A stretch of DNA of 59,229 bases from Chitinophaga pinensis. GTDB taxonomy: Bacteria > Bacteroidota > Bacteroidia > 2-12-FULL-35-15. The translations under genes and the position numbers were made by a program. This document shows, one piece after another, positions 1 through 59,229 of this stretch. Positions within the stretch are counted from its first letter, which is position 1; each line of letters opens with the position of its first letter. The DNA lies in assembly GCA_945885475.1 (NCBI GenBank), contig CAMCYR010000016.1, positions 1 through 59,229 on the forward strand. Direction: 5' to 3'. The notes under the pieces are model-generated. The model had not been told where the DNA came from, did not search any database, and saw only the letters and a program-made list of their open reading frames with translations.

Positions 1-748
1 TTACAATGGTTTTATTGAAGTTTTTAAAATGAGGTTTTAAGAGATAGATGATAAAACTGCTTTCCAGGATACCTATCCATGATTGAATAGTTTTAACATC
101 AACTCCGGTTTCTACTGCTAGTGCACTATTAATTAATTCCTGTCCCGAGCGACCGGCCAACAATTTTATGAACCGTTCAAAAACAATAAGGTCTGTAATG
201 TTCTTTATTTGACGTACATCTTTTTCAATATATGTTCTCACATAATTTGGGCACCAGTCCATCGGAGGAATCTCCTGATCGTAAATTGGAGGATAGAATC
301 CTTTCAGCATAATTTGGTCATCATCATCGGGTAATAATTTTGCTTTCGCTAATTCCGAAATAGAAAAAGGCAGTAAATTAATGTAACCAACCCTTCCGGC
401 AAGTGTTTGGGAAATATTTTGCTGCAATAAAAAATTGTTTGAACCCGAAAGAATAAACAAACCCTTTACTTTAGTATTATCTAAAATTTCCTGCAAATAT
501 GAAAACAAGATTGGAGCACGTTGCACTTCATCTAAAATTGCCCCTGCGGGGTATGACTCCAAAAAACCACGTGGGTCTTCCAAAGCAAAGTTTCTGGTAT
601 CAGGATTTTCTAATGAGAGGTACGGTTTTCCCTTGAATACTTGCTTCACCAAAGTTGTTTTACCTGTTTGTCGAGCTCCGGTGACAGCGACAGCCTTAAA
701 TTTAGCGGCTAAATCCTTTAATTTATCTTTTGCAATACGTTGAATCAT
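1..748 (-). CDS. AAA ATPase with DUF4143-type C-terminus (partial, runs off the window)
   Basis: An open minus-strand frame starts with ATG at 748 and runs off the left edge after 249 codons. The N-terminus carries a Walker A motif, GARQTGKT, at residues 24-31. A Walker B-like segment, AILDEVQRAP, and a sensor-like segment, FILSGSNNFLL, follow. Further on the segment YVRTYIEKDVRQI is typical of the AAA_14/DUF4143 family, which is about 380 residues long, so roughly the last third is missing. Biological roles of this family are poorly defined; members are often patchily distributed and sometimes linked to toxin-antitoxin-like or mobile contexts. The gene lies just past the ssrA 3' end, a common integration site, but no integrase is visible. 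Its start is preceded by TACATTTG only 4 bases upstream and by a large palindrome. Confidence 0.85.
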   Translation of the reverse strand, partial: MIQRIAKDKLKDLAAKFKAVAVTGARQTGKTTLVKQVFKGKPYLSLENPDTRNFALEDPRGFLESYPAGAILDEVQRAPILFSYLQEILDNTKVKGLFILSGSNNFLLQQNISQTLAGRVGYINLLPFSISELAKAKLLPDDDDQIMLKGFYPPIYDQEIPPMDWCPNYVRTYIEKDVRQIKNITDLIVFERFIKLLAGRSGQELINSALAVETGVDVKTIQSWIGILESSFIIYLLKPHFKNFNKTIV

Positions 749-752
749 GAAT

Positions 753-760
753 CAAATGTA
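753..760 (-). promoter_or_regulatory. -7 box of the DUF4143 ATPase gene
   Basis: TACATTTG on the minus strand matches the Bacteroidota -7 consensus TAnnTTTG. Only ATTC separates it from the ATG at 748, so transcription probably starts at or next to the start codon, giving a leaderless message. Confidence 0.5.
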
Positions 761-761
761 C

Positions 762-794
762 GGAATTATTTGGAATGTGATTCCATATAATTCC
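762..794. promoter_or_regulatory. imperfect palindrome, candidate operator
   Basis: The outer arms GGAATTAT (762-769) and ATAATTCC (787-794) and the inner arms TGGAAT (771-776) and ATTCCA (780-785) form a 14-pair dyad with one T-T mismatch and a 3-base centre. It lies immediately upstream of the -7 box of the ATPase gene and covers the -33 region. It lacks a U-run on either strand, so a protein-binding operator is more likely than an ssrA terminator. Confidence 0.45.
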
Positions 795-814
795 ATAATA
801 CTAATTTTACCTAG

Positions 815-1177
815 TGGAGTCGGAGGGATTCGAACCCTCGTCCAAACATCGTATTAATATGCTTTCTACATGTGTATCAGATATTTAATTTTCGTTACAT
901 TTCAGGCAAACCTGCAGGCCAAAAAACATACTTAGTTTCTTTATCTCATCACGGATCGAAACGCTCCGCAACTATTTCTTCATTTGTTATGCTTCACTGG
1001 AGACGCAGAAGATCAAAGCTTCTCCGGAAACAAAGGCACTTAATACTTGGTATTAAGCAGCCATAGCGTAGTTAGACTCGCCAGATAGAATTTTGAGAAT
1101 TAGGATTTACGTGCCATATTCACAACACACGACATGCTTACATAAAAATCGCAACGCTGTCAAAACCGTACGACCCC
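815..1177 (-). ncRNA. ssrA: tmRNA (transfer-messenger RNA)
   Basis: This RNA rescues stalled ribosomes and tags the unfinished protein for proteolysis. The 5' end GGGGUCG (1177-1171) pairs with CGACUCC at the 3' end, forming a 7-pair acceptor stem with a G3-U70 wobble, the alanine identity element; the CCA end is encoded at 817-815. A T-arm with GGUUCGAAUCC is visible near the 3' end. The tag reading frame is at 1082-1053: resume codon GGC, reading GESNYAMAA then TAA, so the full tag is (A)GESNYAMAA. Bacteroidota tags usually end in ALAA; here Leu is replaced by Met. The length of 363 nt is normal. Short open frames crossing this region on the plus strand are not genes. Confidence 0.97.
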
Positions 1178-1202
1178 ATATTTTAAAAGAACTTTAACAT
1201 TG

Positions 1203-1210
1203 CAAAGATA
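1203..1210 (-). promoter_or_regulatory. -7 box of ssrA
   Basis: TATCTTTG on the minus strand matches TAnnTTTG. Transcription would start near 1196, about 20 bases before the mature 5' end at 1177, which fits RNase P trimming of a short leader. Confidence 0.6.
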
Positions 1211-1299
1211 CGCAAGAAATGAGTAAAAAAGAACTCTTTTAAAATATAGTTCGATTGATTTTTTTACCTGCGCTTTGTTTTGTATATTCTACTAAACAA

Positions 1300-1327
1300 A
1301 AAATCTCCGAATTACTCCGGAGATTTT
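1300..1327 (-). terminator. intrinsic terminator after the T9SS protein gene
   Basis: A 10-pair hairpin, AAAATCTCCG with CGGAGATTTT and an 8-base loop, is followed on the minus strand by further T residues. It lies 20 bases after the stop of the 1347-2573 gene and insulates ssrA. Confidence 0.8.
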
Positions 1328-1346
1328 CAATCTAAAAAAAGACCTT

Positions 1347-2573
1347 CTATTTGATAATCAGCTTGCCAGTTCCAATGACCATGGCATTATTGATAATCTT
1401 ATAAAAATATACGCCCTCAGAAATGGAGTTCTTTTGAATTTTAAATTCATGTGTTTGAATAGAACTCATACTACTGATCTCCTCACCTAACACATTGTAA
1501 AGATGCATTTCTGCATTTTTCAATTGAACTGTTTTATCAATTGAAATCGTTGCATTTTCATTAAATGGATTTGGGTATACTGAGACCATATTTTGAATAC
1601 CTGAAAGGTTATTTACAGATGTAAGAGAAGCATCCAAACCCGAAATGGCAGCAGCAACCGTTGCTGAGTCACCTGCAAACATGGTACAAAATTTAAATGT
1701 TTCGCTACCTCCTGGAATCAAATTTTGAATACGATATGAAATAGCAATTGCTTCATCGATGAATGAAGACGTGCCTACAGTTTGATTAAACCCTACTCCA
1801 TTCCAAAGATTAGAGGCATCGCGGTTTGAGAACCCTCCCACGGATGCACGCCAATTGGTATCTGCCTCCGTTAAAAATGCGAAAAAAGAATTCCAAGGCA
1901 GCGCCTGAGTAGCACTAACATTTGCGTATGTACAACAAGCCGGCTGTCCTAAAATTGTATTATTAGTTGTATAATCAGAACTCAGAACAATGTTATTGTC
2001 AGGATCTAGATTTCTATAATAATATAATTGAGGTATCGTTAGTGTTGTATTATTTGTTACTGTAACAGTTGTTATATAGAACAAATCATTATCCTGCAAT
2101 TGATAATTTATCTTAAAATGGAGGTCAGTTGCTGATGTTGCATCTCCTTCCCAATCACAGTCGGTTTGAGGCATTGAATAGGACCAATTGGTAATTGCCC
2201 CGTCAATTTGCTGCAAATAAGCACAATTATTCCCTTGTGAAGTTCCTAAAACTGAATCAATTTCAAATCCCCATCCATTTTCCGGACTGCCAGGAGTGAA
2301 AAAATCACCATCAAAAGTAGCCCAGCTATTTAATTGCGGATTTGCAACAAAACCAAAAAAGGGATTGTTTGAACGGAAGTGCATTCCGAACGGCACAGAA
2401 GTTGAATCACAAGGAGCTCCTTCAAATCCACCAATACCGGAAATACCAATTTCAATATTATTACCCTTCATATACGCATTGGCTCCTACAATCTGAGCGA
2501 ATGAGAAATCGGCTACAGTAAAAAATATCGCAAATAATAAAAATGATGACAGTTTTTTATGTTTATTTTTCAT
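1347..2573 (-). CDS. secreted protein with T9SS type A sorting domain
   Basis: A 408-residue protein with an N-terminal signal peptide (basic start, hydrophobic core, cut near FAQ-IVG). The last 80 or so residues match the type A C-terminal domain: VYPNPFNENATI, then a YNVLGEE segment and a final GVYFYKI...GKLIIK strand. Such domains direct export through the type IX secretion system and are removed or anchored at the cell surface. The central 300 residues are rich in Asn, Thr, Gly and aromatic residues and contain several Cys; I do not recognise a catalytic motif. The gene stands alone with its own -7 box and terminator. Confidence 0.85.
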   Translation of the reverse strand: MKNKHKKLSSFLLFAIFFTVADFSFAQIVGANAYMKGNNIEIGISGIGGFEGAPCDSTSVPFGMHFRSNNPFFGFVANPQLNSWATFDGDFFTPGSPENGWGFEIDSVLGTSQGNNCAYLQQIDGAITNWSYSMPQTDCDWEGDATSATDLHFKINYQLQDNDLFYITTVTVTNNTTLTIPQLYYYRNLDPDNNIVLSSDYTTNNTILGQPACCTYANVSATQALPWNSFFAFLTEADTNWRASVGGFSNRDASNLWNGVGFNQTVGTSSFIDEAIAISYRIQNLIPGGSETFKFCTMFAGDSATVAAAISGLDASLTSVNNLSGIQNMVSVYPNPFNENATISIDKTVQLKNAEMHLYNVLGEEISSMSSIQTHEFKIQKNSISEGVYFYKIINNAMVIGTGKLIIK

Positions 2574-2595
2574 GATTGGTGGTTGATTTGTTTAC

Positions 2596-2603
2596 CAAAT
2601 ATA
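2596..2603 (-). promoter_or_regulatory. -7 box of the 1347-2573 gene
   Basis: TATATTTG on the minus strand ends 22 bases before the ATG, giving a predicted leader of about 16 bases. Confidence 0.5.
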
Positions 2604-2620
2604 AACTAATTTTTTGGTAT

Positions 2621-2653
2621 TAAAAAAAGTCCCACTATTATTGTAGTGGGACT
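2621..2653 (-). terminator. intrinsic terminator after the T9SS type B protein gene
   Basis: AGTCCCACTA (2628-2637) pairs with TAGTGGGACT (2644-2653) over a 6-base loop; on the minus strand the stem is followed by seven T residues. It is 22 bases beyond the stop of the 2676-5039 gene. Confidence 0.85.
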
Positions 2654-2675
2654 CGTTAAAATGAATTTTATGAAA

Positions 2676-5039
2676 CTATCTCAGTATTTGAAAGAAGTTA
2701 GCTACTGGCTTATCGAATTTCGAGTTTTCGAGAACAAAATAGTAAACTCCGTCATTTTGACCACTTCCATTCCAATTGTTTAGATAATCGGCACTTTCGT
2801 AGATCTTATTTCCCCAACGGTTAAAAATAGAGATGGAAGTACCTGGATAGAAATTTAGATTTTTAAAAACTAAATATTCATTGTCTTTATCACCATTAGG
2901 AGTAAAAATGTTCGGCACTTCAATTTCAGAAACGATCACATAGGGATAAATAATTGTATCCCAACAACCATCGCTGCTTTGAACAGCAAGCTCAACATTG
3001 TACGTTCCATCTAACCCATAGATATGTGAAGGATTTTGTAATGTAGAACCGATACCGATGCTATCTCCAAAAGTCCATTCCCACGCAACAATTGAACCTG
3101 AAGGCACTGTTGAAAGATCGGTGAAGTTCACAACAACATTCGGATTTGCAGTGCCTGGAGGGTTGCTACTGAAATTAGCAAGCGGAGATGTGAACTGAGT
3201 TGTTATAATTGTATCTGCAGCATTACATCCATTCGTATAACTAACAGTAACAAATACCTGACCGGCAGTATTCACAGTTGTTGATGGAGTTGCAGCTGTA
3301 TTTGACCACAAATAACTTGCTCCTGCCGGAATTGTAGGTATTGCAGTTAAAGTAATATCATAACCAGGACAAAAAGGAACTGAACCCGAAATACTAACAT
3401 CGGGGTTCGCATTCACTACGGTTACAGCAGGCGATGTACCTGTACAACCAAAGAAATCGGTAACGGTAACCGTATACGTACCACTTACAACACTAATCGA
3501 ATCATTTATACTTGCATTAGACCACAGGTAATTCGTATATAAACTAGCAGAATCAACAGTCAAGTCAGTTGTATTAGAAAAACAAGTAAATAAGTTACCA
3601 ATAATTTCAGGAGTAGGATCAGGATGCTCTACTACATCAACAAGAATAGTTTTAAAACATCCGTTTTTACTGGCAGTACACCAAATTTGTCCGGAAGAAT
3701 CTGTTGATACGCTAAACCCTGTTGTACCATTGTTCCAGATATATGAATCATAGGTTGTCGGGGTAATACTCAGGGTTGTACTTCCACCCTCGCAAAAATC
3801 GAGTACTCCGGTTATTATAGGATTGAAGGATGCTAAGCCTGTTGTATCAATAAAAACATTAATATTTACAGTGGTAACACCCACGGGAGTTCCATCATCC
3901 GTCGCAATAAATTGAATGGTTTGCAATCCTGCATTTGCAGCAGAAGCAACAATTTGTACTTGAGCTGTTGCGGAGTTTCCAGGGATATTACTAATAAGGG
4001 TGATTCCGGGAACACCAAACGTATTTACTACAATGGTTGTATTCTGACCGATTTCAGGAGCCAAGAACAAAGCGCTAACAACAAGCGTATCGTCTGTACC
4101 GCACAGTTTCAATGTATCACAAGCACCACCGCCACCTAATAAAGGAGGTGAAATACTAACAATTGGAGGAATATTGTTTCCTGAACAAGAATTGAAATAA
4201 AAAGATTGATTATCTAACCAACTCACGCCATCATTTGCACCATATCCACCATCGTAAGCAGCACCAGGTTGGTCAAAACGGCCAATTTGAATATAATTAA
4301 CGGCATCTCCTTTGTTAACTCCAACAGTTGAAGGGATTCCTCCAAACCCACCTACACCCATAGATGCAGAACCTGTCGTCCATTGCATATCACCGTAACA
4401 AAATGCAATATTATTACCAGGAGGTAAAATTGGATCTGCTCCATTTGTAATAATCAACTGAAAAGTATTTACTTTATCGGTCATAGTATTAAAGTATCCG
4501 ACAGCATCCCAATTAACGTACAATGCAGTTGAAGTAATTTTATACTTAACTGTACCTGTTCCACGCGTATCTACATCCCCCCAAAATGGAGCCACCATTA
4601 CATTTGGAGCAAAAGGGAAAGAAGAAGAAGAAAAAGTTCCATAAGCAGTACCAAATGAAATATTCCCATTATTATTGATATACAAGTTGGTATAATTTGT
4701 ACCATAGAGGCAGAAGTTGAAAGGAATAGCGATCAATCCGGAACTCAAATCATCATTTGGCGCCATTGCTAATGTATAAGAAGCATCTGGAGTGATGTAA
4801 CAACCACAGCCTGACGATGGCATTTTATGTGAAGTACCCAATCGTTGCAGGTCTTCAAAAGAGGGTTGAAAAGTGGTGTTCTTATTTTCGAAACTAAAGT
4901 TTGCAGGAATCTTACCCTCTGCCTTCATTTTTTCGTACTCTTTTGTATCTGAAGCTGGCAATGTTAATTTAGCTGTCTGCGAAAAACCCTGAAAAAAAAC
5001 AGTTCCAAGGAAAACGAAAGATAATAGGTGTTTTTTCAT
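2676..5039 (-). CDS. large secreted adhesin-like protein with PKD domain and T9SS type B (gliding motility-associated) C-terminus
   Basis: A 787-residue secreted protein. The start at 5039 is chosen because it gives a clean signal peptide (MKKHLLSFVF...FFQGFSQ) and follows a -7 box; the open frame extends 53 codons further upstream without signal features. After a Cys-rich segment a nidogen-like or lectin-like beta region follows (SYTLAMAPNDD, FGTAYGTFSSSSFPFAPN, APFWGDVDTRGTGTV). Several Ig-like/SprB-like repeats come next, then a PKD domain (WEWTFGDS...NPSHIYGLDGTYNVEL). The end, VPNIFTPNGDKDNEYL...FNRWGNKIYES, is the type B/CHU_C sorting domain. Such proteins are moved across the outer membrane by the T9SS and stay on the surface or are released. 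Role is likely adhesion; the exact ligand is unknown. Confidence 0.9.
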   Translation of the reverse strand: MKKHLLSFVFLGTVFFQGFSQTAKLTLPASDTKEYEKMKAEGKIPANFSFENKNTTFQPSFEDLQRLGTSHKMPSSGCGCYITPDASYTLAMAPNDDLSSGLIAIPFNFCLYGTNYTNLYINNNGNISFGTAYGTFSSSSFPFAPNVMVAPFWGDVDTRGTGTVKYKITSTALYVNWDAVGYFNTMTDKVNTFQLIITNGADPILPPGNNIAFCYGDMQWTTGSASMGVGGFGGIPSTVGVNKGDAVNYIQIGRFDQPGAAYDGGYGANDGVSWLDNQSFYFNSCSGNNIPPIVSISPPLLGGGGACDTLKLCGTDDTLVVSALFLAPEIGQNTTIVVNTFGVPGITLISNIPGNSATAQVQIVASAANAGLQTIQFIATDDGTPVGVTTVNINVFIDTTGLASFNPIITGVLDFCEGGSTTLSITPTTYDSYIWNNGTTGFSVSTDSSGQIWCTASKNGCFKTILVDVVEHPDPTPEIIGNLFTCFSNTTDLTVDSASLYTNYLWSNASINDSISVVSGTYTVTVTDFFGCTGTSPAVTVVNANPDVSISGSVPFCPGYDITLTAIPTIPAGASYLWSNTAATPSTTVNTAGQVFVTVSYTNGCNAADTIITTQFTSPLANFSSNPPGTANPNVVVNFTDLSTVPSGSIVAWEWTFGDSIGIGSTLQNPSHIYGLDGTYNVELAVQSSDGCWDTIIYPYVIVSEIEVPNIFTPNGDKDNEYLVFKNLNFYPGTSISIFNRWGNKIYESADYLNNWNGSGQNDGVYYFVLENSKFDKPVANFFQILR

Positions 5040-5079
5040 TTTTAAGTGTTTGATTTTTAGATTATTAAAATTATATCCG

Positions 5080-5087
5080 CAAATGTA
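5080..5087 (-). promoter_or_regulatory. -7 box of the type B T9SS protein gene
   Basis: TACATTTG on the minus strand lies 40 bases before the ATG at 5039. Its position inside the longer open frame supports the downstream start. Confidence 0.5.
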
Positions 5088-5209
5088 ATAAATTGTCTCA
5101 ATAACATAAGCATAACATTGATGCTTTTTTAGCATATTTAGTTGCATCGAAGCATAAAAGAAACGCTGATTTAAAAGCAATGTGCCTTTTCTTATCATCA
5201 GATAAAAAC

Positions 5210-5217
5210 TATCTTTG
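5210..5217 (+). promoter_or_regulatory. -7 box of the MATE exporter gene
   Basis: TATCTTTG lies 7 bases before the ATG at 5225. Transcription would begin within a few bases of the start codon, so a leaderless or near-leaderless message is expected. Confidence 0.5.
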
Positions 5218-5224
5218 CGCTCTT

Positions 5225-6568
5225 ATGTCAAATTTCCTTTCTGCTAACTATCTAAAGAATTACAAAGCCACATTTATTTTAGCTTACCCTGTCATTTTGA
5301 GCCAGCTTGGCCACATCATGGTTGGCGTTGTAGACACTGCAATGGTTGGACAAATCGGGACGGTTGAACAAGCTGCAGTAGCGCTATCAAATAGTTTGTA
5401 TACGTTGGTACTGGTTTTTGGATTAGGAGTATCCTACGGAATAACACCATTGGTTGCTGCCGCTGACAGTTCAAGCAATTACTCAGAAAATGCCGCATTA
5501 TTAAAACACGGAATTATCATAAACACCTTGTTAGGAATCTTGCTGTTTGTTCTTTTATTTGCAATTTCTCCCGTTTTAAATCTTTTCGATCAAAAACAAG
5601 CGGTTGTTGACCAAGCGATTCCGTTTCTGAATGTAATGATGCTGGGCATGATTCCCTTATGCATTTTTTCAGGATTTAAACAATTTACCGAAGGACTTTC
5701 CTTCACCGGGATAGCCATGCTGATTACTGTCGGAGCCAATTTATTGAATATCCTTTTAAATTATTTGATGATTTTCGGCCATTGGGGATTCCCAGAAATG
5801 GGATTGATGGGTTCGTGCTGGGCTAGTTTTATTTCACGGGTTGCCATGGCTTTGGTAATGTTTGCATATGTATATTATAATAAAGAATTTAAAAAATATT
5901 GGCTTGGATTTAATTTCAGGAATATATCAAAAGAATTAACTAAAAAAATATTGGGAATTGGAGTTCCATCAGGACTACAATGGTTTTTTGAAGTCGGCGC
6001 CTTTGCCTTTGCCGTGATCATGATCGGATGGATCAGTCCGGATGCACAAGCTGCTCACCAAATAGCGCTTAGTTTGGCAGCAACAACTTACATGATGGCG
6101 AGCGGATTATCTGCTGCAGCTTCGGTAAGGGTTGGAAATCAGTTGGGATTAAAAAGCAGAGAAGGAATCAGAACTGCAGGCTTCAGCGCTTTTCTGATGG
6201 TATTGATCTTTATGGGGACAATGGCATTATCATTCATATTGCTTCAAAACTATTTGCCAACACTTTTCAGTAAAGAACATAACGTAATTGCGATTTCTTC
6301 CTCTCTTTTGGTTATTGCCGCATTTTTTCAACTAAGTGATGGGATTCAAGTTGTAGGATTAGGCGCCTTGCGTGGAGTAAAAGATGTTAAGATCCCAACA
6401 ATAATAACGCTCGTTGCATATTGGATGATCGGCTTACCGATGAGCTACATCCTTGGATTCAAATTGCATCTGGGTGTCGAAGGTATTTGGTATGGCTTAT
6501 CTCTTGGCTTAACCATTTCAGCAATTCTATTATTCTGGAGATTTAATTATGTGAGCAAGAGAATTTAA
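5225..6568 (+). CDS. MATE family multidrug/cation exporter
   Basis: A 447-residue inner-membrane protein of the multidrug and toxic compound extrusion family, which exports organic cations using a Na+ or H+ gradient. It has about 12 hydrophobic segments in two halves. The N-terminal half contains LAYPVILSQLGHIMVGVVDT, the usual first helix motif (AxPxxxxxLxxxxxxxxDT), and the C-terminal half has the matching GVPSGLQWFFEVGAF and GALRGVKDVKIP segments. ATG 5225 is preferred over the frame opening at 5180 because homologues begin here and the -7 box at 5210-5217 would leave the upstream codons untranscribed. Transcribed divergently from the type B T9SS gene. Substrate cannot be told from sequence. 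Confidence 0.92.
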   Translation: MSNFLSANYLKNYKATFILAYPVILSQLGHIMVGVVDTAMVGQIGTVEQAAVALSNSLYTLVLVFGLGVSYGITPLVAAADSSSNYSENAALLKHGIIINTLLGILLFVLLFAISPVLNLFDQKQAVVDQAIPFLNVMMLGMIPLCIFSGFKQFTEGLSFTGIAMLITVGANLLNILLNYLMIFGHWGFPEMGLMGSCWASFISRVAMALVMFAYVYYNKEFKKYWLGFNFRNISKELTKKILGIGVPSGLQWFFEVGAFAFAVIMIGWISPDAQAAHQIALSLAATTYMMASGLSAAASVRVGNQLGLKSREGIRTAGFSAFLMVLIFMGTMALSFILLQNYLPTLFSKEHNVIAISSSLLVIAAFFQLSDGIQVVGLGALRGVKDVKIPTIITLVAYWMIGLPMSYILGFKLHLGVEGIWYGLSLGLTISAILLFWRFNYVSKRI

Positions 6569-6669
6569 TTTTATAGTAGGAAGTGATTTTTTTTGCTACC
6601 TACATTTGCCATACATGGATGTATAGTTTGAACCGGAACAAACAAGAGGAATTATCGAAGACGACTCCC

Positions 6670-7923
6670 CTACTTCAGTTCAAAACCGACACTTTTCAAA
6701 TCCGTCCAAAAGTTGGGATACGATTTTTTAACGACCTCCGGATCTGCTATAGAGACTGAATCCAGCTTCAATGCAAGAGCAGAAAAAGCCATTGCCATTC
6801 TGTGATCGTCATAGGTTGAAATAGTTACAGAAGTCTTAAAATCAACTGTTTGAGGAGTAATTTTTACGCTAGTATCATTTAGGATCTCAACCGAAGTTCC
6901 AATTTTATTTAATTCAATTTTAAGTGCTTCTATCCTATCCGTTTCTTTAATGCGAAGTGTATGCAAACCGTTAAACAAAGCCGGAATATTTAATGCACTC
7001 ACCACAACGGCAATCGTTTGGGCAATATCCGGGCAGTCAGAAAAATCGAAACCAAAATGTTCGTCCTTGAACCTATTTTTTGTGATCCGTATTCCACCGG
7101 TTATGTATTCCGTTTTGATTCCGAAAAAAGTAAACAGGTCAGCAACAATAGCATCACCTTGTAAACTAGGGTGATTCAAGCCCATGATCGACAAATCCAC
7201 TTGTTCACTCAATGCTGCGATCGCATACCAATACGATGCAGAACTCCAATCCGCCTCAACCTGATACACATAATCGACATCACTTTTTCTATGATAATTT
7301 TGTTTACTAACAGAAATTGAATTTGCATGCCATTGACCGTAAACACGAAACTCTTCCATCATTTTAAGCGTCATGTTGATATATGGCCGGGATATTACCT
7401 CGCCTTTAAACTTAATAACAAGTCCGGTTTGTAATTCGGGTGCAATCAATAATAAAGCAGAAACGAACTGGCTGCTTACACTTCCATCAATCACAACTTC
7501 ACCGCCCCTCAATGCCTTACCAACAATTTTCAAAGGAGGAAAACCTTCATTTTCAAGATATTCAATCTCCGCTCCCAGTCCGCGAAGTGCATCAACGAGA
7601 ATTCCGATAGGTCTTTTTTTCATTCTATCCGAGCCGGTAAGAATAAAGGTGCCTTTTTGGGTAGAAAAATAAGCCGTTAGGAAACGCATAGTCGTTCCAG
7701 CAGCGCCCACATCAATAATTTGTTGGTTGTTGTCAGATAGTTGTTGCTGATTCAAAATACGATTGAGCGTAACAGTATCTTCTGCAGTAGCCAAATTTTT
7801 AATTTCAAACTTTTCGCTGCACAAGGCCTGGATCATCAAAGCTCTGTTGCTTTCACTTTTAGAGGCAGTAAGACAAATCGAACCATTTATTTTTTTTGAT
7901 GGATGAGAAATAGTATATATCAT
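6670..7923 (-). CDS. aroA: 3-phosphoshikimate 1-carboxyvinyltransferase (EPSP synthase)
   Basis: Catalyses step six of the shikimate pathway, joining phosphoenolpyruvate and shikimate 3-phosphate. The 417-residue sequence shows the substrate-binding SKSESNRALM near residue 20, GAAGTTMRFL around 75, and the late motif TYDDHRMAMAF near 375. The length is normal. Its ATG at 7923 shares one base with the aroB stop codon (TAATG), indicating translational coupling in a two-gene aroB-aroA operon. No promoter of its own is seen. Confidence 0.95.
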   Translation of the reverse strand: MIYTISHPSKKINGSICLTASKSESNRALMIQALCSEKFEIKNLATAEDTVTLNRILNQQQLSDNNQQIIDVGAAGTTMRFLTAYFSTQKGTFILTGSDRMKKRPIGILVDALRGLGAEIEYLENEGFPPLKIVGKALRGGEVVIDGSVSSQFVSALLLIAPELQTGLVIKFKGEVISRPYINMTLKMMEEFRVYGQWHANSISVSKQNYHRKSDVDYVYQVEADWSSASYWYAIAALSEQVDLSIMGLNHPSLQGDAIVADLFTFFGIKTEYITGGIRITKNRFKDEHFGFDFSDCPDIAQTIAVVVSALNIPALFNGLHTLRIKETDRIEALKIELNKIGTSVEILNDTSVKITPQTVDFKTSVTISTYDDHRMAMAFSALALKLDSVSIADPEVVKKSYPNFWTDLKSVGFELK

Positions 7924-9014
7924 TATTTCATCAGTTTTACTTGTTCGGTATAATATTTCAGCGAATCAATGATCAGATCTGCCTTTGCACTTTTATTGAT
8001 CTCACATTTTCCAATAGAAGAAAGTAAAGAAAAACTTATCTCCCCTTTTTCATTTTTCTTATCGTGTCTCATCAACTCAATCAACCGATGAGCATCCATC
8101 GCATCTAATTTTACAGCCTTGTATTTGTCAATAATAAATTGCGTGATCTCTCTTAATTCCTCAGCAGACAATTTACAGATTTTATGAGACAGGTAAGCTT
8201 CACAAACCATACCCACAGCAATTGCTTCGCCATGAAGTAGGTGTTTTTTATTTTCATTTTCCAATGAAAAAGTTTCGATCGCATGCCCGATTGTATGTCC
8301 GAAGTTCAATACCCTTCTGATGTTTTGTTCTTTCGGATCTTCCATCACAATTGTATTTTTTATATAAATGGAAGTCTTGATCAGCTCATCAAACAAATTG
8401 AGATCGGCAAAATCGGCATTCATTACTTTTACCCAATAGTTGGCATCCGCAATAAGTGCATGTTTAATTATTTCTGCGAAACCTGATAAAATCTGACGCT
8501 TATCAAGTGTATTCAAAAAATTGCTATTTACAAAAACTGCCGCAGGATTATTGAAAACACCAATTTCATTTTTAAGGTTGTTCATGTCAACGCCCACTTT
8601 CCCGCCAACGGATGCGTCCACTTGTGAAAGCAATGTTGTTGGAATATTAATAAAATCAATTCCTCTTTTAAATGTAGAAGCAATAAAGCCACCCATATCT
8701 GAAATCACACCACCACCTATATTCACAAACAATGATTTTCGATCAGCACCATATTCACTTAAAGCACTCCAAATCTGGATACATACGTCAATCGTTTTAC
8801 TGCCTTCGCCACTTTCAATCTCAATAATCTCCGCATCCTTAAACAAGGTAATTTTTTCAACTAAAGGCGGATAACAATATTTTAAAGAATTTTCATCAAC
8901 AAAAATAAATACCTTGGAATATCCGCTCTTATTTGCTTTCAGAAATCGGTTGATTTCTTTTGCAATATCATCAGAGATAAATACAGAATAATTAGTTGAA
9001 CGAATTTCAGTCAT
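7923..9014 (-). CDS. aroB: 3-dehydroquinate synthase
   Basis: Second step of the shikimate pathway: converts DAHP to 3-dehydroquinate using NAD+ and a divalent metal. The 363-residue protein contains GGGVISDMGGFIAS (NAD-binding glycine segment), the IPTTLLSQVDASVGGKVGVD segment, GFAEIIKHALI, and the metal-ligand region NFGHTIGHAIE. It is first in the aroB-aroA operon, with a good -7 box 17 bases upstream, and is divergent from the proline dehydrogenase gene. Confidence 0.95.
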   Translation of the reverse strand: MTEIRSTNYSVFISDDIAKEINRFLKANKSGYSKVFIFVDENSLKYCYPPLVEKITLFKDAEIIEIESGEGSKTIDVCIQIWSALSEYGADRKSLFVNIGGGVISDMGGFIASTFKRGIDFINIPTTLLSQVDASVGGKVGVDMNNLKNEIGVFNNPAAVFVNSNFLNTLDKRQILSGFAEIIKHALIADANYWVKVMNADFADLNLFDELIKTSIYIKNTIVMEDPKEQNIRRVLNFGHTIGHAIETFSLENENKKHLLHGEAIAVGMVCEAYLSHKICKLSAEELREITQFIIDKYKAVKLDAMDAHRLIELMRHDKKNEKGEISFSLLSSIGKCEINKSAKADLIIDSLKYYTEQVKLMK

Positions 9015-9031
9015 AAAAGAGCATCTAGTAA

Positions 9032-9039
9032 CAAATATA
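9032..9039 (-). promoter_or_regulatory. -7 box of aroB-aroA
   Basis: TATATTTG on the minus strand lies 17 bases before the aroB ATG. Confidence 0.55.
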
Positions 9040-9086
9040 GTAAAAAAGTCATATATAAGTACCCCAAATGAACGAATGTATTTTGT

Positions 9087-9094
9087 TATATTTG
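9087..9094 (+). promoter_or_regulatory. -7 box of the proline dehydrogenase gene
   Basis: TATATTTG lies 18 bases before the ATG at 9113. It is back to back with the aroB promoter, 47 bases apart. Confidence 0.55.
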
Positions 9095-9112
9095 CCCTTA
9101 TAAAACTCAGCT

Positions 9113-10279
9113 ATGTTATCCTTCGACAATACAGAAATTTCATTTTCAGGAAAATCAAACAAAGACCTTAATCGCTCCTATTGGTTATTCAAAATGGTTT
9201 CCAATCGAACATTTGTATCTATTGGAAAATCCTTAACCACATTTGCAATTCAAACACATTTACCCATAAAAGGGCTTATCAAAGCAACGATCTTTAAACA
9301 ATTTTGCGGTGGAGAAACAATTGAGGAATGCGACAAAGCAATCAAAGAATTGGCTAAATTCAATATCGGAACTATTTTGGATTATTCGGTTGAAGGAAAA
9401 GAATCTGAAATAGATTTTGATGCTTGCAGCGCCGAAACAATCGCGACCATCGCAAAAGCGAAGAATGACAAAAGCATTCCTTTTTGTGTTTTTAAAGTAA
9501 CAGGAATGGCCCGTTTTGATCTTTTAGAAAAAGTAAGTTCAAAAATAGCATTAAGTGCTCCAGAAAACTTGGAATTTGAACGCATACAAAACCGGGTGAA
9601 TGCAATCTGTAAAGCAGCTAACATTGCGGGTGTTCCTGTATTTATTGATGCCGAAGAAAGCTGGATACAGGAAGCAATCGACGAGCTCGCAAACCAAATG
9701 ATGGTTTTATACAACAAAGAAAAAGCAATTGTTTATAACACTTACCAACTTTACAGAAAGGACCGCTTGCCTTATCTAAAAAAATCGTTTGAAGTAGCGC
9801 AACAATTAAATTATTTTCTCGGCGCTAAGCTTGTAAGAGGCGCGTATATGGAGAAAGAGCGAAACAGAGCGATCGAAAAAGACTACCCTTCACCAATTCA
9901 GGAGACAAAAGAAAACACGGATGCAGATTACGATTCCGCAGTTGAATTTTGTACTGAAAATATATCCCGGATCGCAATTTGTGCAGGAACACACAACGAA
10001 AACAGTTCGATGAAACTAGCAGACTTAATGCAAAAAAAGAGCATACCTTCGGATACAAAAAATATTTATTTCTCTCAGCTTCTTGGCATGAGCGACCATA
10101 TTAGTTTCAACCTTGCAAATGCAAATTTCAATGTTGCAAAATATGTTCCTTACGGACCTGTTAACGAGGTTCTTCCCTATTTGATCCGCAGAGCTCAAGA
10201 GAACACCTCCGTTAAAGGGCAAACTGGAAGAGAATTAAACTTGATAATGAAAGAAAAGGCGAGACGAAATTTAAAATAA
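9113..10279 (+). CDS. proline dehydrogenase (FAD-dependent, monofunctional)
   Basis: Oxidises proline to 1-pyrroline-5-carboxylate, passing electrons through FAD to the quinone pool. The 388-residue protein has the PRODH TIM-barrel motifs: VFIDAEESWIQ, YNTYQLYRKDRLPYLKKS, and LVRGAYMEKERNRA near residue 245, which binds substrate carboxylate and FAD. The last segment, YGPVNEVLPYLIRRAQEN, is also typical, with the two Arg that hold proline. It is the stand-alone form seen in Bacteroidota rather than the large bifunctional PutA. No partner P5C dehydrogenase is in the window. Confidence 0.93.
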   Translation: MLSFDNTEISFSGKSNKDLNRSYWLFKMVSNRTFVSIGKSLTTFAIQTHLPIKGLIKATIFKQFCGGETIEECDKAIKELAKFNIGTILDYSVEGKESEIDFDACSAETIATIAKAKNDKSIPFCVFKVTGMARFDLLEKVSSKIALSAPENLEFERIQNRVNAICKAANIAGVPVFIDAEESWIQEAIDELANQMMVLYNKEKAIVYNTYQLYRKDRLPYLKKSFEVAQQLNYFLGAKLVRGAYMEKERNRAIEKDYPSPIQETKENTDADYDSAVEFCTENISRIAICAGTHNENSSMKLADLMQKKSIPSDTKNIYFSQLLGMSDHISFNLANANFNVAKYVPYGPVNEVLPYLIRRAQENTSVKGQTGRELNLIMKEKARRNLK

Positions 10280-10317
10280 ATCGATTTCTTTATTGTAAAT
10301 TAAAAAAGAGGATTGTC

Positions 10318-10929
10318 GTAAAGAAAAATCTAAAAAATAAAATAAATTCAGCGAAATTATTTTATTTTTTATTGCCTGTATTTATTTTGAGTAGTTGCAC
10401 AAATTTCAAAAGACTGATCACTGATGAAGTGGTAATGAAAGATGGAGATTCACAAACAGGGACTATTATCCGGTCTGATTCGACAAATATCAGACTAAAA
10501 AAGATAGACGAGTCCATCACTAATATTCATTAGTCGGGTCTTGAAATCGTACAGGGAAAAAAATTTAAGACTCTTTTTCTGGGTGCAAACTTCGGATTTT
10601 ACAAAATACCCTATTTCTCGGTATTCAGAAACGAACCGATAACGGCGAGGCACTCAGGTACGCAGTATAAAATTGGGATTGCCGCTCGTGGAATAAAACT
10701 TTATTACCTCAATCTATAGTACTCCCCTGCTAAACCATATGCCATTACAAAATTCGGATTCGGCTATCAACTCTATTTAGGAAATTCAACTTATCTAAAG
10801 AAAAATTCTTATTTTATCGGGACAGAATTCAATCTGATGGTTGTTAAATATAACAATGGGGCCCAAATCGCAATTGAACCATTTACCGGTTTTGAAAAAA
10901 AGTGCAATGAGCTGAAATACGTTTTTTAA
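10318..10929 (+). pseudogene. lipoprotein/barrel-like protein gene interrupted by two in-frame TAG codons
   Basis: Reading frame from 10318 runs to TAA at 10927-10929 with only two interruptions, TAG at 10531 and TAG at 10717. The translation looks like real protein throughout: a lipoprotein-type signal (LLPVFILSSCTNFKR), then VVMKDGDSQTGTIIRSDSTN, KKFKTLFLGANFGFYKIPYF, and a barrel-like C-terminus (GFGYQLYLGNSTYLKKNSYF, GAQIAIEPFTGF). No ATG is present at the expected start, so the start may also be lost. I infer a recently inactivated secreted or outer-membrane protein of unknown function. Because no frameshift exists and both stops are amber, readthrough is a formal but less likely alternative. 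It fills the stretch between the proline dehydrogenase and the MbnP-like gene. Confidence 0.7.
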
Positions 10930-11008
10930 TACAAAAAAATCCACGATCATTTGATCCCGTAAAAAGGTAGATTTACCTAATTTAATTTCGGAGATCACGT
11001 CAATTTTG

Positions 11009-11016
11009 TAAGTTTG
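11009..11016 (+). promoter_or_regulatory. -7 box of the MbnP-MbnH-like operon
   Basis: TAAGTTTG lies 18 bases before the ATG at 11035 and after the end of the upstream pseudogene, so the pair has its own promoter. Confidence 0.5.
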
Positions 11017-11034
11017 ATCTAATAAAGAAAAAAA

Positions 11035-11793
11035 ATGCTCAGTACGATCAAAAACAATATCAACTCCTGCTCTCTTTCTCCATCTGGAAGAATAAAAACA
11101 ATAAGCCATGGACTTGCCTATTGCCTACTCTTCATTATAAGTATTGAAGTGATGGCTGCACAATCAAACAAAATACTAAACATCAACTTTCATGCATATT
11201 ACGGTGATGTACTACTGAAACTTGATGATTCCGTATATAAAACAGAAAACGAAACCGCAATTCAAATTGAGACATTTAAATGTTACATTTCAGGAATTGA
11301 ATTATTGAATAAAGAGCAGGTTGTTTTTCGCGAAAACAATAGTTTTCATTTACTGGATGTATCAGAATTAAAATCATTGTCGATTCCAGTGACCACTCCG
11401 TCAACCATTCAATACGATAAAATAAAATTCAATATTGGAATAGACAGCCTGACGAATGTTTCAGGTGCTTATGGTGGCGATCTGGACCCAACAAAAGGAA
11501 TGTACTGGACCTGGCAAAACGGATATATTAATTTCAAATTGGAAGGAAAAAGTATGATCTGTCCAACAAAAAACAATGAATTTCAATTTCATATTGGAGG
11601 TTATCAATTCCCCGACAGAACGATGCAGCAGGTAATCTTAAACATACTAATGGAAGGTTCATTGGCAATCCGTATTGACCTAAAAAAAATAATTGACAGC
11701 ATTGATCTTACCAAACAAAATCAAGTTATGTCACCGGGGAAAGATGCAGTAATTTTGTCAGAGAAAGCACTAAAAATTTTCAGCAGCTATTAA
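11035..11793 (+). CDS. MbnP-like secreted (copper-binding) protein
   Basis: A 252-residue exported protein with a long n-region signal peptide cut near residue 42 (VMAAQ). The mature part begins LNINFHAYYGD and holds the family segment GMYWTWQNGYINFKLEG at residues 155-171, with Trp158 and Trp160. In the characterised MbnP, the partner MbnH oxidises a Trp to kynurenine and the modified protein binds copper; whether the same Trp is used here is inferred. The gene is separated from the di-heme peroxidase-like gene by only 2 bases, which strongly supports the assignment. Function is likely in copper handling or redox biology of the periplasm. Confidence 0.8.
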   Translation: MLSTIKNNINSCSLSPSGRIKTISHGLAYCLLFIISIEVMAAQSNKILNINFHAYYGDVLLKLDDSVYKTENETAIQIETFKCYISGIELLNKEQVVFRENNSFHLLDVSELKSLSIPVTTPSTIQYDKIKFNIGIDSLTNVSGAYGGDLDPTKGMYWTWQNGYINFKLEGKSMICPTKNNEFQFHIGGYQFPDRTMQQVILNILMEGSLAIRIDLKKIIDSIDLTKQNQVMSPGKDAVILSEKALKIFSSY

Positions 11794-11795
11794 AA

Positions 11796-12830
11796 ATGAA
11801 AAAAGTTTTTATTTTATTACTGATTAGCACCTTTATCATTTTAGCATTTAAAAGCGGGAATGAATACACGTTTGCTATTCCTATAAACTGGCCAAAGCCT
11901 ACTTATGATTTTGCTAAAAATCCTTTAAGTATCGATAAGATCCAACTAGGCCGTGCTTTATTTTATGACCCACAGCTTTCCTCGGACAATACCACTTCCT
12001 GCTCCAGCTGCCATTCGCAATTTACGGCATTCACACATGTAGACCATGCATTGAGTCATGGTATAAAAGACCGCATTGGAAAAAGAAATTCTCTTGCCCT
12101 GATGAACTTAGCCTGGCATCAGTCGTTCATGTGGGATGGAGCGATTAACCACCTCGACATGCAATCACTGGCACCAATCAGCAATCCGGATGAAATGGAC
12201 GAAAAAATAGAACATGTAGTAACGAAATTGCAAAAATCAAAAATATATCCGCTTCTTTTTCAAAAAGCATTTGGCGATAGCACGATTACTGGGGAACACC
12301 TCTTAAAATCAATCTCACAATTTATGCTAACCCTTGTGAGCTCAAATTCTAAATACGACAGTGTGATGCGAAAGGAATCTGTTTTTACTGCGCAAGAAAA
12401 TCAGGGGTATAAATTATTCAAAACGAATTGTGCTGAATGCCACACAGAACCATTGTTTACAAACCTTAAATTTGAAAACAATGGCTTAACGTTAGACACA
12501 ACTCTTAACGATACAGGAAGAATGAAAATTACACACAATAAAAAAGATTCATTAAGATTTAAAGTACCTTCCCTCCGGAATATTGAATTTTCTTATCCTT
12601 ACATGCACGATGGCCGTTTTAAAAAACTGTCCGAAGTAGTAACACACTATACTTCCGGTGTTCAGAAAAGCAATACCCTTTCAAAAAAACTTGAAAAAAA
12701 CCTTGTACTGTCTTCGAATGAACGCGTTGATCTGATTGCATTTTTATTAACGCTTACTGATAGAACATTCCTGTTCAATAAGGACTATTCCTTTCCCAGA
12801 ACTATTTTTTTTACGGAAAAGAAAGAGTAA
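11796..12830 (+). CDS. di-heme cytochrome c peroxidase/MauG family protein, MbnH-like
   Basis: A 344-residue periplasmic protein with an N-terminal signal or anchor helix (MKKVFILLLISTFIILAF). Two CxxCH c-heme sites are visible: C69-S-S-C72-H73 and C212-A-E-C215-H216. Between them are the family segments QLGRALFYDPQLS, AWHQSFMWDG and a late PYMHDGRF, which supplies a distal ligand region. Members reduce peroxide or, as in MauG and MbnH, form a bis-Fe(IV) state that oxidises a Trp in a partner protein. The start lies 2 bases after the MbnP-like stop, so the two are made together and MbnH-type activity on the MbnP-like protein is the best inference. Confidence 0.87.
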   Translation: MKKVFILLLISTFIILAFKSGNEYTFAIPINWPKPTYDFAKNPLSIDKIQLGRALFYDPQLSSDNTTSCSSCHSQFTAFTHVDHALSHGIKDRIGKRNSLALMNLAWHQSFMWDGAINHLDMQSLAPISNPDEMDEKIEHVVTKLQKSKIYPLLFQKAFGDSTITGEHLLKSISQFMLTLVSSNSKYDSVMRKESVFTAQENQGYKLFKTNCAECHTEPLFTNLKFENNGLTLDTTLNDTGRMKITHNKKDSLRFKVPSLRNIEFSYPYMHDGRFKKLSEVVTHYTSGVQKSNTLSKKLEKNLVLSSNERVDLIAFLLTLTDRTFLFNKDYSFPRTIFFTEKKE

Positions 12831-13002
12831 TTATATCTTACAAACAAGAAATAAATCTGATATGCAAACACTCTTTTTCGGTAATTTTTTAATCGCATAA
12901 ATACAACCGTTCACCTATATTATTTTATAGAGGAATAAACTTAAAGTAATTTCGTATTACACGTAAAAAAACAGAATAAAAATATTTATAATTATAAAAC
13001 AC

Positions 13003-14379
13003 ATGAACATGAAAAAAATAATAATCTCATCTATTTTGTTTTCGGGCTATTGCATAGGAATGGCGCAAACAAACCCAGCAATTACATCCTGGCTGCACAA
13101 TACAACAGGTATTTTAGGTAGTCACTATACTGTAGCAGGTGGGTCAACACCATTGAACGATGCAGACTCAGCTAATGTTCAAAAGGTCTACTATTCAACC
13201 ACCTTTGCTTATGTAAAAACAAAAGGAATACCTTCTTATCCTACCGGACCATATCTGGATGGAAATCCATCAATCGCTACTAATCAAAGTGCAATTTTTA
13301 AAATCCCTCTTACTCCGGTTCAAAATTTGGGAACACCAACAAACACAACAGGCGGAAATATCGGAGTATTTATTAACGGGATTGCATTTTTTGATTACAG
13401 AGACGGTGTATCCTGGAGAAACGCAAGCTCATCCTTATGTGGAGGTCCGATTATGCCCCCCTGCATGGGTGATGGTGTTTGGAACCGAGATGCCGTGGTG
13501 GGTGAACGAGGAGGTTTCGACTGCTCAAAAGGACATCCTGCGATGGGAAATTACCACACACATCAGAACCCTAGCGCATTCAATTTGGATCTTAATGTAA
13601 TTTCAACTGTCTGCAATTTATACGCGGCTGATGGCTTGTATGCAATCGACAGCACAGTTCATTCTCCACTAATTGGTTTTGCTTACGACGGCTTTCCAGT
13701 ATATGGTGCATATGGATTTAAAAATGCGGACGGTACAGGCGGAATAGTAAGAATAAAATCTAGCTACAGCAAACGAACAATTACTACTAGAACAACCTAT
13801 TCAACAGGAGCAACTGTTACAGCAGGACCTCCAGTAAGTGCTACTTATCCTTTGGGTTATTTCAGAGAAGATTACCAATACAACACAACATCCGCAGCAA
13901 CACCGGACTATTTAGATGAACACAACGGCAGATATTGCGTAACACCTGAATATCCATCAGGTAAATACTGCTATTTTGCAACTGTTGATGCAAACTGGAA
14001 TTCTGCATATCCGTATTTGGTCGGACCGACTTTTTATGGAACGAAAGTCGTGACAGATGTAGCGGCAATCACAGAATCTGTTACAGAATACATCCCGACT
14101 CCCTTAAGTGTTTTAAATTCTGATCCGGAAGAAATAAATGCAACGGTTTTCCCTAATCCGGCAAACGATATTGTTGCGGTCCAATTAAACGGTTTAAGAA
14201 GAGAGAATGTAACTATTGAAATGTATGATATTACAGGACGATTGATTCAAAAAACGACAGTGTATCAAGGAAGTACGATTGCTTATTTTGACACTCAAAA
14301 ATTATATAATGGTCAGTATATTATTAAAATCATTTCAGGAACTGCCGTTCTAAGTAAGAAGATCACCATCATAAAATAA
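13003..14379 (+). CDS. YHYH-domain secreted protein with T9SS type A sorting domain
   Basis: A 458-residue secreted protein; signal peptide ends near residue 21 (GMAQ-TNP). ATG 13003 is followed by a second ATG two codons on (13009), either of which may be used. The central part matches the YHYH domain: a Cys-rich segment (CGGPIMPPCMGDG), GNYHTHQNP at residues 182-190 and GFAYDGFPVYGAYG near 220. The signature here reads Y-H-T-H rather than Y-H-Y-H. The C-terminus, VFPNPANDIVAVQL...MYDITGRLIQKT...GQYIIKI, is a type A T9SS signal. The biochemical role of YHYH proteins is not established. It follows the MbnP-MbnH-like pair by 172 bases with its own terminator. Confidence 0.88.
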   Translation: MNMKKIIISSILFSGYCIGMAQTNPAITSWLHNTTGILGSHYTVAGGSTPLNDADSANVQKVYYSTTFAYVKTKGIPSYPTGPYLDGNPSIATNQSAIFKIPLTPVQNLGTPTNTTGGNIGVFINGIAFFDYRDGVSWRNASSSLCGGPIMPPCMGDGVWNRDAVVGERGGFDCSKGHPAMGNYHTHQNPSAFNLDLNVISTVCNLYAADGLYAIDSTVHSPLIGFAYDGFPVYGAYGFKNADGTGGIVRIKSSYSKRTITTRTTYSTGATVTAGPPVSATYPLGYFREDYQYNTTSAATPDYLDEHNGRYCVTPEYPSGKYCYFATVDANWNSAYPYLVGPTFYGTKVVTDVAAITESVTEYIPTPLSVLNSDPEEINATVFPNPANDIVAVQLNGLRRENVTIEMYDITGRLIQKTTVYQGSTIAYFDTQKLYNGQYIIKIISGTAVLSKKITIIK

Positions 14380-14408
14380 TCTGAAACACCAGTTTACTCC
14401 CAAAAAAA

Positions 14409-14441
14409 ACTGCTCTCAAAAAATTTGAGAGCAGTTTTTTT
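14409..14441 (+). terminator. intrinsic terminator after the YHYH gene
   Basis: ACTGCTCTCAAA pairs with TTTGAGAGCAGT (12 pairs, loop AAA) and is followed by a run of T. An A-run on the other side could let it serve the minus strand too. Confidence 0.9.
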
Positions 14442-14480
14442 ATTGAAGAAATTTATACTAATACTATTCAACCAGATAAT

Positions 14481-14915
14481 TTATTTGCAATCACAGCTAT
14501 CATTTTCCATTTTCAGATCGATAGCCGTTACCACTTTTGAAATGGTATCACAATCGGCAATAACGATCCTGAGATTTTTCCCGCTTGCAGTAATGCCTTC
14601 GATAGCATATGTCGGATAAGGTTTATCGCGGACATCACTTTTACCGTAATTTACTTTACCTTTTCCAAGCAATTCTCCTTTACCGACTAATTCTCTGATT
14701 TCGGCCTCCGTAATTTGTCTGCATTCCATACGGCATGCCCCATGTTTACTATATTCCAGTTTTTGCCAGCCAAGCTCTTCCAATTTCGCGGAAGCAGGCA
14801 TCTGGCAGCCTTTTCCTTTGTATATAATACTTACAGCAAATAATCCCAAGGCGAAACCAACACCGTAAAATTTTATTCTTCTGTATAAATCTGCATTTTT
14901 ACCGGGGATTGCCAT
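14481..14915 (-). CDS. DUF4258 family protein with N-terminal membrane helix
   Basis: A 144-residue protein with one hydrophobic segment at residues 14-30 (YGVGFALGLFAVSIIY) and a DUF4258 domain from about residue 55: YSKHGACRMECRQITEAEI, then KPYPTYAIEG and LRIVIADCDTISKVVTAIDL. DUF4258 folds are related to small toxin-like RNase families, but no catalytic role is shown here and the stable C-terminal ...CDCK tail looks structural. It lies 78 bases after alanine dehydrogenase on the same strand, so it may be cotranscribed with ald. Function unknown. Confidence 0.75.
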   Translation of the reverse strand: MAIPGKNADLYRRIKFYGVGFALGLFAVSIIYKGKGCQMPASAKLEELGWQKLEYSKHGACRMECRQITEAEIRELVGKGELLGKGKVNYGKSDVRDKPYPTYAIEGITASGKNLRIVIADCDTISKVVTAIDLKMENDSCDCK

Positions 14916-14993
14916 AGAGCGTATCGAGTCGTTTATTTTGATTAGAAAAAAAAGGGTCTAACCTTTATTTCATTTTAATCGGAATATAAATGT

Positions 14994-16211
14994 TTACAAA
15001 GCAGCCATCAGCAAATTTATGTCTTTATAGGGCAATTGAAACATTTCAGCCAGCACCTGATTGGTAAGAGTACCATTATAAATATAAACACCATTTCGAA
15101 CACCGGAATCTCTACGCAGCATATTGTCAACACCACCTTCTTCACCGATATTGATTAAGATAGGTGCAAAAATTGTACTTAAAGCATACGATGCCGTACG
15201 GGAAACCCGCGAAGCGATATTCGGAACACAATAATGAATAACACCATGTTTACGGAATACGGGCTTGGTATGGTTTGTAACTTCAGACGTTTCAAAACAA
15301 CCGCCCTGATCGATGCTGACATCGATAATTACGGAGCCTACTTTCATCTCACTCACCATTTCTTCAGAAACAACAAGTGGGGTTCTTCCCTGCTGAGCGC
15401 GGATAGCACCAATAACAACATCGGCAGTTTTTAAATGTTTTGCAAGCACACGCGGTTGGATCACTGAAGTAAAAACACGTGTACCAATATCACTTTGTAA
15501 TCGTCTTAAACGATAAATATTATTATCAAATACTTTTACGGAAGCACCCAAACCTAATGCGGCACGGGTTGCAAATTCGCCAACAGTTCCTGCACCTAAA
15601 ATCACGACCTCTGTTGGTGAAATACCGGAAATACCACCAAGAATAGCTCCTTGTCCGTTATTTACATTACTCAAATATTCGGCAGCAATAAGGATCGATG
15701 TTCCACCGGCAATTTCTCCCATAGAACGAATAACGGTATAAATGCCGTCTATATCTTTAATCCAGTCAAAAGCGATTGCTGTGATTCGCTTTGCCATTAA
15801 CTGTTTTAAAAAATCTTCCGGCTGAACCGTTAACTGAAGAGCAGAGATTAATGTTTGTCGCTGCTGCATCATTTCAATCTCTTGCGGAGATGGCGGTGCT
15901 ACTTTCAAAATAATATCCGCTTTGTATACTTCTTCTGCACTATAAACGATCTGAGCACCGGCTTCACTGTAATCGTGATCTTGGAAATTAGCCATTTTAC
16001 CTGCATTCGTTTCCACAATGATCCGGTGTCCGTTGTTTACAAGTAATGCCACAGCATCAGGAACCAATGCAACACGATTTTCCTGAAATGAAATTTCTTT
16101 TGGAATGCCAATGAATAATTTACCTTTTTTGCGCCCTACTTCAAGCATTTCTTCCTGAGGCATTAATGCAGTTTGGGAAAGGGAAGCCAATAATTCTTTA
16201 GATGTTTTCAT
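14994..16211 (-). CDS. ald: alanine dehydrogenase
   Basis: Reversible NAD-dependent deamination of L-alanine to pyruvate. The 405-residue protein belongs to the AlaDH/PNT family: IGIPKEISFQENRVALVPDA near residue 35, the hinge MGEIAGGTS, and the Rossmann glycine segment VILGAGTVGEFATRAALGLG with acidic FDNN after the second strand, which favours NAD. A 30-residue N-terminal extension precedes the catalytic core, as is usual for Bacteroidota members. It has its own -7 box. The order porX-tsaE-ald is often seen in this phylum, though the functions are not obviously connected. Confidence 0.87.
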   Translation of the reverse strand: MKTSKELLASLSQTALMPQEEMLEVGRKKGKLFIGIPKEISFQENRVALVPDAVALLVNNGHRIIVETNAGKMANFQDHDYSEAGAQIVYSAEEVYKADIILKVAPPSPQEIEMMQQRQTLISALQLTVQPEDFLKQLMAKRITAIAFDWIKDIDGIYTVIRSMGEIAGGTSILIAAEYLSNVNNGQGAILGGISGISPTEVVILGAGTVGEFATRAALGLGASVKVFDNNIYRLRRLQSDIGTRVFTSVIQPRVLAKHLKTADVVIGAIRAQQGRTPLVVSEEMVSEMKVGSVIIDVSIDQGGCFETSEVTNHTKPVFRKHGVIHYCVPNIASRVSRTASYALSTIFAPILINIGEEGGVDNMLRRDSGVRNGVYIYNGTLTNQVLAEMFQLPYKDINLLMAAL

Positions 16212-16232
16212 TTTCTATAGCTGGATAGAAAA

Positions 16233-16240
16233 CAAATTTA
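16233..16240 (-). promoter_or_regulatory. -7 box of ald
   Basis: TAAATTTG on the minus strand lies 21 bases before the ATG at 16211. Confidence 0.5.
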
Positions 16241-16296
16241 CAAAAAAAAGGGAACGAAAAAACACTTTAAAATCAGTGATGGGAAGTGCGGAGTGG

Positions 16297-16707
16297 TCAG
16301 AATGTGATCATCCGCTTATGCGTATCTGAGGCAATGGAAATTGGGAACACATTTTCAGGCAAAATTGCCTCAATTTTTTCGGGCCATTCGATGAAGCAAA
16401 GCGCATCGGAATAAAGATACTCTTCATACCCCATATCGAATGCTTCGTTTATATCCTTTATCCTGTAAAAATCAAAATGATATATTTTTCTGCCCGATGC
16501 GGAAAGATATTCATTAACGATAGAAAATGTAGGACTGCTGATCGTTTCTTTCACACCCAATGCCACACAAACTGCCTTAATAAAAGTAGTTTTCCCAGCA
16601 CCCATTTCTCCATAAAATGCAAGTACATTTCTATCTCCGATAGCTTCTATAATTTGAACGGCAGCAGTCGGCAGTTCGGACAATGAATTTACAATTACTT
16701 CTGGCAT
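16297..16707 (-). CDS. tsaE: tRNA threonylcarbamoyladenosine biosynthesis ATPase TsaE
   Basis: An essential P-loop ATPase that works with TsaB and TsaD to make t6A at position 37 of ANN-decoding tRNAs. The 136-residue protein has Walker A GEMGAGKT at residues 33-40, the switch-like SSPTFSIVNEY segment, and the HFDFYRI...GYEEYL...CFIEWPE region typical of the family. Length is normal. It lies 30 bases after porX on the same strand and is probably cotranscribed with it. Confidence 0.93.
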   Translation of the reverse strand: MPEVIVNSLSELPTAAVQIIEAIGDRNVLAFYGEMGAGKTTFIKAVCVALGVKETISSPTFSIVNEYLSASGRKIYHFDFYRIKDINEAFDMGYEEYLYSDALCFIEWPEKIEAILPENVFPISIASDTHKRMITF

Positions 16708-16737
16708 AAATCAAATATCTTAAAGCAATGCTAATTT

Positions 16738-18291
16738 TTATTTCGCACTTAATGTAATAAACGGAATAATCATTTCTTCCATCGATAAACCTCCGTGCTG
16801 AAATGTATTTCGGTAATACCCTACATAATAATTGAAGTTATTGGGATAAGCAAAAAACTTATCTTCTTTCACAAAAACATATGCCGTACTTAAATTTTGT
16901 TTCGGCAAAAAAGCATCAGAAGGATTTCTGATCTCAAACACATCTTTTTTTACATAATCTAAACTCTTACCTTGCTTATAACGCAAATTCGAATTTACAT
17001 TTTTATCACCGACCACTTTTGACGGCTCGTTCACCTTAATCGTACCATGATCTGTTGTAATTACCAATTTACACTTTTTTGATGCGATCTGTTTTAGGAT
17101 ATCGTGCAGTGGTGAATTTTCAAACCACGACAATGTGATGGAACGATATGCTTTTTCATCGTCCGCCAATTCACGGATAACTTCCATTTCGGTTCGCGCA
17201 TGTGAAAGCATATCTACAAAATTGTATACGATAACATTCAGTTTATTTTGCATCAGATTACTCATATTCTCCGCCAAACGTTTACCAGCAGCATGATTTG
17301 TGATTTTATTATAACTGATTTTCACATCCTTCCCTAATCGCTTCAACTGATCGACAAGAAATTCTTCTTCATGCATATTCTTTCCTCCCTCATCCTCATC
17401 GTTCAACCATAATTTAGGAAAGCGTTTTTCAATTTCACTCGGCATTAATCCGGCAAAAAAAGCATTGCGGGCGTATTGTGTTGCAGTAGGCAGAATACTA
17501 CTGTAAAGATCTTCCTGCTCCACTTTAAAATACTCAGATATGATCGGCTGAATAATTTTCCATTGATCGAAACGTAAATTATCGATAAGCACCACAAATG
17601 TTGTTTCATTTTTATCGAGCAAAGGGGCTACTTTCGCTTTGAAAATAGTGTGTGAAAAGAGAGGAGGATTTTGGCTTTTTCCATTAAGCCAGTCGATGTA
17701 ATTATTCTCAACAAATTTACCATACAATTTATTCGCCTCCGACTTTTGCATCTTCAGAATTTCCTGCATACTCTCATCCTTACTGCTATCAAGTTCCAGC
17801 TCCCAATAAACCAATTTCTTATAAACATCAAGCCACTCGCTCCAGCTTAGCCGATCGCTCAGTGTCATTCCGATCTGGCGAAATTCCTGCTGATAGTTTG
17901 ATGTTGTTTTTTCACTGATCAAACGTTTGTTATCAAGTGTTTTTTTTAGCGAAAGTAAAATCTGATTCGGGTTAACGGGCTTTATGAGATAATCGGAAAT
18001 TTTTGATCCGATAGCATCTTCCATCAGATGCTCTTCTTCACTCTTTGTGATCATAATCACCGGAATGTCAGAAAAGCGGGATTTTAGTCTGTTGAGCGTC
18101 TCCAATCCTGACAATCCTGGCATATTTTCGTCAAGAAGTACAACTGAAAAATCATTTTTCTCAACCAACTCCAAGGCCTCATCACCACTGGTAGCGGTAT
18201 GGATATCGTATCCCTTGTCTTTTAAAAATAAAATATGAGGCTTTAATAAATCAATTTCATCATCTGCCCACAAAACACTGATTCTTTCCAT
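16738..18291 (-). CDS. porX: PorX, T9SS response regulator with PglZ domain
   Basis: PorX forms a two-component pathway with the sensor PorY and controls type IX secretion. The first 120 residues are a receiver domain: acidic pair in WADDEID, phospho-acceptor Asp in VLLDENMPG, and Lys in DYLIKPVNP. A helical linker follows, and the C-terminal half is a PglZ-type alkaline-phosphatase fold: FVVLIDNLRFDQW (metal and nucleophile region), NFVDMLSHAR and VITTDHGTIKV. The start at 18291 (517 residues, MERISVLW) is preferred to the ATG three codons upstream at 18300, but either is possible. Several T9SS cargo genes are in this window; no core T9SS component is. Divergent from the HD hydrolase gene. 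Confidence 0.92.
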   Translation of the reverse strand: MERISVLWADDEIDLLKPHILFLKDKGYDIHTATSGDEALELVEKNDFSVVLLDENMPGLSGLETLNRLKSRFSDIPVIMITKSEEEHLMEDAIGSKISDYLIKPVNPNQILLSLKKTLDNKRLISEKTTSNYQQEFRQIGMTLSDRLSWSEWLDVYKKLVYWELELDSSKDESMQEILKMQKSEANKLYGKFVENNYIDWLNGKSQNPPLFSHTIFKAKVAPLLDKNETTFVVLIDNLRFDQWKIIQPIISEYFKVEQEDLYSSILPTATQYARNAFFAGLMPSEIEKRFPKLWLNDEDEGGKNMHEEEFLVDQLKRLGKDVKISYNKITNHAAGKRLAENMSNLMQNKLNVIVYNFVDMLSHARTEMEVIRELADDEKAYRSITLSWFENSPLHDILKQIASKKCKLVITTDHGTIKVNEPSKVVGDKNVNSNLRYKQGKSLDYVKKDVFEIRNPSDAFLPKQNLSTAYVFVKEDKFFAYPNNFNYYVGYYRNTFQHGGLSMEEMIIPFITLSAK

Positions 18292-18351
18292 AAATTGCAT
18301 ATTAATTGAGTTTATAAAGTTATAAAATATAATCTGCTCCTATTGTTAAAA

Positions 18352-18369
18352 AAAGATAAATTATCTTTG
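18352..18369. promoter_or_regulatory. symmetrical promoter between porX and the HD hydrolase gene
   Basis: AAAGATAA (18352-18359) and TTATCTTT (18361-18368) form a perfect 8-pair palindrome around a single A. On the plus strand it yields TATCTTTG (18362-18369), a full -7 box 5 bases before the ATG at 18375, with TTG 16 bases upstream. On the minus strand it yields TATCTTTT, a near-match placed to transcribe porX with a leader of about 50 bases. Confidence 0.5.
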
Positions 18370-18374
18370 CACCA

Positions 18375-19604
18375 ATGAACACATTTTCAAACAAACTAAA
18401 AATATTTAACGATCCGATCTACGGTTTCGTATCTCTGCAGTACGAAATAATTTTCGATCTCATAGATCACCCGTATTTTCAGCGGTTGCGAAGGATCAAA
18501 CAATTGGGCTTAACAAATTTAGTTTATCCCGGAGCATTACATACACGTTTTCATCATGCCATGGGTGCTATGCATTTAATGGGGCAAGCTATTGACGTGA
18601 TCCGCTCCAAAGGACATGCGATCACAGAGGAAGAAGCGAAAGGAGTCACCATCGCCATTCTGCTTCATGACATTGGTCACGGACCGTTTTCACATGCATT
18701 GGAACACAGCATTGTGAGTAATGTAACACATGAAGATATTTCTGAATTATTTATGAGTCGCCTGAATGCTGAATTTAACGGACAACTTTCTGTCGCGATC
18801 AGCATATTTCAAAACAAATACAAAAAGAAATTTTTAAATCAATTGGTATCCAGTCAACTGGATATGGATCGCTTAGATTATCTGAACCGTGATAGTTTCT
18901 TTACCGGAGTATCTGAGGGTGTTGTAAGTTCCGATCGTATTATTAAAATGCTGAATGTGGTAAACGACCAGTTGGCAATTGAAGCAAAAGGGATCTATTC
19001 TATTGAAAAATTTATCATTGCACGCCGACTAATGTACTGGCAGGTATATTTGCATAAAACGGTTCTGAGTGCTGAAAGTTTATTGGTAAACATTCTTAAG
19101 CGGGCGAAAGAACTCGCAGAAAAAAAAGTAGATCTTTTTTGTACACCAGCCTTGCATACGTTTTTGTATAACAAGTACAGCGAAAAAGATTTCAAAACAA
19201 ATCCACTATTGCTGGATGTTTTCGCGAAACTTGATGACAACGATATCATGACCTCCATAAAAGTATGGACATCGCACAGCGACATCGTACTTTCCGGTCT
19301 TTGTAAACAATTGGTAGACCGGAAATTATTCAAGGTCGAATTACAAAATCAGGCATTTAAAGAAGATAAAATTAAGACGATAAAATTAGACGTAAAAAAA
19401 AGGTTGAAACTGAATGATAAAGAAGTCAGTTATTTTGTTTTCACTGGAATCGTTACAAACGATGCTTACCGCTCAGATAAAATCCGGATCAATATCTTGT
19501 TTAAAGATGGATCGGTCGCTGATATTGCAGATGCTTCCGACCAACTAAGTATTGACGTACTGGCGAAAACTGTAAAAAAACACTATTTGTGTTCACCAAA
19601 GTAG
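18375..19604 (+). CDS. HD domain phosphohydrolase, dGTPase-like
   Basis: A 409-residue cytosolic protein of the HD superfamily. Metal ligands are visible in order: His in TRFHHAMGAMH (residues 58-67), the HD pair in LLHDIGHGPFSHALEH at 98-99, and an Asp in SQLDMDRLDYLNRDS near 165. The opening FNDPIYGFVSLQYEIIFDLI and FQRLRRIKQLG match the YdhJ-like group related to dNTP triphosphohydrolases (SAMHD1/dGTPase). Substrate is unproven. The -7 box is so close that the mRNA is probably leaderless. In Bacteroidota this gene often precedes lpxD-lpxC; here it is followed directly by lpxC-fabZ. Confidence 0.88.
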   Translation: MNTFSNKLKIFNDPIYGFVSLQYEIIFDLIDHPYFQRLRRIKQLGLTNLVYPGALHTRFHHAMGAMHLMGQAIDVIRSKGHAITEEEAKGVTIAILLHDIGHGPFSHALEHSIVSNVTHEDISELFMSRLNAEFNGQLSVAISIFQNKYKKKFLNQLVSSQLDMDRLDYLNRDSFFTGVSEGVVSSDRIIKMLNVVNDQLAIEAKGIYSIEKFIIARRLMYWQVYLHKTVLSAESLLVNILKRAKELAEKKVDLFCTPALHTFLYNKYSEKDFKTNPLLLDVFAKLDDNDIMTSIKVWTSHSDIVLSGLCKQLVDRKLFKVELQNQAFKEDKIKTIKLDVKKRLKLNDKEVSYFVFTGIVTNDAYRSDKIRINILFKDGSVADIADASDQLSIDVLAKTVKKHYLCSPK

Positions 19605-19750
19605 TAAAAGGAAGCACTTTTTTAATTTTTTTATTGAAATTTCAAATTTTTTAAGAAAATAGTATTCCAGAACATTGACAAACGACCGATCAATCTATCA
19701 AATAGGGATCAAAAAAACCGTTAAATCATCCATTTATTCAATAATTTGTA

Positions 19751-19758
19751 TAAATTTG
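19751..19758 (+). promoter_or_regulatory. -7 box of lpxC-fabZ
   Basis: TAAATTTG lies 65 bases before the ATG at 19824, predicting a leader of nearly 60 bases. Confidence 0.45.
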
Positions 19759-19823
19759 AAACATTAAATTTCAAAGCTATTCGTGCGATTTTAAAGATTA
19801 ATTGATTAAATAAACAGAATACT

Positions 19824-21236
19824 ATGAGCATAAAACAACGAACACTAAAAACAGCTGTCACCATTTCAGGTGTCGGATTACATACTGGCAAACAAACAAA
19901 TTTAACTTTTCGCCCTGCTCCTGAGAATCACGGATATAAATTCCAACGGGTAGATTTACCTGGCAACCCTATTATTAATGCGGATGTCGACAATGTTGTA
20001 GACACTTCGCGAGGAACTACGCTGGAACAAAATGGTGCAAGGATTCATACAACAGAACACGTTTTAGCAGCGTTGGTTGGTTTAGAGATCGATAATGTGT
20101 TAATGGAGATGGACGGACCGGAAATGCCAATCATGGACGGAAGTTCAATGCCGTTCATTAAAGTATTAGAAAATATTGAATTAGTAGAGCAAAATGCAGA
20201 ACGCATTTATTTTGAATTGACAGAGAACTTATCATACGAAGATCCTATCAAAAAAGTAGAAATGCTTGCTGTACCTCAAGATGCATATAGAACGACTGTA
20301 ATGGTAGATTACAACTCTGAAGTACTTGGTACACAGCATGCTTCAATGTACCACATTGGTGAATTCAAAACAGAAATTGCTCCATGCCGCACGTTTGTAT
20401 TCTTACATGAACTGGAAGCATTATTATCACATGACCTTATCAAAGGCGGTGACTTAAACAATGCGATTGTACTGGTTGACAAAGAAGTTTCACAAGAACA
20501 GATCAAGCACCTTCAAAAGGTTTTTCATAGAGAAGATGTGGAGATAAAAGGGAAAGGTGTTTTAAACAATACTACGTTGCATTTCTTTAATGAGCCTGCC
20601 CGTCACAAATTGCTTGACATTGTTGGCGACCTAGCATTAGTAGGTGTTCCACTAAAAATGCACATTTTAGCTGCACGACCAGGACATGCAGGAAATATAG
20701 CATTTGCAAAGAAAATCAAGGAACTCATCAAGTCAAAAAGAAAAGAAAAAACGTTTGACCTTTCCAAGAAACCGCTATACGATATCAATGATATTACTAA
20801 AATGCTTCCTCACCGCTATCCTTTCTTAATGATCGACAAGATCATGGAGATTAAGGGTGAAAGCATTATTGGAGTTAAAAATGTTACTCTGAACGAGCCG
20901 TTTTTTCAGGGACATTTCCCCGACAACCCAGTATTTCCTGGCGTGATGCAGATTGAAGCAATGGCACAGGTTGGCGGAATATTTGCATTGGCGCAAGTGG
21001 AAGATCCGGAATGCTACAGCACATATTTCATGAAAATTGATGGTGTAAAATTTAAACAAAAAGTAATTCCGGGCGATACCATCGTTTTTCAACTTACTCT
21101 TGAAAGTCCTATCCGTAGAGGATTAGTGAACATGCGCGGAATAGGATATGTGAACGGAAAAGAAGTAGTTGAAGCCGTTATGTTAGCCCAAGTAATAAAA
21201 GACAAACAACCTAAAGTAGCCGTTGCGGCTTTATAA
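19824..21236 (+). CDS. lpxC-fabZ: bifunctional UDP-3-O-acyl-GlcNAc deacetylase / 3-hydroxyacyl-ACP dehydratase
   Basis: A natural fusion of the committed lipid A deacetylase and the FabZ dehydratase, 470 residues. LpxC part (about 1-310): KTAVTISGVGLHTGKQTNL, the zinc-ligand region IHTTEHVLAAL, MDGPEMPIMDGSS, and the late LALVGVPLKMHILAARPGHAGN. FabZ part (about 325-470): MLPHRYPFLMIDKI, then the catalytic GHFPDNPVFPGVMQIEAMAQ with the active-site His and Glu. This fusion is a known feature of Bacteroidota and couples lipid A and fatty acid synthesis. lpxA follows with 1 base between stop and start, so they form an operon. Confidence 0.96.
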   Translation: MSIKQRTLKTAVTISGVGLHTGKQTNLTFRPAPENHGYKFQRVDLPGNPIINADVDNVVDTSRGTTLEQNGARIHTTEHVLAALVGLEIDNVLMEMDGPEMPIMDGSSMPFIKVLENIELVEQNAERIYFELTENLSYEDPIKKVEMLAVPQDAYRTTVMVDYNSEVLGTQHASMYHIGEFKTEIAPCRTFVFLHELEALLSHDLIKGGDLNNAIVLVDKEVSQEQIKHLQKVFHREDVEIKGKGVLNNTTLHFFNEPARHKLLDIVGDLALVGVPLKMHILAARPGHAGNIAFAKKIKELIKSKRKEKTFDLSKKPLYDINDITKMLPHRYPFLMIDKIMEIKGESIIGVKNVTLNEPFFQGHFPDNPVFPGVMQIEAMAQVGGIFALAQVEDPECYSTYFMKIDGVKFKQKVIPGDTIVFQLTLESPIRRGLVNMRGIGYVNGKEVVEAVMLAQVIKDKQPKVAVAAL

Positions 21237-21237
21237 T

Positions 21238-22011
21238 ATGAGCAACTTAAGCCACATTCATCCAAACGCAAAAATAGGTAAAGACGTAACTGTTTCACCT
21301 TTTTCTTTTATTGACGACAATGTTGAAATTGGCGAAGGAACCTGGATCGGACCTAATGTTACTATTTTTTCCGGTGCACGCATCGGTAAAAACTGTCGTA
21401 TTTTTCCGGGCGCTGTTATCTCTGCCATACCACAAGATCTTAAATTTAATGGCGAAGATACGACTACCGAAATCGGTGACAATACAACTATCCGCGAGTG
21501 CGTTACCATTAACAGGGGGACAACCGACAAAATGAAAACGGCCGTTGGAAGCAACTGTCTCTTGATGGCTTACGTTCATGTTGCTCACGATTGCATATTG
21601 GGAAACAATATCATTATTGCAAATAGCGTAAATCTTGCCGGACATGTTACCATTGAAAACTGGGTAATATTAGAAGGTTTAGCTGCTGTTCAGCAATTTG
21701 TCCGTATAGGTGCGCATGCTTTCATAACCGGCGGATCACTCGTACGTAAAAATGTTCCACCATTTACAAAAGCAGCCCGCGAACCATTACAATATGTTGG
21801 GATTAACTCTGTTGGTTTGCGCAGAAGAGGTTTTTCAAACGAAAGTGTTTTAGAGATCGAAGATATTTATCGTACACTTTACGTGAAAGGGCATAATGTC
21901 ACCAATGCATTAGCAATTATTGAGCAAGAAGCCCCTGCTTCGAAAGAGAAAGAGCAGATCCTTAATTTTATCCACGAATCAAAGGATGGAATTATGAGAG
22001 GCATATCCTAA
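21238..22011 (+). CDS. lpxA: UDP-N-acetylglucosamine acyltransferase
   Basis: First step of lipid A synthesis, moving a 3-hydroxyacyl chain from ACP to UDP-GlcNAc. The 257-residue protein begins with left-handed beta-helix hexapeptide repeats (IHPNAKIGKDVTVSPFSFI) and holds the catalytic His in AYVHVAHDCILGNN. It ends with the usual helical tail (RRRGFSNESVLEIEDIYRTL). ATG 21238 is chosen over the frame opening at 21223 because homologues start MS.. and it leaves just one base after the lpxC-fabZ stop. Confidence 0.95.
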   Translation: MSNLSHIHPNAKIGKDVTVSPFSFIDDNVEIGEGTWIGPNVTIFSGARIGKNCRIFPGAVISAIPQDLKFNGEDTTTEIGDNTTIRECVTINRGTTDKMKTAVGSNCLLMAYVHVAHDCILGNNIIIANSVNLAGHVTIENWVILEGLAAVQQFVRIGAHAFITGGSLVRKNVPPFTKAAREPLQYVGINSVGLRRRGFSNESVLEIEDIYRTLYVKGHNVTNALAIIEQEAPASKEKEQILNFIHESKDGIMRGIS

Positions 22012-22107
22012 ATTAGTAGGGCTAAAGGACATAGTTTTGGCTTCATTTTGCCAATCACATTATCGCTCTTCTAAAAACACTATAAACGAAATTAAGTATT
22101 CAATTCA

Positions 22108-22749
22108 TTGACTATCTCCTTAAAAAATATCGGAAAACGTTACAACTACGAATGGATCTTCCGAGGAGTGAATTATGATTTTTCGCCTGAAAATAACTAT
22201 GTAATTTTAGGTGCTAATGGCTCCGGCAAATCAACGCTACTGCAGGTTATTACAGGAAGTTTAACCAGCTCTGAAGGCGAAATCGCTTACTCTGATTCAA
22301 CTATCGAAAATACAAGAGCCATAATAGAAACAGAAAATATATTCAGCAGATTAAGCTATTGCGCCCCTTACCTCGATTTATTCGAAGAATTAACATTGAT
22401 CGAATCGATTGAGTTTCAAGAAAAATTTAAACCCTTTCAAAAAGGGTTAACAACCAAACAAATTATTGAAATTACCGAACTTGAAAAAGCAAAAGACAAA
22501 CAACTAAAATATTATTCATCCGGAATGAAACAACGTGTGCGTTTAGCGCTTGCTGTTTTAGCGGATACCTCCCTCCTACTGCTAGATGAGCCAACGTCGA
22601 ATCTGGACAAAAAAGCAATTGACTGGTACCAGCAATTGGTGAATGAGCACTCAAAAGAACGCATGATCATTGTTGCTTCCAATCAGCAGGAATATGAATA
22701 TCCTTTTTGCAACACACAACTGTTAATTGAAGACTATAAGCAGAAGTAA
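22108..22749 (+). CDS. lone ABC transporter ATP-binding protein (TTG start)
   Basis: A 213-residue single ATPase domain: Walker A GANGSGKST near residue 36, Q-loop region, signature YYSSGMKQRVRLALAV near 134, Walker B SLLLLDEPTSNLD, and a final switch segment IVASNQQEYEY where the usual His is replaced by Gln. No ATG lies between the upstream in-frame stop and the conserved MTISLKNIGKRY, so TTG at 22108 must be the start. No permease gene is next to it. The size resembles CcmA-type or regulator-like ATPases. Its place between lpxA and efp suggests an envelope or lipid role, but the partner is unknown. Confidence 0.82.
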   Translation: MTISLKNIGKRYNYEWIFRGVNYDFSPENNYVILGANGSGKSTLLQVITGSLTSSEGEIAYSDSTIENTRAIIETENIFSRLSYCAPYLDLFEELTLIESIEFQEKFKPFQKGLTTKQIIEITELEKAKDKQLKYYSSGMKQRVRLALAVLADTSLLLLDEPTSNLDKKAIDWYQQLVNEHSKERMIIVASNQQEYEYPFCNTQLLIEDYKQK

Positions 22750-22932
22750 AATCATCATTTCCTTATTCACATTAAATACCCGGTGCGGAAAGATGATAAT
22801 TTGCAATCGAATGTTAGAAATATTCATTTTTATATACCCTATTGTAATTAAAAAGCGAATTAAAAACAAGTGATTTGCTGAGCTATCTTAATTGAAAACA
22901 CCTCTCTTTTTGCTTTTTTAGCACAGAAATCG

Positions 22933-22940
22933 TATATTCG
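22933..22940 (+). promoter_or_regulatory. -7 box of efp
   Basis: TATATTCG, one base from consensus, lies 41 bases before the efp ATG. Confidence 0.4.
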
Positions 22941-22981
22941 CAATCCAATTTCAAAAACACAAATTTTAAAATATATTAAAC

Positions 22982-23542
22982 ATGGCAAATTCAGGTGACA
23001 TCAATGTAGGTTCAGTAATTCGTTTTAACGGTGAACTTTGCAAAATAGAAGAATATCAACACCGGACACCGGGAAATTTACGTGCATTTTACCAAGCACG
23101 AATGCGTAACTTAAAAAACGGGAAGATTGTTGAAAATCGTTTCCGAGCTGGTGAAGCAGTTGAAGTGGTTCGTGTAGAATATAAAAACATGCAATTTATC
23201 TACCCTGAAGGAGATTTTATTGTAGTTATGGATAACGATAATTTTGAACAGGTTTATATTCCATCATTCCTCCTTGGAGATTCATTGAAATTCTTAAAAG
23301 AAGGAATGGAAGTTAAAGTATCTTTTGAAGGTGATGAGCCAATTTTGGCAGAGGCCCCTGTATTTGTTGAACTAATGATTACTTATGCTGAACCTGGTGT
23401 AAAAGGTGACACAGCAACCAACACATTAAAACCTGCTACAATGGAAACAGGCGCTGTTGTTAACGTTCCACTTTTTGTAAATGAAGGCGAAAAAATTAAA
23501 ATTGATACCCGCACCAACTCGTACGTTGAACGGGTAAAATAA
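22982..23542 (+). CDS. efp: translation elongation factor P
   Basis: Helps ribosomes pass polyproline stretches. The 186-residue protein has the three-domain EF-P layout with the N-terminal KOW-like domain and the C-terminal VPLFVNEGEKIKIDTRTNSYVERV signature. The tip of the modification loop reads HRTPGNLRAF, so Asn32 sits where E. coli has the lysylated Lys34 and Pseudomonas a rhamnosylated Arg. The gene has its own terminator and precedes an LpxD-like gene. Confidence 0.97.
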   Translation: MANSGDINVGSVIRFNGELCKIEEYQHRTPGNLRAFYQARMRNLKNGKIVENRFRAGEAVEVVRVEYKNMQFIYPEGDFIVVMDNDNFEQVYIPSFLLGDSLKFLKEGMEVKVSFEGDEPILAEAPVFVELMITYAEPGVKGDTATNTLKPATMETGAVVNVPLFVNEGEKIKIDTRTNSYVERVK

Positions 23543-23561
23543 GCAGCGTTTTTTTCTGTTT

Positions 23562-23592
23562 AAAAGTCTCGCACTATTGCGGGACTTTTTTA
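23562..23592 (+). terminator. intrinsic terminator after efp
   Basis: AAAAGTCTCGCA (23562-23573) pairs with TGCGGGACTTTT (23578-23589) with one G-T pair and a CTAT loop, followed by T residues. Confidence 0.88.
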
Positions 23593-23593
23593 T

Positions 23594-23601
23594 TATATTT
23601 G
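23594..23601 (+). promoter_or_regulatory. -7 box of the LpxD-like gene
   Basis: TATATTTG starts directly after the efp terminator and is 23 bases before the ATG at 23625, separating the two genes transcriptionally. Confidence 0.5.
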
Positions 23602-23624
23602 AATCAAAGAATAAAACCATTATT

Positions 23625-24560
23625 ATGAAATTATCCTCCGCTTATAAACTTAAAGATATTGCCGCACTCATCAACTGTGAATTTGAAGGGAATGCCGACC
23701 ATATCATCACCGGATTAAATGAAATTCACATGGTAGAATTCGGCGATATTGTATTTGTAGATCACCCCAAATATTACGACAAAGCGCTTCTTTCAAAGGC
23801 AACAACCATACTTATCAATAAAAAAGTAGACTGTCCTCCTGGAAAAGGATTACTAATTTCAGAGGATCCATTCAGAGATTATAACAAATTAGTGCGTCAC
23901 TTTCAACCACTTAATTATTCTTTACAACAAATTGCGGATACTGCTATAGTAGGGAAAACGAGCGTGATAATGCCAGGTGTTTATCTTGGAAAAAATGTAA
24001 CAATAGGTGAAAATTGTGTGATACATCCCAATGTAGTGATCTATGACAATTGCCACCTGGGAAATAATGTCATTATCCACTCAAATTCCGTTATAGGTGC
24101 AGACGCCTTTTATTATAAAAAACGTGCCGACTATTTCGATAAAATGATTAGCTGCGGGCGCGTAATTATCGAGGACGATGTTGAAATTGGTGCAATGTGC
24201 ACCATTGACAAAGGAGTTTCTGGAGACACTAAAATTGGTGCCGGAACCAAAATCGATAATCACGTTCAGATTGGACACGATACTCAGGTTGGTAAAATGT
24301 GTTTGATGGCTGCACAAGTTGGCGTGGCAGGTGTTGTTGTTATAGAAGATGGTGTGGCGCTTTGGGGACAAGCAGGTATTCGAAGTGATGTCAGAATTGG
24401 TAAGGGAGCAGTACTGCTGGCACAAGCAGGTTTGGGAGAAGATATTCCAGCGGGCAAAACTTATTTTGGATCTCCTGCCGGTGAGGCAAGAACTAAAATG
24501 AAAGAAGTGGCTGCTTTAAAAATGCTTCCTGGTCTTATAAAGAAGATAACTGAAAAATAA
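23625..24560 (+). CDS. lpxD: LpxD-like UDP-3-O-acylglucosamine N-acyltransferase
   Basis: A 311-residue hexapeptide-repeat acyltransferase that in the LpxD family adds the N-linked acyl chain in lipid A assembly. It has an N-terminal uridine-binding-like domain (residues 1-100, KLKDIAALINCEFEG, FVDHPKYYDKAL) and a long beta-helix with IGENCVIHPNVVIYDN. The segment DNHVQIGHDTQVG carries the His that is catalytic in LpxD, and the tail YFGSPAGEARTKMKE is usual. The start at 23625 fits the -7 box; the frame upstream has no support. This resembles the second LpxD paralogue found downstream of efp in many Bacteroidota rather than the copy usually next to lpxC, so its exact substrate is uncertain. 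Confidence 0.82.
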   Translation: MKLSSAYKLKDIAALINCEFEGNADHIITGLNEIHMVEFGDIVFVDHPKYYDKALLSKATTILINKKVDCPPGKGLLISEDPFRDYNKLVRHFQPLNYSLQQIADTAIVGKTSVIMPGVYLGKNVTIGENCVIHPNVVIYDNCHLGNNVIIHSNSVIGADAFYYKKRADYFDKMISCGRVIIEDDVEIGAMCTIDKGVSGDTKIGAGTKIDNHVQIGHDTQVGKMCLMAAQVGVAGVVVIEDGVALWGQAGIRSDVRIGKGAVLLAQAGLGEDIPAGKTYFGSPAGEARTKMKEVAALKMLPGLIKKITEK

Positions 24561-24630
24561 GATTTTGAGACGTATATCGACGATTATCCTTTTTTAGTCT
24601 AAATTTAAAATCAATCGCATTGAAATACTT

Positions 24631-24638
24631 TACATTTG
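24631..24638 (+). promoter_or_regulatory. -7 box of the GAF-SpoIIE phosphatase gene
   Basis: TACATTTG lies 18 bases before the ATG at 24657. Confidence 0.5.
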
Positions 24639-24656
24639 GTACATTAAAAATAAACT

Positions 24657-25883
24657 ATGCCTATCTCTCCAACAAATAGATCGCTTTCAAAAAAAGTTAA
24701 GGATGTTAAACTTAAATCACTTTTGGAAGTCACAAAGGCTATCAACAATAATTTTTCTACAGATCAACTTCTGCAAATCTTTCAGGAAGTTTTAGAAAAA
24801 GAATTGAACATCGGAAAACTAGTTTTATTCAGCAATGAAAATGACAACTGGAAATGTCTCTTAAAATATGGTGTTGGTCAAGAATACAACGATATTAATG
24901 TTGAACGCGATCTACTATCGATCACAGAAATTGGCACAATCAATTTTTCACAAAAAAGATTAAACAAGGCATTTGAAATAGTTATTCCTGTTTTTCATAA
25001 ATCGCAATCCTTAGCATACTTGCTTATCGGTGATTTAGAAGATACAGTTGAAGTGAGTCCAGCAATTAAACATTTACCGTTTGTTCAAACCCTCACGAGT
25101 ATCATTGTTGTTGCTATTGAGAACAAAAAACTTGCACGTGATACGATTCGCCAGGCGGCAATGAGAAAAGAGTTGGAACTGGCTTCTGAAATGCAATCAA
25201 TGCTTTTTCCAAGCAAATTACCACGCGACAATAATATTGATACTGCAGCATTTTATCTTCCTCACCAGCAGGTGGGTGGCGACTATTACGACTTTATTTG
25301 GCTGAATGAGAATGAATGTGCCTTTTGTGTGGCGGATGTGTCGGGTAAGGGAGTTGCTGCAGCATTATTAATGTCAAATTTTCAGGCAAATTTACGTGTG
25401 CTATTTCACCATACCGATTCTTTAACTGAACTGGTAAGGGAACTGAATACAAAGGTCATGGCAAATGCAAAAGGTGAAAAATTCATCACTCTTTTTATTG
25501 CAAAATATAACATCGTTACACGTACACTAACATACGTAAATGCTGCACATAATCCTCCTTTATTGGCTGTAGGAAACTCTTTGAGCACATTAAAAATAGG
25601 CTGTACAGGTTTAGGGATGTTTGACGAAATAGAAAAGATAAAAGAAGGTATCGTAAATATTTCTCCGGGAACTACAATCGTTTGTTATACTGATGGATTA
25701 ACGGAATTGGAAAACGACAAAGGAGATGATTTCGGAATTGACTCCTTAAAAGAACTGCTCCGTAAAAATCCAACATTAAATATGATGGAGTTGAATACGT
25801 TAATTATGGAAACGGTCATGAACTACAAACAAAGCCGTCCCTACATTGATGACATTGCCTTATTTTGCATGAAGGTATTCTGA
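24657..25883 (+). CDS. GAF-like domain plus SpoIIE/RsbU-type PP2C serine phosphatase
   Basis: A 408-residue regulator. The first 170 residues look like a GAF sensory domain (LLEVTKAINNNFSTDQLLQI...). A short helix (RKELELASEMQSMLFPSKLP) leads into the phosphatase domain: GGDYYDFIW with metal-binding Asp, FCVADVSGKGVAAALLM, YVNAAHNPPLL, VCYTDGLTE and DDIALFCMK, all in the PP2C order. Proteins of this type act in partner-switching pathways by dephosphorylating an anti-sigma antagonist, but no such partner is in the window. It is convergent with the polysaccharide cluster. Confidence 0.9.
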   Translation: MPISPTNRSLSKKVKDVKLKSLLEVTKAINNNFSTDQLLQIFQEVLEKELNIGKLVLFSNENDNWKCLLKYGVGQEYNDINVERDLLSITEIGTINFSQKRLNKAFEIVIPVFHKSQSLAYLLIGDLEDTVEVSPAIKHLPFVQTLTSIIVVAIENKKLARDTIRQAAMRKELELASEMQSMLFPSKLPRDNNIDTAAFYLPHQQVGGDYYDFIWLNENECAFCVADVSGKGVAAALLMSNFQANLRVLFHHTDSLTELVRELNTKVMANAKGEKFITLFIAKYNIVTRTLTYVNAAHNPPLLAVGNSLSTLKIGCTGLGMFDEIEKIKEGIVNISPGTTIVCYTDGLTELENDKGDDFGIDSLKELLRKNPTLNMMELNTLIMETVMNYKQSRPYIDDIALFCMKVF

Positions 25884-25907
25884 TTCAATCACTCCCCAGC
25901 ATAAAAA

Positions 25908-25915
25908 TATATTTG
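25908..25915 (+). promoter_or_regulatory. orphan -7 box in the convergent gap
   Basis: TATATTTG at a position where no gene follows on the plus strand; only a 7-codon frame (starting ATG TCG GAG) lies downstream before the end of the convergent gene. It may be chance in AT-rich DNA, a small RNA promoter, or a relic. Confidence 0.2.
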
Positions 25916-26041
25916 CACTTTGAGGATCAAAAAAAATTCTTTCAAGAAAAGAAAGGACGAGAGCTTATGTCGGAGAACATAATCACATAAAATCACTGTG
26001 AATATCCTTTTGAATAATAGTCAGCAAACCGCTGCTATAAA

Positions 26042-27472
26042 CTAAGTAACATCTTCAGACTTTCTCTTATGGTATAGATCTATAGCAACAAGCATAGCTA
26101 CAAATCCCCAGAAAGGAACAGATGCTTTATCGGTGTCAAGAAAGTTATTTAATCCTCCGTGAACGATGTATGTTATGAAGCCCAATATGATTACTAGTAC
26201 CATTTTCTTTGTTTCATTTTCGGTAAGGGTGTAATAAAGCCTGAAACCTGTTGCAAGCACACAAATAATGATGGAGATAAATGTGAGCGCACCCAAAACA
26301 CCCGATTCACACAATGGACCAATATATTCGCTGTGTGCATTACCTTTATCGCCCATGTTAGTACTGATAATTGTTTTTTCGTGAGCATGCTGAAAAGGAG
26401 CATATTCAAAACTATAAGTTCCTGGTCCCCATCCGAGAATGGGACGCTCCTGAAACATTCTGAAAGCTGCATTCCATCGATTCAAACGCTCCAGATTAGA
26501 AGCATCGGTAGATATATTAGAAATAGATTCGATGTGTTTGTCAAAGTCCTGTGAAGCATCCTGACGATTTTTCTCCAACCTCATTACAATTTCAGTCTGA
26601 TAAACAAACGCTAAGGTACATGCAGAAAGAAAAATGATCAGTACATTCCTAAACCTGATACGCAAAAGTAAAACAACATATGCTATCAAAGCAACAGCTA
26701 GACTGACCCATGCAGCCCGAGTGTATGAAAAAATAAGCGCGACAATGAACAAAACTAAAAACAAGGATGCGGCAAACTTAACGCTAGCACTGTATTTTTT
26801 ATTCATTGTAAAAAAGAACAAAACAGGTAAAAACATAGCCAGCATGGCACCATATATAGTATGATCATTATAAAAGGGTGACATGATATAATTTGCGATC
26901 TGCTCATCAAAATTAACTAAGGCGTGACTATACAAGGTGTATATAATAATGATTGAAAAGGAAATAATATACAGCCAAATGAATATTTTAATGTTGCTGA
27001 ATTTCTTAAAAAGTTGTGTTGCTAAAAAATAAAAGGTAATAACAAACCACAACCTGGAGATCAAGAATTTGAAGGATACAATTGGAATGTCACTCGTTAT
27101 AGAGGTAATAAACAACCAAACTAAATTAATTAAAATAGCGATTGTGATGGGATGCTTCAGTAATTTCACATCTAGCGTATTGCTATGCAATTGTTTGAAA
27201 ATAAATACCATCATAATTCCGAATATGATTGGCTCGGTTGGCAAACTAAGTCCCAATCCGCCATCAATATTTTGAAGATTAATTGCCAGCGGTGTTAGAA
27301 AAACGACAAACAAGATTAATTTATCTAAGGAAAAAAGGGCGAGTAAAAGAATAAGTACTGCAGCAGGAAAAAGATTGAAATAATAAAACTCAAAAAAGGT
27401 ACATACCGCGTTAATCAGTATGAAAGCGATACTTAAGGCATAAACCCATTTGATATTTTTCTGATCTACCAA
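26042..27472 (-). CDS. O-antigen ligase / polysaccharide polymerase family protein (Wzy/WaaL-like)
   Basis: A 476-residue inner-membrane protein with about 11-12 hydrophobic segments. The large periplasmic loop near residues 310-380 contains AAFRMFQERPILGWGPGTY and NAHSEYIGPLCESG, the conserved Arg/His motif region of the Wzy_C/O-antigen ligase family. It either polymerises repeat units or ligates the glycan to its carrier; sequence cannot decide. It ends the cluster and follows the second Wzz gene by 8 bases. Confidence 0.85.
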   Translation of the reverse strand: MVDQKNIKWVYALSIAFILINAVCTFFEFYYFNLFPAAVLILLLALFSLDKLILFVVFLTPLAINLQNIDGGLGLSLPTEPIIFGIMMVFIFKQLHSNTLDVKLLKHPITIAILINLVWLFITSITSDIPIVSFKFLISRLWFVITFYFLATQLFKKFSNIKIFIWLYIISFSIIIIYTLYSHALVNFDEQIANYIMSPFYNDHTIYGAMLAMFLPVLFFFTMNKKYSASVKFAASLFLVLFIVALIFSYTRAAWVSLAVALIAYVVLLLRIRFRNVLIIFLSACTLAFVYQTEIVMRLEKNRQDASQDFDKHIESISNISTDASNLERLNRWNAAFRMFQERPILGWGPGTYSFEYAPFQHAHEKTIISTNMGDKGNAHSEYIGPLCESGVLGALTFISIIICVLATGFRLYYTLTENETKKMVLVIILGFITYIVHGGLNNFLDTDKASVPFWGFVAMLVAIDLYHKRKSEDVT

Positions 27473-27480
27473 TTTCGGAA

Positions 27481-28476
27481 TTATTTTTTTCTATTATCTA
27501 AAAGCAAAAGCAAAACAAAAAGAAATAAGTTTGCAGATATCACAGAAGCTAAAACGATCAACCAACGAACAGGGTAAGCTTTTTTAAACGATGGCGTTGG
27601 ATTGGTAATAATATTCGCATACGTAAGCTGCTTGTTTAGATCTTTTAGAACAACATCGTATTCAATTTTCGTTTCATTATAACTCTTTAATAATGCATCT
27701 AAGGTGTTATTCAGCTCATAGTATTCCCCACCTTTTTCTTCAAGGTTTCGCATCATCGCGTCAATTTCTTTCAGATTTCTTCCACCGGCACCTACCGCTT
27801 TCAAATAGCTTTTTGTCACTTCTTTTGCTTGTATTTTGTAATCAAAAAGCTGATACTTCACTCTAAATTCATGCAATCGGTTATCGATCGAATCGATGGT
27901 ATGTTTTTTAAGATCAAGTTGACTTTTTACAACCACTTCTACTTCTTTTGTTTTGTTTCTTTGCAATGCTCTTGCTTTCAAGTTCATCGCATTGATAATT
28001 TCTATAACAATATCAGCAGCTCTTTTCGGATCCTCATCCAATACAGTAATTTCAATAGACTCGAATTGTGTTCTGCTTATTTCAACATTCGACTGGTATA
28101 CTGAGGCCATTTTAACCGGCGCTGTTGGATCCAACGTATCGATTTTGTAGCATTTATACAGATTAAATTTCTGAACGACAGCATTACGAATGTCAGTTGA
28201 ACCAAGTAATTGCAACATTTGTTCTGAGGTACTTTCCTCGCTATATGGTGTTATATTTGAAGGGTAAATAATTGCAAAAGACTTAAACTTTGGTTTGATG
28301 AACCATTCACTTGAAAAAAGAGCAGCTACAAGAATGGCAAAAACAGATACGACCGCAAAATGAATTTTCCTTTTGTTAATCAACCTGATGAAGTTAAAAC
28401 TGCTTTCAGTGTATTCTTGCATTGTATTGTTATTATTTGTGGTTATAGTTTTTAAAATATTGCTTTTATTTGTCAA
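27481..28476 (-). CDS. Wzz-family chain-length determinant protein (second copy)
   Basis: A 331-residue inner-membrane protein. A hydrophobic helix at about residues 38-58 (HFAVVSVFAILVAALFSS) and one near the C-terminus (WLIVLASVISANLFLFVLLLLL) flank a periplasmic coiled-coil region rich in Lys and Glu. The conserved Pro motif before the last helix (KKAYPVRWLIVL) is nearly the same as in the neighbouring Wzz-like protein. Translation could begin at 28476 or at ATG 28422, which gives MQEYTESSF and a shorter N-tail. It probably sets glycan chain length together with the Wzy-like protein. No tyrosine kinase domain is fused. Confidence 0.8.
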   Translation of the reverse strand: MTNKSNILKTITTNNNNTMQEYTESSFNFIRLINKRKIHFAVVSVFAILVAALFSSEWFIKPKFKSFAIIYPSNITPYSEESTSEQMLQLLGSTDIRNAVVQKFNLYKCYKIDTLDPTAPVKMASVYQSNVEISRTQFESIEITVLDEDPKRAADIVIEIINAMNLKARALQRNKTKEVEVVVKSQLDLKKHTIDSIDNRLHEFRVKYQLFDYKIQAKEVTKSYLKAVGAGGRNLKEIDAMMRNLEEKGGEYYELNNTLDALLKSYNETKIEYDVVLKDLNKQLTYANIITNPTPSFKKAYPVRWLIVLASVISANLFLFVLLLLLDNRKK

Positions 28477-28530
28477 CTGGTTTCCGATTACTTTTGATTT
28501 AGAAGGCCTTACAAAAGAAGGAATCTGTAT

Positions 28531-29571
28531 TCATGCAGACTTAGTATCAGAAGTGACTTCCGTTTTGATCTGCTTAATGTTTTCAAGCAGCAATATTGCA
28601 ATGATTGCAGCAAGAATCGTTGCAAAAGTAGAAACAACAACAATAATCCAACGGACAGGATACGATTTTTTTTCTGCAGGGAATGCGCTACTGACAATGA
28701 ATTTCTGAGGAAGAACTTCAGTAGCATCCACTTTAACCTCTTCATATTTAGTTTTAAGCAAATTCAATTGCTTCCGTTGCATATATAAATTCTCCCGCAA
28801 AGAGACATACGCACCGCCATACTCACCGATAATTTTCAATTGCTGCTCCAACAATTTCATCGCACGCTGGTCACCTTTCGACATCGCAATAGCGTATTGT
28901 TCGCTCGTTACTTCCGATTGAGATTCGTAATCATAAATACCATAACTATTGATTATTTTCATAGAATCGATTCCTCGTTTTACATCTTCCACTTTTTGAA
29001 AGTACTCCTGCTCTACAATTTTTAACGAACGTAAAGCTCTGTCGCGTTGAATGCGGATCTTTGATGAGTCATGCAATGCAGCTATGTCATTTGCGATCAC
29101 CGCTGCCAATTCTGGATCACCATCCATCACTTCTATCTTCACGGACATATATTCGGTCCGCTTAAAAGAAATATTACTTTGGTACTCATCAAATAATTTG
29201 GTACGTTTAAATTTGTCTGTTGAATCAATTCCGTAGTGTGCCATAAGATTATACTTTTCACACACTTTTGTTCTGATCTCATCTGAATTGAGGATCTGGA
29301 GCATTTGTTCTGCTTCTTCTTCTTCACCAAACTGAAGCACATCCTCCTGCTTCACATTATTTTCGGTTAATAAGGCCTTAGAGATGGAGTTGGTAGTAGC
29401 TGGGAATAAAATAACGGTTGATTTATATTTTTCTTTTATCGTTAAAGCAACAATACTAGATAGAATAAATGCAGCCAAACCAACTAAAATCAATGGCTTA
29501 CGCCATTTATAAATAAAATACAATACGTTTAATGAATTAAAGTCTGCAGTCGCTTGAACGTTCTTGTCCAT
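28531..29571 (-). CDS. Wzz-family chain-length determinant protein (first copy)
   Basis: A 346-residue inner-membrane protein with N-terminal (PLILVGLAAFILSSIVALTI) and C-terminal helices around a periplasmic helical domain. It shares with the next gene the QMLQ(I/L)L segment, the 'DEYQSN' region and the final PVRW motif, so the two look like ancient paralogues. A -7 box 33 bases upstream suggests that both Wzz genes and the Wzy-like gene are transcribed from here. Role: polysaccharide chain-length control or scaffold for export. Confidence 0.82.
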   Translation of the reverse strand: MDKNVQATADFNSLNVLYFIYKWRKPLILVGLAAFILSSIVALTIKEKYKSTVILFPATTNSISKALLTENNVKQEDVLQFGEEEEAEQMLQILNSDEIRTKVCEKYNLMAHYGIDSTDKFKRTKLFDEYQSNISFKRTEYMSVKIEVMDGDPELAAVIANDIAALHDSSKIRIQRDRALRSLKIVEQEYFQKVEDVKRGIDSMKIINSYGIYDYESQSEVTSEQYAIAMSKGDQRAMKLLEQQLKIIGEYGGAYVSLRENLYMQRKQLNLLKTKYEEVKVDATEVLPQKFIVSSAFPAEKKSYPVRWIIVVVSTFATILAAIIAILLLENIKQIKTEVTSDTKSA

Positions 29572-29603
29572 TGTGAGTTGGTATAAAGTTTATAAAGGGA
29601 TGA

Positions 29604-29611
29604 CAAAAATA
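29604..29611 (-). promoter_or_regulatory. -7 box of the wzz-wzz-wzy-like genes
   Basis: TATTTTTG on the minus strand, 32 bases before the ATG at 29571. Confidence 0.4.
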
Positions 29612-29645
29612 GAAAAAAATGGCAATCTGCCCAATTTTAAGAGGC

Positions 29646-31118
29646 TTATCCGTATTTAAGAAGGCGAAACATCGATTTTATACTGACAATTCCGGTAATA
29701 AAAGCCCATAAGCCACAAGCTACAACCATTATACAAAAATTAACCATCCAATCGAAATGAAGCATTTTTGAACCGTAATTGATGGCAATAACACCTACCA
29801 AAAAGGTTAAAAAGATATTGATCAAACGATAATTCACTTTAAATTTAAAGATCTTTTGCACAATGGCCACCTGAATCATAGCGGTTAAAAACTGAGTGAA
29901 CATACTCGAAATAGCAGATCCGAAAGCTTCGAATTTTTGAATTAATATATAATTTAAAATGATATTCAGGACCATTCCACAAGCAGCCATATAATTCAAT
30001 TGCCTCATATTTCCATTGGCAGTTAATAAAGTTCCGAAAATATAAGTTGTAGAAATAGCAACAAAACTTAGCATTAATAGTCCGAATATCCTAGAAGATT
30101 GCTGTAAATGAAGGGCATATACCGCTGCTGTTTCATTTACATGAATTGGATACAGCTTCCCGATCAATTCAGTATTATAAAACATACACCCAACAGCAAT
30201 TACAATTGCAGGAGTTAAAAGAAGGGTACTGATTAGCTTTACTAAAGACTCAACAGACTCTTTTTGCTTCAGCATTCGGGAAAATACGGGCAGAAGCACT
30301 CCAGCTACTATAAAAGCGATCATGTTTGTGGCATCCAAGATCCTGAAACCTTGAGCATATATACCGGATTGCACATCACCATTAGGGAGCATCCGTTCAA
30401 TCATAACAGAATCGATCCGATTGTAGAACGACATCAACAAAGTAAGAATGGCAAAAGGAAAGCTCTTTTTCAAAATCATCAATGAAAAAGGCCAGTTCCA
30501 GCTCAATTTAAATGAATGTGTTTTTCTGACAATGATTAAAAACGCAACAGTGGCTGTTATCAGGCAAGAACATGTTTGCGCGTAAACAAAATACATGATT
30601 CCATTTTCGGAATAAAAAATGCCCGAATTCAGCATAAAAACACCCGCTACGATCAATATTGACCGATCCAATACCGAAATCAATCCATCCGTTTTAAACA
30701 AATGTAAAGCAGCTAAATTCGATCGTAAATAATTTATAAAAAAAAGCAGGAACATGTTAAAACCCTGTATGAGCAATAATTTCATTAAGCGGGAATCGTA
30801 CCCAATCATCAATCCCGCTAATACAACAATAATAATATAAATGACTGCGAGGATTAACTTTAAAGTAAACAGACTAGAGAAGTGCTTTGTAAATAGATGT
30901 GAATTTTGCGCGATATTCTTATTATTGAAATTAGTGATCCCGAAATCGAGAAGAATCGTTAAAAGAAAAGAAAAATTAAAAATTGCGAAGTAAATACCAT
31001 ATGCAGCAGTACCTACCTGCTCCTGAACAGCCTTCTCAATGCCAAAAACATAAATTGGCTTGATCAGAAGATTCAAAAATAAAATTAAACCTAAATTGGT
31101 TAAAAATTTCTTTTGCAT
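29646..31118 (-). CDS. oligosaccharide flippase family protein (Wzx-like)
   Basis: A 490-residue membrane protein with about 14 hydrophobic segments, matching the polysaccharide transporter (PST/MOP) family. Typical features are AAYGIYFAIFNFSFLLTILLD near the start, the basic SFPFAILTLLMSFYNRIDSVMI segment in the middle, and a C-terminal tail of paired helices. These proteins flip lipid-linked repeat units to the periplasmic face. It is 34 bases after the FkbM gene and probably in the same transcript. Confidence 0.88.
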   Translation of the reverse strand: MQKKFLTNLGLILFLNLLIKPIYVFGIEKAVQEQVGTAAYGIYFAIFNFSFLLTILLDFGITNFNNKNIAQNSHLFTKHFSSLFTLKLILAVIYIIIVVLAGLMIGYDSRLMKLLLIQGFNMFLLFFINYLRSNLAALHLFKTDGLISVLDRSILIVAGVFMLNSGIFYSENGIMYFVYAQTCSCLITATVAFLIIVRKTHSFKLSWNWPFSLMILKKSFPFAILTLLMSFYNRIDSVMIERMLPNGDVQSGIYAQGFRILDATNMIAFIVAGVLLPVFSRMLKQKESVESLVKLISTLLLTPAIVIAVGCMFYNTELIGKLYPIHVNETAAVYALHLQQSSRIFGLLMLSFVAISTTYIFGTLLTANGNMRQLNYMAACGMVLNIILNYILIQKFEAFGSAISSMFTQFLTAMIQVAIVQKIFKFKVNYRLINIFLTFLVGVIAINYGSKMLHFDWMVNFCIMVVACGLWAFITGIVSIKSMFRLLKYG

Positions 31119-31152
31119 TCGTTAAAAATAATTTTCACAAGCCGTTGACTGC

Positions 31153-31893
31153 TTATGTATTTGATATAAATATAAAATTTTGTGTCCTGTGCTTCCCCGC
31201 ATCAAACTCAACAGCTTGCTTGTCGACAATCACAATCGTTTTATAATTCAGACTTTTAAACAATTCAAAACATTTCTCCCTGTTTTCATTCTCCCACAAT
31301 TCAGCATAGACAACCGGTCTATTCTTGTCAATCAATTGCTTCGCTCCATCTAAAACAAAGAATTCAAAATTTTCAACATCAATTTTTATTGCACTGATCC
31401 TTTTCGGAGAGCTCAGTAACTCAATCATATTATCGAGCATTCTTAAGGGAACCTGGAAACGCTCTCCTACATTGTTATCGGGTATCGTATCGTGTATAAC
31501 ATGACTTAAACCCTGCATCTTTACGTTGGAAATCAAGGGCATTACCATTTCAACTTCCCCCTCAGCATTGCCCAACGCGACTTCAAAAAGGATCACATTT
31601 TCTAAGTTAAAATACCTGATAATCCTTTTAAATGCTGAAATATTGTGTGGCATCGGCTCAAAACTATAAATAGTTGAACCTTTTACCGTTCTTGCCAAGT
31701 GCACGGTCATAATACCAATATTAGCACCAATATCCAGCACAGCTGTATTGGCAGGGATGAGATGCAAAAACGCAAAAAAGTCTTTCTCATTTTTATCTTT
31801 TCTCAAAGTAAGTATCTTATAAAGAGAAAAAATGAAAAGGTAGTTTTTAAAGCCTAATAGATTATGCAATATATATTTTACTGTGTTTTTCAT
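31153..31893 (-). CDS. FkbM family SAM-dependent methyltransferase
   Basis: Probably O-methylates a sugar in the polysaccharide made by this cluster. The SAM-binding motif is AVLDIGANIGIMTVHLAR, followed by SFEPMPHNISAFKR and ISAIKIDVENFEFFVLDGAK, which are the FkbM signatures. The start at 31893 (MKNTVKYIL, 246 residues) is preferred; the frame extends to an ATG at 31938 that would almost touch the divergent glycosyltransferase start, so the shared promoter would have no room. Acceptor unknown. Confidence 0.85.
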   Translation of the reverse strand: MKNTVKYILHNLLGFKNYLFIFSLYKILTLRKDKNEKDFFAFLHLIPANTAVLDIGANIGIMTVHLARTVKGSTIYSFEPMPHNISAFKRIIRYFNLENVILFEVALGNAEGEVEMVMPLISNVKMQGLSHVIHDTIPDNNVGERFQVPLRMLDNMIELLSSPKRISAIKIDVENFEFFVLDGAKQLIDKNRPVVYAELWENENREKCFELFKSLNYKTIVIVDKQAVEFDAGKHRTQNFIFISNT

Positions 31894-31941
31894 TCGGGCA
31901 GTAAAAGTATGATTTTTTATGTAAATTCGTTCCTTCAAATC

Positions 31942-33069
31942 ATGGAAATAGTAGTAAATACAAGATTACTTTTAAAAAATAAACTGGAAGGTATTGGTTG
32001 GTTTACGCTTGAGACACTTAAGCGTATTACGAATAATCATCCCGAGCATCATTTCATTTTCCTTTTTGACAGGGATTTTGATGAGGAGTTTATTTTTTCT
32101 GATAACATTACTCCACTCATATTATCCCCCCCGGCAAGACATCCTTTTTTGTTTTATTGGTGGTTCGAATTTTCAGTTGCAAACTTTCTGAACAAATACA
32201 ACCCTGATCTTTTTCTGTCTCCTGACGGCTACCTTTCGCTAAAGGCGAACTGCAAACAGCTGGCTGTGATCCATGATATCAACTTTGAACACCATCCGAA
32301 AGATGTTTCGTGGCTCGTAAGAAAATATTACAAACACTTTTTTCCAAAATTTGCAGGTAAAGCAAGCCGAATAGCAACTGTATCTGAATTTTCAAAAAAG
32401 GATATCACTAACTGTTACAAAATATCCCCCAATAATATTGATGTTGTCTACAATGGATGCAATGAATTGTATAAACCGATTTCCGCGGAGCTTCAAAACG
32501 CTACGAGAAAAATGTTCTCAAAAAATTGCGACTACTTTTTATTTGTTGGTGCGCTTCAGCCCCGAAAAAATATTTCCCGCCTATTTGAAGCCTTTGACAA
32601 GTTTAAAGCGATAGAAAAAAGTGATGTTAAATTAGTGATTGTAGGTGAAAAATACCGATGGACCGCTGAAATAAAAAGCACATACATCAACATGACATTT
32701 AAAGAGGATGTTGTATTTACCGGTCGCTTAAGTACAGAAGACCTGCACCATGTAATCGCATCGGCGCTGGCAATGACCTATATTCCTTACTTTGAAGGAT
32801 TCGGGATTCCAATCATAGAAGCTATGAATTGCGATACACCAGTGATCACCAGTAACATCACATCAATGCCCGAAGTTGCGGGTGATGCTGCGCTATTGGT
32901 GGATCCATTCTCTGTGGATTCTATCAGCAGTGCAATGCTTTATTTATACAAGGATGAAGCGATGCGCAATACTCTGATAGAAAAAGGAAGAACGCGCAAG
33001 CTTGATTTCAGCTGGGATAAAACAGCTCATGCACTCTGGAACAGTATTGAAAAAACAATGTTATCCTGA
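31942..33069 (+). CDS. GT4 family glycosyltransferase
   Basis: A 375-residue retaining glycosyltransferase of the GT-B fold. It has the donor-binding segment [20 protein letters not shown] near residue 205, [17 protein letters not shown], and the E(x)7E motif in [19 protein letters not shown] near 290. The start at 31942 follows from homologues ([10 protein letters not shown]) and a weak TAAATTCG box 20 bases upstream; the frame upstream has no support. It is divergent from FkbM and its stop overlaps the rnhB start (TGATG), so it is translationally coupled with rnhB. Confidence 0.9.
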
Positions 33070-33668
33070 TGCTGAAAAAATATTTAGATAAACTGTTAAT
33101 TGAAGCAGGATGTGATGAAGCTGGCAGAGGTTGTTTAGCAGGACCAGTATATGCCGCTGGAGTTATTCTTCCTAAAAATTTCAGGAACAAATTATTGGAT
33201 GATTCCAAAAAGCTAACTGACAAACAACGAAAAGAACTCCGACCGCTTATTGAAGAAAAAGCAATTTCATGGGCTGTTGGTATTGTAAGCGTTGAAGAAA
33301 TTGATGAGATCAATATTTTAAATGCATCCTTTCTGGCAATGCACCGTGCTGTCGATCAATTGAAGATAATTCCGGAAAGTTTGCTAATAGACGGCAATCG
33401 TTTTAAAAAATATAAAAACATCCCCCATACCTGCATTATTCAAGGAGATGGGAAATATTTAAGCATTGCCGCAGCATCCATACTTGCAAAAACCTATCGT
33501 GATGATCACATGGATGAACTCCATGAGAAATTCCCACAATACGACTGGTTGCACAACAGAGCATATGCAACAGCAAGCCACAGAGCGGCAATTCAAAAAT
33601 ATGGCATTACCGATCATCATCGTAAAAGTTTCAAGCAGTTACCCGATCAGTTAAAAATCGAGTATTAA
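33069..33668 (+). CDS. rnhB: ribonuclease HII
   Basis: Cleaves RNA in RNA-DNA hybrids, including single ribonucleotides in DNA. The 199-residue protein holds the active-site motif [17 protein letters not shown] near residue 14, with Asp and Glu metal ligands, then LLIDGNRF and [17 protein letters not shown]. Length and layout are normal. It starts inside the stop codon of the glycosyltransferase gene, a chance operon with polysaccharide biosynthesis. No terminator is obvious in the 180 bases that follow. Confidence 0.95.
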
Positions 33669-33848
33669 AAGAAATAAGTATCCTTCCTGCTCGACCAGTT
33701 CGAAATAATAAAATAAATTGTTATCCATTACAAAGTCATCGCAATGAACTTTCGATTTTACAAGACTGCTTTCAATCCTCAACTGTTAGTAAGTTAAGCA
33801 TCATAATAAACATATACATTAAAGCATTTTCTACTTTCGTATTGAATT

Positions 33849-36590
33849 ATGTTCAGAAAAATCTTATTCGGGATTGTCGTTTCCGCCATTTTATTGGGCG
33901 GAATATATTGGTTTTTTTATACCAAAGAAGCTAGAACACCAATAAGTGAAGGAATAAATGCCATACCAACCGATGCGGCAATTGTTTTTGAAAGTAAACA
34001 ATCAAAAAACACGTGGAAAAAACTCTCTCAAACAAACATCATGTGGGAGGAGTTGTTAGGAACAGAAGCAATTGCCTCACTAAACAAACAAGGGAAATTC
34101 ATCGACTCCATCTTACAAACTGCTCCGGAAATTTCACAATTATTAGAAGAGCACTCCATTTATATTTCAGCACACGCAACAACAGGCAATAATTTTGATC
34201 TGCTGTATACATTCAGTCTGCCTAACTTAACCTATAAAAATTCTGTCGAAGATTTTCTTCAAAACAGAATCAATAGGACTAAACATCAAGCAAAGCAAAT
34301 TGAATTTGAAGGAGAAACCATCGAAACGCTTTCAACTCTGCAAATAAGTCATTTTTATTTTTCGATTGTAAATGGCATATTGATCATGAGCAGCAATCAA
34401 AAGTTAGTTGAAGTTTCTATACATCAATTGAAATCCGGCGTTTCACTAATCAATAACAAGGATTTTAAGAAAATTATAAACTCAGCGGGGAAAAATGTTG
34501 ATGCTAACATTTATATTAACTACAAGAAATTTCCGCAGCTTGCTGCTCCTCTTCTATTTAACTCTCTTGAAAACAGACTAGCTCCTTTAGCTGATTTTGC
34601 TGATTGTTCGAGTTGGGATATTTCGATCAAACCTAACGCTTTAATTTTATCGGGTTTTACTTCTGCAAACGATTCCAGTAAAAGTTTTTTAAATTTATTC
34701 AGCAAACAAAAACCTCAGGAAACAGAAGTAACTAGCATAATGCCTGCTAACACAGCTACATTTTTGTTTCTAGGAATGAGCAATGTCAAATCATTTCATC
34801 AGGATTATAAAAATTATTTATCGGCACACAACCGTTTGCAAGCATATTCGACTTTCAGCGAAAAAATAAACGATGAATACCATATAAATGTTGAAGAGTT
34901 GATGCTTAGCTGGATGGATAATGAAATGGCACTCGTAATAACGGAGCCTGACACAAGTGACTTTACATCGAATTCATTTGCCATTATCAGATCCAACAAC
35001 ATTGAAGATGCAACTCGAATCCTTAACCTTATCAGTGACTCAACAATTAATAAAGAAACAAAAAATGATTCCGCTTCCTACAAGGGTCATCCGATAAACC
35101 ATTTGAATATACCTGAACTGTTGCCGCAATTATTAGGAAAGCAATTTGAAAATATCAAGGGCAATTTCTTTGCTCCGATTGACAACTACATCGTTTTTGC
35201 GAATTCGGCTGATGCCTTAAAACGCTTTATTGATGACGTTGAAAATAATAAAACATTGGCAAATGACAAAAACTATAAAGCCTTTTCCGAAAACATTTCT
35301 ACCGAATCCAACATATTTCTTTACAATGCCATTGCGAGATCGAAAAAAATATACACTGCATTTATAAAAGAAGAATTCGTGAAAGAATTGGAACAGAAAG
35401 AAGAACTTCTCAAAAAATTTGAAGCTGTAGGTATACAGTTTTCTTCAAACAAGAAATTATTTTACAGTACTATTTTTTTGAAATACAACCCGGAACAAAA
35501 ACAGGAAACAGGAACACTGTGGGAAACAAAACTAGACGCAAACATAAGCGAAAAGCCTTATTTAGTTTTGAACCACATCACAAAGGCGAAAGAAGTTTTT
35601 GTGCAAGATGATGCAAATAAAATTTATCTGATAAGTAATACAGGGAAAATTATCTGGACTAAACAGCTTCCGGAAAAAATAATGAGCGATGTTACTCAGA
35701 TTGATGTTTTGAAAAACGATAAGCTGCAAATACTATTCAACACTCGTTCTTTTATATACCTGTTCGATAGAAATGGAAATGACATGAAAGGATTTCCTAT
35801 CAAACTCCAATCGCCAGCTACAAATCCGATTGCAGTGATTGACTATGAAAAAAATCGGGATTACCGCATTTTTATCGCAACAGAAAATAAACGTATTGTA
35901 TGCTTTAAGACGAATAGCGAGCAGGTGAAGGCATTTGCTTTTGACAAAACCATTGATAAAGTATATATTCCGATCCAGTATTTCAGAACAAATAATAAAG
36001 ATCATTTATGCGCAATAGACATAAAAGGAAAAATATACATACTCGATAGACATGGCGAAATACGGATCAAATTGAAAGAAGAGATGGAACAAGGAATCCG
36101 CAACTTCTATGTTGAACCAGGAAAAGGTTATACAAAATCATACTTAATTGCGGCAGATACACTTGGCAACATTGTCAAAATAAGTCTGAGCGATCACAAA
36201 GAAAGTATAAAAATCCAAGACTTTGAAACATCCCCACAATTTGATCTGAGAGACATTAACAATGATAAAATAAAAGAATATATTTTTCTTTCACGAACTG
36301 AATTAAAAGTATTTTCTCAGGACAAATCACTGTTGTTTAAATATGATTTTCCCTCAAAAATTAATCAGGCACCTTTATTTTTTCTTTTCCCGGATGGCAG
36401 TGGCAAAATAGGAGTTGTCTCTGAAGAATCCAATGAACTTTTTCTTTTTAATGAAAACGGGACACTTTTCAATCGTTTTCCTGTAAATGGCAAAACGGCC
36501 TTTAGCATTGGGGATCTCAACAACGAAGGCAACTTTAATCTTGTAACAGGTAGCTCCGAAAACTCGATTTTTGTATACCAAATAAAGTAG
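33849..36590 (+). CDS. membrane-anchored DUF3352-like protein with C-terminal beta-propeller
   Basis: A 913-residue protein with one N-terminal helix (ILFGIVVSAILLGGIYWFF) that would anchor it to the inner membrane with the bulk outside the cytoplasm. Residues 35-550 resemble DUF3352-type proteins: AIPTDAAIVFESK, repeated segments with Ser/Asn turns, and LMLSWMDNEMALVITEPD. Residues 565-913 look like a PQQ/WD-type beta-propeller: AKEVFVQDDANKIYLISNTG, FIYLFDRNGNDMKGFPIK, IYILDRHGEI and FNRFPVNGKTAFSIGDLNNE. No enzyme motif is seen. It sits 54 bases before the OmpA-type gene and may work with it in the envelope. Function unknown. Confidence 0.7.
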   Translation: MFRKILFGIVVSAILLGGIYWFFYTKEARTPISEGINAIPTDAAIVFESKQSKNTWKKLSQTNIMWEELLGTEAIASLNKQGKFIDSILQTAPEISQLLEEHSIYISAHATTGNNFDLLYTFSLPNLTYKNSVEDFLQNRINRTKHQAKQIEFEGETIETLSTLQISHFYFSIVNGILIMSSNQKLVEVSIHQLKSGVSLINNKDFKKIINSAGKNVDANIYINYKKFPQLAAPLLFNSLENRLAPLADFADCSSWDISIKPNALILSGFTSANDSSKSFLNLFSKQKPQETEVTSIMPANTATFLFLGMSNVKSFHQDYKNYLSAHNRLQAYSTFSEKINDEYHINVEELMLSWMDNEMALVITEPDTSDFTSNSFAIIRSNNIEDATRILNLISDSTINKETKNDSASYKGHPINHLNIPELLPQLLGKQFENIKGNFFAPIDNYIVFANSADALKRFIDDVENNKTLANDKNYKAFSENISTESNIFLYNAIARSKKIYTAFIKEEFVKELEQKEELLKKFEAVGIQFSSNKKLFYSTIFLKYNPEQKQETGTLWETKLDANISEKPYLVLNHITKAKEVFVQDDANKIYLISNTGKIIWTKQLPEKIMSDVTQIDVLKNDKLQILFNTRSFIYLFDRNGNDMKGFPIKLQSPATNPIAVIDYEKNRDYRIFIATENKRIVCFKTNSEQVKAFAFDKTIDKVYIPIQYFRTNNKDHLCAIDIKGKIYILDRHGEIRIKLKEEMEQGIRNFYVEPGKGYTKSYLIAADTLGNIVKISLSDHKESIKIQDFETSPQFDLRDINNDKIKEYIFLSRTELKVFSQDKSLLFKYDFPSKINQAPLFFLFPDGSGKIGVVSEESNELFLFNENGTLFNRFPVNGKTAFSIGDLNNEGNFNLVTGSSENSIFVYQIK

Positions 36591-36644
36591 TTTTTTCTTG
36601 TGAAAAAAATGTATCTTTATTGCTTACTATAACACCCTAACTTA

Positions 36645-39131
36645 ATGAAAAAAATTACGTTATTAGCAGCGACTGCTTTGATGCTCTCTTTACCATCATT
36701 TGCCCAAGATTTTCTTGGATACATTAACAGTAACTACTCAGGTGTAACAGGTACAGACCTCAATCCCGCCAATGTTGTTGACAGCAGATATAAAGTAGAT
36801 ATTAATTTAGCAGGAATAAGTGTTTCGGCTTACAACAATTATGTTGGATTAAAAAAATCTGCACTAAAGCATTCAGGCAAATTATTTGATTTCAGCGATG
36901 CTAATTATAAAGCCTTTGCGGATACTTCATTCCAAGACAACTACCTGACCACAAGAAATAATAATGTCAACAAATCAGTATATTTCTCTAACCAAATCTA
37001 TGGTCCTTCATTTTTAGTTTCTATAAATAAGAAAAATGCATTCGCAATAAAATCAAAAATGCGCACATTGTTCAATGTGGATGGAATTGAAAAAGAATTG
37101 GCTACACTTATCTTCAATGACTTAGACTATCAGTCCTTGTGGAACACTCAACTAAGCAATCAGAATTTGAGCATTCAGGCAATGACCTGGGCCGAATACG
37201 CTGCTTCATACGGACATGTATTTAAAGATGAAGGAGAACATTTTTTTAAGGCAGGACTTTCCGTAAAATATTTACAGGGAATCCAGGCTGCATATATGCA
37301 CGTAAAAAATCTGGATTATAATTTTACAAATGACACAACCCTATCATTGTTTCAATCAGAAGTAAGTTATGGTCATTCTACAAATTTCGAAGCTAACGAA
37401 CAAAATGTAGCTTTTAAACAAAGTGCCAAAGCCTCATTAGGCTTAGACGTAGGATTGGTTTACGAATGGCGTCCGGATTTTGAAAAATTTAAATACGATA
37501 TGGATGGCGAAACCGGACTGTCGAGAAAAGATCAGAACAAATACAAATTGAGGATCGGACTTTCAGTTGTAGATATCGGGTATGTCAAATTCAAAAAAGG
37601 GCAATACAGCCACAACTTTACAGCCGATATCAATTATTGGAATTTAAATGATTTTGATAATACAGGTAGTGTTGAACAATTTGACAGTACGCTAAAAGCA
37701 AACTTCATAATGGAAGATGGTGATCAGTATTTTAAAATGAATCTACCTCTTGCGATCAGCGCCCAGATTGATTACAACATCTATAAAGACTTTTATATCA
37801 ACTTTACTCCGTATTGGTCACCCCTCCAAAAAAACAACAACGAAAAGGTTCACGAAATAACCACTTTTAGTTTAACCCCACGTTGGGATCACAAATGGTT
37901 TGGAGTATTTGTTCCTTTCTCATACGATAACATAGGGAACTTCAAAGCTGGTATTGCTTTGCGGATGGGACCAGTTATTTTGGGAACAAACAGCTTAGGT
38001 CCTTGGGTTTCAGGAAAGGAAATTTACGGCATGGATATGTACGCGATGTTGAAAATTCCTATCATGTACAACAAAATAAAAGATAAAGACAAAGATAAAA
38101 TATCTGATAAAAAAGATAAGTGTAAAGAAGTGCCGGGAACATGGGAATTTCTTGGTTGTCCTGATCGAGATGGAGATCATATTCAAGACAAAGACGATGC
38201 TTGTCCTGATGAGCCAGGAACAATTGAATTTGCTGGTTGTCCTGATCGCGATGGAGATAAAATCATCGACAAACAAGATGCATGTCCGGATGTTGCAGGT
38301 CTGGCTGAATTCAACGGTTGTCCGGATAAAGATGGCGACAAAATAATGGACAAAGAAGATGATTGTCCGGATGTTGCAGGTTTACCTGCATTCAAGGGCT
38401 GCCCTGACAGAGATAGTGATGGAATTATGGATAAAACAGATGAGTGCCCTGACAAACCAGGTCCTGCATCAAACAACGGATGTCCTGAGGTGAAATTAAT
38501 ATTGATCGATTCACAAGGAAATTCTTTAAGAACTTCAATTCAAGGCAAAGACGGCAGTTTTAGCTTTGATGAACTTCCTGCTGATGAACTAGTGATTTTT
38601 AATTTAGAAGGTGAAAACACGGAAGTGCTGACTGAAGTAAAAGTTATGATTGGTGGAATTGCTAAAAAAGCAATCCGCGATCAGAAAGATAATTATTTAA
38701 GATTCATCATTTTGAAACCGGAAGTAATCAAATTGAACCCAGAAGACAATAAAGATGTGGCAATCAAATTAAATCAGGAAGAAGCTGAAGTATTGAAAAA
38801 AGCATTTGATAATCTTGAATTTGCAACAGCAAAAGATATTATCAAAACCGAATCATTGACATCCCTTGATGAATTAGCTGCTTTGATGAAGAAAAAACTA
38901 ACGTGGAGATTAAAAATATCAGGGCATACTGATAGCCAAGGAGACAAAGCGAAGAACTTGAAATTGTCTGAAAAACGTGCAAAAGCTATACAAGATTATC
39001 TGGTAAGCAAAGGCATTGCTGCTGACCGATTTAAAACTGAATGGTTCGGATCTAAAAAACCTATCGCAGATAACAAAACTGAAGCTGGTCGTCAAAAAAA
39101 TAGACGTGTTGAAATGGTAATTATAGAATAA
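36645..39131 (+). CDS. DUF5723 outer-membrane protein with TSP3 calcium repeats and OmpA domain
   Basis: An 828-residue envelope protein. Signal peptide ends near residue 20 (PSFAQ). Residues 20-475 match the DUF5723-type barrel (FLGYINSNYSGVTGTDLNPAN...). Residues 478-615 hold five thrombospondin type 3-like repeats of the D-x-D-G-D type (CPDRDGDHIQDKDDACP). The last 120 residues are an OmpA peptidoglycan-binding domain: LKISGHTDSQGDKAKNLKLSEKRA...FKTEWFGSKKP...NRRVEMVI. This layout links the outer membrane with peptidoglycan. A TATCTTTA box lies 26 bases upstream. Confidence 0.9.
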   Translation: MKKITLLAATALMLSLPSFAQDFLGYINSNYSGVTGTDLNPANVVDSRYKVDINLAGISVSAYNNYVGLKKSALKHSGKLFDFSDANYKAFADTSFQDNYLTTRNNNVNKSVYFSNQIYGPSFLVSINKKNAFAIKSKMRTLFNVDGIEKELATLIFNDLDYQSLWNTQLSNQNLSIQAMTWAEYAASYGHVFKDEGEHFFKAGLSVKYLQGIQAAYMHVKNLDYNFTNDTTLSLFQSEVSYGHSTNFEANEQNVAFKQSAKASLGLDVGLVYEWRPDFEKFKYDMDGETGLSRKDQNKYKLRIGLSVVDIGYVKFKKGQYSHNFTADINYWNLNDFDNTGSVEQFDSTLKANFIMEDGDQYFKMNLPLAISAQIDYNIYKDFYINFTPYWSPLQKNNNEKVHEITTFSLTPRWDHKWFGVFVPFSYDNIGNFKAGIALRMGPVILGTNSLGPWVSGKEIYGMDMYAMLKIPIMYNKIKDKDKDKISDKKDKCKEVPGTWEFLGCPDRDGDHIQDKDDACPDEPGTIEFAGCPDRDGDKIIDKQDACPDVAGLAEFNGCPDKDGDKIMDKEDDCPDVAGLPAFKGCPDRDSDGIMDKTDECPDKPGPASNNGCPEVKLILIDSQGNSLRTSIQGKDGSFSFDELPADELVIFNLEGENTEVLTEVKVMIGGIAKKAIRDQKDNYLRFIILKPEVIKLNPEDNKDVAIKLNQEEAEVLKKAFDNLEFATAKDIIKTESLTSLDELAALMKKKLTWRLKISGHTDSQGDKAKNLKLSEKRAKAIQDYLVSKGIAADRFKTEWFGSKKPIADNKTEAGRQKNRRVEMVIIE
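38080..38490 (+). repeat. tandem TSP3-type calcium-binding repeats
   Basis: Five imperfect repeats of about 25 codons inside the OmpA-type gene, each with a D-x-D-x-D core and a Cys-Pro pair. They encode a rigid calcium-binding stalk between the DUF5723 barrel and the OmpA domain. Confidence 0.8.
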
Positions 39132-39150
39132 TGAATGTTTGTATTAAAGG

Positions 39151-39387
39151 ATGAAAAAAATCATTTTCCCCTTGCTTATCATTTTAAGTAATCAGATTAT
39201 TAAAGCGCAAAATGTAAAATCAGCATTGACTGCGACAGAAATTGTCTGGTATGCATCAGACGTTACAAAAGCAAAATTCGTTGGAGGATTCGACGAGATT
39301 AGCAGTGCAGCGCCTGCGAAAGGTGTTGAAATGAAAACAAAATGGATTCCGGGATGGAATTCACTGATCATAATGTCCCGTGGTTGA
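39151..39387 (+). pseudogene. truncated secreted-protein gene, end merged with a terminator
   Basis: A 78-codon frame with a good signal peptide (MKKIIFPLLIILSNQIIKAQ) followed by NVKSALTATEIVWYASDVTKA, a start I recall from roughly 180-190-residue Bacteroidota proteins of unknown function. It stops at 39387, inside the loop of a hairpin (GTCCCG at 39375-39380 with CGGGAC at 39397-39402). The natural reading is a deletion that joined the first third of the gene to the terminator downstream of its original end. It could still be a real short peptide; the full-length family is recalled, not checked. Confidence 0.55.
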
Positions 39388-39412
39388 ATAGAACTGCGGG
39401 ACTTTTATTTTT
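39372..39412 (+). terminator. intrinsic terminator overlapping the truncated gene
   Basis: A hairpin with GTCCCG and CGGGAC arms is followed by TTTTATTTTTT on the plus strand. It overlaps the last codons of the truncated reading frame. Confidence 0.7.
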
Positions 39413-39414
39413 TC

Positions 39415-40104
39415 ATGATGAAAAGAACAATAGTACTAATCGCTCCCTTACTTTTTTTTATGTCTTGTAATACAAATACGAGCACAAATAAAAATGCCTC
39501 ACTGAAATTAGACAGTATTAAAATAGGTAGGGAAACAAAAACGTCAACTAGCATTTTTCAAGGACTTTATTATCCACATTATTCAAATTTCATTAATTGC
39601 GCTGACGGTAAAAGATATATTTTGAAAAGCAATAATCTATTAGATTCTGCATACAACAAAATTTTACCAAATGCCTATATTGACGAAGCTGTTTTTTTGG
39701 AAATAAATGCCCTACCCGACATAAATGATACAACTACAATCCATTTCGGAATCGGTACTACATTTAAAATGGAACAAAAAAACTACAAAAATACATGTAT
39801 TGCTTCTGATTATTGGTGTACCGGAATCGAACCATTCTGGCTGATCCAAATATCAAAACAGGAAGATCTGATAGATTTTTACAATCCGATGGAGCAAAAA
39901 ACAATACACTTCGTTTATAAAAAACCTGATGTAAAAAATGGATTAACAGTATACAATTCTACTGACGGTGAAAATAAAATAAGTGTAGCGATAAAAAAAG
40001 AAAAATGTAATGGGGGAATTGATAAACAATACGACTTCTCGGTTCAGGTGCAATTAAACGAAAAAAAATACGATGGTTGCGCTATTAAATATGGAGCTAA
40101 TTAA
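39415..40104 (+). CDS. lipoprotein with COG3650-like domain
   Basis: A 229-residue lipoprotein: signal ends in the lipobox LFFMSC, so Cys17 would be acylated. The C-terminal half resembles the COG3650/GTEPFW domain: CTGIEPFWLIQISKQ, then the late segment CNGGIDKQYDFSVQVQLNEKKYDGCA, where the paired Cys and DG turn are typical. The N-terminal half is not recognised. Two adjacent ATGs (39415, 39418) are both usable. No operon partner. Function unknown, possibly cell-envelope stress-related by analogy only. Confidence 0.65.
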   Translation: MMKRTIVLIAPLLFFMSCNTNTSTNKNASLKLDSIKIGRETKTSTSIFQGLYYPHYSNFINCADGKRYILKSNNLLDSAYNKILPNAYIDEAVFLEINALPDINDTTTIHFGIGTTFKMEQKNYKNTCIASDYWCTGIEPFWLIQISKQEDLIDFYNPMEQKTIHFVYKKPDVKNGLTVYNSTDGENKISVAIKKEKCNGGIDKQYDFSVQVQLNEKKYDGCAIKYGAN

Positions 40105-40204
40105 TACAATAATTAGGAGAGCATCATAGTAGATTTTCAAAAAATAATAATAAAATAATCTCTTATGTTTTATTAATAATTGTAAAAAAAAGAACTTAAA
40201 AAAA

Positions 40205-41059
40205 ATGAAACTACACGTAATAGACACAGGAAACTTCAAATTAGATGGTGGTGCGATGTTTGGCGTTGTTCCAAAAACAATGTGGAACAAAACAAATCCG
40301 GCTGATGAAAACAATATGTGTAACTGGGCGATGCGCTGCTTATTGATTGAAGATGGGAACCGTTTGATATTGGTCGACAACGGTATTGGTAATAAGCAAG
40401 ATGCGAAATTTTACAGCCATTATTTTTTAAACGGCAACGACACACTGGAGAACTCTATTAAAACAAAGGGCTTTAGTTTTGATGACATAACCGATATGTT
40501 TTTAACACATTTACATTTCGATCATTGCGGCGGAAGTATAAAGCAAAACGCAGATAAAACAGGATTTGAAACGACCTTCAAAAACGCAACCTATTGGAGT
40601 AATGCTGAACATTGGGAATGGGCAACAAAACCTAATAGCAGGGAGAAAGCAAGCTTCCTCAAAGAGAATATTCTCCCTATTCAGGAAAGCGGACAACTAA
40701 AATTCATTGATGACGAAAACAGCCGTCAGCTGGGTGAAAACATATCGCTTGCTTATATGCGCGGCCATACCGATGCAATGATGATCCCACAGATCAGTTA
40801 CAAAAACAAAACAGTTGCTTTCATGGCTGACCTATTGCCATCCACCGGACACATTCCTTTGCCCTATGTTATGGGATACGATACGCGGCCTTTGCTTACA
40901 ATGACAGAGAAAGAAAAATTTCTGAAGCGTGCCGCAGATGAGGAATATATTTTATTCCTGGAGCACGATTCTGTTAATCAATGTTGTACCGTCCAACATA
41001 CCGAGAAAGGTGTACGTTTAAAAGATACATTTTCCTTTGAAGAATATTTCGGAAAATAA
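40205..41059 (+). CDS. MBL-fold metallo-hydrolase
   Basis: A 284-residue metallo-beta-lactamase-fold protein. The metal motif is FLTHLHFDHCGGSI (HxHxDH) near residue 103; a further His follows in YMRGHTDAMM, then the bridging Asp in FMADLLPSTGHIPL and the last His in FLEHDSVNQC. The opening KLHVIDTGNFKLDGGAMFGVVP is common to the lactonase-like branch, which includes AHL lactonases, but also to generic hydrolases; substrate is unknown. It starts after a short AT-rich gap. Confidence 0.88.
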   Translation: MKLHVIDTGNFKLDGGAMFGVVPKTMWNKTNPADENNMCNWAMRCLLIEDGNRLILVDNGIGNKQDAKFYSHYFLNGNDTLENSIKTKGFSFDDITDMFLTHLHFDHCGGSIKQNADKTGFETTFKNATYWSNAEHWEWATKPNSREKASFLKENILPIQESGQLKFIDDENSRQLGENISLAYMRGHTDAMMIPQISYKNKTVAFMADLLPSTGHIPLPYVMGYDTRPLLTMTEKEKFLKRAADEEYILFLEHDSVNQCCTVQHTEKGVRLKDTFSFEEYFGK

Positions 41060-41093
41060 AAAAACACCCTTCCTCGAAAAAAGGTAGGGTGTT
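41060..41093 (-). terminator. intrinsic terminator between convergent genes
   Basis: AACACCCT (41063-41070) pairs with AGGGTGTT (41086-41093), with a short inner stem past one mismatch. On the minus strand it is followed by seven T residues, so it mainly serves the 41098-41958 gene. Confidence 0.8.
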
Positions 41094-41097
41094 AAAA

Positions 41098-41958
41098 TTA
41101 AAACTCAATTTTCATTTCTTTCTGCAACAAGCCATCCGCATTTACTTTGGCATAGTAGATGCCTTTTGGAAGATCTTTGGTTCTGAAAGTGTAATAATGT
41201 TTATAATCTCCTTTATCACTTTGCAAATTTTCGAAAATCAATTGTACAACTTCTCCCCTTTCGTTATAAATTGCGAATGTTGCATGGCAACTATTTGCCA
41301 AGGAGTAATCAAATACCCCATCAATCTTAACTGCTGTTCCCATAGCACTTCCGTCATTTCCACTTTTGTAGGAAATTTCATAGGATGGGATTTGTTTTCC
41401 CGTTAGTTTTGAAACAAAATTTCTCAGCTTATTTTTAACTTCTATATCTTCATCATCAATACCTCCTATTGAATTATCATCAGAAACAACCCAAACAGCT
41501 TGCTGAGCCGAATAGCTCGCGTAATATTTATTTTTATCGATAAATCTTGCCAACTTTATAAAATTGCTATCAGCCATAGATCCAACTGAGTATTCAAACT
41601 TAGCAGTAGGTGCGCTATTATTTGCCTGACAGCACATTCCGGACACATTAATTGTTTTGATCTGATTGACATTCACAAAAAATTCCTGATCCATTGTCAC
41701 CAGAATATCCTGTTCATTCTGATGCTTCGAATCTAATTTTCGGCCGGCTTCAATCTTCAGATCCAATTTTCTACTCGTCAGATTATGAACAATCATTTCA
41801 ATAACCGCTCCCGTATATCCACCTTTACTTTTTATTATCAACTTCACAAATCCTTTTTTTGCAGCTTCCTCGATGGATAAGACCGAATTTGAAAATGCCG
41901 GTAATTCTGCAATGCTAAAAACAATTAAAAGAAAATTGATTGAACGAAATGATTTCAT
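41098..41958 (-). CDS. secreted protein of unknown function with T9SS-like C-terminal strands
   Basis: A 286-residue protein with a signal peptide (MKSFRSINFLLIVFSIAELPAFS). The last 60 residues, FAIYNERGEVVQLIFEN...KDLPKGIYYAKVNADGLLQKEMKIEF, resemble a type A sorting domain but lack the usual YPNP start, so T9SS export is uncertain. A CC pair (GMCCQANN) lies in the middle. An unusually good Shine-Dalgarno site, AAGGAGG, precedes the ATG by 5 bases. No partner gene is apparent. Confidence 0.6.
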   Translation of the reverse strand: MKSFRSINFLLIVFSIAELPAFSNSVLSIEEAAKKGFVKLIIKSKGGYTGAVIEMIVHNLTSRKLDLKIEAGRKLDSKHQNEQDILVTMDQEFFVNVNQIKTINVSGMCCQANNSAPTAKFEYSVGSMADSNFIKLARFIDKNKYYASYSAQQAVWVVSDDNSIGGIDDEDIEVKNKLRNFVSKLTGKQIPSYEISYKSGNDGSAMGTAVKIDGVFDYSLANSCHATFAIYNERGEVVQLIFENLQSDKGDYKHYYTFRTKDLPKGIYYAKVNADGLLQKEMKIEF

Positions 41959-41963
41959 TTGGA

Positions 41964-41970
41964 CCTCCTT
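41964..41970 (-). promoter_or_regulatory. strong Shine-Dalgarno site
   Basis: AAGGAGG on the minus strand, 5 bases before the ATG at 41958. Most other starts checked in this window have none, so this gene may use a different initiation rate. Confidence 0.65.
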
Positions 41971-42050
41971 TTTTAAGAACTTTATTCTTATAACGGAGAA
42001 AAAGGTAAAAGATACATAAGAGAATAAAAAATAATTTCACGGAAGTGGAA

Positions 42051-42416
42051 TTAAAATAAATTCCAAACAGTTTCCTGGAATCCGACAAAAACACCATCAT
42101 TTCGAATTTCAATTGGATATGGCTGAACATAATCTCCCAAACCACTTTTAGCTCTACCAGTTTTAAGATCAAAATGATAACGGTGCATCGGACAAACAAC
42201 GGATCCCTGTTCAGTGCAAAAACCATTTCCTAATGAGGCGCCATTATGAGGGCATTTATCATTAACTGCAAAAAAACCTTCGGTAGTATGAGCAACACAT
42301 AGTTTCTTTTTTCCAACCTGCATGGTGCAAACGCTACCAACAGCAATTTGATTATTCGCAGCAGTTAAGGACTCAAATAGTTTTATCCAAGTGATTTGTT
42401 TTTTGAAAAACATCAA
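42051..42416 (-). CDS. Rieske [2Fe-2S] ferredoxin-like protein
   Basis: A 121-residue protein with a single Rieske domain: C55-P-H57 in KCPHNGASLGNG and C75-P-M-H78 in VVCPMHRYHFDLKTG bind the 2Fe-2S cluster. There is no signal peptide, so it is cytosolic, resembling NirD or dioxygenase ferredoxins that pass electrons to an oxygenase or reductase. No oxygenase or reductase gene is adjacent, so the partner is unknown. Confidence 0.87.
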   Translation of the reverse strand: MMFFKKQITWIKLFESLTAANNQIAVGSVCTMQVGKKKLCVAHTTEGFFAVNDKCPHNGASLGNGFCTEQGSVVCPMHRYHFDLKTGRAKSGLGDYVQPYPIEIRNDGVFVGFQETVWNLF

Positions 42417-42566
42417 TTTTTTATTGCGATTACTAATAAATAATCTATTTACTAGATACTATCCATCCAATCCAAAATAACTGAATTAAAAAGAGAACGC
42501 TAAAACAACTCGGCTCTTGATGAAAGTCTGGCAGCAAAAGCAATTTTAAAATGTATCTATGTTAAA

Positions 42567-43511
42567 TTAATTATTATCCAGAAAGTTTAAAATATTTTTC
42601 TCTGTACGCTCCATCACATTCGTGGCGTCTGCCTTAATAAATTTTTCACCAACAATGTTTTCATACAATTCAATGTATCTTTCAGAGATCGACGAGATTA
42701 TTTCCGGGGTCATTTCAGGAACACTTTGTCCATCCTTACCTTGAAAACCATTTTCCATTAACCATTCACGGACGAACTCTTTTGACAATTGCTTTTGTGC
42801 ATCGCCTCTTGCTTGTCTCTCGGCATATCCCTCCATATAAAAATATCTTGATGAATCGGGAGTGTGGATCTCATCTATCAAATAAATCACTCCATCTTTT
42901 TTACCGAATTCATATTTCGTATCTACTAATATTAAACCCATCTTTTCAGCCATTTCTGTTCCTCGCTGAAATATTGCAGCTGTGTATTTTTCTAATTGCT
43001 CATAATCTTCTTTTGAAACAAGCCCTTGTTTCAAAATTTCTTCTTTCGAAATATCTTCATCGTGCCCGACCGATGCCTTTGTTGTTGGTGTAATGATCGG
43101 TTCAGGGAACTTGTCATTCTCTTTCATACCTTCTGGCATTGTTACTCCGCACAAAATTCTTTTCCCAGATTTATATTCGCGCCAAGCATGTCCCGATAAA
43201 TAACCACGAATAACCATCTCCACTTTAAATGGTTCACAAAATAAACCAACTGTAACCATTGGGTCAGGAACAGCGATCACCCAATTCGGTAGAATATCTT
43301 CTGTTGCTTTCAAAAATTTTGCTGCGATCTGGTTCAGCACTTGTCCTTTGTATGGTATTCCCTTCGGAAGAACGACATCAAATGCCGAAATCCTATCGCT
43401 GACGATCATCACTAATTGTTTATCTTCAATATTATATACATCACGAACTTTTCCCTTGTAAAAACTTTTTTGCTTCGGAAAATTAAATTTGGTTTCTGTT
43501 ATTGCTTCCAT
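42567..43511 (-). CDS. purC: phosphoribosylaminoimidazole-succinocarboxamide synthase
   Basis: Joins CAIR and aspartate in purine synthesis. The 314-residue form is the longer type found in Bacteroidota and yeast (E. coli PurC is about 237). Motifs include [25 protein letters not shown] at the nucleotide site, [18 protein letters not shown]-like [23 protein letters not shown] and [13 protein letters not shown]. It lies 50 bases after phoH on the same strand, a common pair in this phylum. Confidence 0.95.
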
Positions 43512-43561
43512 TTTAAACTTTTTTTACGGTTATCTTATTTTTATTTTGATTCAATTTATTT

Positions 43562-44509
43562 CTATTTTTTTTGATCGTACACCTCAACGATCCGTTTCAC
43601 TAATTTATGCCGAATCACATCCGTTCCATCTAATTCTACAAAAACAATTCCTTCAACATTTTTCAAAAGTCTTATTGCCTGCGGCAAACCCGATGGTTGA
43701 TGTTTCGGCAAATCAATTTGAGTAATATCGCCTGTGATAACAAATTTTGCGGATGAGCCCATTCTGGTTAAAAACATTTTCAACTGACCCTCCGTTGCAT
43801 TTTGTGCTTCATCCAATATTACAAATGCATTGTCAAGTGTTCGTCCGCGCATAAATGCCAAAGGTGCAATTTGAATAACACGATTCTCTAGATAGTAGGT
43901 CAGTTTTTCCGGAGCGATCATATCACCCAATGCGTCATACAAAGGCTGCAAATAAGGATCAAGTTTCTCTTTCAAATCTCCAGGCAAAAAACCTAAATTC
44001 TCACCTGCCTCAACTGCCGGTCTGGTAAGAATTATCTTTTTTACTTCTTTATTTTTTAATGCTCTCACAGCTAGCGCAACTGCAGTATATGTTTTGCCTG
44101 TACCGGCCGGACCAACAGCAAAAAGCATATCATTTTCAGTGATCGCATCAACCATTTTACGCTGATTTTCGGTTCGTGCTTTAATGATCAATCCGCTATT
44201 CCCAAAAACAATTACATCCTCTGCATCGGTTTTATCTGAACGTGAATCTTTTTTTGAACTACCATTTAATATTTGTTCGATTGCATTTTCTGTGAGATTT
44301 CCAAAACGATTATAATAAGCTACCAAGATATTGATAACCATTTCCAATTGGTTCAACTCTTCATCGTCACCTGTCGCTTTTATCGTTTCTCCTCTTGCAA
44401 CAATCTTCAATTTCGGAAACCGTTTTTTAATCAACTCCAGTTTAGAGTCGTTTACACCATAAAGATTTACAGGTGAAATATCTTCAAGTATTATCTTCTT
44501 CTCAGTCAC
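43562..44509 (-). CDS. phoH: PhoH family ATPase
   Basis: A cytosolic P-loop ATPase of the PhoH/YbeZ family, linked to RNA metabolism. Walker A GPAGTGKTYTAVALAVRAL is near residue 135; LTRPAVEAGENLGFLPGDLKEK, NAFVILDEAQNATEGQLKMFLTRMG (Walker B) and VITGDITQIDLP follow. The frame opens at GTG 44560, but a -7 box covers 44560-44567, so that codon would not be transcribed; GTG 44509 (VTEKKIILEDISP, 315 residues) matches the usual start. It heads a phoH-purC unit and is divergent from the SAM hydroxide adenosyltransferase gene. Confidence 0.92.
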   Translation of the reverse strand: MTEKKIILEDISPVNLYGVNDSKLELIKKRFPKLKIVARGETIKATGDDEELNQLEMVINILVAYYNRFGNLTENAIEQILNGSSKKDSRSDKTDAEDVIVFGNSGLIIKARTENQRKMVDAITENDMLFAVGPAGTGKTYTAVALAVRALKNKEVKKIILTRPAVEAGENLGFLPGDLKEKLDPYLQPLYDALGDMIAPEKLTYYLENRVIQIAPLAFMRGRTLDNAFVILDEAQNATEGQLKMFLTRMGSSAKFVITGDITQIDLPKHQPSGLPQAIRLLKNVEGIVFVELDGTDVIRHKLVKRIVEVYDQKK

Positions 44510-44559
44510 GCTATAGATAGAATTAAAGTAAAAACTTTGATTTTTTTTCTTAGAAAGCA

Positions 44560-44567
44560 CGAAAATA
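44560..44567 (-). promoter_or_regulatory. -7 box of phoH
   Basis: TATTTTCG on the minus strand, one base from consensus, 50 bases before GTG 44509. It overlaps the alternative start at 44560 and so rules it out if used. Confidence 0.4.
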
Positions 44568-44570
44568 ACA

Positions 44571-44578
44571 TATTTTTG
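44571..44578 (+). promoter_or_regulatory. -7 box of the SAM hydroxide adenosyltransferase gene
   Basis: TATTTTTG on the plus strand, 50 bases before the ATG at 44629, back to back with the phoH promoter. Confidence 0.45.
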
Positions 44579-44628
44579 TGTATTCTTAGGGTAAAACGGA
44601 AACCGAAAAAATCAGAATTTACTAACAA

Positions 44629-45387
44629 ATGGCGATCATCACTCTTACAACAGATTTAGGAATGAAGGACCATTATGTCAGCGCAATAAAAGGTACGATA
44701 TTAAGTAGAATCCCGCAAGCAACGATCATCGACATTTCTCATCAGATACCAACATATAATATTCAGGATGCCGCCTATATAATCAAAAACGCATACCCGA
44801 ATTTCCCAAAATCAAGCATACACATTATTGGTATTAAGGCCGAACAAACCAACCAATCGTCACACGTGATTGTACGTTCAGATGGGCACTTTTTTATTGG
44901 CGCCGACAATGGCATTTTTTCGTTTTTGGAATCACCCATAGAAAAAATCATTGAACTACCCGCAGCCCTGTCAACTTTTCCAACACGTGATATTTTTGCG
45001 ATTGCAGCCAGCGCACTAGCAAAAGGGATACCAATGGAGGAGCTCGGACAAACAAAAGAAAATTTATTAGAACGTACGCCATTCCGTGCGGCTTCAATGG
45101 GTGATATGATTAGAGGCACCGTTGAATACATCGATTCATACGGAAACGTGATGTGTAATATTTCAAAAGCACTGTTTGATCAGGTAGGAAAAGGGAAGGA
45201 ATTCAAGATCGAATTTGCCCGATATGAGATCGGCAAAATAAGTAAAACGTATAATGATGTCCCGGAAGGAGAAATACTTGCATTGTTCAATGCGGCTGAG
45301 CAATTGGAGATTGCGATGAAAGGTGACAGAGCGAACAGCATGCTTAATTTAAAATTAAACGATTCTATAACCATCCGATTTCAATGA
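44629..45387 (+). CDS. SAM hydroxide adenosyltransferase (DUF62 family)
   Basis: Splits S-adenosylmethionine with water to adenosine and methionine, related to fluorinase and chlorinase. The 252-residue protein begins MAIITLTTDLGMKDHYVSAIKG, with the conserved Asp of TTDLG, then IIDISHQIP, IGADNGIFSF, FPTRDIFA with the catalytic Arg/Asp region, and a C-terminal barrel (YIDSYGNVMCNIS). No halogenase-type insertion is seen, so a hydrolase is more likely. It overlaps the next gene by 4 bases (ATGA). Confidence 0.9.
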   Translation: MAIITLTTDLGMKDHYVSAIKGTILSRIPQATIIDISHQIPTYNIQDAAYIIKNAYPNFPKSSIHIIGIKAEQTNQSSHVIVRSDGHFFIGADNGIFSFLESPIEKIIELPAALSTFPTRDIFAIAASALAKGIPMEELGQTKENLLERTPFRAASMGDMIRGTVEYIDSYGNVMCNISKALFDQVGKGKEFKIEFARYEIGKISKTYNDVPEGEILALFNAAEQLEIAMKGDRANSMLNLKLNDSITIRFQ

Positions 45388-45677
45388 TTATCAGAATCGT
45401 TAAAATGACATTCAAAGCCGAAAAGGTAAGTGAGTTCCAACAACTCTTTATTGAATCCAAAGAGCTCATTCGGAATATGCCGGGATGCAGCCACCTGGAA
45501 TTATTGAATGACATACATACTCCTGAACTATTTTTCACCTATAGCTACTGGAATTCCGAAAACGATTTGAATAACTATCGCAACTCAGAAGTATTCGCGA
45601 ATGTTTGGTCGAGAACGAAAGTGCTTTTCAGCGCCAAACCGGAAGCATGGAGCGTTGAACAAAAGATTGTGGTTTGA
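45384..45677 (+). CDS. antibiotic biosynthesis monooxygenase (ABM) domain protein
   Basis: A 97-residue single-domain dimeric ferredoxin-like protein. The pattern RIVKMTFKAEKVSEFQQLF, PGCSHLELLND, FFTYSYWNSENDLNNYRNSE is that of the ABM/YgiN family, which includes quinol monooxygenases and heme-degrading enzymes; the catalytic role here is open. The start overlaps the upstream stop (ATGA), so it is translationally coupled to the SAM hydroxide adenosyltransferase. It ends 2 bases before the convergent ABC-F gene. Confidence 0.85.
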   Translation: MIIRIVKMTFKAEKVSEFQQLFIESKELIRNMPGCSHLELLNDIHTPELFFTYSYWNSENDLNNYRNSEVFANVWSRTKVLFSAKPEAWSVEQKIVV

Positions 45678-45679
45678 AA

Positions 45680-47593
45680 TTAAACCCCTTCACTAAGCTC
45701 TAACCAACGAAGCGATTTTTCATCTAGTTGTGAAATTATAACTCCGATCTGTTCACTCCACTTTACAACATCATCATGATTATCTGTGCTTGAATTCAAA
45801 AGTGTGGTGATCTTATTTTTCTCATCCTCTAATTTGGCGATATCTTTTTCTAACTGCTCGTATTCCAATTTTTCTTTGAAACTGAATTTCTTTTTTGAGG
45901 CAGCTACTTCAACAACTTTTTTTTCTTCAACTTTTTCTTCGATAACTTTATTCTCGACAGGGGTTTCTTGACCTGCTTTTCCTGCCATTTTATCCTCTGC
46001 TTCTTTCTTATCACGATACTCCGTATAATTTCCGGGAAAGTCGCGCAGTACACCAGCTCCTTCAAAAACAAAGAGGTGATCCACCATCTTATCCATAAAG
46101 TAACGATCATGTGTAACGATCAAGACACAACCCTGAAAATTAGTAAGAAAATCTTCTAATACGCTTAATGTTACAATATCTAAATCGTTGGTAGGCTCAT
46201 CAAGAATGAGAAAATTCGGATTTTTAATAAGGATAGTCATCAGATACAATCGTCTGCGTTCACCTCCACTCAGCTTCGAAACCATGCTGTATTGTACTTC
46301 AGGTGGAAACAAAAACTTTGTCAACAGTCCGGAAGCAGATAATTTAGAGCCATCTGCAAGTGGAATAAACTCTGCAATATCCTTCACTACCTCTATTACA
46401 CGCTTATCTTCAGTAAGCTTCAACCCTTCCTGAGAATAATAGCCAAAGACCATTGTTTCACCCGTCTGAATCTCTCCTGCATCAGGAGTTTCCAAACCCA
46501 TAATCATATTTAAAAAAGTAGATTTCCCTACTCCATTTTTTCCGATCACACCAATCTTTTCGCCCTTTTTAAAAATATAAGAAAAATCGTTTACAATTTT
46601 TGTCTCCCCAAATGCCTTTTTTATATTTTTAAATTCAAGGATCTTCCCTCCTATCCGACTCATCTTCACGCCCAACTCGAGCTTGGTTTCTGTTTTTCCG
46701 CTGAACGCTTTATCTTTTGTATCCTCAAATGCGTTTAATCGCGATTTTGATTTTGTACCTCGGGCCTTCGGCATTTTTCTTACCCATTCCAATTCTCTCC
46801 GGAATAAGTTTTTAGCTTTATCTATCTCACTTCCTTCTATCGCTTCACGTTCGGCCTTTTTCTCAACATAATATTGAAAATCACCTCTATAATGATGTAG
46901 TTTTCCGTCATCAATTTCAATGATCTCGTTGCAGATACGATCTAAAAAATAACGGTCATGCGTCACTAATAATAAAGTCATGTCTCTTGAAACTAAATAA
47001 TTTTCAAGCCATTCGATCATCTCCACATCCAAGTGATTGGTAGGCTCATCCAGGATCAATAAATGTGGTTCGTCAATTAAAACTTTTGCAAGTGCCACGC
47101 GTTTTTTTTGTCCGCCGGACAACATGCCGATTTGTTTATCTAAAAAAGCAATTTTCAAGCGTTGCAATACTTCCTGCACTTTTGCTTCGAATCCCCATGC
47201 TTCTAGCTTATCCATCTGCGCGCTGCTTACTTCCAGTTTAGAAGAAGTTTCATCATTATACTCTTTTTCAAATGCGGTAAGTGCTTCTTCGTATGCTCTT
47301 ACAGCATTCAACATCGGATTATTGGTATTGTAGATGGCTTCCAGTACCGTATCGTTTTCATTAAATATTGGATTTTGATCAAGATACGTTACAACAATAT
47401 CTTTACGAAAAGTAACACTGCCTTCATCGGCAATCTCTTTTCCGACAAGGATTTTCAAAAGTGTTGATTTTCCGGCACCATTTTTTGCGATTAAGGCAAT
47501 ACGATCACCTTGATTTAATCCGAAACTGATTTTATTGAATAATGGCTTTAGTCCAAACGATTTGGAAACTGATTCTACTGACAAATAATTCAC
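45680..47593 (-). CDS. ABC-F family ATP-binding protein
   Basis: A 637-residue cytosolic protein with two ATPase domains and no membrane segments, so it acts on the ribosome, not in transport. Domain 1: Walker A AKNGAGKST, signature LSGGQKKRVALAKV, Walker B HLLILDEPTNHLD. A charged linker (RRELEWVRKMPKARGTKSKSR) follows. Domain 2: GKNGVGKST, LSGGERRRLYL, LILDEPTNDLD. The C-terminal 110 residues are a Lys/Glu-rich coiled coil (KKKFSFKEKLEYEQLEKDI), as in the Uup group, so translation factor or DNA-related Uup-like function is likely rather than antibiotic resistance. Confidence 0.93.
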   Translation of the reverse strand: MNYLSVESVSKSFGLKPLFNKISFGLNQGDRIALIAKNGAGKSTLLKILVGKEIADEGSVTFRKDIVVTYLDQNPIFNENDTVLEAIYNTNNPMLNAVRAYEEALTAFEKEYNDETSSKLEVSSAQMDKLEAWGFEAKVQEVLQRLKIAFLDKQIGMLSGGQKKRVALAKVLIDEPHLLILDEPTNHLDVEMIEWLENYLVSRDMTLLLVTHDRYFLDRICNEIIEIDDGKLHHYRGDFQYYVEKKAEREAIEGSEIDKAKNLFRRELEWVRKMPKARGTKSKSRLNAFEDTKDKAFSGKTETKLELGVKMSRIGGKILEFKNIKKAFGETKIVNDFSYIFKKGEKIGVIGKNGVGKSTFLNMIMGLETPDAGEIQTGETMVFGYYSQEGLKLTEDKRVIEVVKDIAEFIPLADGSKLSASGLLTKFLFPPEVQYSMVSKLSGGERRRLYLMTILIKNPNFLILDEPTNDLDIVTLSVLEDFLTNFQGCVLIVTHDRYFMDKMVDHLFVFEGAGVLRDFPGNYTEYRDKKEAEDKMAGKAGQETPVENKVIEEKVEEKKVVEVAASKKKFSFKEKLEYEQLEKDIAKLEDEKNKITTLLNSSTDNHDDVVKWSEQIGVIISQLDEKSLRWLELSEGV

Positions 47594-47637
47594 TGTAATT
47601 GACGCAATTAATGATCTAAATTTATTTTTAGAAGGCG

Positions 47638-47645
47638 CAAAGGTA
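47638..47645 (-). promoter_or_regulatory. -7 box of the ABC-F gene
   Basis: TACCTTTG on the minus strand, 44 bases before the ATG at 47593 and just beyond the rhomboid stop. Confidence 0.45.
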
Positions 47646-47646
47646 G

Positions 47647-48357
47647 TTATAAATTCGGGGAATTCTCCTTTTTGATATAGGTATAATTTACGACCGTATT
47701 GTCAGATGGCTCTTCTTCCTCGGGCTGAAACAGTTCTTCTCCGCTTACATCAATTTTTTCGTTCTCCTGCTCATCTCCAAAATCATAGACACGCGGAGGA
47801 GGACCCTCTTTTCTGAAATTATAAGCAGTGATCAAACCGGCAAGAGATCCGAGCATGTGCGATTCCCAGGAAACACCACGCTGAAAGGGAAGTATACCCC
47901 AAACAGCACCGCCATATATAAAAGTAACAAACAATGAAAGAGCAAGTAGTCGTGTATCTTTTCTGAAAATCCCGCTAAAAAACAAAAAGGTTATAAATCC
48001 GTAAATGATCCCACTGGCTCCAATATGATAGGCGTTTCTTCCAGCAGCCCAAACCCAGACGCCAGTCATTATATAAACCCAAAAGAAAACATTGAATGCG
48101 ATTGATCTGTAAAAATAAAAAATGATGGGACCCAACACAAGCAAGGGAAGTGTATTCGAAATTAAATGAGGGAAGTCTGCATGAAGCAAAGGAGCTGTTG
48201 CTATTCCGATAGAACCATGAATTGTTCGGGGATATAAACCGTACCAAGATAGATTTACATTTTCCACAAGTTCAAATAATTTGATGCCCCACAAAATGAT
48301 TACAAACAGAGTAGGATAAATAAAACTAAAAAGTAACGTAGATTGTGTGTTTCTCAT
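47647..48357 (-). CDS. rhomboid family intramembrane serine protease
   Basis: A 236-residue inner-membrane protein with six hydrophobic segments. The catalytic dyad is visible: Ser115 in HIGASGIIYG and His167 in WESHMLGSLAG. The accessory HADFPHLISNTLPLL motif with His and Asn of the oxyanion site is at residues 59-73. The C-terminal 50 residues are an acidic cytosolic tail. Substrate unknown. It has its own -7 box upstream. Confidence 0.9.
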   Translation of the reverse strand: MRNTQSTLLFSFIYPTLFVIILWGIKLFELVENVNLSWYGLYPRTIHGSIGIATAPLLHADFPHLISNTLPLLVLGPIIFYFYRSIAFNVFFWVYIMTGVWVWAAGRNAYHIGASGIIYGFITFLFFSGIFRKDTRLLALSLFVTFIYGGAVWGILPFQRGVSWESHMLGSLAGLITAYNFRKEGPPPRVYDFGDEQENEKIDVSGEELFQPEEEEPSDNTVVNYTYIKKENSPNL

Positions 48358-48395
48358 AAAGAAATAATTACTGCTGTTTCAGTCAATGTTTATAC

Positions 48396-48403
48396 CAAAG
48401 ATA
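48396..48403 (-). promoter_or_regulatory. -7 box of the rhomboid gene
   Basis: TATCTTTG on the minus strand, 38 bases before the ATG at 48357. Confidence 0.5.
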
Positions 48404-48448
48404 ATAAATGACAGAAAGACATCATTTGCTTTTTATAAAGTATATATT

Positions 48449-48456
48449 TAGATTTG
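48449..48456 (+). promoter_or_regulatory. -7 box of the 48469 gene and perhaps the TonB-dependent receptor
   Basis: TAGATTTG lies 12 bases before the ATG at 48469, predicting a leader of only about 6 bases. Confidence 0.45.
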
Positions 48457-48468
48457 TTTCTTTAGATA

Positions 48469-48984
48469 ATGAAAAAAATCCTTCCACTATTTTTACTCTG
48501 CATATTCCTGTTTAATACAGTGGGATACTATGTTGCTTTTAAAGTTGCACAAGTTGAAATTAAAAGAGAAATCAAGAAAGAGATCAAACTCAATCTAAAC
48601 GAGGATGAGCTAACAATTATTCGGTTCACACGAAAAGAAATAAAAAGCATAAAATGGCTTGAAATAAATAAAGAGTTCTTTTATTCTGACCAACTTTTCG
48701 ATATTGTCAGAATAGCAGAAGACGAATCCTCTATCACGTTTTACTGCATAAACGATAAACAAGAGCGGAAACTATTCAGCACCCTTGAAGATCAGGTATT
48801 AAAACACATTCAAAACAGTAAGAATTCTAATAAAAACAAAACAAATAGTGTTAAAACCGATTTTTTTGAGGAACAAGACATAACTTGTAGTATACCTAAT
48901 CCATCTCTTCTAAACGAAAGTCCTTATGATTGTAGTGCATATTCTGTCTCTTTAAGTATCTCCACACCTCCACCCAGAAGTTAA
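48469..48984 (+). CDS. small membrane or secreted protein of unknown function
   Basis: A 171-residue protein with an N-terminal hydrophobic segment (ILPLFLLCIFLFNTVGYYVAF) that is either a signal or a membrane anchor. A Lys/Glu-rich helix (VEIKREIKKEIKLNLNEDEL) and a beta-like region (FYSDQLFDIVRIAEDESSITFYC) follow, then a Lys/Asn linker and a Ser/Pro-rich end. I recall short proteins of this kind upstream of TonB-dependent receptors in Bacteroidota, without assigned function. Here it is 68 bases before such a receptor, so an accessory role is possible. Confidence 0.6.
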   Translation: MKKILPLFLLCIFLFNTVGYYVAFKVAQVEIKREIKKEIKLNLNEDELTIIRFTRKEIKSIKWLEINKEFFYSDQLFDIVRIAEDESSITFYCINDKQERKLFSTLEDQVLKHIQNSKNSNKNKTNSVKTDFFEEQDITCSIPNPSLLNESPYDCSAYSVSLSISTPPPRS

Positions 48985-49052
48985 TTGCATAAAGCAATAG
49001 TGGTTTAGAATCGGGGGAATACCGATGAATACTTAATATAAATTCAATTCAC

Positions 49053-51476
49053 ATGAAAAAAAGACAGCTTTTAACTGTTGCCTTGATGCTTTGTGCATTT
49101 CTGGCAACGGCACAAAACATTACGATAATTGACAAAACCAGCAGAGAAACAATTCCCGGTGTTGTTGTATATTCAAATAATCCCAAATTATCAGTATTAA
49201 CAAATGCAAAAGGTCAAGCAGACATTTTATCATTTAAAGCAGCCGATAGTATCTTTTTTAAATTTATTGGATATACGCCAATTAATTACAGCTACGCTCA
49301 ATTGGAAACGATAAAATTCAAAGTAGAATTATCTGAAACAGCTATTTCGTTGGGCGAGATCATCATTTCTTCAAACAGGTGGGAAGAAGACAAGATAGAA
49401 ACTCCAAATCGGATTGAAAAGATTACGAAAAAAAATATTGCTTTTCAGAATTCGCAAACCTCAGCAGATGTATTAGAAACAAGCGGTTATGTTTACATAC
49501 AAAAAAGCCAAATGGCAGGCGGATCGCCTAATTTAAGAGGATTTGCAACAAACAGGGTAATGATCGTTGTTGATGGGATTCGTATGAATAATGCCATTTT
49601 TAGATCCGGAAATCTGCAGAATGTCATTTCAATCGATGCATCTTCTATTGAAAGCACTGAAATATTATTTGGCCCTGGCGCAGTAATGTATGGCAGCGAT
49701 GCCATTGGCGGGGTGATGGATTTCCATACGCTTAAACCAAAATTGAGCGATAGTGCAGCGAAAATCCTTTTTACAGGAAGTGCAACAGGTCGGTATTCGT
49801 CTGCTAATACAGAAAAAACCGGGCATATTGATTTTAATATTGGTTTTAAAAAATGGGCATTTCTTACAAGTCTTTCCTATTCCGACTATGACGACCTCAG
49901 AACAGGATCTTACGGAAATAATTATTTTCTCCGGCCATCATACGTTGAAACCATTAATGGTAAAGATTCTATGTTTGTTAATACAGATTCTTCATTGCAG
50001 GTTGGCTCAGCGTTTAGCCAATTCAACTTTATGCAAAAAATAGTTTTCAAACCGAACAAAAATCTAGAAATCGATTATGCCTTGCATTATTCTATTACCT
50101 CAAATGCACCAAGATACGACAGATTGTATTTAGATGCCGATGAAAACGGCTTGCTCGATAACGCAGAATGGTATTACGGTCCTCAAAAATGGGCAATGAA
50201 CCGATTGGGAATTACAAGTACGAAGACTACCAAAATATTCGACCAGCTGCGTTTTTCTGCAGCAATGCAGAATTATGAGGAAAGCAGACATGATAGAAAA
50301 TTCAATAATAAAAAAATACGGAATCAAACAGAAACAGTAGAAGCATATTCGGTAAATATAGATTTCGATAAAAAAATAAGTACAAAAGCGACTTTATTTT
50401 ATGGATTGGAAGCCGTATTTAACATTGTTGGGTCCGAAGCAAATCGTGTACATATTGAAACACTCGCCGAAGAACTAACAAACACGCGTTATCCTGACGG
50501 TTCCACCTGGCAGGCATACGGTGCATATTTAAATCTGAAATACAAATTACGTCCAAAATGGATTGCGAATATAGGTGCCCGTTATACACATTATAAAATT
50601 ACAGCCGACTTTGACACGACAATGTTCCCATTTCCATTTACACATGCAGAAAACAGCAACGGTGCATTAAATGGAAGTCTGGGTATAGTTTTCAGTCCGA
50701 ACAATAACTGGCAAATCTACCTGAATGGGTCGACAGGATTCCGCGCACCAAATATTGACGATATGGGAAAAGTGTTCGACTCGCAACCGGGAACGGTTGT
50801 TGTCCCAAATGCAGACTTAAAACCCGAATATGCATACAATGCAGAAATAGGAACAGCAAAAACAATTGGACAGTTCCTGAAAATAAATTTTGCAGGATAT
50901 TACACATTATTAAAAGACGCTTTGGCAAGAAACTCCTATCAATACAATGGACAGGACAGTATAGAATATGACGGACAGTTAAGTCAGGTAATGGCGATTC
51001 AAAACGTTTCACAGGCAGAAGTATTCGGAATGCAAGGAGGTTTGGAGATCAGTTTCGGCAAAGGATTAGGTTTAAAAAGCACAATCAGCTATCAGAAAGG
51101 GAAAGAACAAAGCGAAGACAGTTTGACCTATTATCCCAAACCACACGTTGCGCCACTTTTTGGAAGTACCCACTTAACATATAGCAGAAAAAAACTAAAG
51201 TTCGATTTTTACGCACAATACAATCAAAAAATGGAGTTTGAGGATCTTCCATTAGTTGACAAAACTGACAATGCACCGTATGCAAAAGATGAAAACGGGC
51301 GACCGTTCGTACCAAGCTGGTATACGATCAATTTTAAGGCAGCATTTTATATGAATAAATTCCTTGCTGTAAATGTCGGAATTGAAAATATTACAGACCA
51401 GCTTTACCGATCATACTCTTCAGGAATAAGTTCCCCTGGAAGAAATTTTATTATTTCACTCAAAGCACAATTTTAA
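49053..51476 (+). CDS. TonB-dependent outer-membrane receptor, hemoglobin/transferrin/lactoferrin-like
   Basis: An 807-residue receptor. Signal peptide (residues 1-20, FLATAQ), a carboxypeptidase-like regulatory domain of about 75 residues (IPGVVVYSNNPKLSVLTNAKGQADI), then the plug: KIETPNRIEKITKKNI, SGYVYIQKSQMAGGSPNLRGFATNR and VMIVVDGIRMNNAIFRSGNLQ, and the barrel ending in ...SPGRNFIISLKAQF. The plug pattern fits heme-type receptors, but no heme-binding His motif stands out, so the ligand is uncertain. No TonB box was defined. It is probably cotranscribed with the 171-residue protein. Confidence 0.9.
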   Translation: MKKRQLLTVALMLCAFLATAQNITIIDKTSRETIPGVVVYSNNPKLSVLTNAKGQADILSFKAADSIFFKFIGYTPINYSYAQLETIKFKVELSETAISLGEIIISSNRWEEDKIETPNRIEKITKKNIAFQNSQTSADVLETSGYVYIQKSQMAGGSPNLRGFATNRVMIVVDGIRMNNAIFRSGNLQNVISIDASSIESTEILFGPGAVMYGSDAIGGVMDFHTLKPKLSDSAAKILFTGSATGRYSSANTEKTGHIDFNIGFKKWAFLTSLSYSDYDDLRTGSYGNNYFLRPSYVETINGKDSMFVNTDSSLQVGSAFSQFNFMQKIVFKPNKNLEIDYALHYSITSNAPRYDRLYLDADENGLLDNAEWYYGPQKWAMNRLGITSTKTTKIFDQLRFSAAMQNYEESRHDRKFNNKKIRNQTETVEAYSVNIDFDKKISTKATLFYGLEAVFNIVGSEANRVHIETLAEELTNTRYPDGSTWQAYGAYLNLKYKLRPKWIANIGARYTHYKITADFDTTMFPFPFTHAENSNGALNGSLGIVFSPNNNWQIYLNGSTGFRAPNIDDMGKVFDSQPGTVVVPNADLKPEYAYNAEIGTAKTIGQFLKINFAGYYTLLKDALARNSYQYNGQDSIEYDGQLSQVMAIQNVSQAEVFGMQGGLEISFGKGLGLKSTISYQKGKEQSEDSLTYYPKPHVAPLFGSTHLTYSRKKLKFDFYAQYNQKMEFEDLPLVDKTDNAPYAKDENGRPFVPSWYTINFKAAFYMNKFLAVNVGIENITDQLYRSYSSGISSPGRNFIISLKAQF

Positions 51477-51674
51477 GACAAACTAGACTGAAATAACAGA
51501 GAAAGAAGTAGTTACTAAGACTCCTTTCTCTGTATTTTTTACCAATCACAGTCAAAAAACAACCGTTTAATAAAAAAAAGCAGCTATTCTAGAAAAAGCT
51601 TGTTGTTTTTTGTTTTTTTGCTTAATATTGCATCTATGAATTACAATTATTAAAACAACGAAATCATTACGATA

Positions 51675-54407
51675 ATGAAAACAAAATTCTTCTCTTGCCT
51701 TTTTTTAGGTTCTGTTTTTTTCTTTGCGGGTAAAAATACAATTTCTGCCCAAGGTCAATACCAATGTGGTACGACACAGGCGCATCAACGACTTTATGAA
51801 AAGCACCCCGAGCTGGAAAAAGCTCAAGCAGAGTATAATGCTATTCTTGACGAGCAGATAAAAACTAAAAAAGCAAACAGAACTGCAGAGCAGGTTTATA
51901 TTATTCCTATCGTATTTCATATCATCCACACCAATGGATCTGAGAACATTTCTGATGCGCAAATAAATGATCAGTTAGCAATTTTAAATCGCGACTTCCG
52001 GAAATTAAATGCGGACACTGCAGCAATTGTTGCTCCATACCAAGCGGCGAGTGCAGACACTAAAATTGAATTCCGTTTAGCTCAAATTGATCCAAATGGT
52101 AACTGTACAAATGGTATCGACAGAATTTATTCTCACAAAACAAATCAGGCAAATGACGGATCAAAATTAAACCCATGGCCGCGCTCTAAATACTTGAACG
52201 TATGGGTAATTAAAACAATGGAAAGTGTTGGAACTGCAGGATATGCATATTACCCAAGTGCAACGCATCCATGGTACTTGGAACCATATGATGGTATTAT
52301 TATTATCCACCAATACATTGGTAGTATCGGAACAGGTACTGTTGGTCAATCAAGAGCATTAACGCATGAAATTGGACACTGGTTAAATTTACCTCACACA
52401 TGGGGTTCAACCAATGAGCCAGAAGTAGGTTGTGGAGACGAAGGTGTGAATGATACCCCAATAACGAAGGGTCACCTCTCTTGTGGAAACAGATACGATT
52501 ACACTTGTGACTCAAAGGCATTAACAGCAACTTATTCTTTCGGAGGTGTTACCACAGCTTCAGGAACAACAGATCCTACAGCAAGTCCAGAGGCAGTCGA
52601 TTCATCAATCACCTTCAGCAGTGCAACTGCAAACGGAGTATCTGCAAATTCAGCTACTGCCGGTATGTTTGCATTTTCTGATTGGAGTAATGGTGGATCA
52701 GCAATTGACGGCGATACAACTTATGCATCTTTAACAGGAGCCATCAATACTGCTAAATATTACGAATTTACTGTAAGTCCTGATTTATTTTCGAATGCTT
52801 TATCATTGTCTGCAATTACATTCAATGTTCAACGCAATATGAAAGGTGTAAGAACATTTGCCGTTCGCTCAAGCGCTGATGGTTATGCAAGTAATTTAGT
52901 AGCAACTATTTCTCCTGCAAATCCGAACTTAAGTAGAAGAGCAGGAAATATATTTTTCATTAAGAATGATACAGCTGTTTCGTTGACAGGTAGTAAAATT
53001 ACATTAACCGGCGCTTCATTTACAAATATCAATAATGCTTCCCGTACATTCCGTATTTATGGATGGAATGCTGAAGACAGCACAGGAACTTTTGGTATTG
53101 ATAATGTTTCCTTAACTGGAACGCATGGTGTAATCGAAAACGTTGAGAACTATATGGAATATTCATACTGTTCAAAAATGTACACTTACGATCAAAAAGC
53201 GCGTATGCGTGCTGCATTAGACAATTTCCTTTCAGCTAGAGATAATGTTTGGATCGGTTCTAACTTAGCAGCGACAGGTACAGATGGAAGTGGTACTACA
53301 TGTGTTCCTAAAGTTGATTTCTACGCAAACAAATATATGGTTTGTCCTGGTGGATCTGTAACATTTACTAAAAATGTAATGAATATCACTGCTGGCGTTC
53401 CTACAACCTACGCATGGTCTTTTGATATCGGAACGGGTACACCTACTTTGTCAAGTGCTGCAACTCCAACAATCACGTATAACACTCCGGGCATGTACAA
53501 TGCAACGTTAACTGCAACAAATGCTGGTGGTGTGGGAACGCTAACAAAAAGTATGCTGATTTATGTTACTGATGGATTTGCTCAAGTTTCTAATACTTAT
53601 GTTCAAAATTTCGAAAATTCTACAGAATATTATTCTCATTGGTTTAGTAAAGATCCTGACAACAACTCCAGAACATGGTGGTACACAGGTGCTGCTGGAT
53701 ACAATAGCTCACACAGTGTTGTTATGAATGGCTATTATAATTATGCGTATGATGTGGATGAATTATATTCTCCTTCATACAACCTAACGTATATCGCAAG
53801 TCCCGCGCTTACTTTTAGATGTGCTGCTGCTACAAAGGCAACTTCTGCTGCTGATTTGACCGAAAAGCTGATTGTTTATTCATCTATCGATTGCGGAGCA
53901 ACTTGGCAAACACGTAAAACATTATCAGGTTCAGCATTCATAAATGCTAGTTACCATCCTGAAGAATTTGTTCCTAGCTCTCCGAGTCAATGGGCACTTC
54001 AAACGGTAACGATTCCTGGAACTGTTGCAACAGCAAACACGCGTTTCAAATTTGAATATACTTCAGGAAACGAATCCAACAACATCTATATTGATGATAT
54101 TAATATCACCGGTGTTTTAGGAATTGACAACAGCAGTTTAGCTGATGCAAACGTTTCGATTTATCCTAATCCTGCAAATGAAACAGCAACAGTTTCTTAC
54201 AACCTTGTTAAAAAAGGAAATGTAAAAATTGAATTGATGGATGTTTTAGGTAAAAAAATAATGGAGGCAAACAAAATGAACCAAATGGAAGGTGAGTATA
54301 CTTTCCAGATTTCAAAACAAGATCTAAACTTGTTGAATGGTATTTACTTTGTTAAGTTTTCAATTGATAATACAAGCGTTACTAAGAAATTAGTTATTTC
54401 TGAATAA
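51675..54407 (+). CDS. M43 (pappalysin-like) zinc metalloprotease, T9SS type A cargo, with inserted domain
   Basis: A 910-residue secreted protease. Signal peptide ends near residue 26 (TISAQ). The metzincin site is H231-E-I-G-H235-W-L-N-L-P-H241. The Met-turn segment ENYMEYSYC is at 491-499, but about 200 residues (roughly 282-485) of a Ser/Thr/Asn-rich beta domain (ATANGVSANSATAG, YYEFTVSPD, FAVRSSADGY) separate it from the zinc helix. A PKD-like domain (YAWSFDIGTGTPTLSSA) and a jelly-roll region follow; the end, IYPNPANETATVSY...GIYFVKFS, is a type A T9SS signal. Family function: digestion of extracellular protein. It has a strong terminator. Confidence 0.92.
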   Translation: MKTKFFSCLFLGSVFFFAGKNTISAQGQYQCGTTQAHQRLYEKHPELEKAQAEYNAILDEQIKTKKANRTAEQVYIIPIVFHIIHTNGSENISDAQINDQLAILNRDFRKLNADTAAIVAPYQAASADTKIEFRLAQIDPNGNCTNGIDRIYSHKTNQANDGSKLNPWPRSKYLNVWVIKTMESVGTAGYAYYPSATHPWYLEPYDGIIIIHQYIGSIGTGTVGQSRALTHEIGHWLNLPHTWGSTNEPEVGCGDEGVNDTPITKGHLSCGNRYDYTCDSKALTATYSFGGVTTASGTTDPTASPEAVDSSITFSSATANGVSANSATAGMFAFSDWSNGGSAIDGDTTYASLTGAINTAKYYEFTVSPDLFSNALSLSAITFNVQRNMKGVRTFAVRSSADGYASNLVATISPANPNLSRRAGNIFFIKNDTAVSLTGSKITLTGASFTNINNASRTFRIYGWNAEDSTGTFGIDNVSLTGTHGVIENVENYMEYSYCSKMYTYDQKARMRAALDNFLSARDNVWIGSNLAATGTDGSGTTCVPKVDFYANKYMVCPGGSVTFTKNVMNITAGVPTTYAWSFDIGTGTPTLSSAATPTITYNTPGMYNATLTATNAGGVGTLTKSMLIYVTDGFAQVSNTYVQNFENSTEYYSHWFSKDPDNNSRTWWYTGAAGYNSSHSVVMNGYYNYAYDVDELYSPSYNLTYIASPALTFRCAAATKATSAADLTEKLIVYSSIDCGATWQTRKTLSGSAFINASYHPEEFVPSSPSQWALQTVTIPGTVATANTRFKFEYTSGNESNNIYIDDINITGVLGIDNSSLADANVSIYPNPANETATVSYNLVKKGNVKIELMDVLGKKIMEANKMNQMEGEYTFQISKQDLNLLNGIYFVKFSIDNTSVTKKLVISE

Positions 54408-54423
54408 AAAATTATTTTTAAAT

Positions 54424-54456
54424 AAAAAAAGGGGGCTTGTAGCCCCCTTTTTTTAT
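54424..54456 (+). terminator. strong intrinsic terminator after the M43 protease gene
   Basis: AAAAGGGGGCT (54427-54437) pairs with AGCCCCCTTTT (54441-54451) over a TGT loop, followed by T residues. The A-run before it also gives a T-run on the minus strand, so it may serve the convergent DUF6495 gene too. Confidence 0.95.
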
Positions 54457-54477
54457 TTAAAATAACATACATCGTAC

Positions 54478-54945
54478 TTAATATAAATCTGCGATGGCTT
54501 TAAAAAGTTTATCATCCGTAATATAACAGCCCTTCTCAAGCATTTCAAATAGCTCAATGCCCCTTTCTTTTATATACACTTTCTCTGTTTTAATTATTGA
54601 AATTTCATTCGACTTATTTGCATTCCATTCACTGAATAGATCATCAGACAAGAGATCTATTGAACTATCCTCTTTCATTCGAATTCCATTTAATACGATT
54701 TTATCATCCTCAAAATGAAATATATTCAATTCTTTTTTATCCCGAAATTCTAAAAAAAATATTTTACTCATCACTTTTTCATAAACAAGATCACTAAAAA
54801 CGTCTATCAATTCCTCGGCTTTTTCTTGTTCATTTTTCTTCATTTTATCCCAATCAAGCCCCGTTATTTGCGCTGATGATAGGAATATAATAAACTCATT
54901 TTCGAGTTCCTTTAGTTCGCTGGTTCCTAATCGTTTGTATTTCAT
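54478..54945 (-). CDS. DUF6495 family protein
   Basis: A 155-residue cytosolic protein with no signal or membrane segment. The opening KYKRLGTSELKELENEFIIFL and the central VFSDLVYEKVMSKIFFLEF match the DUF6495 family as I recall it in flavobacteria-like genomes. It is highly charged and mostly helical in appearance. Function unknown; convergent with the M43 gene and divergent from pepT. Confidence 0.65.
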   Translation of the reverse strand: MKYKRLGTSELKELENEFIIFLSSAQITGLDWDKMKKNEQEKAEELIDVFSDLVYEKVMSKIFFLEFRDKKELNIFHFEDDKIVLNGIRMKEDSSIDLLSDDLFSEWNANKSNEISIIKTEKVYIKERGIELFEMLEKGCYITDDKLFKAIADLY

Positions 54946-55067
54946 GTTATAAAGGCATTACTGATTTAATATTAAACAGACATGACTGTCACTAAAATTT
55001 TGAATATTGCCTAAAATTACTGTAATTCGTCATATAATTAACTCCTGTATAAATAAATCCAAAATCA

Positions 55068-56315
55068 ATGACAATCAACCATACCGTAACCGAACGATTT
55101 TTAAAATATGTAAAAATAGATACACAAAGTGATCCGACTTCAGAAACCTGTCCTTCTACTGAAAAACAAAAAGATCTAGGGAAGGTACTTGTTCAGGAAT
55201 TGCTGCAAATGGGAATCTCAGACGCCCATATGGATGAGTATGGTTATGTATATGCAACTATCCCTTCTACCACATCAAAAAAGGTACCTGTAATCTGCTT
55301 TTGTTCTCATATGGATACATCTCCAGATTGCTCCGGCAAAAATGTGAATCCACAAATACAGACGAAATACGATGGGAAAGATATTGTACTGCTAAATGAC
55401 CGTATGCAGGTTATCCGCGTAACTGAACACCCATCCTTATTAAAGCAAATAGGAAACGACATTATTACCACTGACGGCACAACACTTTTGGGTGCAGATA
55501 ATAAGGCTGGTGTTGCAGAAATAATGGATGCAGCAAATCATCTGATGCTCAATCCGGAAATAAAACATGGTGTAATAAAGATCTTATTTACACCCGACGA
55601 AGAAATAGGAAGAGGTGCAGAGAAAGCCGATATAAAAAAATTAGGTGCTGATTATGGCTATACGATTGATGGAGAAGAATTAGGACACATTGAAAACGAA
55701 ACATTTTCTGCTGATGGAGTAACTGTTAATATTCACGGCGTAAGCACACACCCGGGTTTTGCAAAAGACAAAATGGAAAGTGCAATTAAAATTGCAAGCG
55801 AAATTATCGCCTCATTACCAAAAGACAAAATGAGTCCAGAAAGCACAGAAAAAAAAGAACCATTTGTTCATCCGGTAAGTATTTCAGGAGGAATTGAAGA
55901 AACAACGGTCCAATTTATTATCCGTGCTTTTGATGAAGAAAATTTAAAAATACAAGAAACGTATCTGAAGGAATTAACTGAAAAAATAATCGCAAAATAT
56001 CCAAAATCAAGCTTCGATTTTATTGTAAAAGAACAATACAGGAATATGAAGCAAGTGCTCGATAAAAACCCTGAAATTGTTACGAATGCTTTGGAAGCAA
56101 TCAAAAGAGCAGGGATTGAACCTGTATTATCAAGTATCCGGGGCGGTACAGACGGATCGCGCTTTTCATACATGGGACTACCTTGTCCGAATATATTTGC
56201 AGGTGAACATGCATTTCATTCCAAACTCGAATGGGTTTCGATACAGGACATGCAAAAAGCGGTTGCAACGATCGTTCACTTATGCATGATCTGGGAAGAG
56301 AAAAGTACAAATTGA
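55068..56315 (+). CDS. pepT: peptidase T (tripeptide aminopeptidase)
   Basis: A 415-residue cytosolic di-zinc peptidase of the M20 family that removes the N-terminal residue of tripeptides. Metal and catalytic motifs: FCSHMDTSPDCSG near 83 with His and Asp, TTDGTTLLGADNKAGVAEIMD near 140 with the bridging Asp, TPDEEIGRGAEKAD near 178 with the catalytic Glu pair, and the late SIRGGTDGSRFSYMGLPCPN and HSKLEWVS with the last ligands. The lid domain between is intact. Length is normal. Confidence 0.96.
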   Translation: MTINHTVTERFLKYVKIDTQSDPTSETCPSTEKQKDLGKVLVQELLQMGISDAHMDEYGYVYATIPSTTSKKVPVICFCSHMDTSPDCSGKNVNPQIQTKYDGKDIVLLNDRMQVIRVTEHPSLLKQIGNDIITTDGTTLLGADNKAGVAEIMDAANHLMLNPEIKHGVIKILFTPDEEIGRGAEKADIKKLGADYGYTIDGEELGHIENETFSADGVTVNIHGVSTHPGFAKDKMESAIKIASEIIASLPKDKMSPESTEKKEPFVHPVSISGGIEETTVQFIIRAFDEENLKIQETYLKELTEKIIAKYPKSSFDFIVKEQYRNMKQVLDKNPEIVTNALEAIKRAGIEPVLSSIRGGTDGSRFSYMGLPCPNIFAGEHAFHSKLEWVSIQDMQKAVATIVHLCMIWEEKSTN

Positions 56316-56677
56316 TGAGTAGATCTATAAAAAATTACTCGATGAACATACGAAATTTCTATCCTATTTATTATTCTACTATAAATTACTCTTCCATACG
56401 ACGGATATTCAATTTAAATCGTTTTGGAATGAAGTAGCCGATTGAAAATCATTTTCGCTTATCGAAGGGAAACCGCACAGTATATTTTTTTGAATTCAAA
56501 AACAAATTTTGACAATAAAAAGGAGTATTAATTGGCTGAATAATCAAAATTATTCAATTGATATTCAAATACTTGCATATTTTGTTTAACTTTTAATGCA
56601 TTTTGTTAAACAAAAAAGGCGCTTTTGTGTTTTAGAAAGGAATATAAATGCTAAAAAAATTTAAAATTTAAAAAAAC
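56316..56677. promoter_or_regulatory. 362-base intergenic region with clustered inverted repeats
   Basis: No gene is seen here. Two perfect dyads lie in the second half: TGAATAAT (56537-56544) with ATTATTCA (56549-56556), spacer CAAA; and TTTGTTTAAC (56581-56590) with GTTAAACAAA (56605-56614), spacer 14. They lie 60-140 bases before the DUF4397 gene and neither has a proper U-run, so regulator binding or an mRNA leader structure is more likely than termination. Confidence 0.4.
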
Positions 56678-58381
56678 ATGAAAAAAACTTTATCTAAACT
56701 TCTAGCTTTAGCTGGAATAGTTCTTACAGCAACAGTATATGGGCAAACGGCTCGTGTACAAGTAATCCACAACTGTGCCGATGCAGCAGCGTCAACAGTT
56801 GATGTTTGGGTTAATGACATCTTATTGATTGATAACTTTAACTTTAGAACAGCATCCAAATTTATTGATGCACCATCAGGTGTACCCCTAATAATTGGTA
56901 TTGCTCCTTCAACTAGCACAGATTCTTCCGCATCTTTAAGAAGATTTCCTGTAACATTGGCGCCTAGTGCTACATATGTAGTTGTTGCAAACGGAATTAT
57001 AAGTGCAACAGGATACTCACCTGCACCAGCATTTAATCTCGATGTATATGCAATGGGACGCGAAGAGGCTTCTATCGCAGGAAATACAGATGTTTTGGTA
57101 GTACATGGCTCAACTGATGCACCAATTGTGGATGTAGAAGTTCCAGGAGCTGGAACAGTGGTAAATGATTTAGCTTATGGCACATTTAATCCATATTTAG
57201 AACTAGCAAATGCAAATTACACACTGAATGTAACTGATCAAACCGGATCAACTGTTGTGGCTTCTTACCAAGCTCCATTACAATCATTGGGTTTAGCCGA
57301 TTCTGCATTAGTAGTTGTAGCATCAGGATTTCTTAATCCTGCAGCAAACAGTGGTAGTTCAAATACATTTGGTTTGTGGGTTGCCTTGCCTGAGGGAGGA
57401 AATTTAATTCCTTTACCATCTTCTACAGCACGTGTACAAGTTATTCATAATAGTGCAGATGCTGCAGCAGCAACTGTAGATGTTTATCTAGGATCGTCAT
57501 TATTGATTGACAACTTTGCATTCAGAACTGCTTCTCCTTTCATTGATGCACCTGCTGAAACTATTCAAACAATATACATTGCTCCGTCTACAAGTACGAG
57601 TTACACAGCGGCAATAGATTCATTTGCTGTTACATTAGCAGCAAACGAGAAGTATATAGTTGTAGCGAATGGAATAGTAAGTGCCATCGGTTATTCACCA
57701 GCTCCTGCTTTTGATTTAGATATTTATGCAACAGCACGTGAAGCTGCAGCGCTTACAACAAATACAGATATCTTGGTAGTGCATGGCTCTACAGATGCTC
57801 CAATTGTAGACGTTGAAGTGGGTGGTGGAACAGTAGTGAACGACATCGCTTATGGAAATTTCCAAGGTTATCTGGCAGTTCCAACTTCTGATCTAGTTTT
57901 AGATGTTACTGACGCAAGTGGTTCAACAGTTGTAGCAAGCTATTCAGCACCTCTTTCAACATTATTATTGCAAGGAAAGGCGATTACAGTAGTTGCTTCT
58001 GGGTTTTTAGATCCAACGGCTAATAGCAATAGTGCAAATACATTCGGTTTATGGGTTGCATTAAATACTGGTGGAAATTTAATTCCTTTGAGTACAGCAA
58101 CATCAATTGATGAAAACAATAACATTTCTTCTTTGAACGCTTTTCCAAATCCAGTAAATGAGCAATTAAACTTGAACATGAACTTTTCGTCTAGCTCAAA
58201 AGTTAATATTGAAGTATATGACTTAACAGGTAAATTGGTTAAATCAAAAGACTTAGGCAATATTACCATGGGTGAATTTACAGCACAACTTGACCTTTCA
58301 ACTTTAACGAATGGCATGTACAACATTTCTATTATTTCTGATACTAATAGAAAAAACATCCGAGTAAGTGTAATTCACTAA
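56678..58381 (+). CDS. DUF4397 repeat protein with T9SS type A sorting domain
   Basis: A 567-residue secreted protein. Signal peptide residues 1-23 (ending ATVYGQ). Two copies of a unit of about 225 residues, each made of DUF4397-like halves: TARVQVIHNCADAAASTVDV opens the first and TARVQVIHNSADAAAATVDV the second, and both halves share NTDxLVVHGSTDAPIVDVEV and NTFGLWVAL. The C-terminus, NAFPNPVNEQLNLNMNF...YDLTGKLVKSKDLG...GMYNISI, is a type A signal. No catalytic motif is seen; surface structural or adhesin role is likely. Its own terminator follows. Confidence 0.88.
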   Translation: MKKTLSKLLALAGIVLTATVYGQTARVQVIHNCADAAASTVDVWVNDILLIDNFNFRTASKFIDAPSGVPLIIGIAPSTSTDSSASLRRFPVTLAPSATYVVVANGIISATGYSPAPAFNLDVYAMGREEASIAGNTDVLVVHGSTDAPIVDVEVPGAGTVVNDLAYGTFNPYLELANANYTLNVTDQTGSTVVASYQAPLQSLGLADSALVVVASGFLNPAANSGSSNTFGLWVALPEGGNLIPLPSSTARVQVIHNSADAAAATVDVYLGSSLLIDNFAFRTASPFIDAPAETIQTIYIAPSTSTSYTAAIDSFAVTLAANEKYIVVANGIVSAIGYSPAPAFDLDIYATAREAAALTTNTDILVVHGSTDAPIVDVEVGGGTVVNDIAYGNFQGYLAVPTSDLVLDVTDASGSTVVASYSAPLSTLLLQGKAITVVASGFLDPTANSNSANTFGLWVALNTGGNLIPLSTATSIDENNNISSLNAFPNPVNEQLNLNMNFSSSSKVNIEVYDLTGKLVKSKDLGNITMGEFTAQLDLSTLTNGMYNISIISDTNRKNIRVSVIH

Positions 58382-58419
58382 TTGAAACTACTCCTATTCT
58401 AAATAATTAGTTTTAAAAT

Positions 58420-58457
58420 AAAAAGACCTCGAAGAAAATAGCCTTCGAGGTCTTTTT
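58420..58457 (+). terminator. intrinsic terminator after the DUF4397 gene
   Basis: AAAAGACCTCGAAG pairs with CTTCGAGGTCTTTT over an 8-base loop (AAAATAGC), followed by more T residues on the plus strand. Confidence 0.92.
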
Positions 58458-58700
58458 ATTTTATAATTGACACAAGAAACAATTACTCACGTTTAAATTT
58501 AATTTATACGTTTAAAAATAAAGTGCTGTATTTTTTATAAAAAGATGCTATCTGAATTGAAGAATAGTATTTCATTTTAACTCCTGCCTTAAATCGACAG
58601 TATAAATTGAACTAAATTTAATAAAAGATAAGAAGTGTTTCCAATAAACCCTAATAAACCCTGCACGAATAGTAACATAGAAACAAAAACAAACAATTAA

Positions 58701-58740
58701 AAATAAAAAAGTCCCGCAAAATTGCGGGACTTTTTTATTT
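58701..58740. terminator. bidirectional terminator before HU, 19-pair palindrome
   Basis: Arms at 58701-58719 and 58722-58740 are perfectly complementary, with core GTCCCGCAA/TTGCGGGAC and A-rich/T-rich flanks; only AA separates them. It ends HU transcription on the minus strand and backs up the plus-strand terminator. Confidence 0.9.
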
Positions 58741-58754
58741 TTCAGAAACAAAAA

Positions 58755-59030
58755 TTATTTGTTTACTGTTTTTGCTAAGTCAGTTCCAGCTTTAAATTTA
58801 GCTACTTTTTTAGCAGCAATTTTAATAGTTTTTCCTGTTTGTGGATTACGACCGTTTCTTGCAGCTCTTTTAGAAACTGAGAAAGATCCGAATCCTACCA
58901 ATGCAACTCTGTCACCTTTTTTAAGTGCTTTTGTTGTAGCGTTAACGAATGCTTCTAATGCTCTTCCAGCATCAGCTTTTGTTAATTTTGTTTCTGCAGC
59001 AATTGCATCAACTAATTCAGCTTTGTTCAT
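58755..59030 (-). CDS. hup: HU family nucleoid DNA-binding protein
   Basis: A 91-residue histone-like protein that bends and compacts DNA as a dimer. Sequence shows [20 protein letters not shown] at the start, the [20 protein letters not shown] arm region near residue 46, with Pro at the arm tip, and a basic tail ending KTVNK. Start 59030 is chosen because it gives the standard HU N-terminus; the frame upstream (21 codons) contains the promoter. Confidence 0.97.
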
Positions 59031-59068
59031 TTTGTTTTGTTTTTGGGTTAAACATAATTTGATTGTAA

Positions 59069-59076
59069 CGAATATA
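59069..59076 (-). promoter_or_regulatory. -7 box of HU
   Basis: TATATTCG on the minus strand, one base from consensus, 38 bases before ATG 59030. Confidence 0.4.
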
Positions 59077-59188
59077 AAACAGAAAACATACACAAGGCAA
59101 GTTTTAGGACTGAAAATTAGTGAAATTGTTCAAAAATGGGCTTTTTGTTAATAAACAGATCCGAAACTATCCTTTTATCAGGGCTTAC

Positions 59189-59229
59189 ATGCCTGAACTG
59201 CACGAAAAACTATATTTTTACAGTAAAAT
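59189..59229 (+). CDS. possible start of the adjacent divergent gene (mutY in related genomes), partial
   Basis: ATG at 59189 opens a frame (MPELHEKLYFYSK) that runs off the right edge. In many Bacteroidota the gene divergent from HU is mutY, the A/G-specific adenine glycosylase that is followed by ssb and gld genes, and this short start would suit it. Only 13 codons are visible, so this is a guess from context. Confidence 0.25.
   Translation, partial: MPELHEKLYFYSK

Follow-up and report, generated by a model that had tools for sequence, protein, structure and literature searches.

The window, i.e., the whole 59,229-nt stretch of Chitinophaga pinensis DNA analysed here, carries three consecutive genes for an MbnP-family protein, a MbnH/MauG-like diheme enzyme and a YHYH-domain protein with a T9SS tail. 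Under the reading we favour, with a probability of roughly 0.7, MbnH would oxidise W158 of MbnP to kynurenine and a Cu(I) site would result; the YHYH protein would be a surface partner, and in relatives the set would be induced through an ECF sigma factor and a sensor. This account of W158 and the Cu(I) site is the best one because W158 and H186 are invariant across diverse Bacteroidota and M156, W158 and H186 line up with the solved MbnP structure 7l6g. For Trp oxidation and Cu(I) binding the best reading draws on studied homologues; copper as the specific metal is suggested by homology and neighbouring genes, and the YHYH role and metal sensing by gene linkage.

An MbnP-family protein and its diheme partner

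The MbnP and MbnH ORFs are both intact, lie on the + strand and are separated by 2 bases (Table 1), as the sequence-only reading of the window had described. The first product matched Pfam PF20243 at 138.6 bits (E 2.9e-40, cut-off 27), a signal far beyond chance, and starts with a putative signal peptide ending in ..VMAAQ. Its only Trp residues are the two named in that reading, W158 and W160, both within GMYWTWQNGY. The supposed MbnP fold was present in an AlphaFold2 model (75 aligned sequences as input, mean pLDDT 88.8): the six best Foldseek matches in the PDB were the six chains of 7l6g (E 2.2e-9 to 3e-8), the best of them with a probability of 1.00 and a TM of ~0.6, and the next PDB match had an E of 0.2. 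Moreover, 7l6g could be found from sequence alone (E 5e-10) with a diverse 46-sequence profile, but not in PDB searches that started from the window MbnP, a 12-row alignment or a 75-row alignment.

The second gene was correctly taken for a MauG/MbnH-type enzyme: its product matched Pfam CCP_MauG (178.7 bits, E 1.4e-52), and its two CxxCH heme sites (residues 69-73 and 212-216) belong to a feature present in 230/230 MbnH homologues. The solved MbnH 6e1c aligned along its length (E 1.8e-35). In phmmer, residue 287 paired with residue 296 of the MauG chain, placing Tyr285 at MauG Tyr294, the axial ligand. This position is Tyr in 218 of the 230 homologues, Phe in 12 and Met in none, and the cytochrome c peroxidases aligned to the window MbnH have Met in the axial loop; thus MauG/MbnH chemistry is favoured over a simple peroxidase function.

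The NCBIfam models placed the pair differently. The window MbnP scored 37.7 bits against the TIGR04052 MbnP_like_WxW equivalog (cut-off 140), and the window MbnH 222 bits against TIGR04039 (cut-off 362.85) and 184 bits against the MauG model TIGR03791 (cut-off 443.85), all below threshold. Since only 3 of 396 Bacteroidota genomes held any protein above the TIGR04039 cut-off, the equivalog models describe a different branch; for this reason, and because both cut-offs were missed, the window proteins are filed as Pfam MbnP family and MbnH-like, rather than as members of the TIGR04052/TIGR04039 equivalogs. The four-Cys motif in the deposition name of 7l6g is also lacking, the only Cys of the window MbnP outside the signal peptide being C83 and C176. 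Of 75 close relatives (alignment A3), 60 share C176, which is missing in the other clade of the genus; close in sequence to the predicted copper-site His, it is a possible candidate for an extra ligand.

Table 1. Features of the window locus
Feature	Position	Strand	Basis
Upstream lipoprotein pseudogene, two in-frame TAG	10342..10926	+	stop-free homologues in 14 genus genomes
MbnP-like secreted protein, 252 aa	11035..11793	+	PF20243 match; predicted fold similar to 7l6g; motif aligned to 7l6g
WxW motif M156-Y157-W158-T159-W160-Q161; W158 predicted kynurenine precursor, M156 candidate Cu ligand	11500..11517	+	conservation
Candidate Cu(I) ligand H186, within FHIGGY	11590..11592	+	145/162; invariant in A6; pairs with the 7l6g His in VHVGST
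MbnH/MauG-like diheme enzyme of 344 aa; Tyr285 corresponds to the axial Tyr of MauG	11796..12830	+	CCP_MauG and PDB matches
Third operon gene, encoding a YHYH domain and a type A T9SS sorting tail	13003..14379	+	PF14240 178.2 bits; PF18962 53 bits

No methanobactin genes had been noted nearby, and in the whole 99%-complete genome no match to the MbnB family (PF05114) was found. Contig 4 of the same genome encodes a second MbnP-MbnH pair different from that of the window, with a lipoprotein-like MbnP (35.5 bits against TIGR04052, also under the cut-off of 140) and an adjoining TonB receptor. A pair outside methanobactin biosynthesis, as initially pointed out, is therefore real, but it is neither unusual nor new in kind, because Kenney & Rosenzweig (2013) stated that the MbnP-MbnH pair is conserved far past the methanobactin producers (PMC3621798) and because MbnP was found in 29/36 genomes of the window's genus and 97/396 sampled Bacteroidota genomes (about one quarter).

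Several other elements near the pair were considered and set aside. The envelope gene reported as broken upstream is indeed interrupted, but it fails as context for the system: it is of an unrelated family and its homologues lie on contigs other than those of MbnP. A Bacteroidota -7 promoter (TANNTTTG) at 11009-11016 is not claimed, the motif occurring 80 times in the window against 86 expected. A multicopper oxidase was rejected as a member of the window system, as the genome has no PF07732 match.

Conservation of the predicted copper site

In the 46-sequence profile, M156, W158, W160 and H186 of the window aligned with GMAWNW and VHVGST of 7l6g, among which are the residues that reportedly bind copper according to the 2021 MbnP paper. 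That PNAS study by Manesis et al. reportedly found that the kynurenine of MbnP is required for copper and is made from the first Trp, and the copper site is said to use one His and one Met. W158 and H186 were invariant in the diverse Bacteroidota alignment of 46 sequences (A6). Conservation of the Trp also bore out across genus and phylum: among 162 MbnP picked by Pfam profile from the genus plus 396 Bacteroidota genomes (49 of them from the window's own genus), W158 was found in 147, H186 in 145, M156 in 141 and W160 in 136. Conservation of WxW in the GTDB set was excluded as evidence, since the motif itself had served as the seed of the scan.

In the 160 distinct MbnP whose flanks were long enough, W158 was present in 143/148 with an adjacent MbnH vs 4/12 without one (Fisher p 6e-8, a figure that ignores phylogeny). 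A phylogeny-aware comparison of WxW loss with MbnH loss left ~2 well-supported independent events, nearly all in the expected direction, and did not reach significance; the covariation is therefore suggestive only. WxW was kept without an adjacent MbnH at L070, L077, L082 and L166, and MbnH was kept after loss of the His at L064, L071 and L075. At L045-L048 and L141 the second Trp was replaced by Met or Leu and MbnH retained, as would fit oxidation of the first Trp.

Two sets of natural variants deserve description. i) In an MbnP shared by two genomes (L043:4100-5011 and L044:5117-6028), WxW has become MxM (GMYMGMGAGY), the His is Gln and no MbnH is adjacent, i.e., a naturally Trp-less MbnP; ii) the MbnP at L064:4948-5736, L071:4831-5595 and L075:4913-5680 carry WMW beside an adjacent MbnH and have Ala for the conserved His (YAIIG), so that the copper site may be altered with the Trp retained.

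The YHYH partner and probable regulators of related loci

A YHYH-domain gene with a T9SS sorting domain follows the pair, as had been noticed, and the YHYH protein is a conserved operon partner within one MbnP clade. In the genus, MbnP was adjacent at 20/24 full-length YHYH loci, and of the other four one comes from a fragmented assembly, where it is on a separate contig. In the set of the 80 closest GTDB relatives, MbnH followed MbnP in 78/78 testable loci, and YHYH adjoined MbnP in 59/70; upstream there was a Metal_resist/Spy-like periplasmic protein in 37/76, and an ECF sigma factor was found in 34/74. In a 240-row MbnP tree, one clade of 118 (support 93) contained 84/85 YHYH-linked loci and all 52 sensor-linked loci; linkage to YHYH was 84/95 testable loci inside this clade vs 1/24 outside. 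Gene order is MbnP-MbnH-YHYH in the window group and YHYH-MbnP-MbnH in the other group. The full operon, with ECF factor and sensor, is present in the cultured relatives Flavobacterium swingsii (L261) and F. psychrotolerans (L232). YHYH also occurs without MbnP in many genomes, and the YHYH domain matched no solved fold, only the T9SS tail matching known structures. A connection between YHYH and MbnP was absent from the literature searched; the 2021 MbnP paper, which reportedly includes a neighbourhood analysis, lies outside that literature, and priority is uncertain.

One representative of the sensor family matched Pfam Metal_resist (35.9 vs a cut-off of 29.2), and the family matched Spy weakly. 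Its His68, His121 and Cys129 are nearly invariant, which would suit metal sensing. Every one of the 13 strong matches to the sensor in the genus was close to an MbnP. No sensor homologue was found in the whole window genome or in its sister genome G031; thus the window has retained the three effector genes but not this regulator. The sister locus (L034) has the identical three-gene form, and the near relatives L195, L196, L199 and L200 likewise keep all three genes and have no sensor. Relative to the sister locus, dN/dS was ~0.12 for MbnH and ~0.10 for YHYH (MbnP being saturated), indicating purifying selection on these two genes.

The observations of the sequence-only reading are confirmed and its interpretation is partly supported; it missed YHYH as a conserved partner, the ECF/sensor genes of related loci and the second pair.

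Other genes recur around MbnP. A T9SS multicopper oxidase was present at 14 MbnP loci (L226:2885-4612 and 13 others), near or downstream of MbnP-MbnH and sometimes together with an AhpC/TSA protein; some loci have an AhpC/TSA or a CotH protein. At some 50 phylum MbnP loci besides L133:6213-6590, all outside the window-like set, there is a small secreted Cys protein (~125 aa, CNGxC) with no accepted Pfam family, and a ~319-aa CDACGC protein recurs at 47 MbnP loci. At G021:C265 and G021:C388, a weaker relative of the sensor lies within ~5 kb of short-form YHYH proteins with no MbnP, a hint at a link between sensor and YHYH that does not involve MbnP.

Proposed mechanism and alternatives

In the mechanism we propose, MbnP, MbnH and the YHYH protein would all be exported, and MbnH, with two c-type hemes and probably H2O2, would convert W158, the first Trp of WxW, to kynurenine. 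Once modified, MbnP would bind one Cu(I) through H186 and probably M156, with the kynurenine nearby. At the cell surface the T9SS-exported YHYH protein would cooperate with MbnP, its most likely role being that of a partner that binds or accepts metal. Furthermore, a periplasmic metal sensor of the Spy/CnrX-like type, acting through an ECF sigma factor, probably induces the set in about half of the close relatives that could be tested; the window genome lacks such a sensor but retains the three effectors. More tentatively, and in our view with the odds somewhat against it, MbnP, MbnH and YHYH may act together in Bacteroidota as a surface copper system of three components: the T9SS-exported YHYH protein would either take copper from kynurenine-bearing MbnP or be modified together with it, and a dedicated ECF/sensor switch would control the set in many relatives.

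The diheme protein could instead be a bacterial cytochrome c peroxidase of ordinary peroxide defence, with MbnP as a partner whose Trp stays unmodified. Its best pairwise PDB matches are in fact cytochrome c peroxidases (1iqc, E 1.4e-39), and AhpC/TSA genes occur in some of the operons; nevertheless we consider this unlikely, given the axial Tyr in place of Met in nearly all homologues, the near-obligate pairing with MbnP and the invariance of the Trp and His in the latter. Less probable still is that the pair does act on Trp and yields, in the manner of MauG, a TTQ-like or other redox cofactor rather than a copper site. MauG forms TTQ from two Trp, the diheme protein does match TIGR03791 (184 bits), and most MbnP have both WxW Trp conserved. 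However, the second Trp is Met or Leu at the loci named above that have MbnH, so a cross-link of two Trp cannot be general, and the specific match is to MbnP, in which copper binding reportedly depends on the kynurenine.

Decay of the locus, with a lost regulator and a pseudogene upstream, would explain why the sensor homologue is absent from the whole genome and why 10342-10926 is interrupted. We regard it as similarly improbable: the three ORFs are intact, MbnH and YHYH are under strong purifying selection, the sister L034 has the same three-gene form, L195, L196, L199 and L200 are sensor-less yet keep the three genes, and the pseudogene comes from an unrelated family.

Comparison with known systems and implications

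The reading of the pair as a Trp-oxidising copper module has its closest counterpart in MbnP-MbnH of Methylosinus trichosporium OB3b (7l6g, 6e1c; TIGR04052/TIGR04039), with which it shares the predicted fold, WxW, the aligned His and Met, and a MauG-type diheme partner encoded alongside. Unlike that system, the window has neither methanobactin genes nor the four-Cys set and falls far under both equivalog cut-offs; YHYH and T9SS are added here, and an ECF factor plus a metal-sensor regulator in many relatives. CorA-CorB of Methylomicrobium album and MopE-SACCP of Methylococcus capsulatus likewise combine a surface or secreted protein with an adjacent diheme peroxidase-like gene, and CorA and MopE are Cu(I) proteins with a kynurenine derived from Trp (PMC3912023, PMC3621798). 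The CorA site consists of Kyn62-x-His64 plus His114 (PMC3912023), whereas the window has no Kyn-x-His motif but W-x-W and a distant His.

MauG of TTQ biosynthesis likewise carries two hemes and an axial Tyr and oxidises Trp residues in a second protein; the window enzyme, in contrast, has no apparent TTQ substrate beside it and misses the TIGR03791 cut-off. The upstream genes of relatives, i.e., an ECF sigma factor, a small membrane protein and a Metal_resist/Spy-like periplasmic protein, recall regulation of the CnrYXH, Spy and CpxP type, but there they precede MbnP-MbnH-YHYH rather than efflux pumps, and they are missing from the window genome.

To our knowledge, kynurenine copper chemistry has been studied in methanotrophs only. 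The present locus links to it YHYH, so far a family without a known function, and common T9SS export; if the three-component system is true, it would give the unstudied YHYH family its first function. Moreover the natural variants, i.e., loss of WxW together with MbnH and the presence of two pairs in one genome, offer a way to test the Trp-to-kynurenine model in bacteria that do not produce methanobactin.
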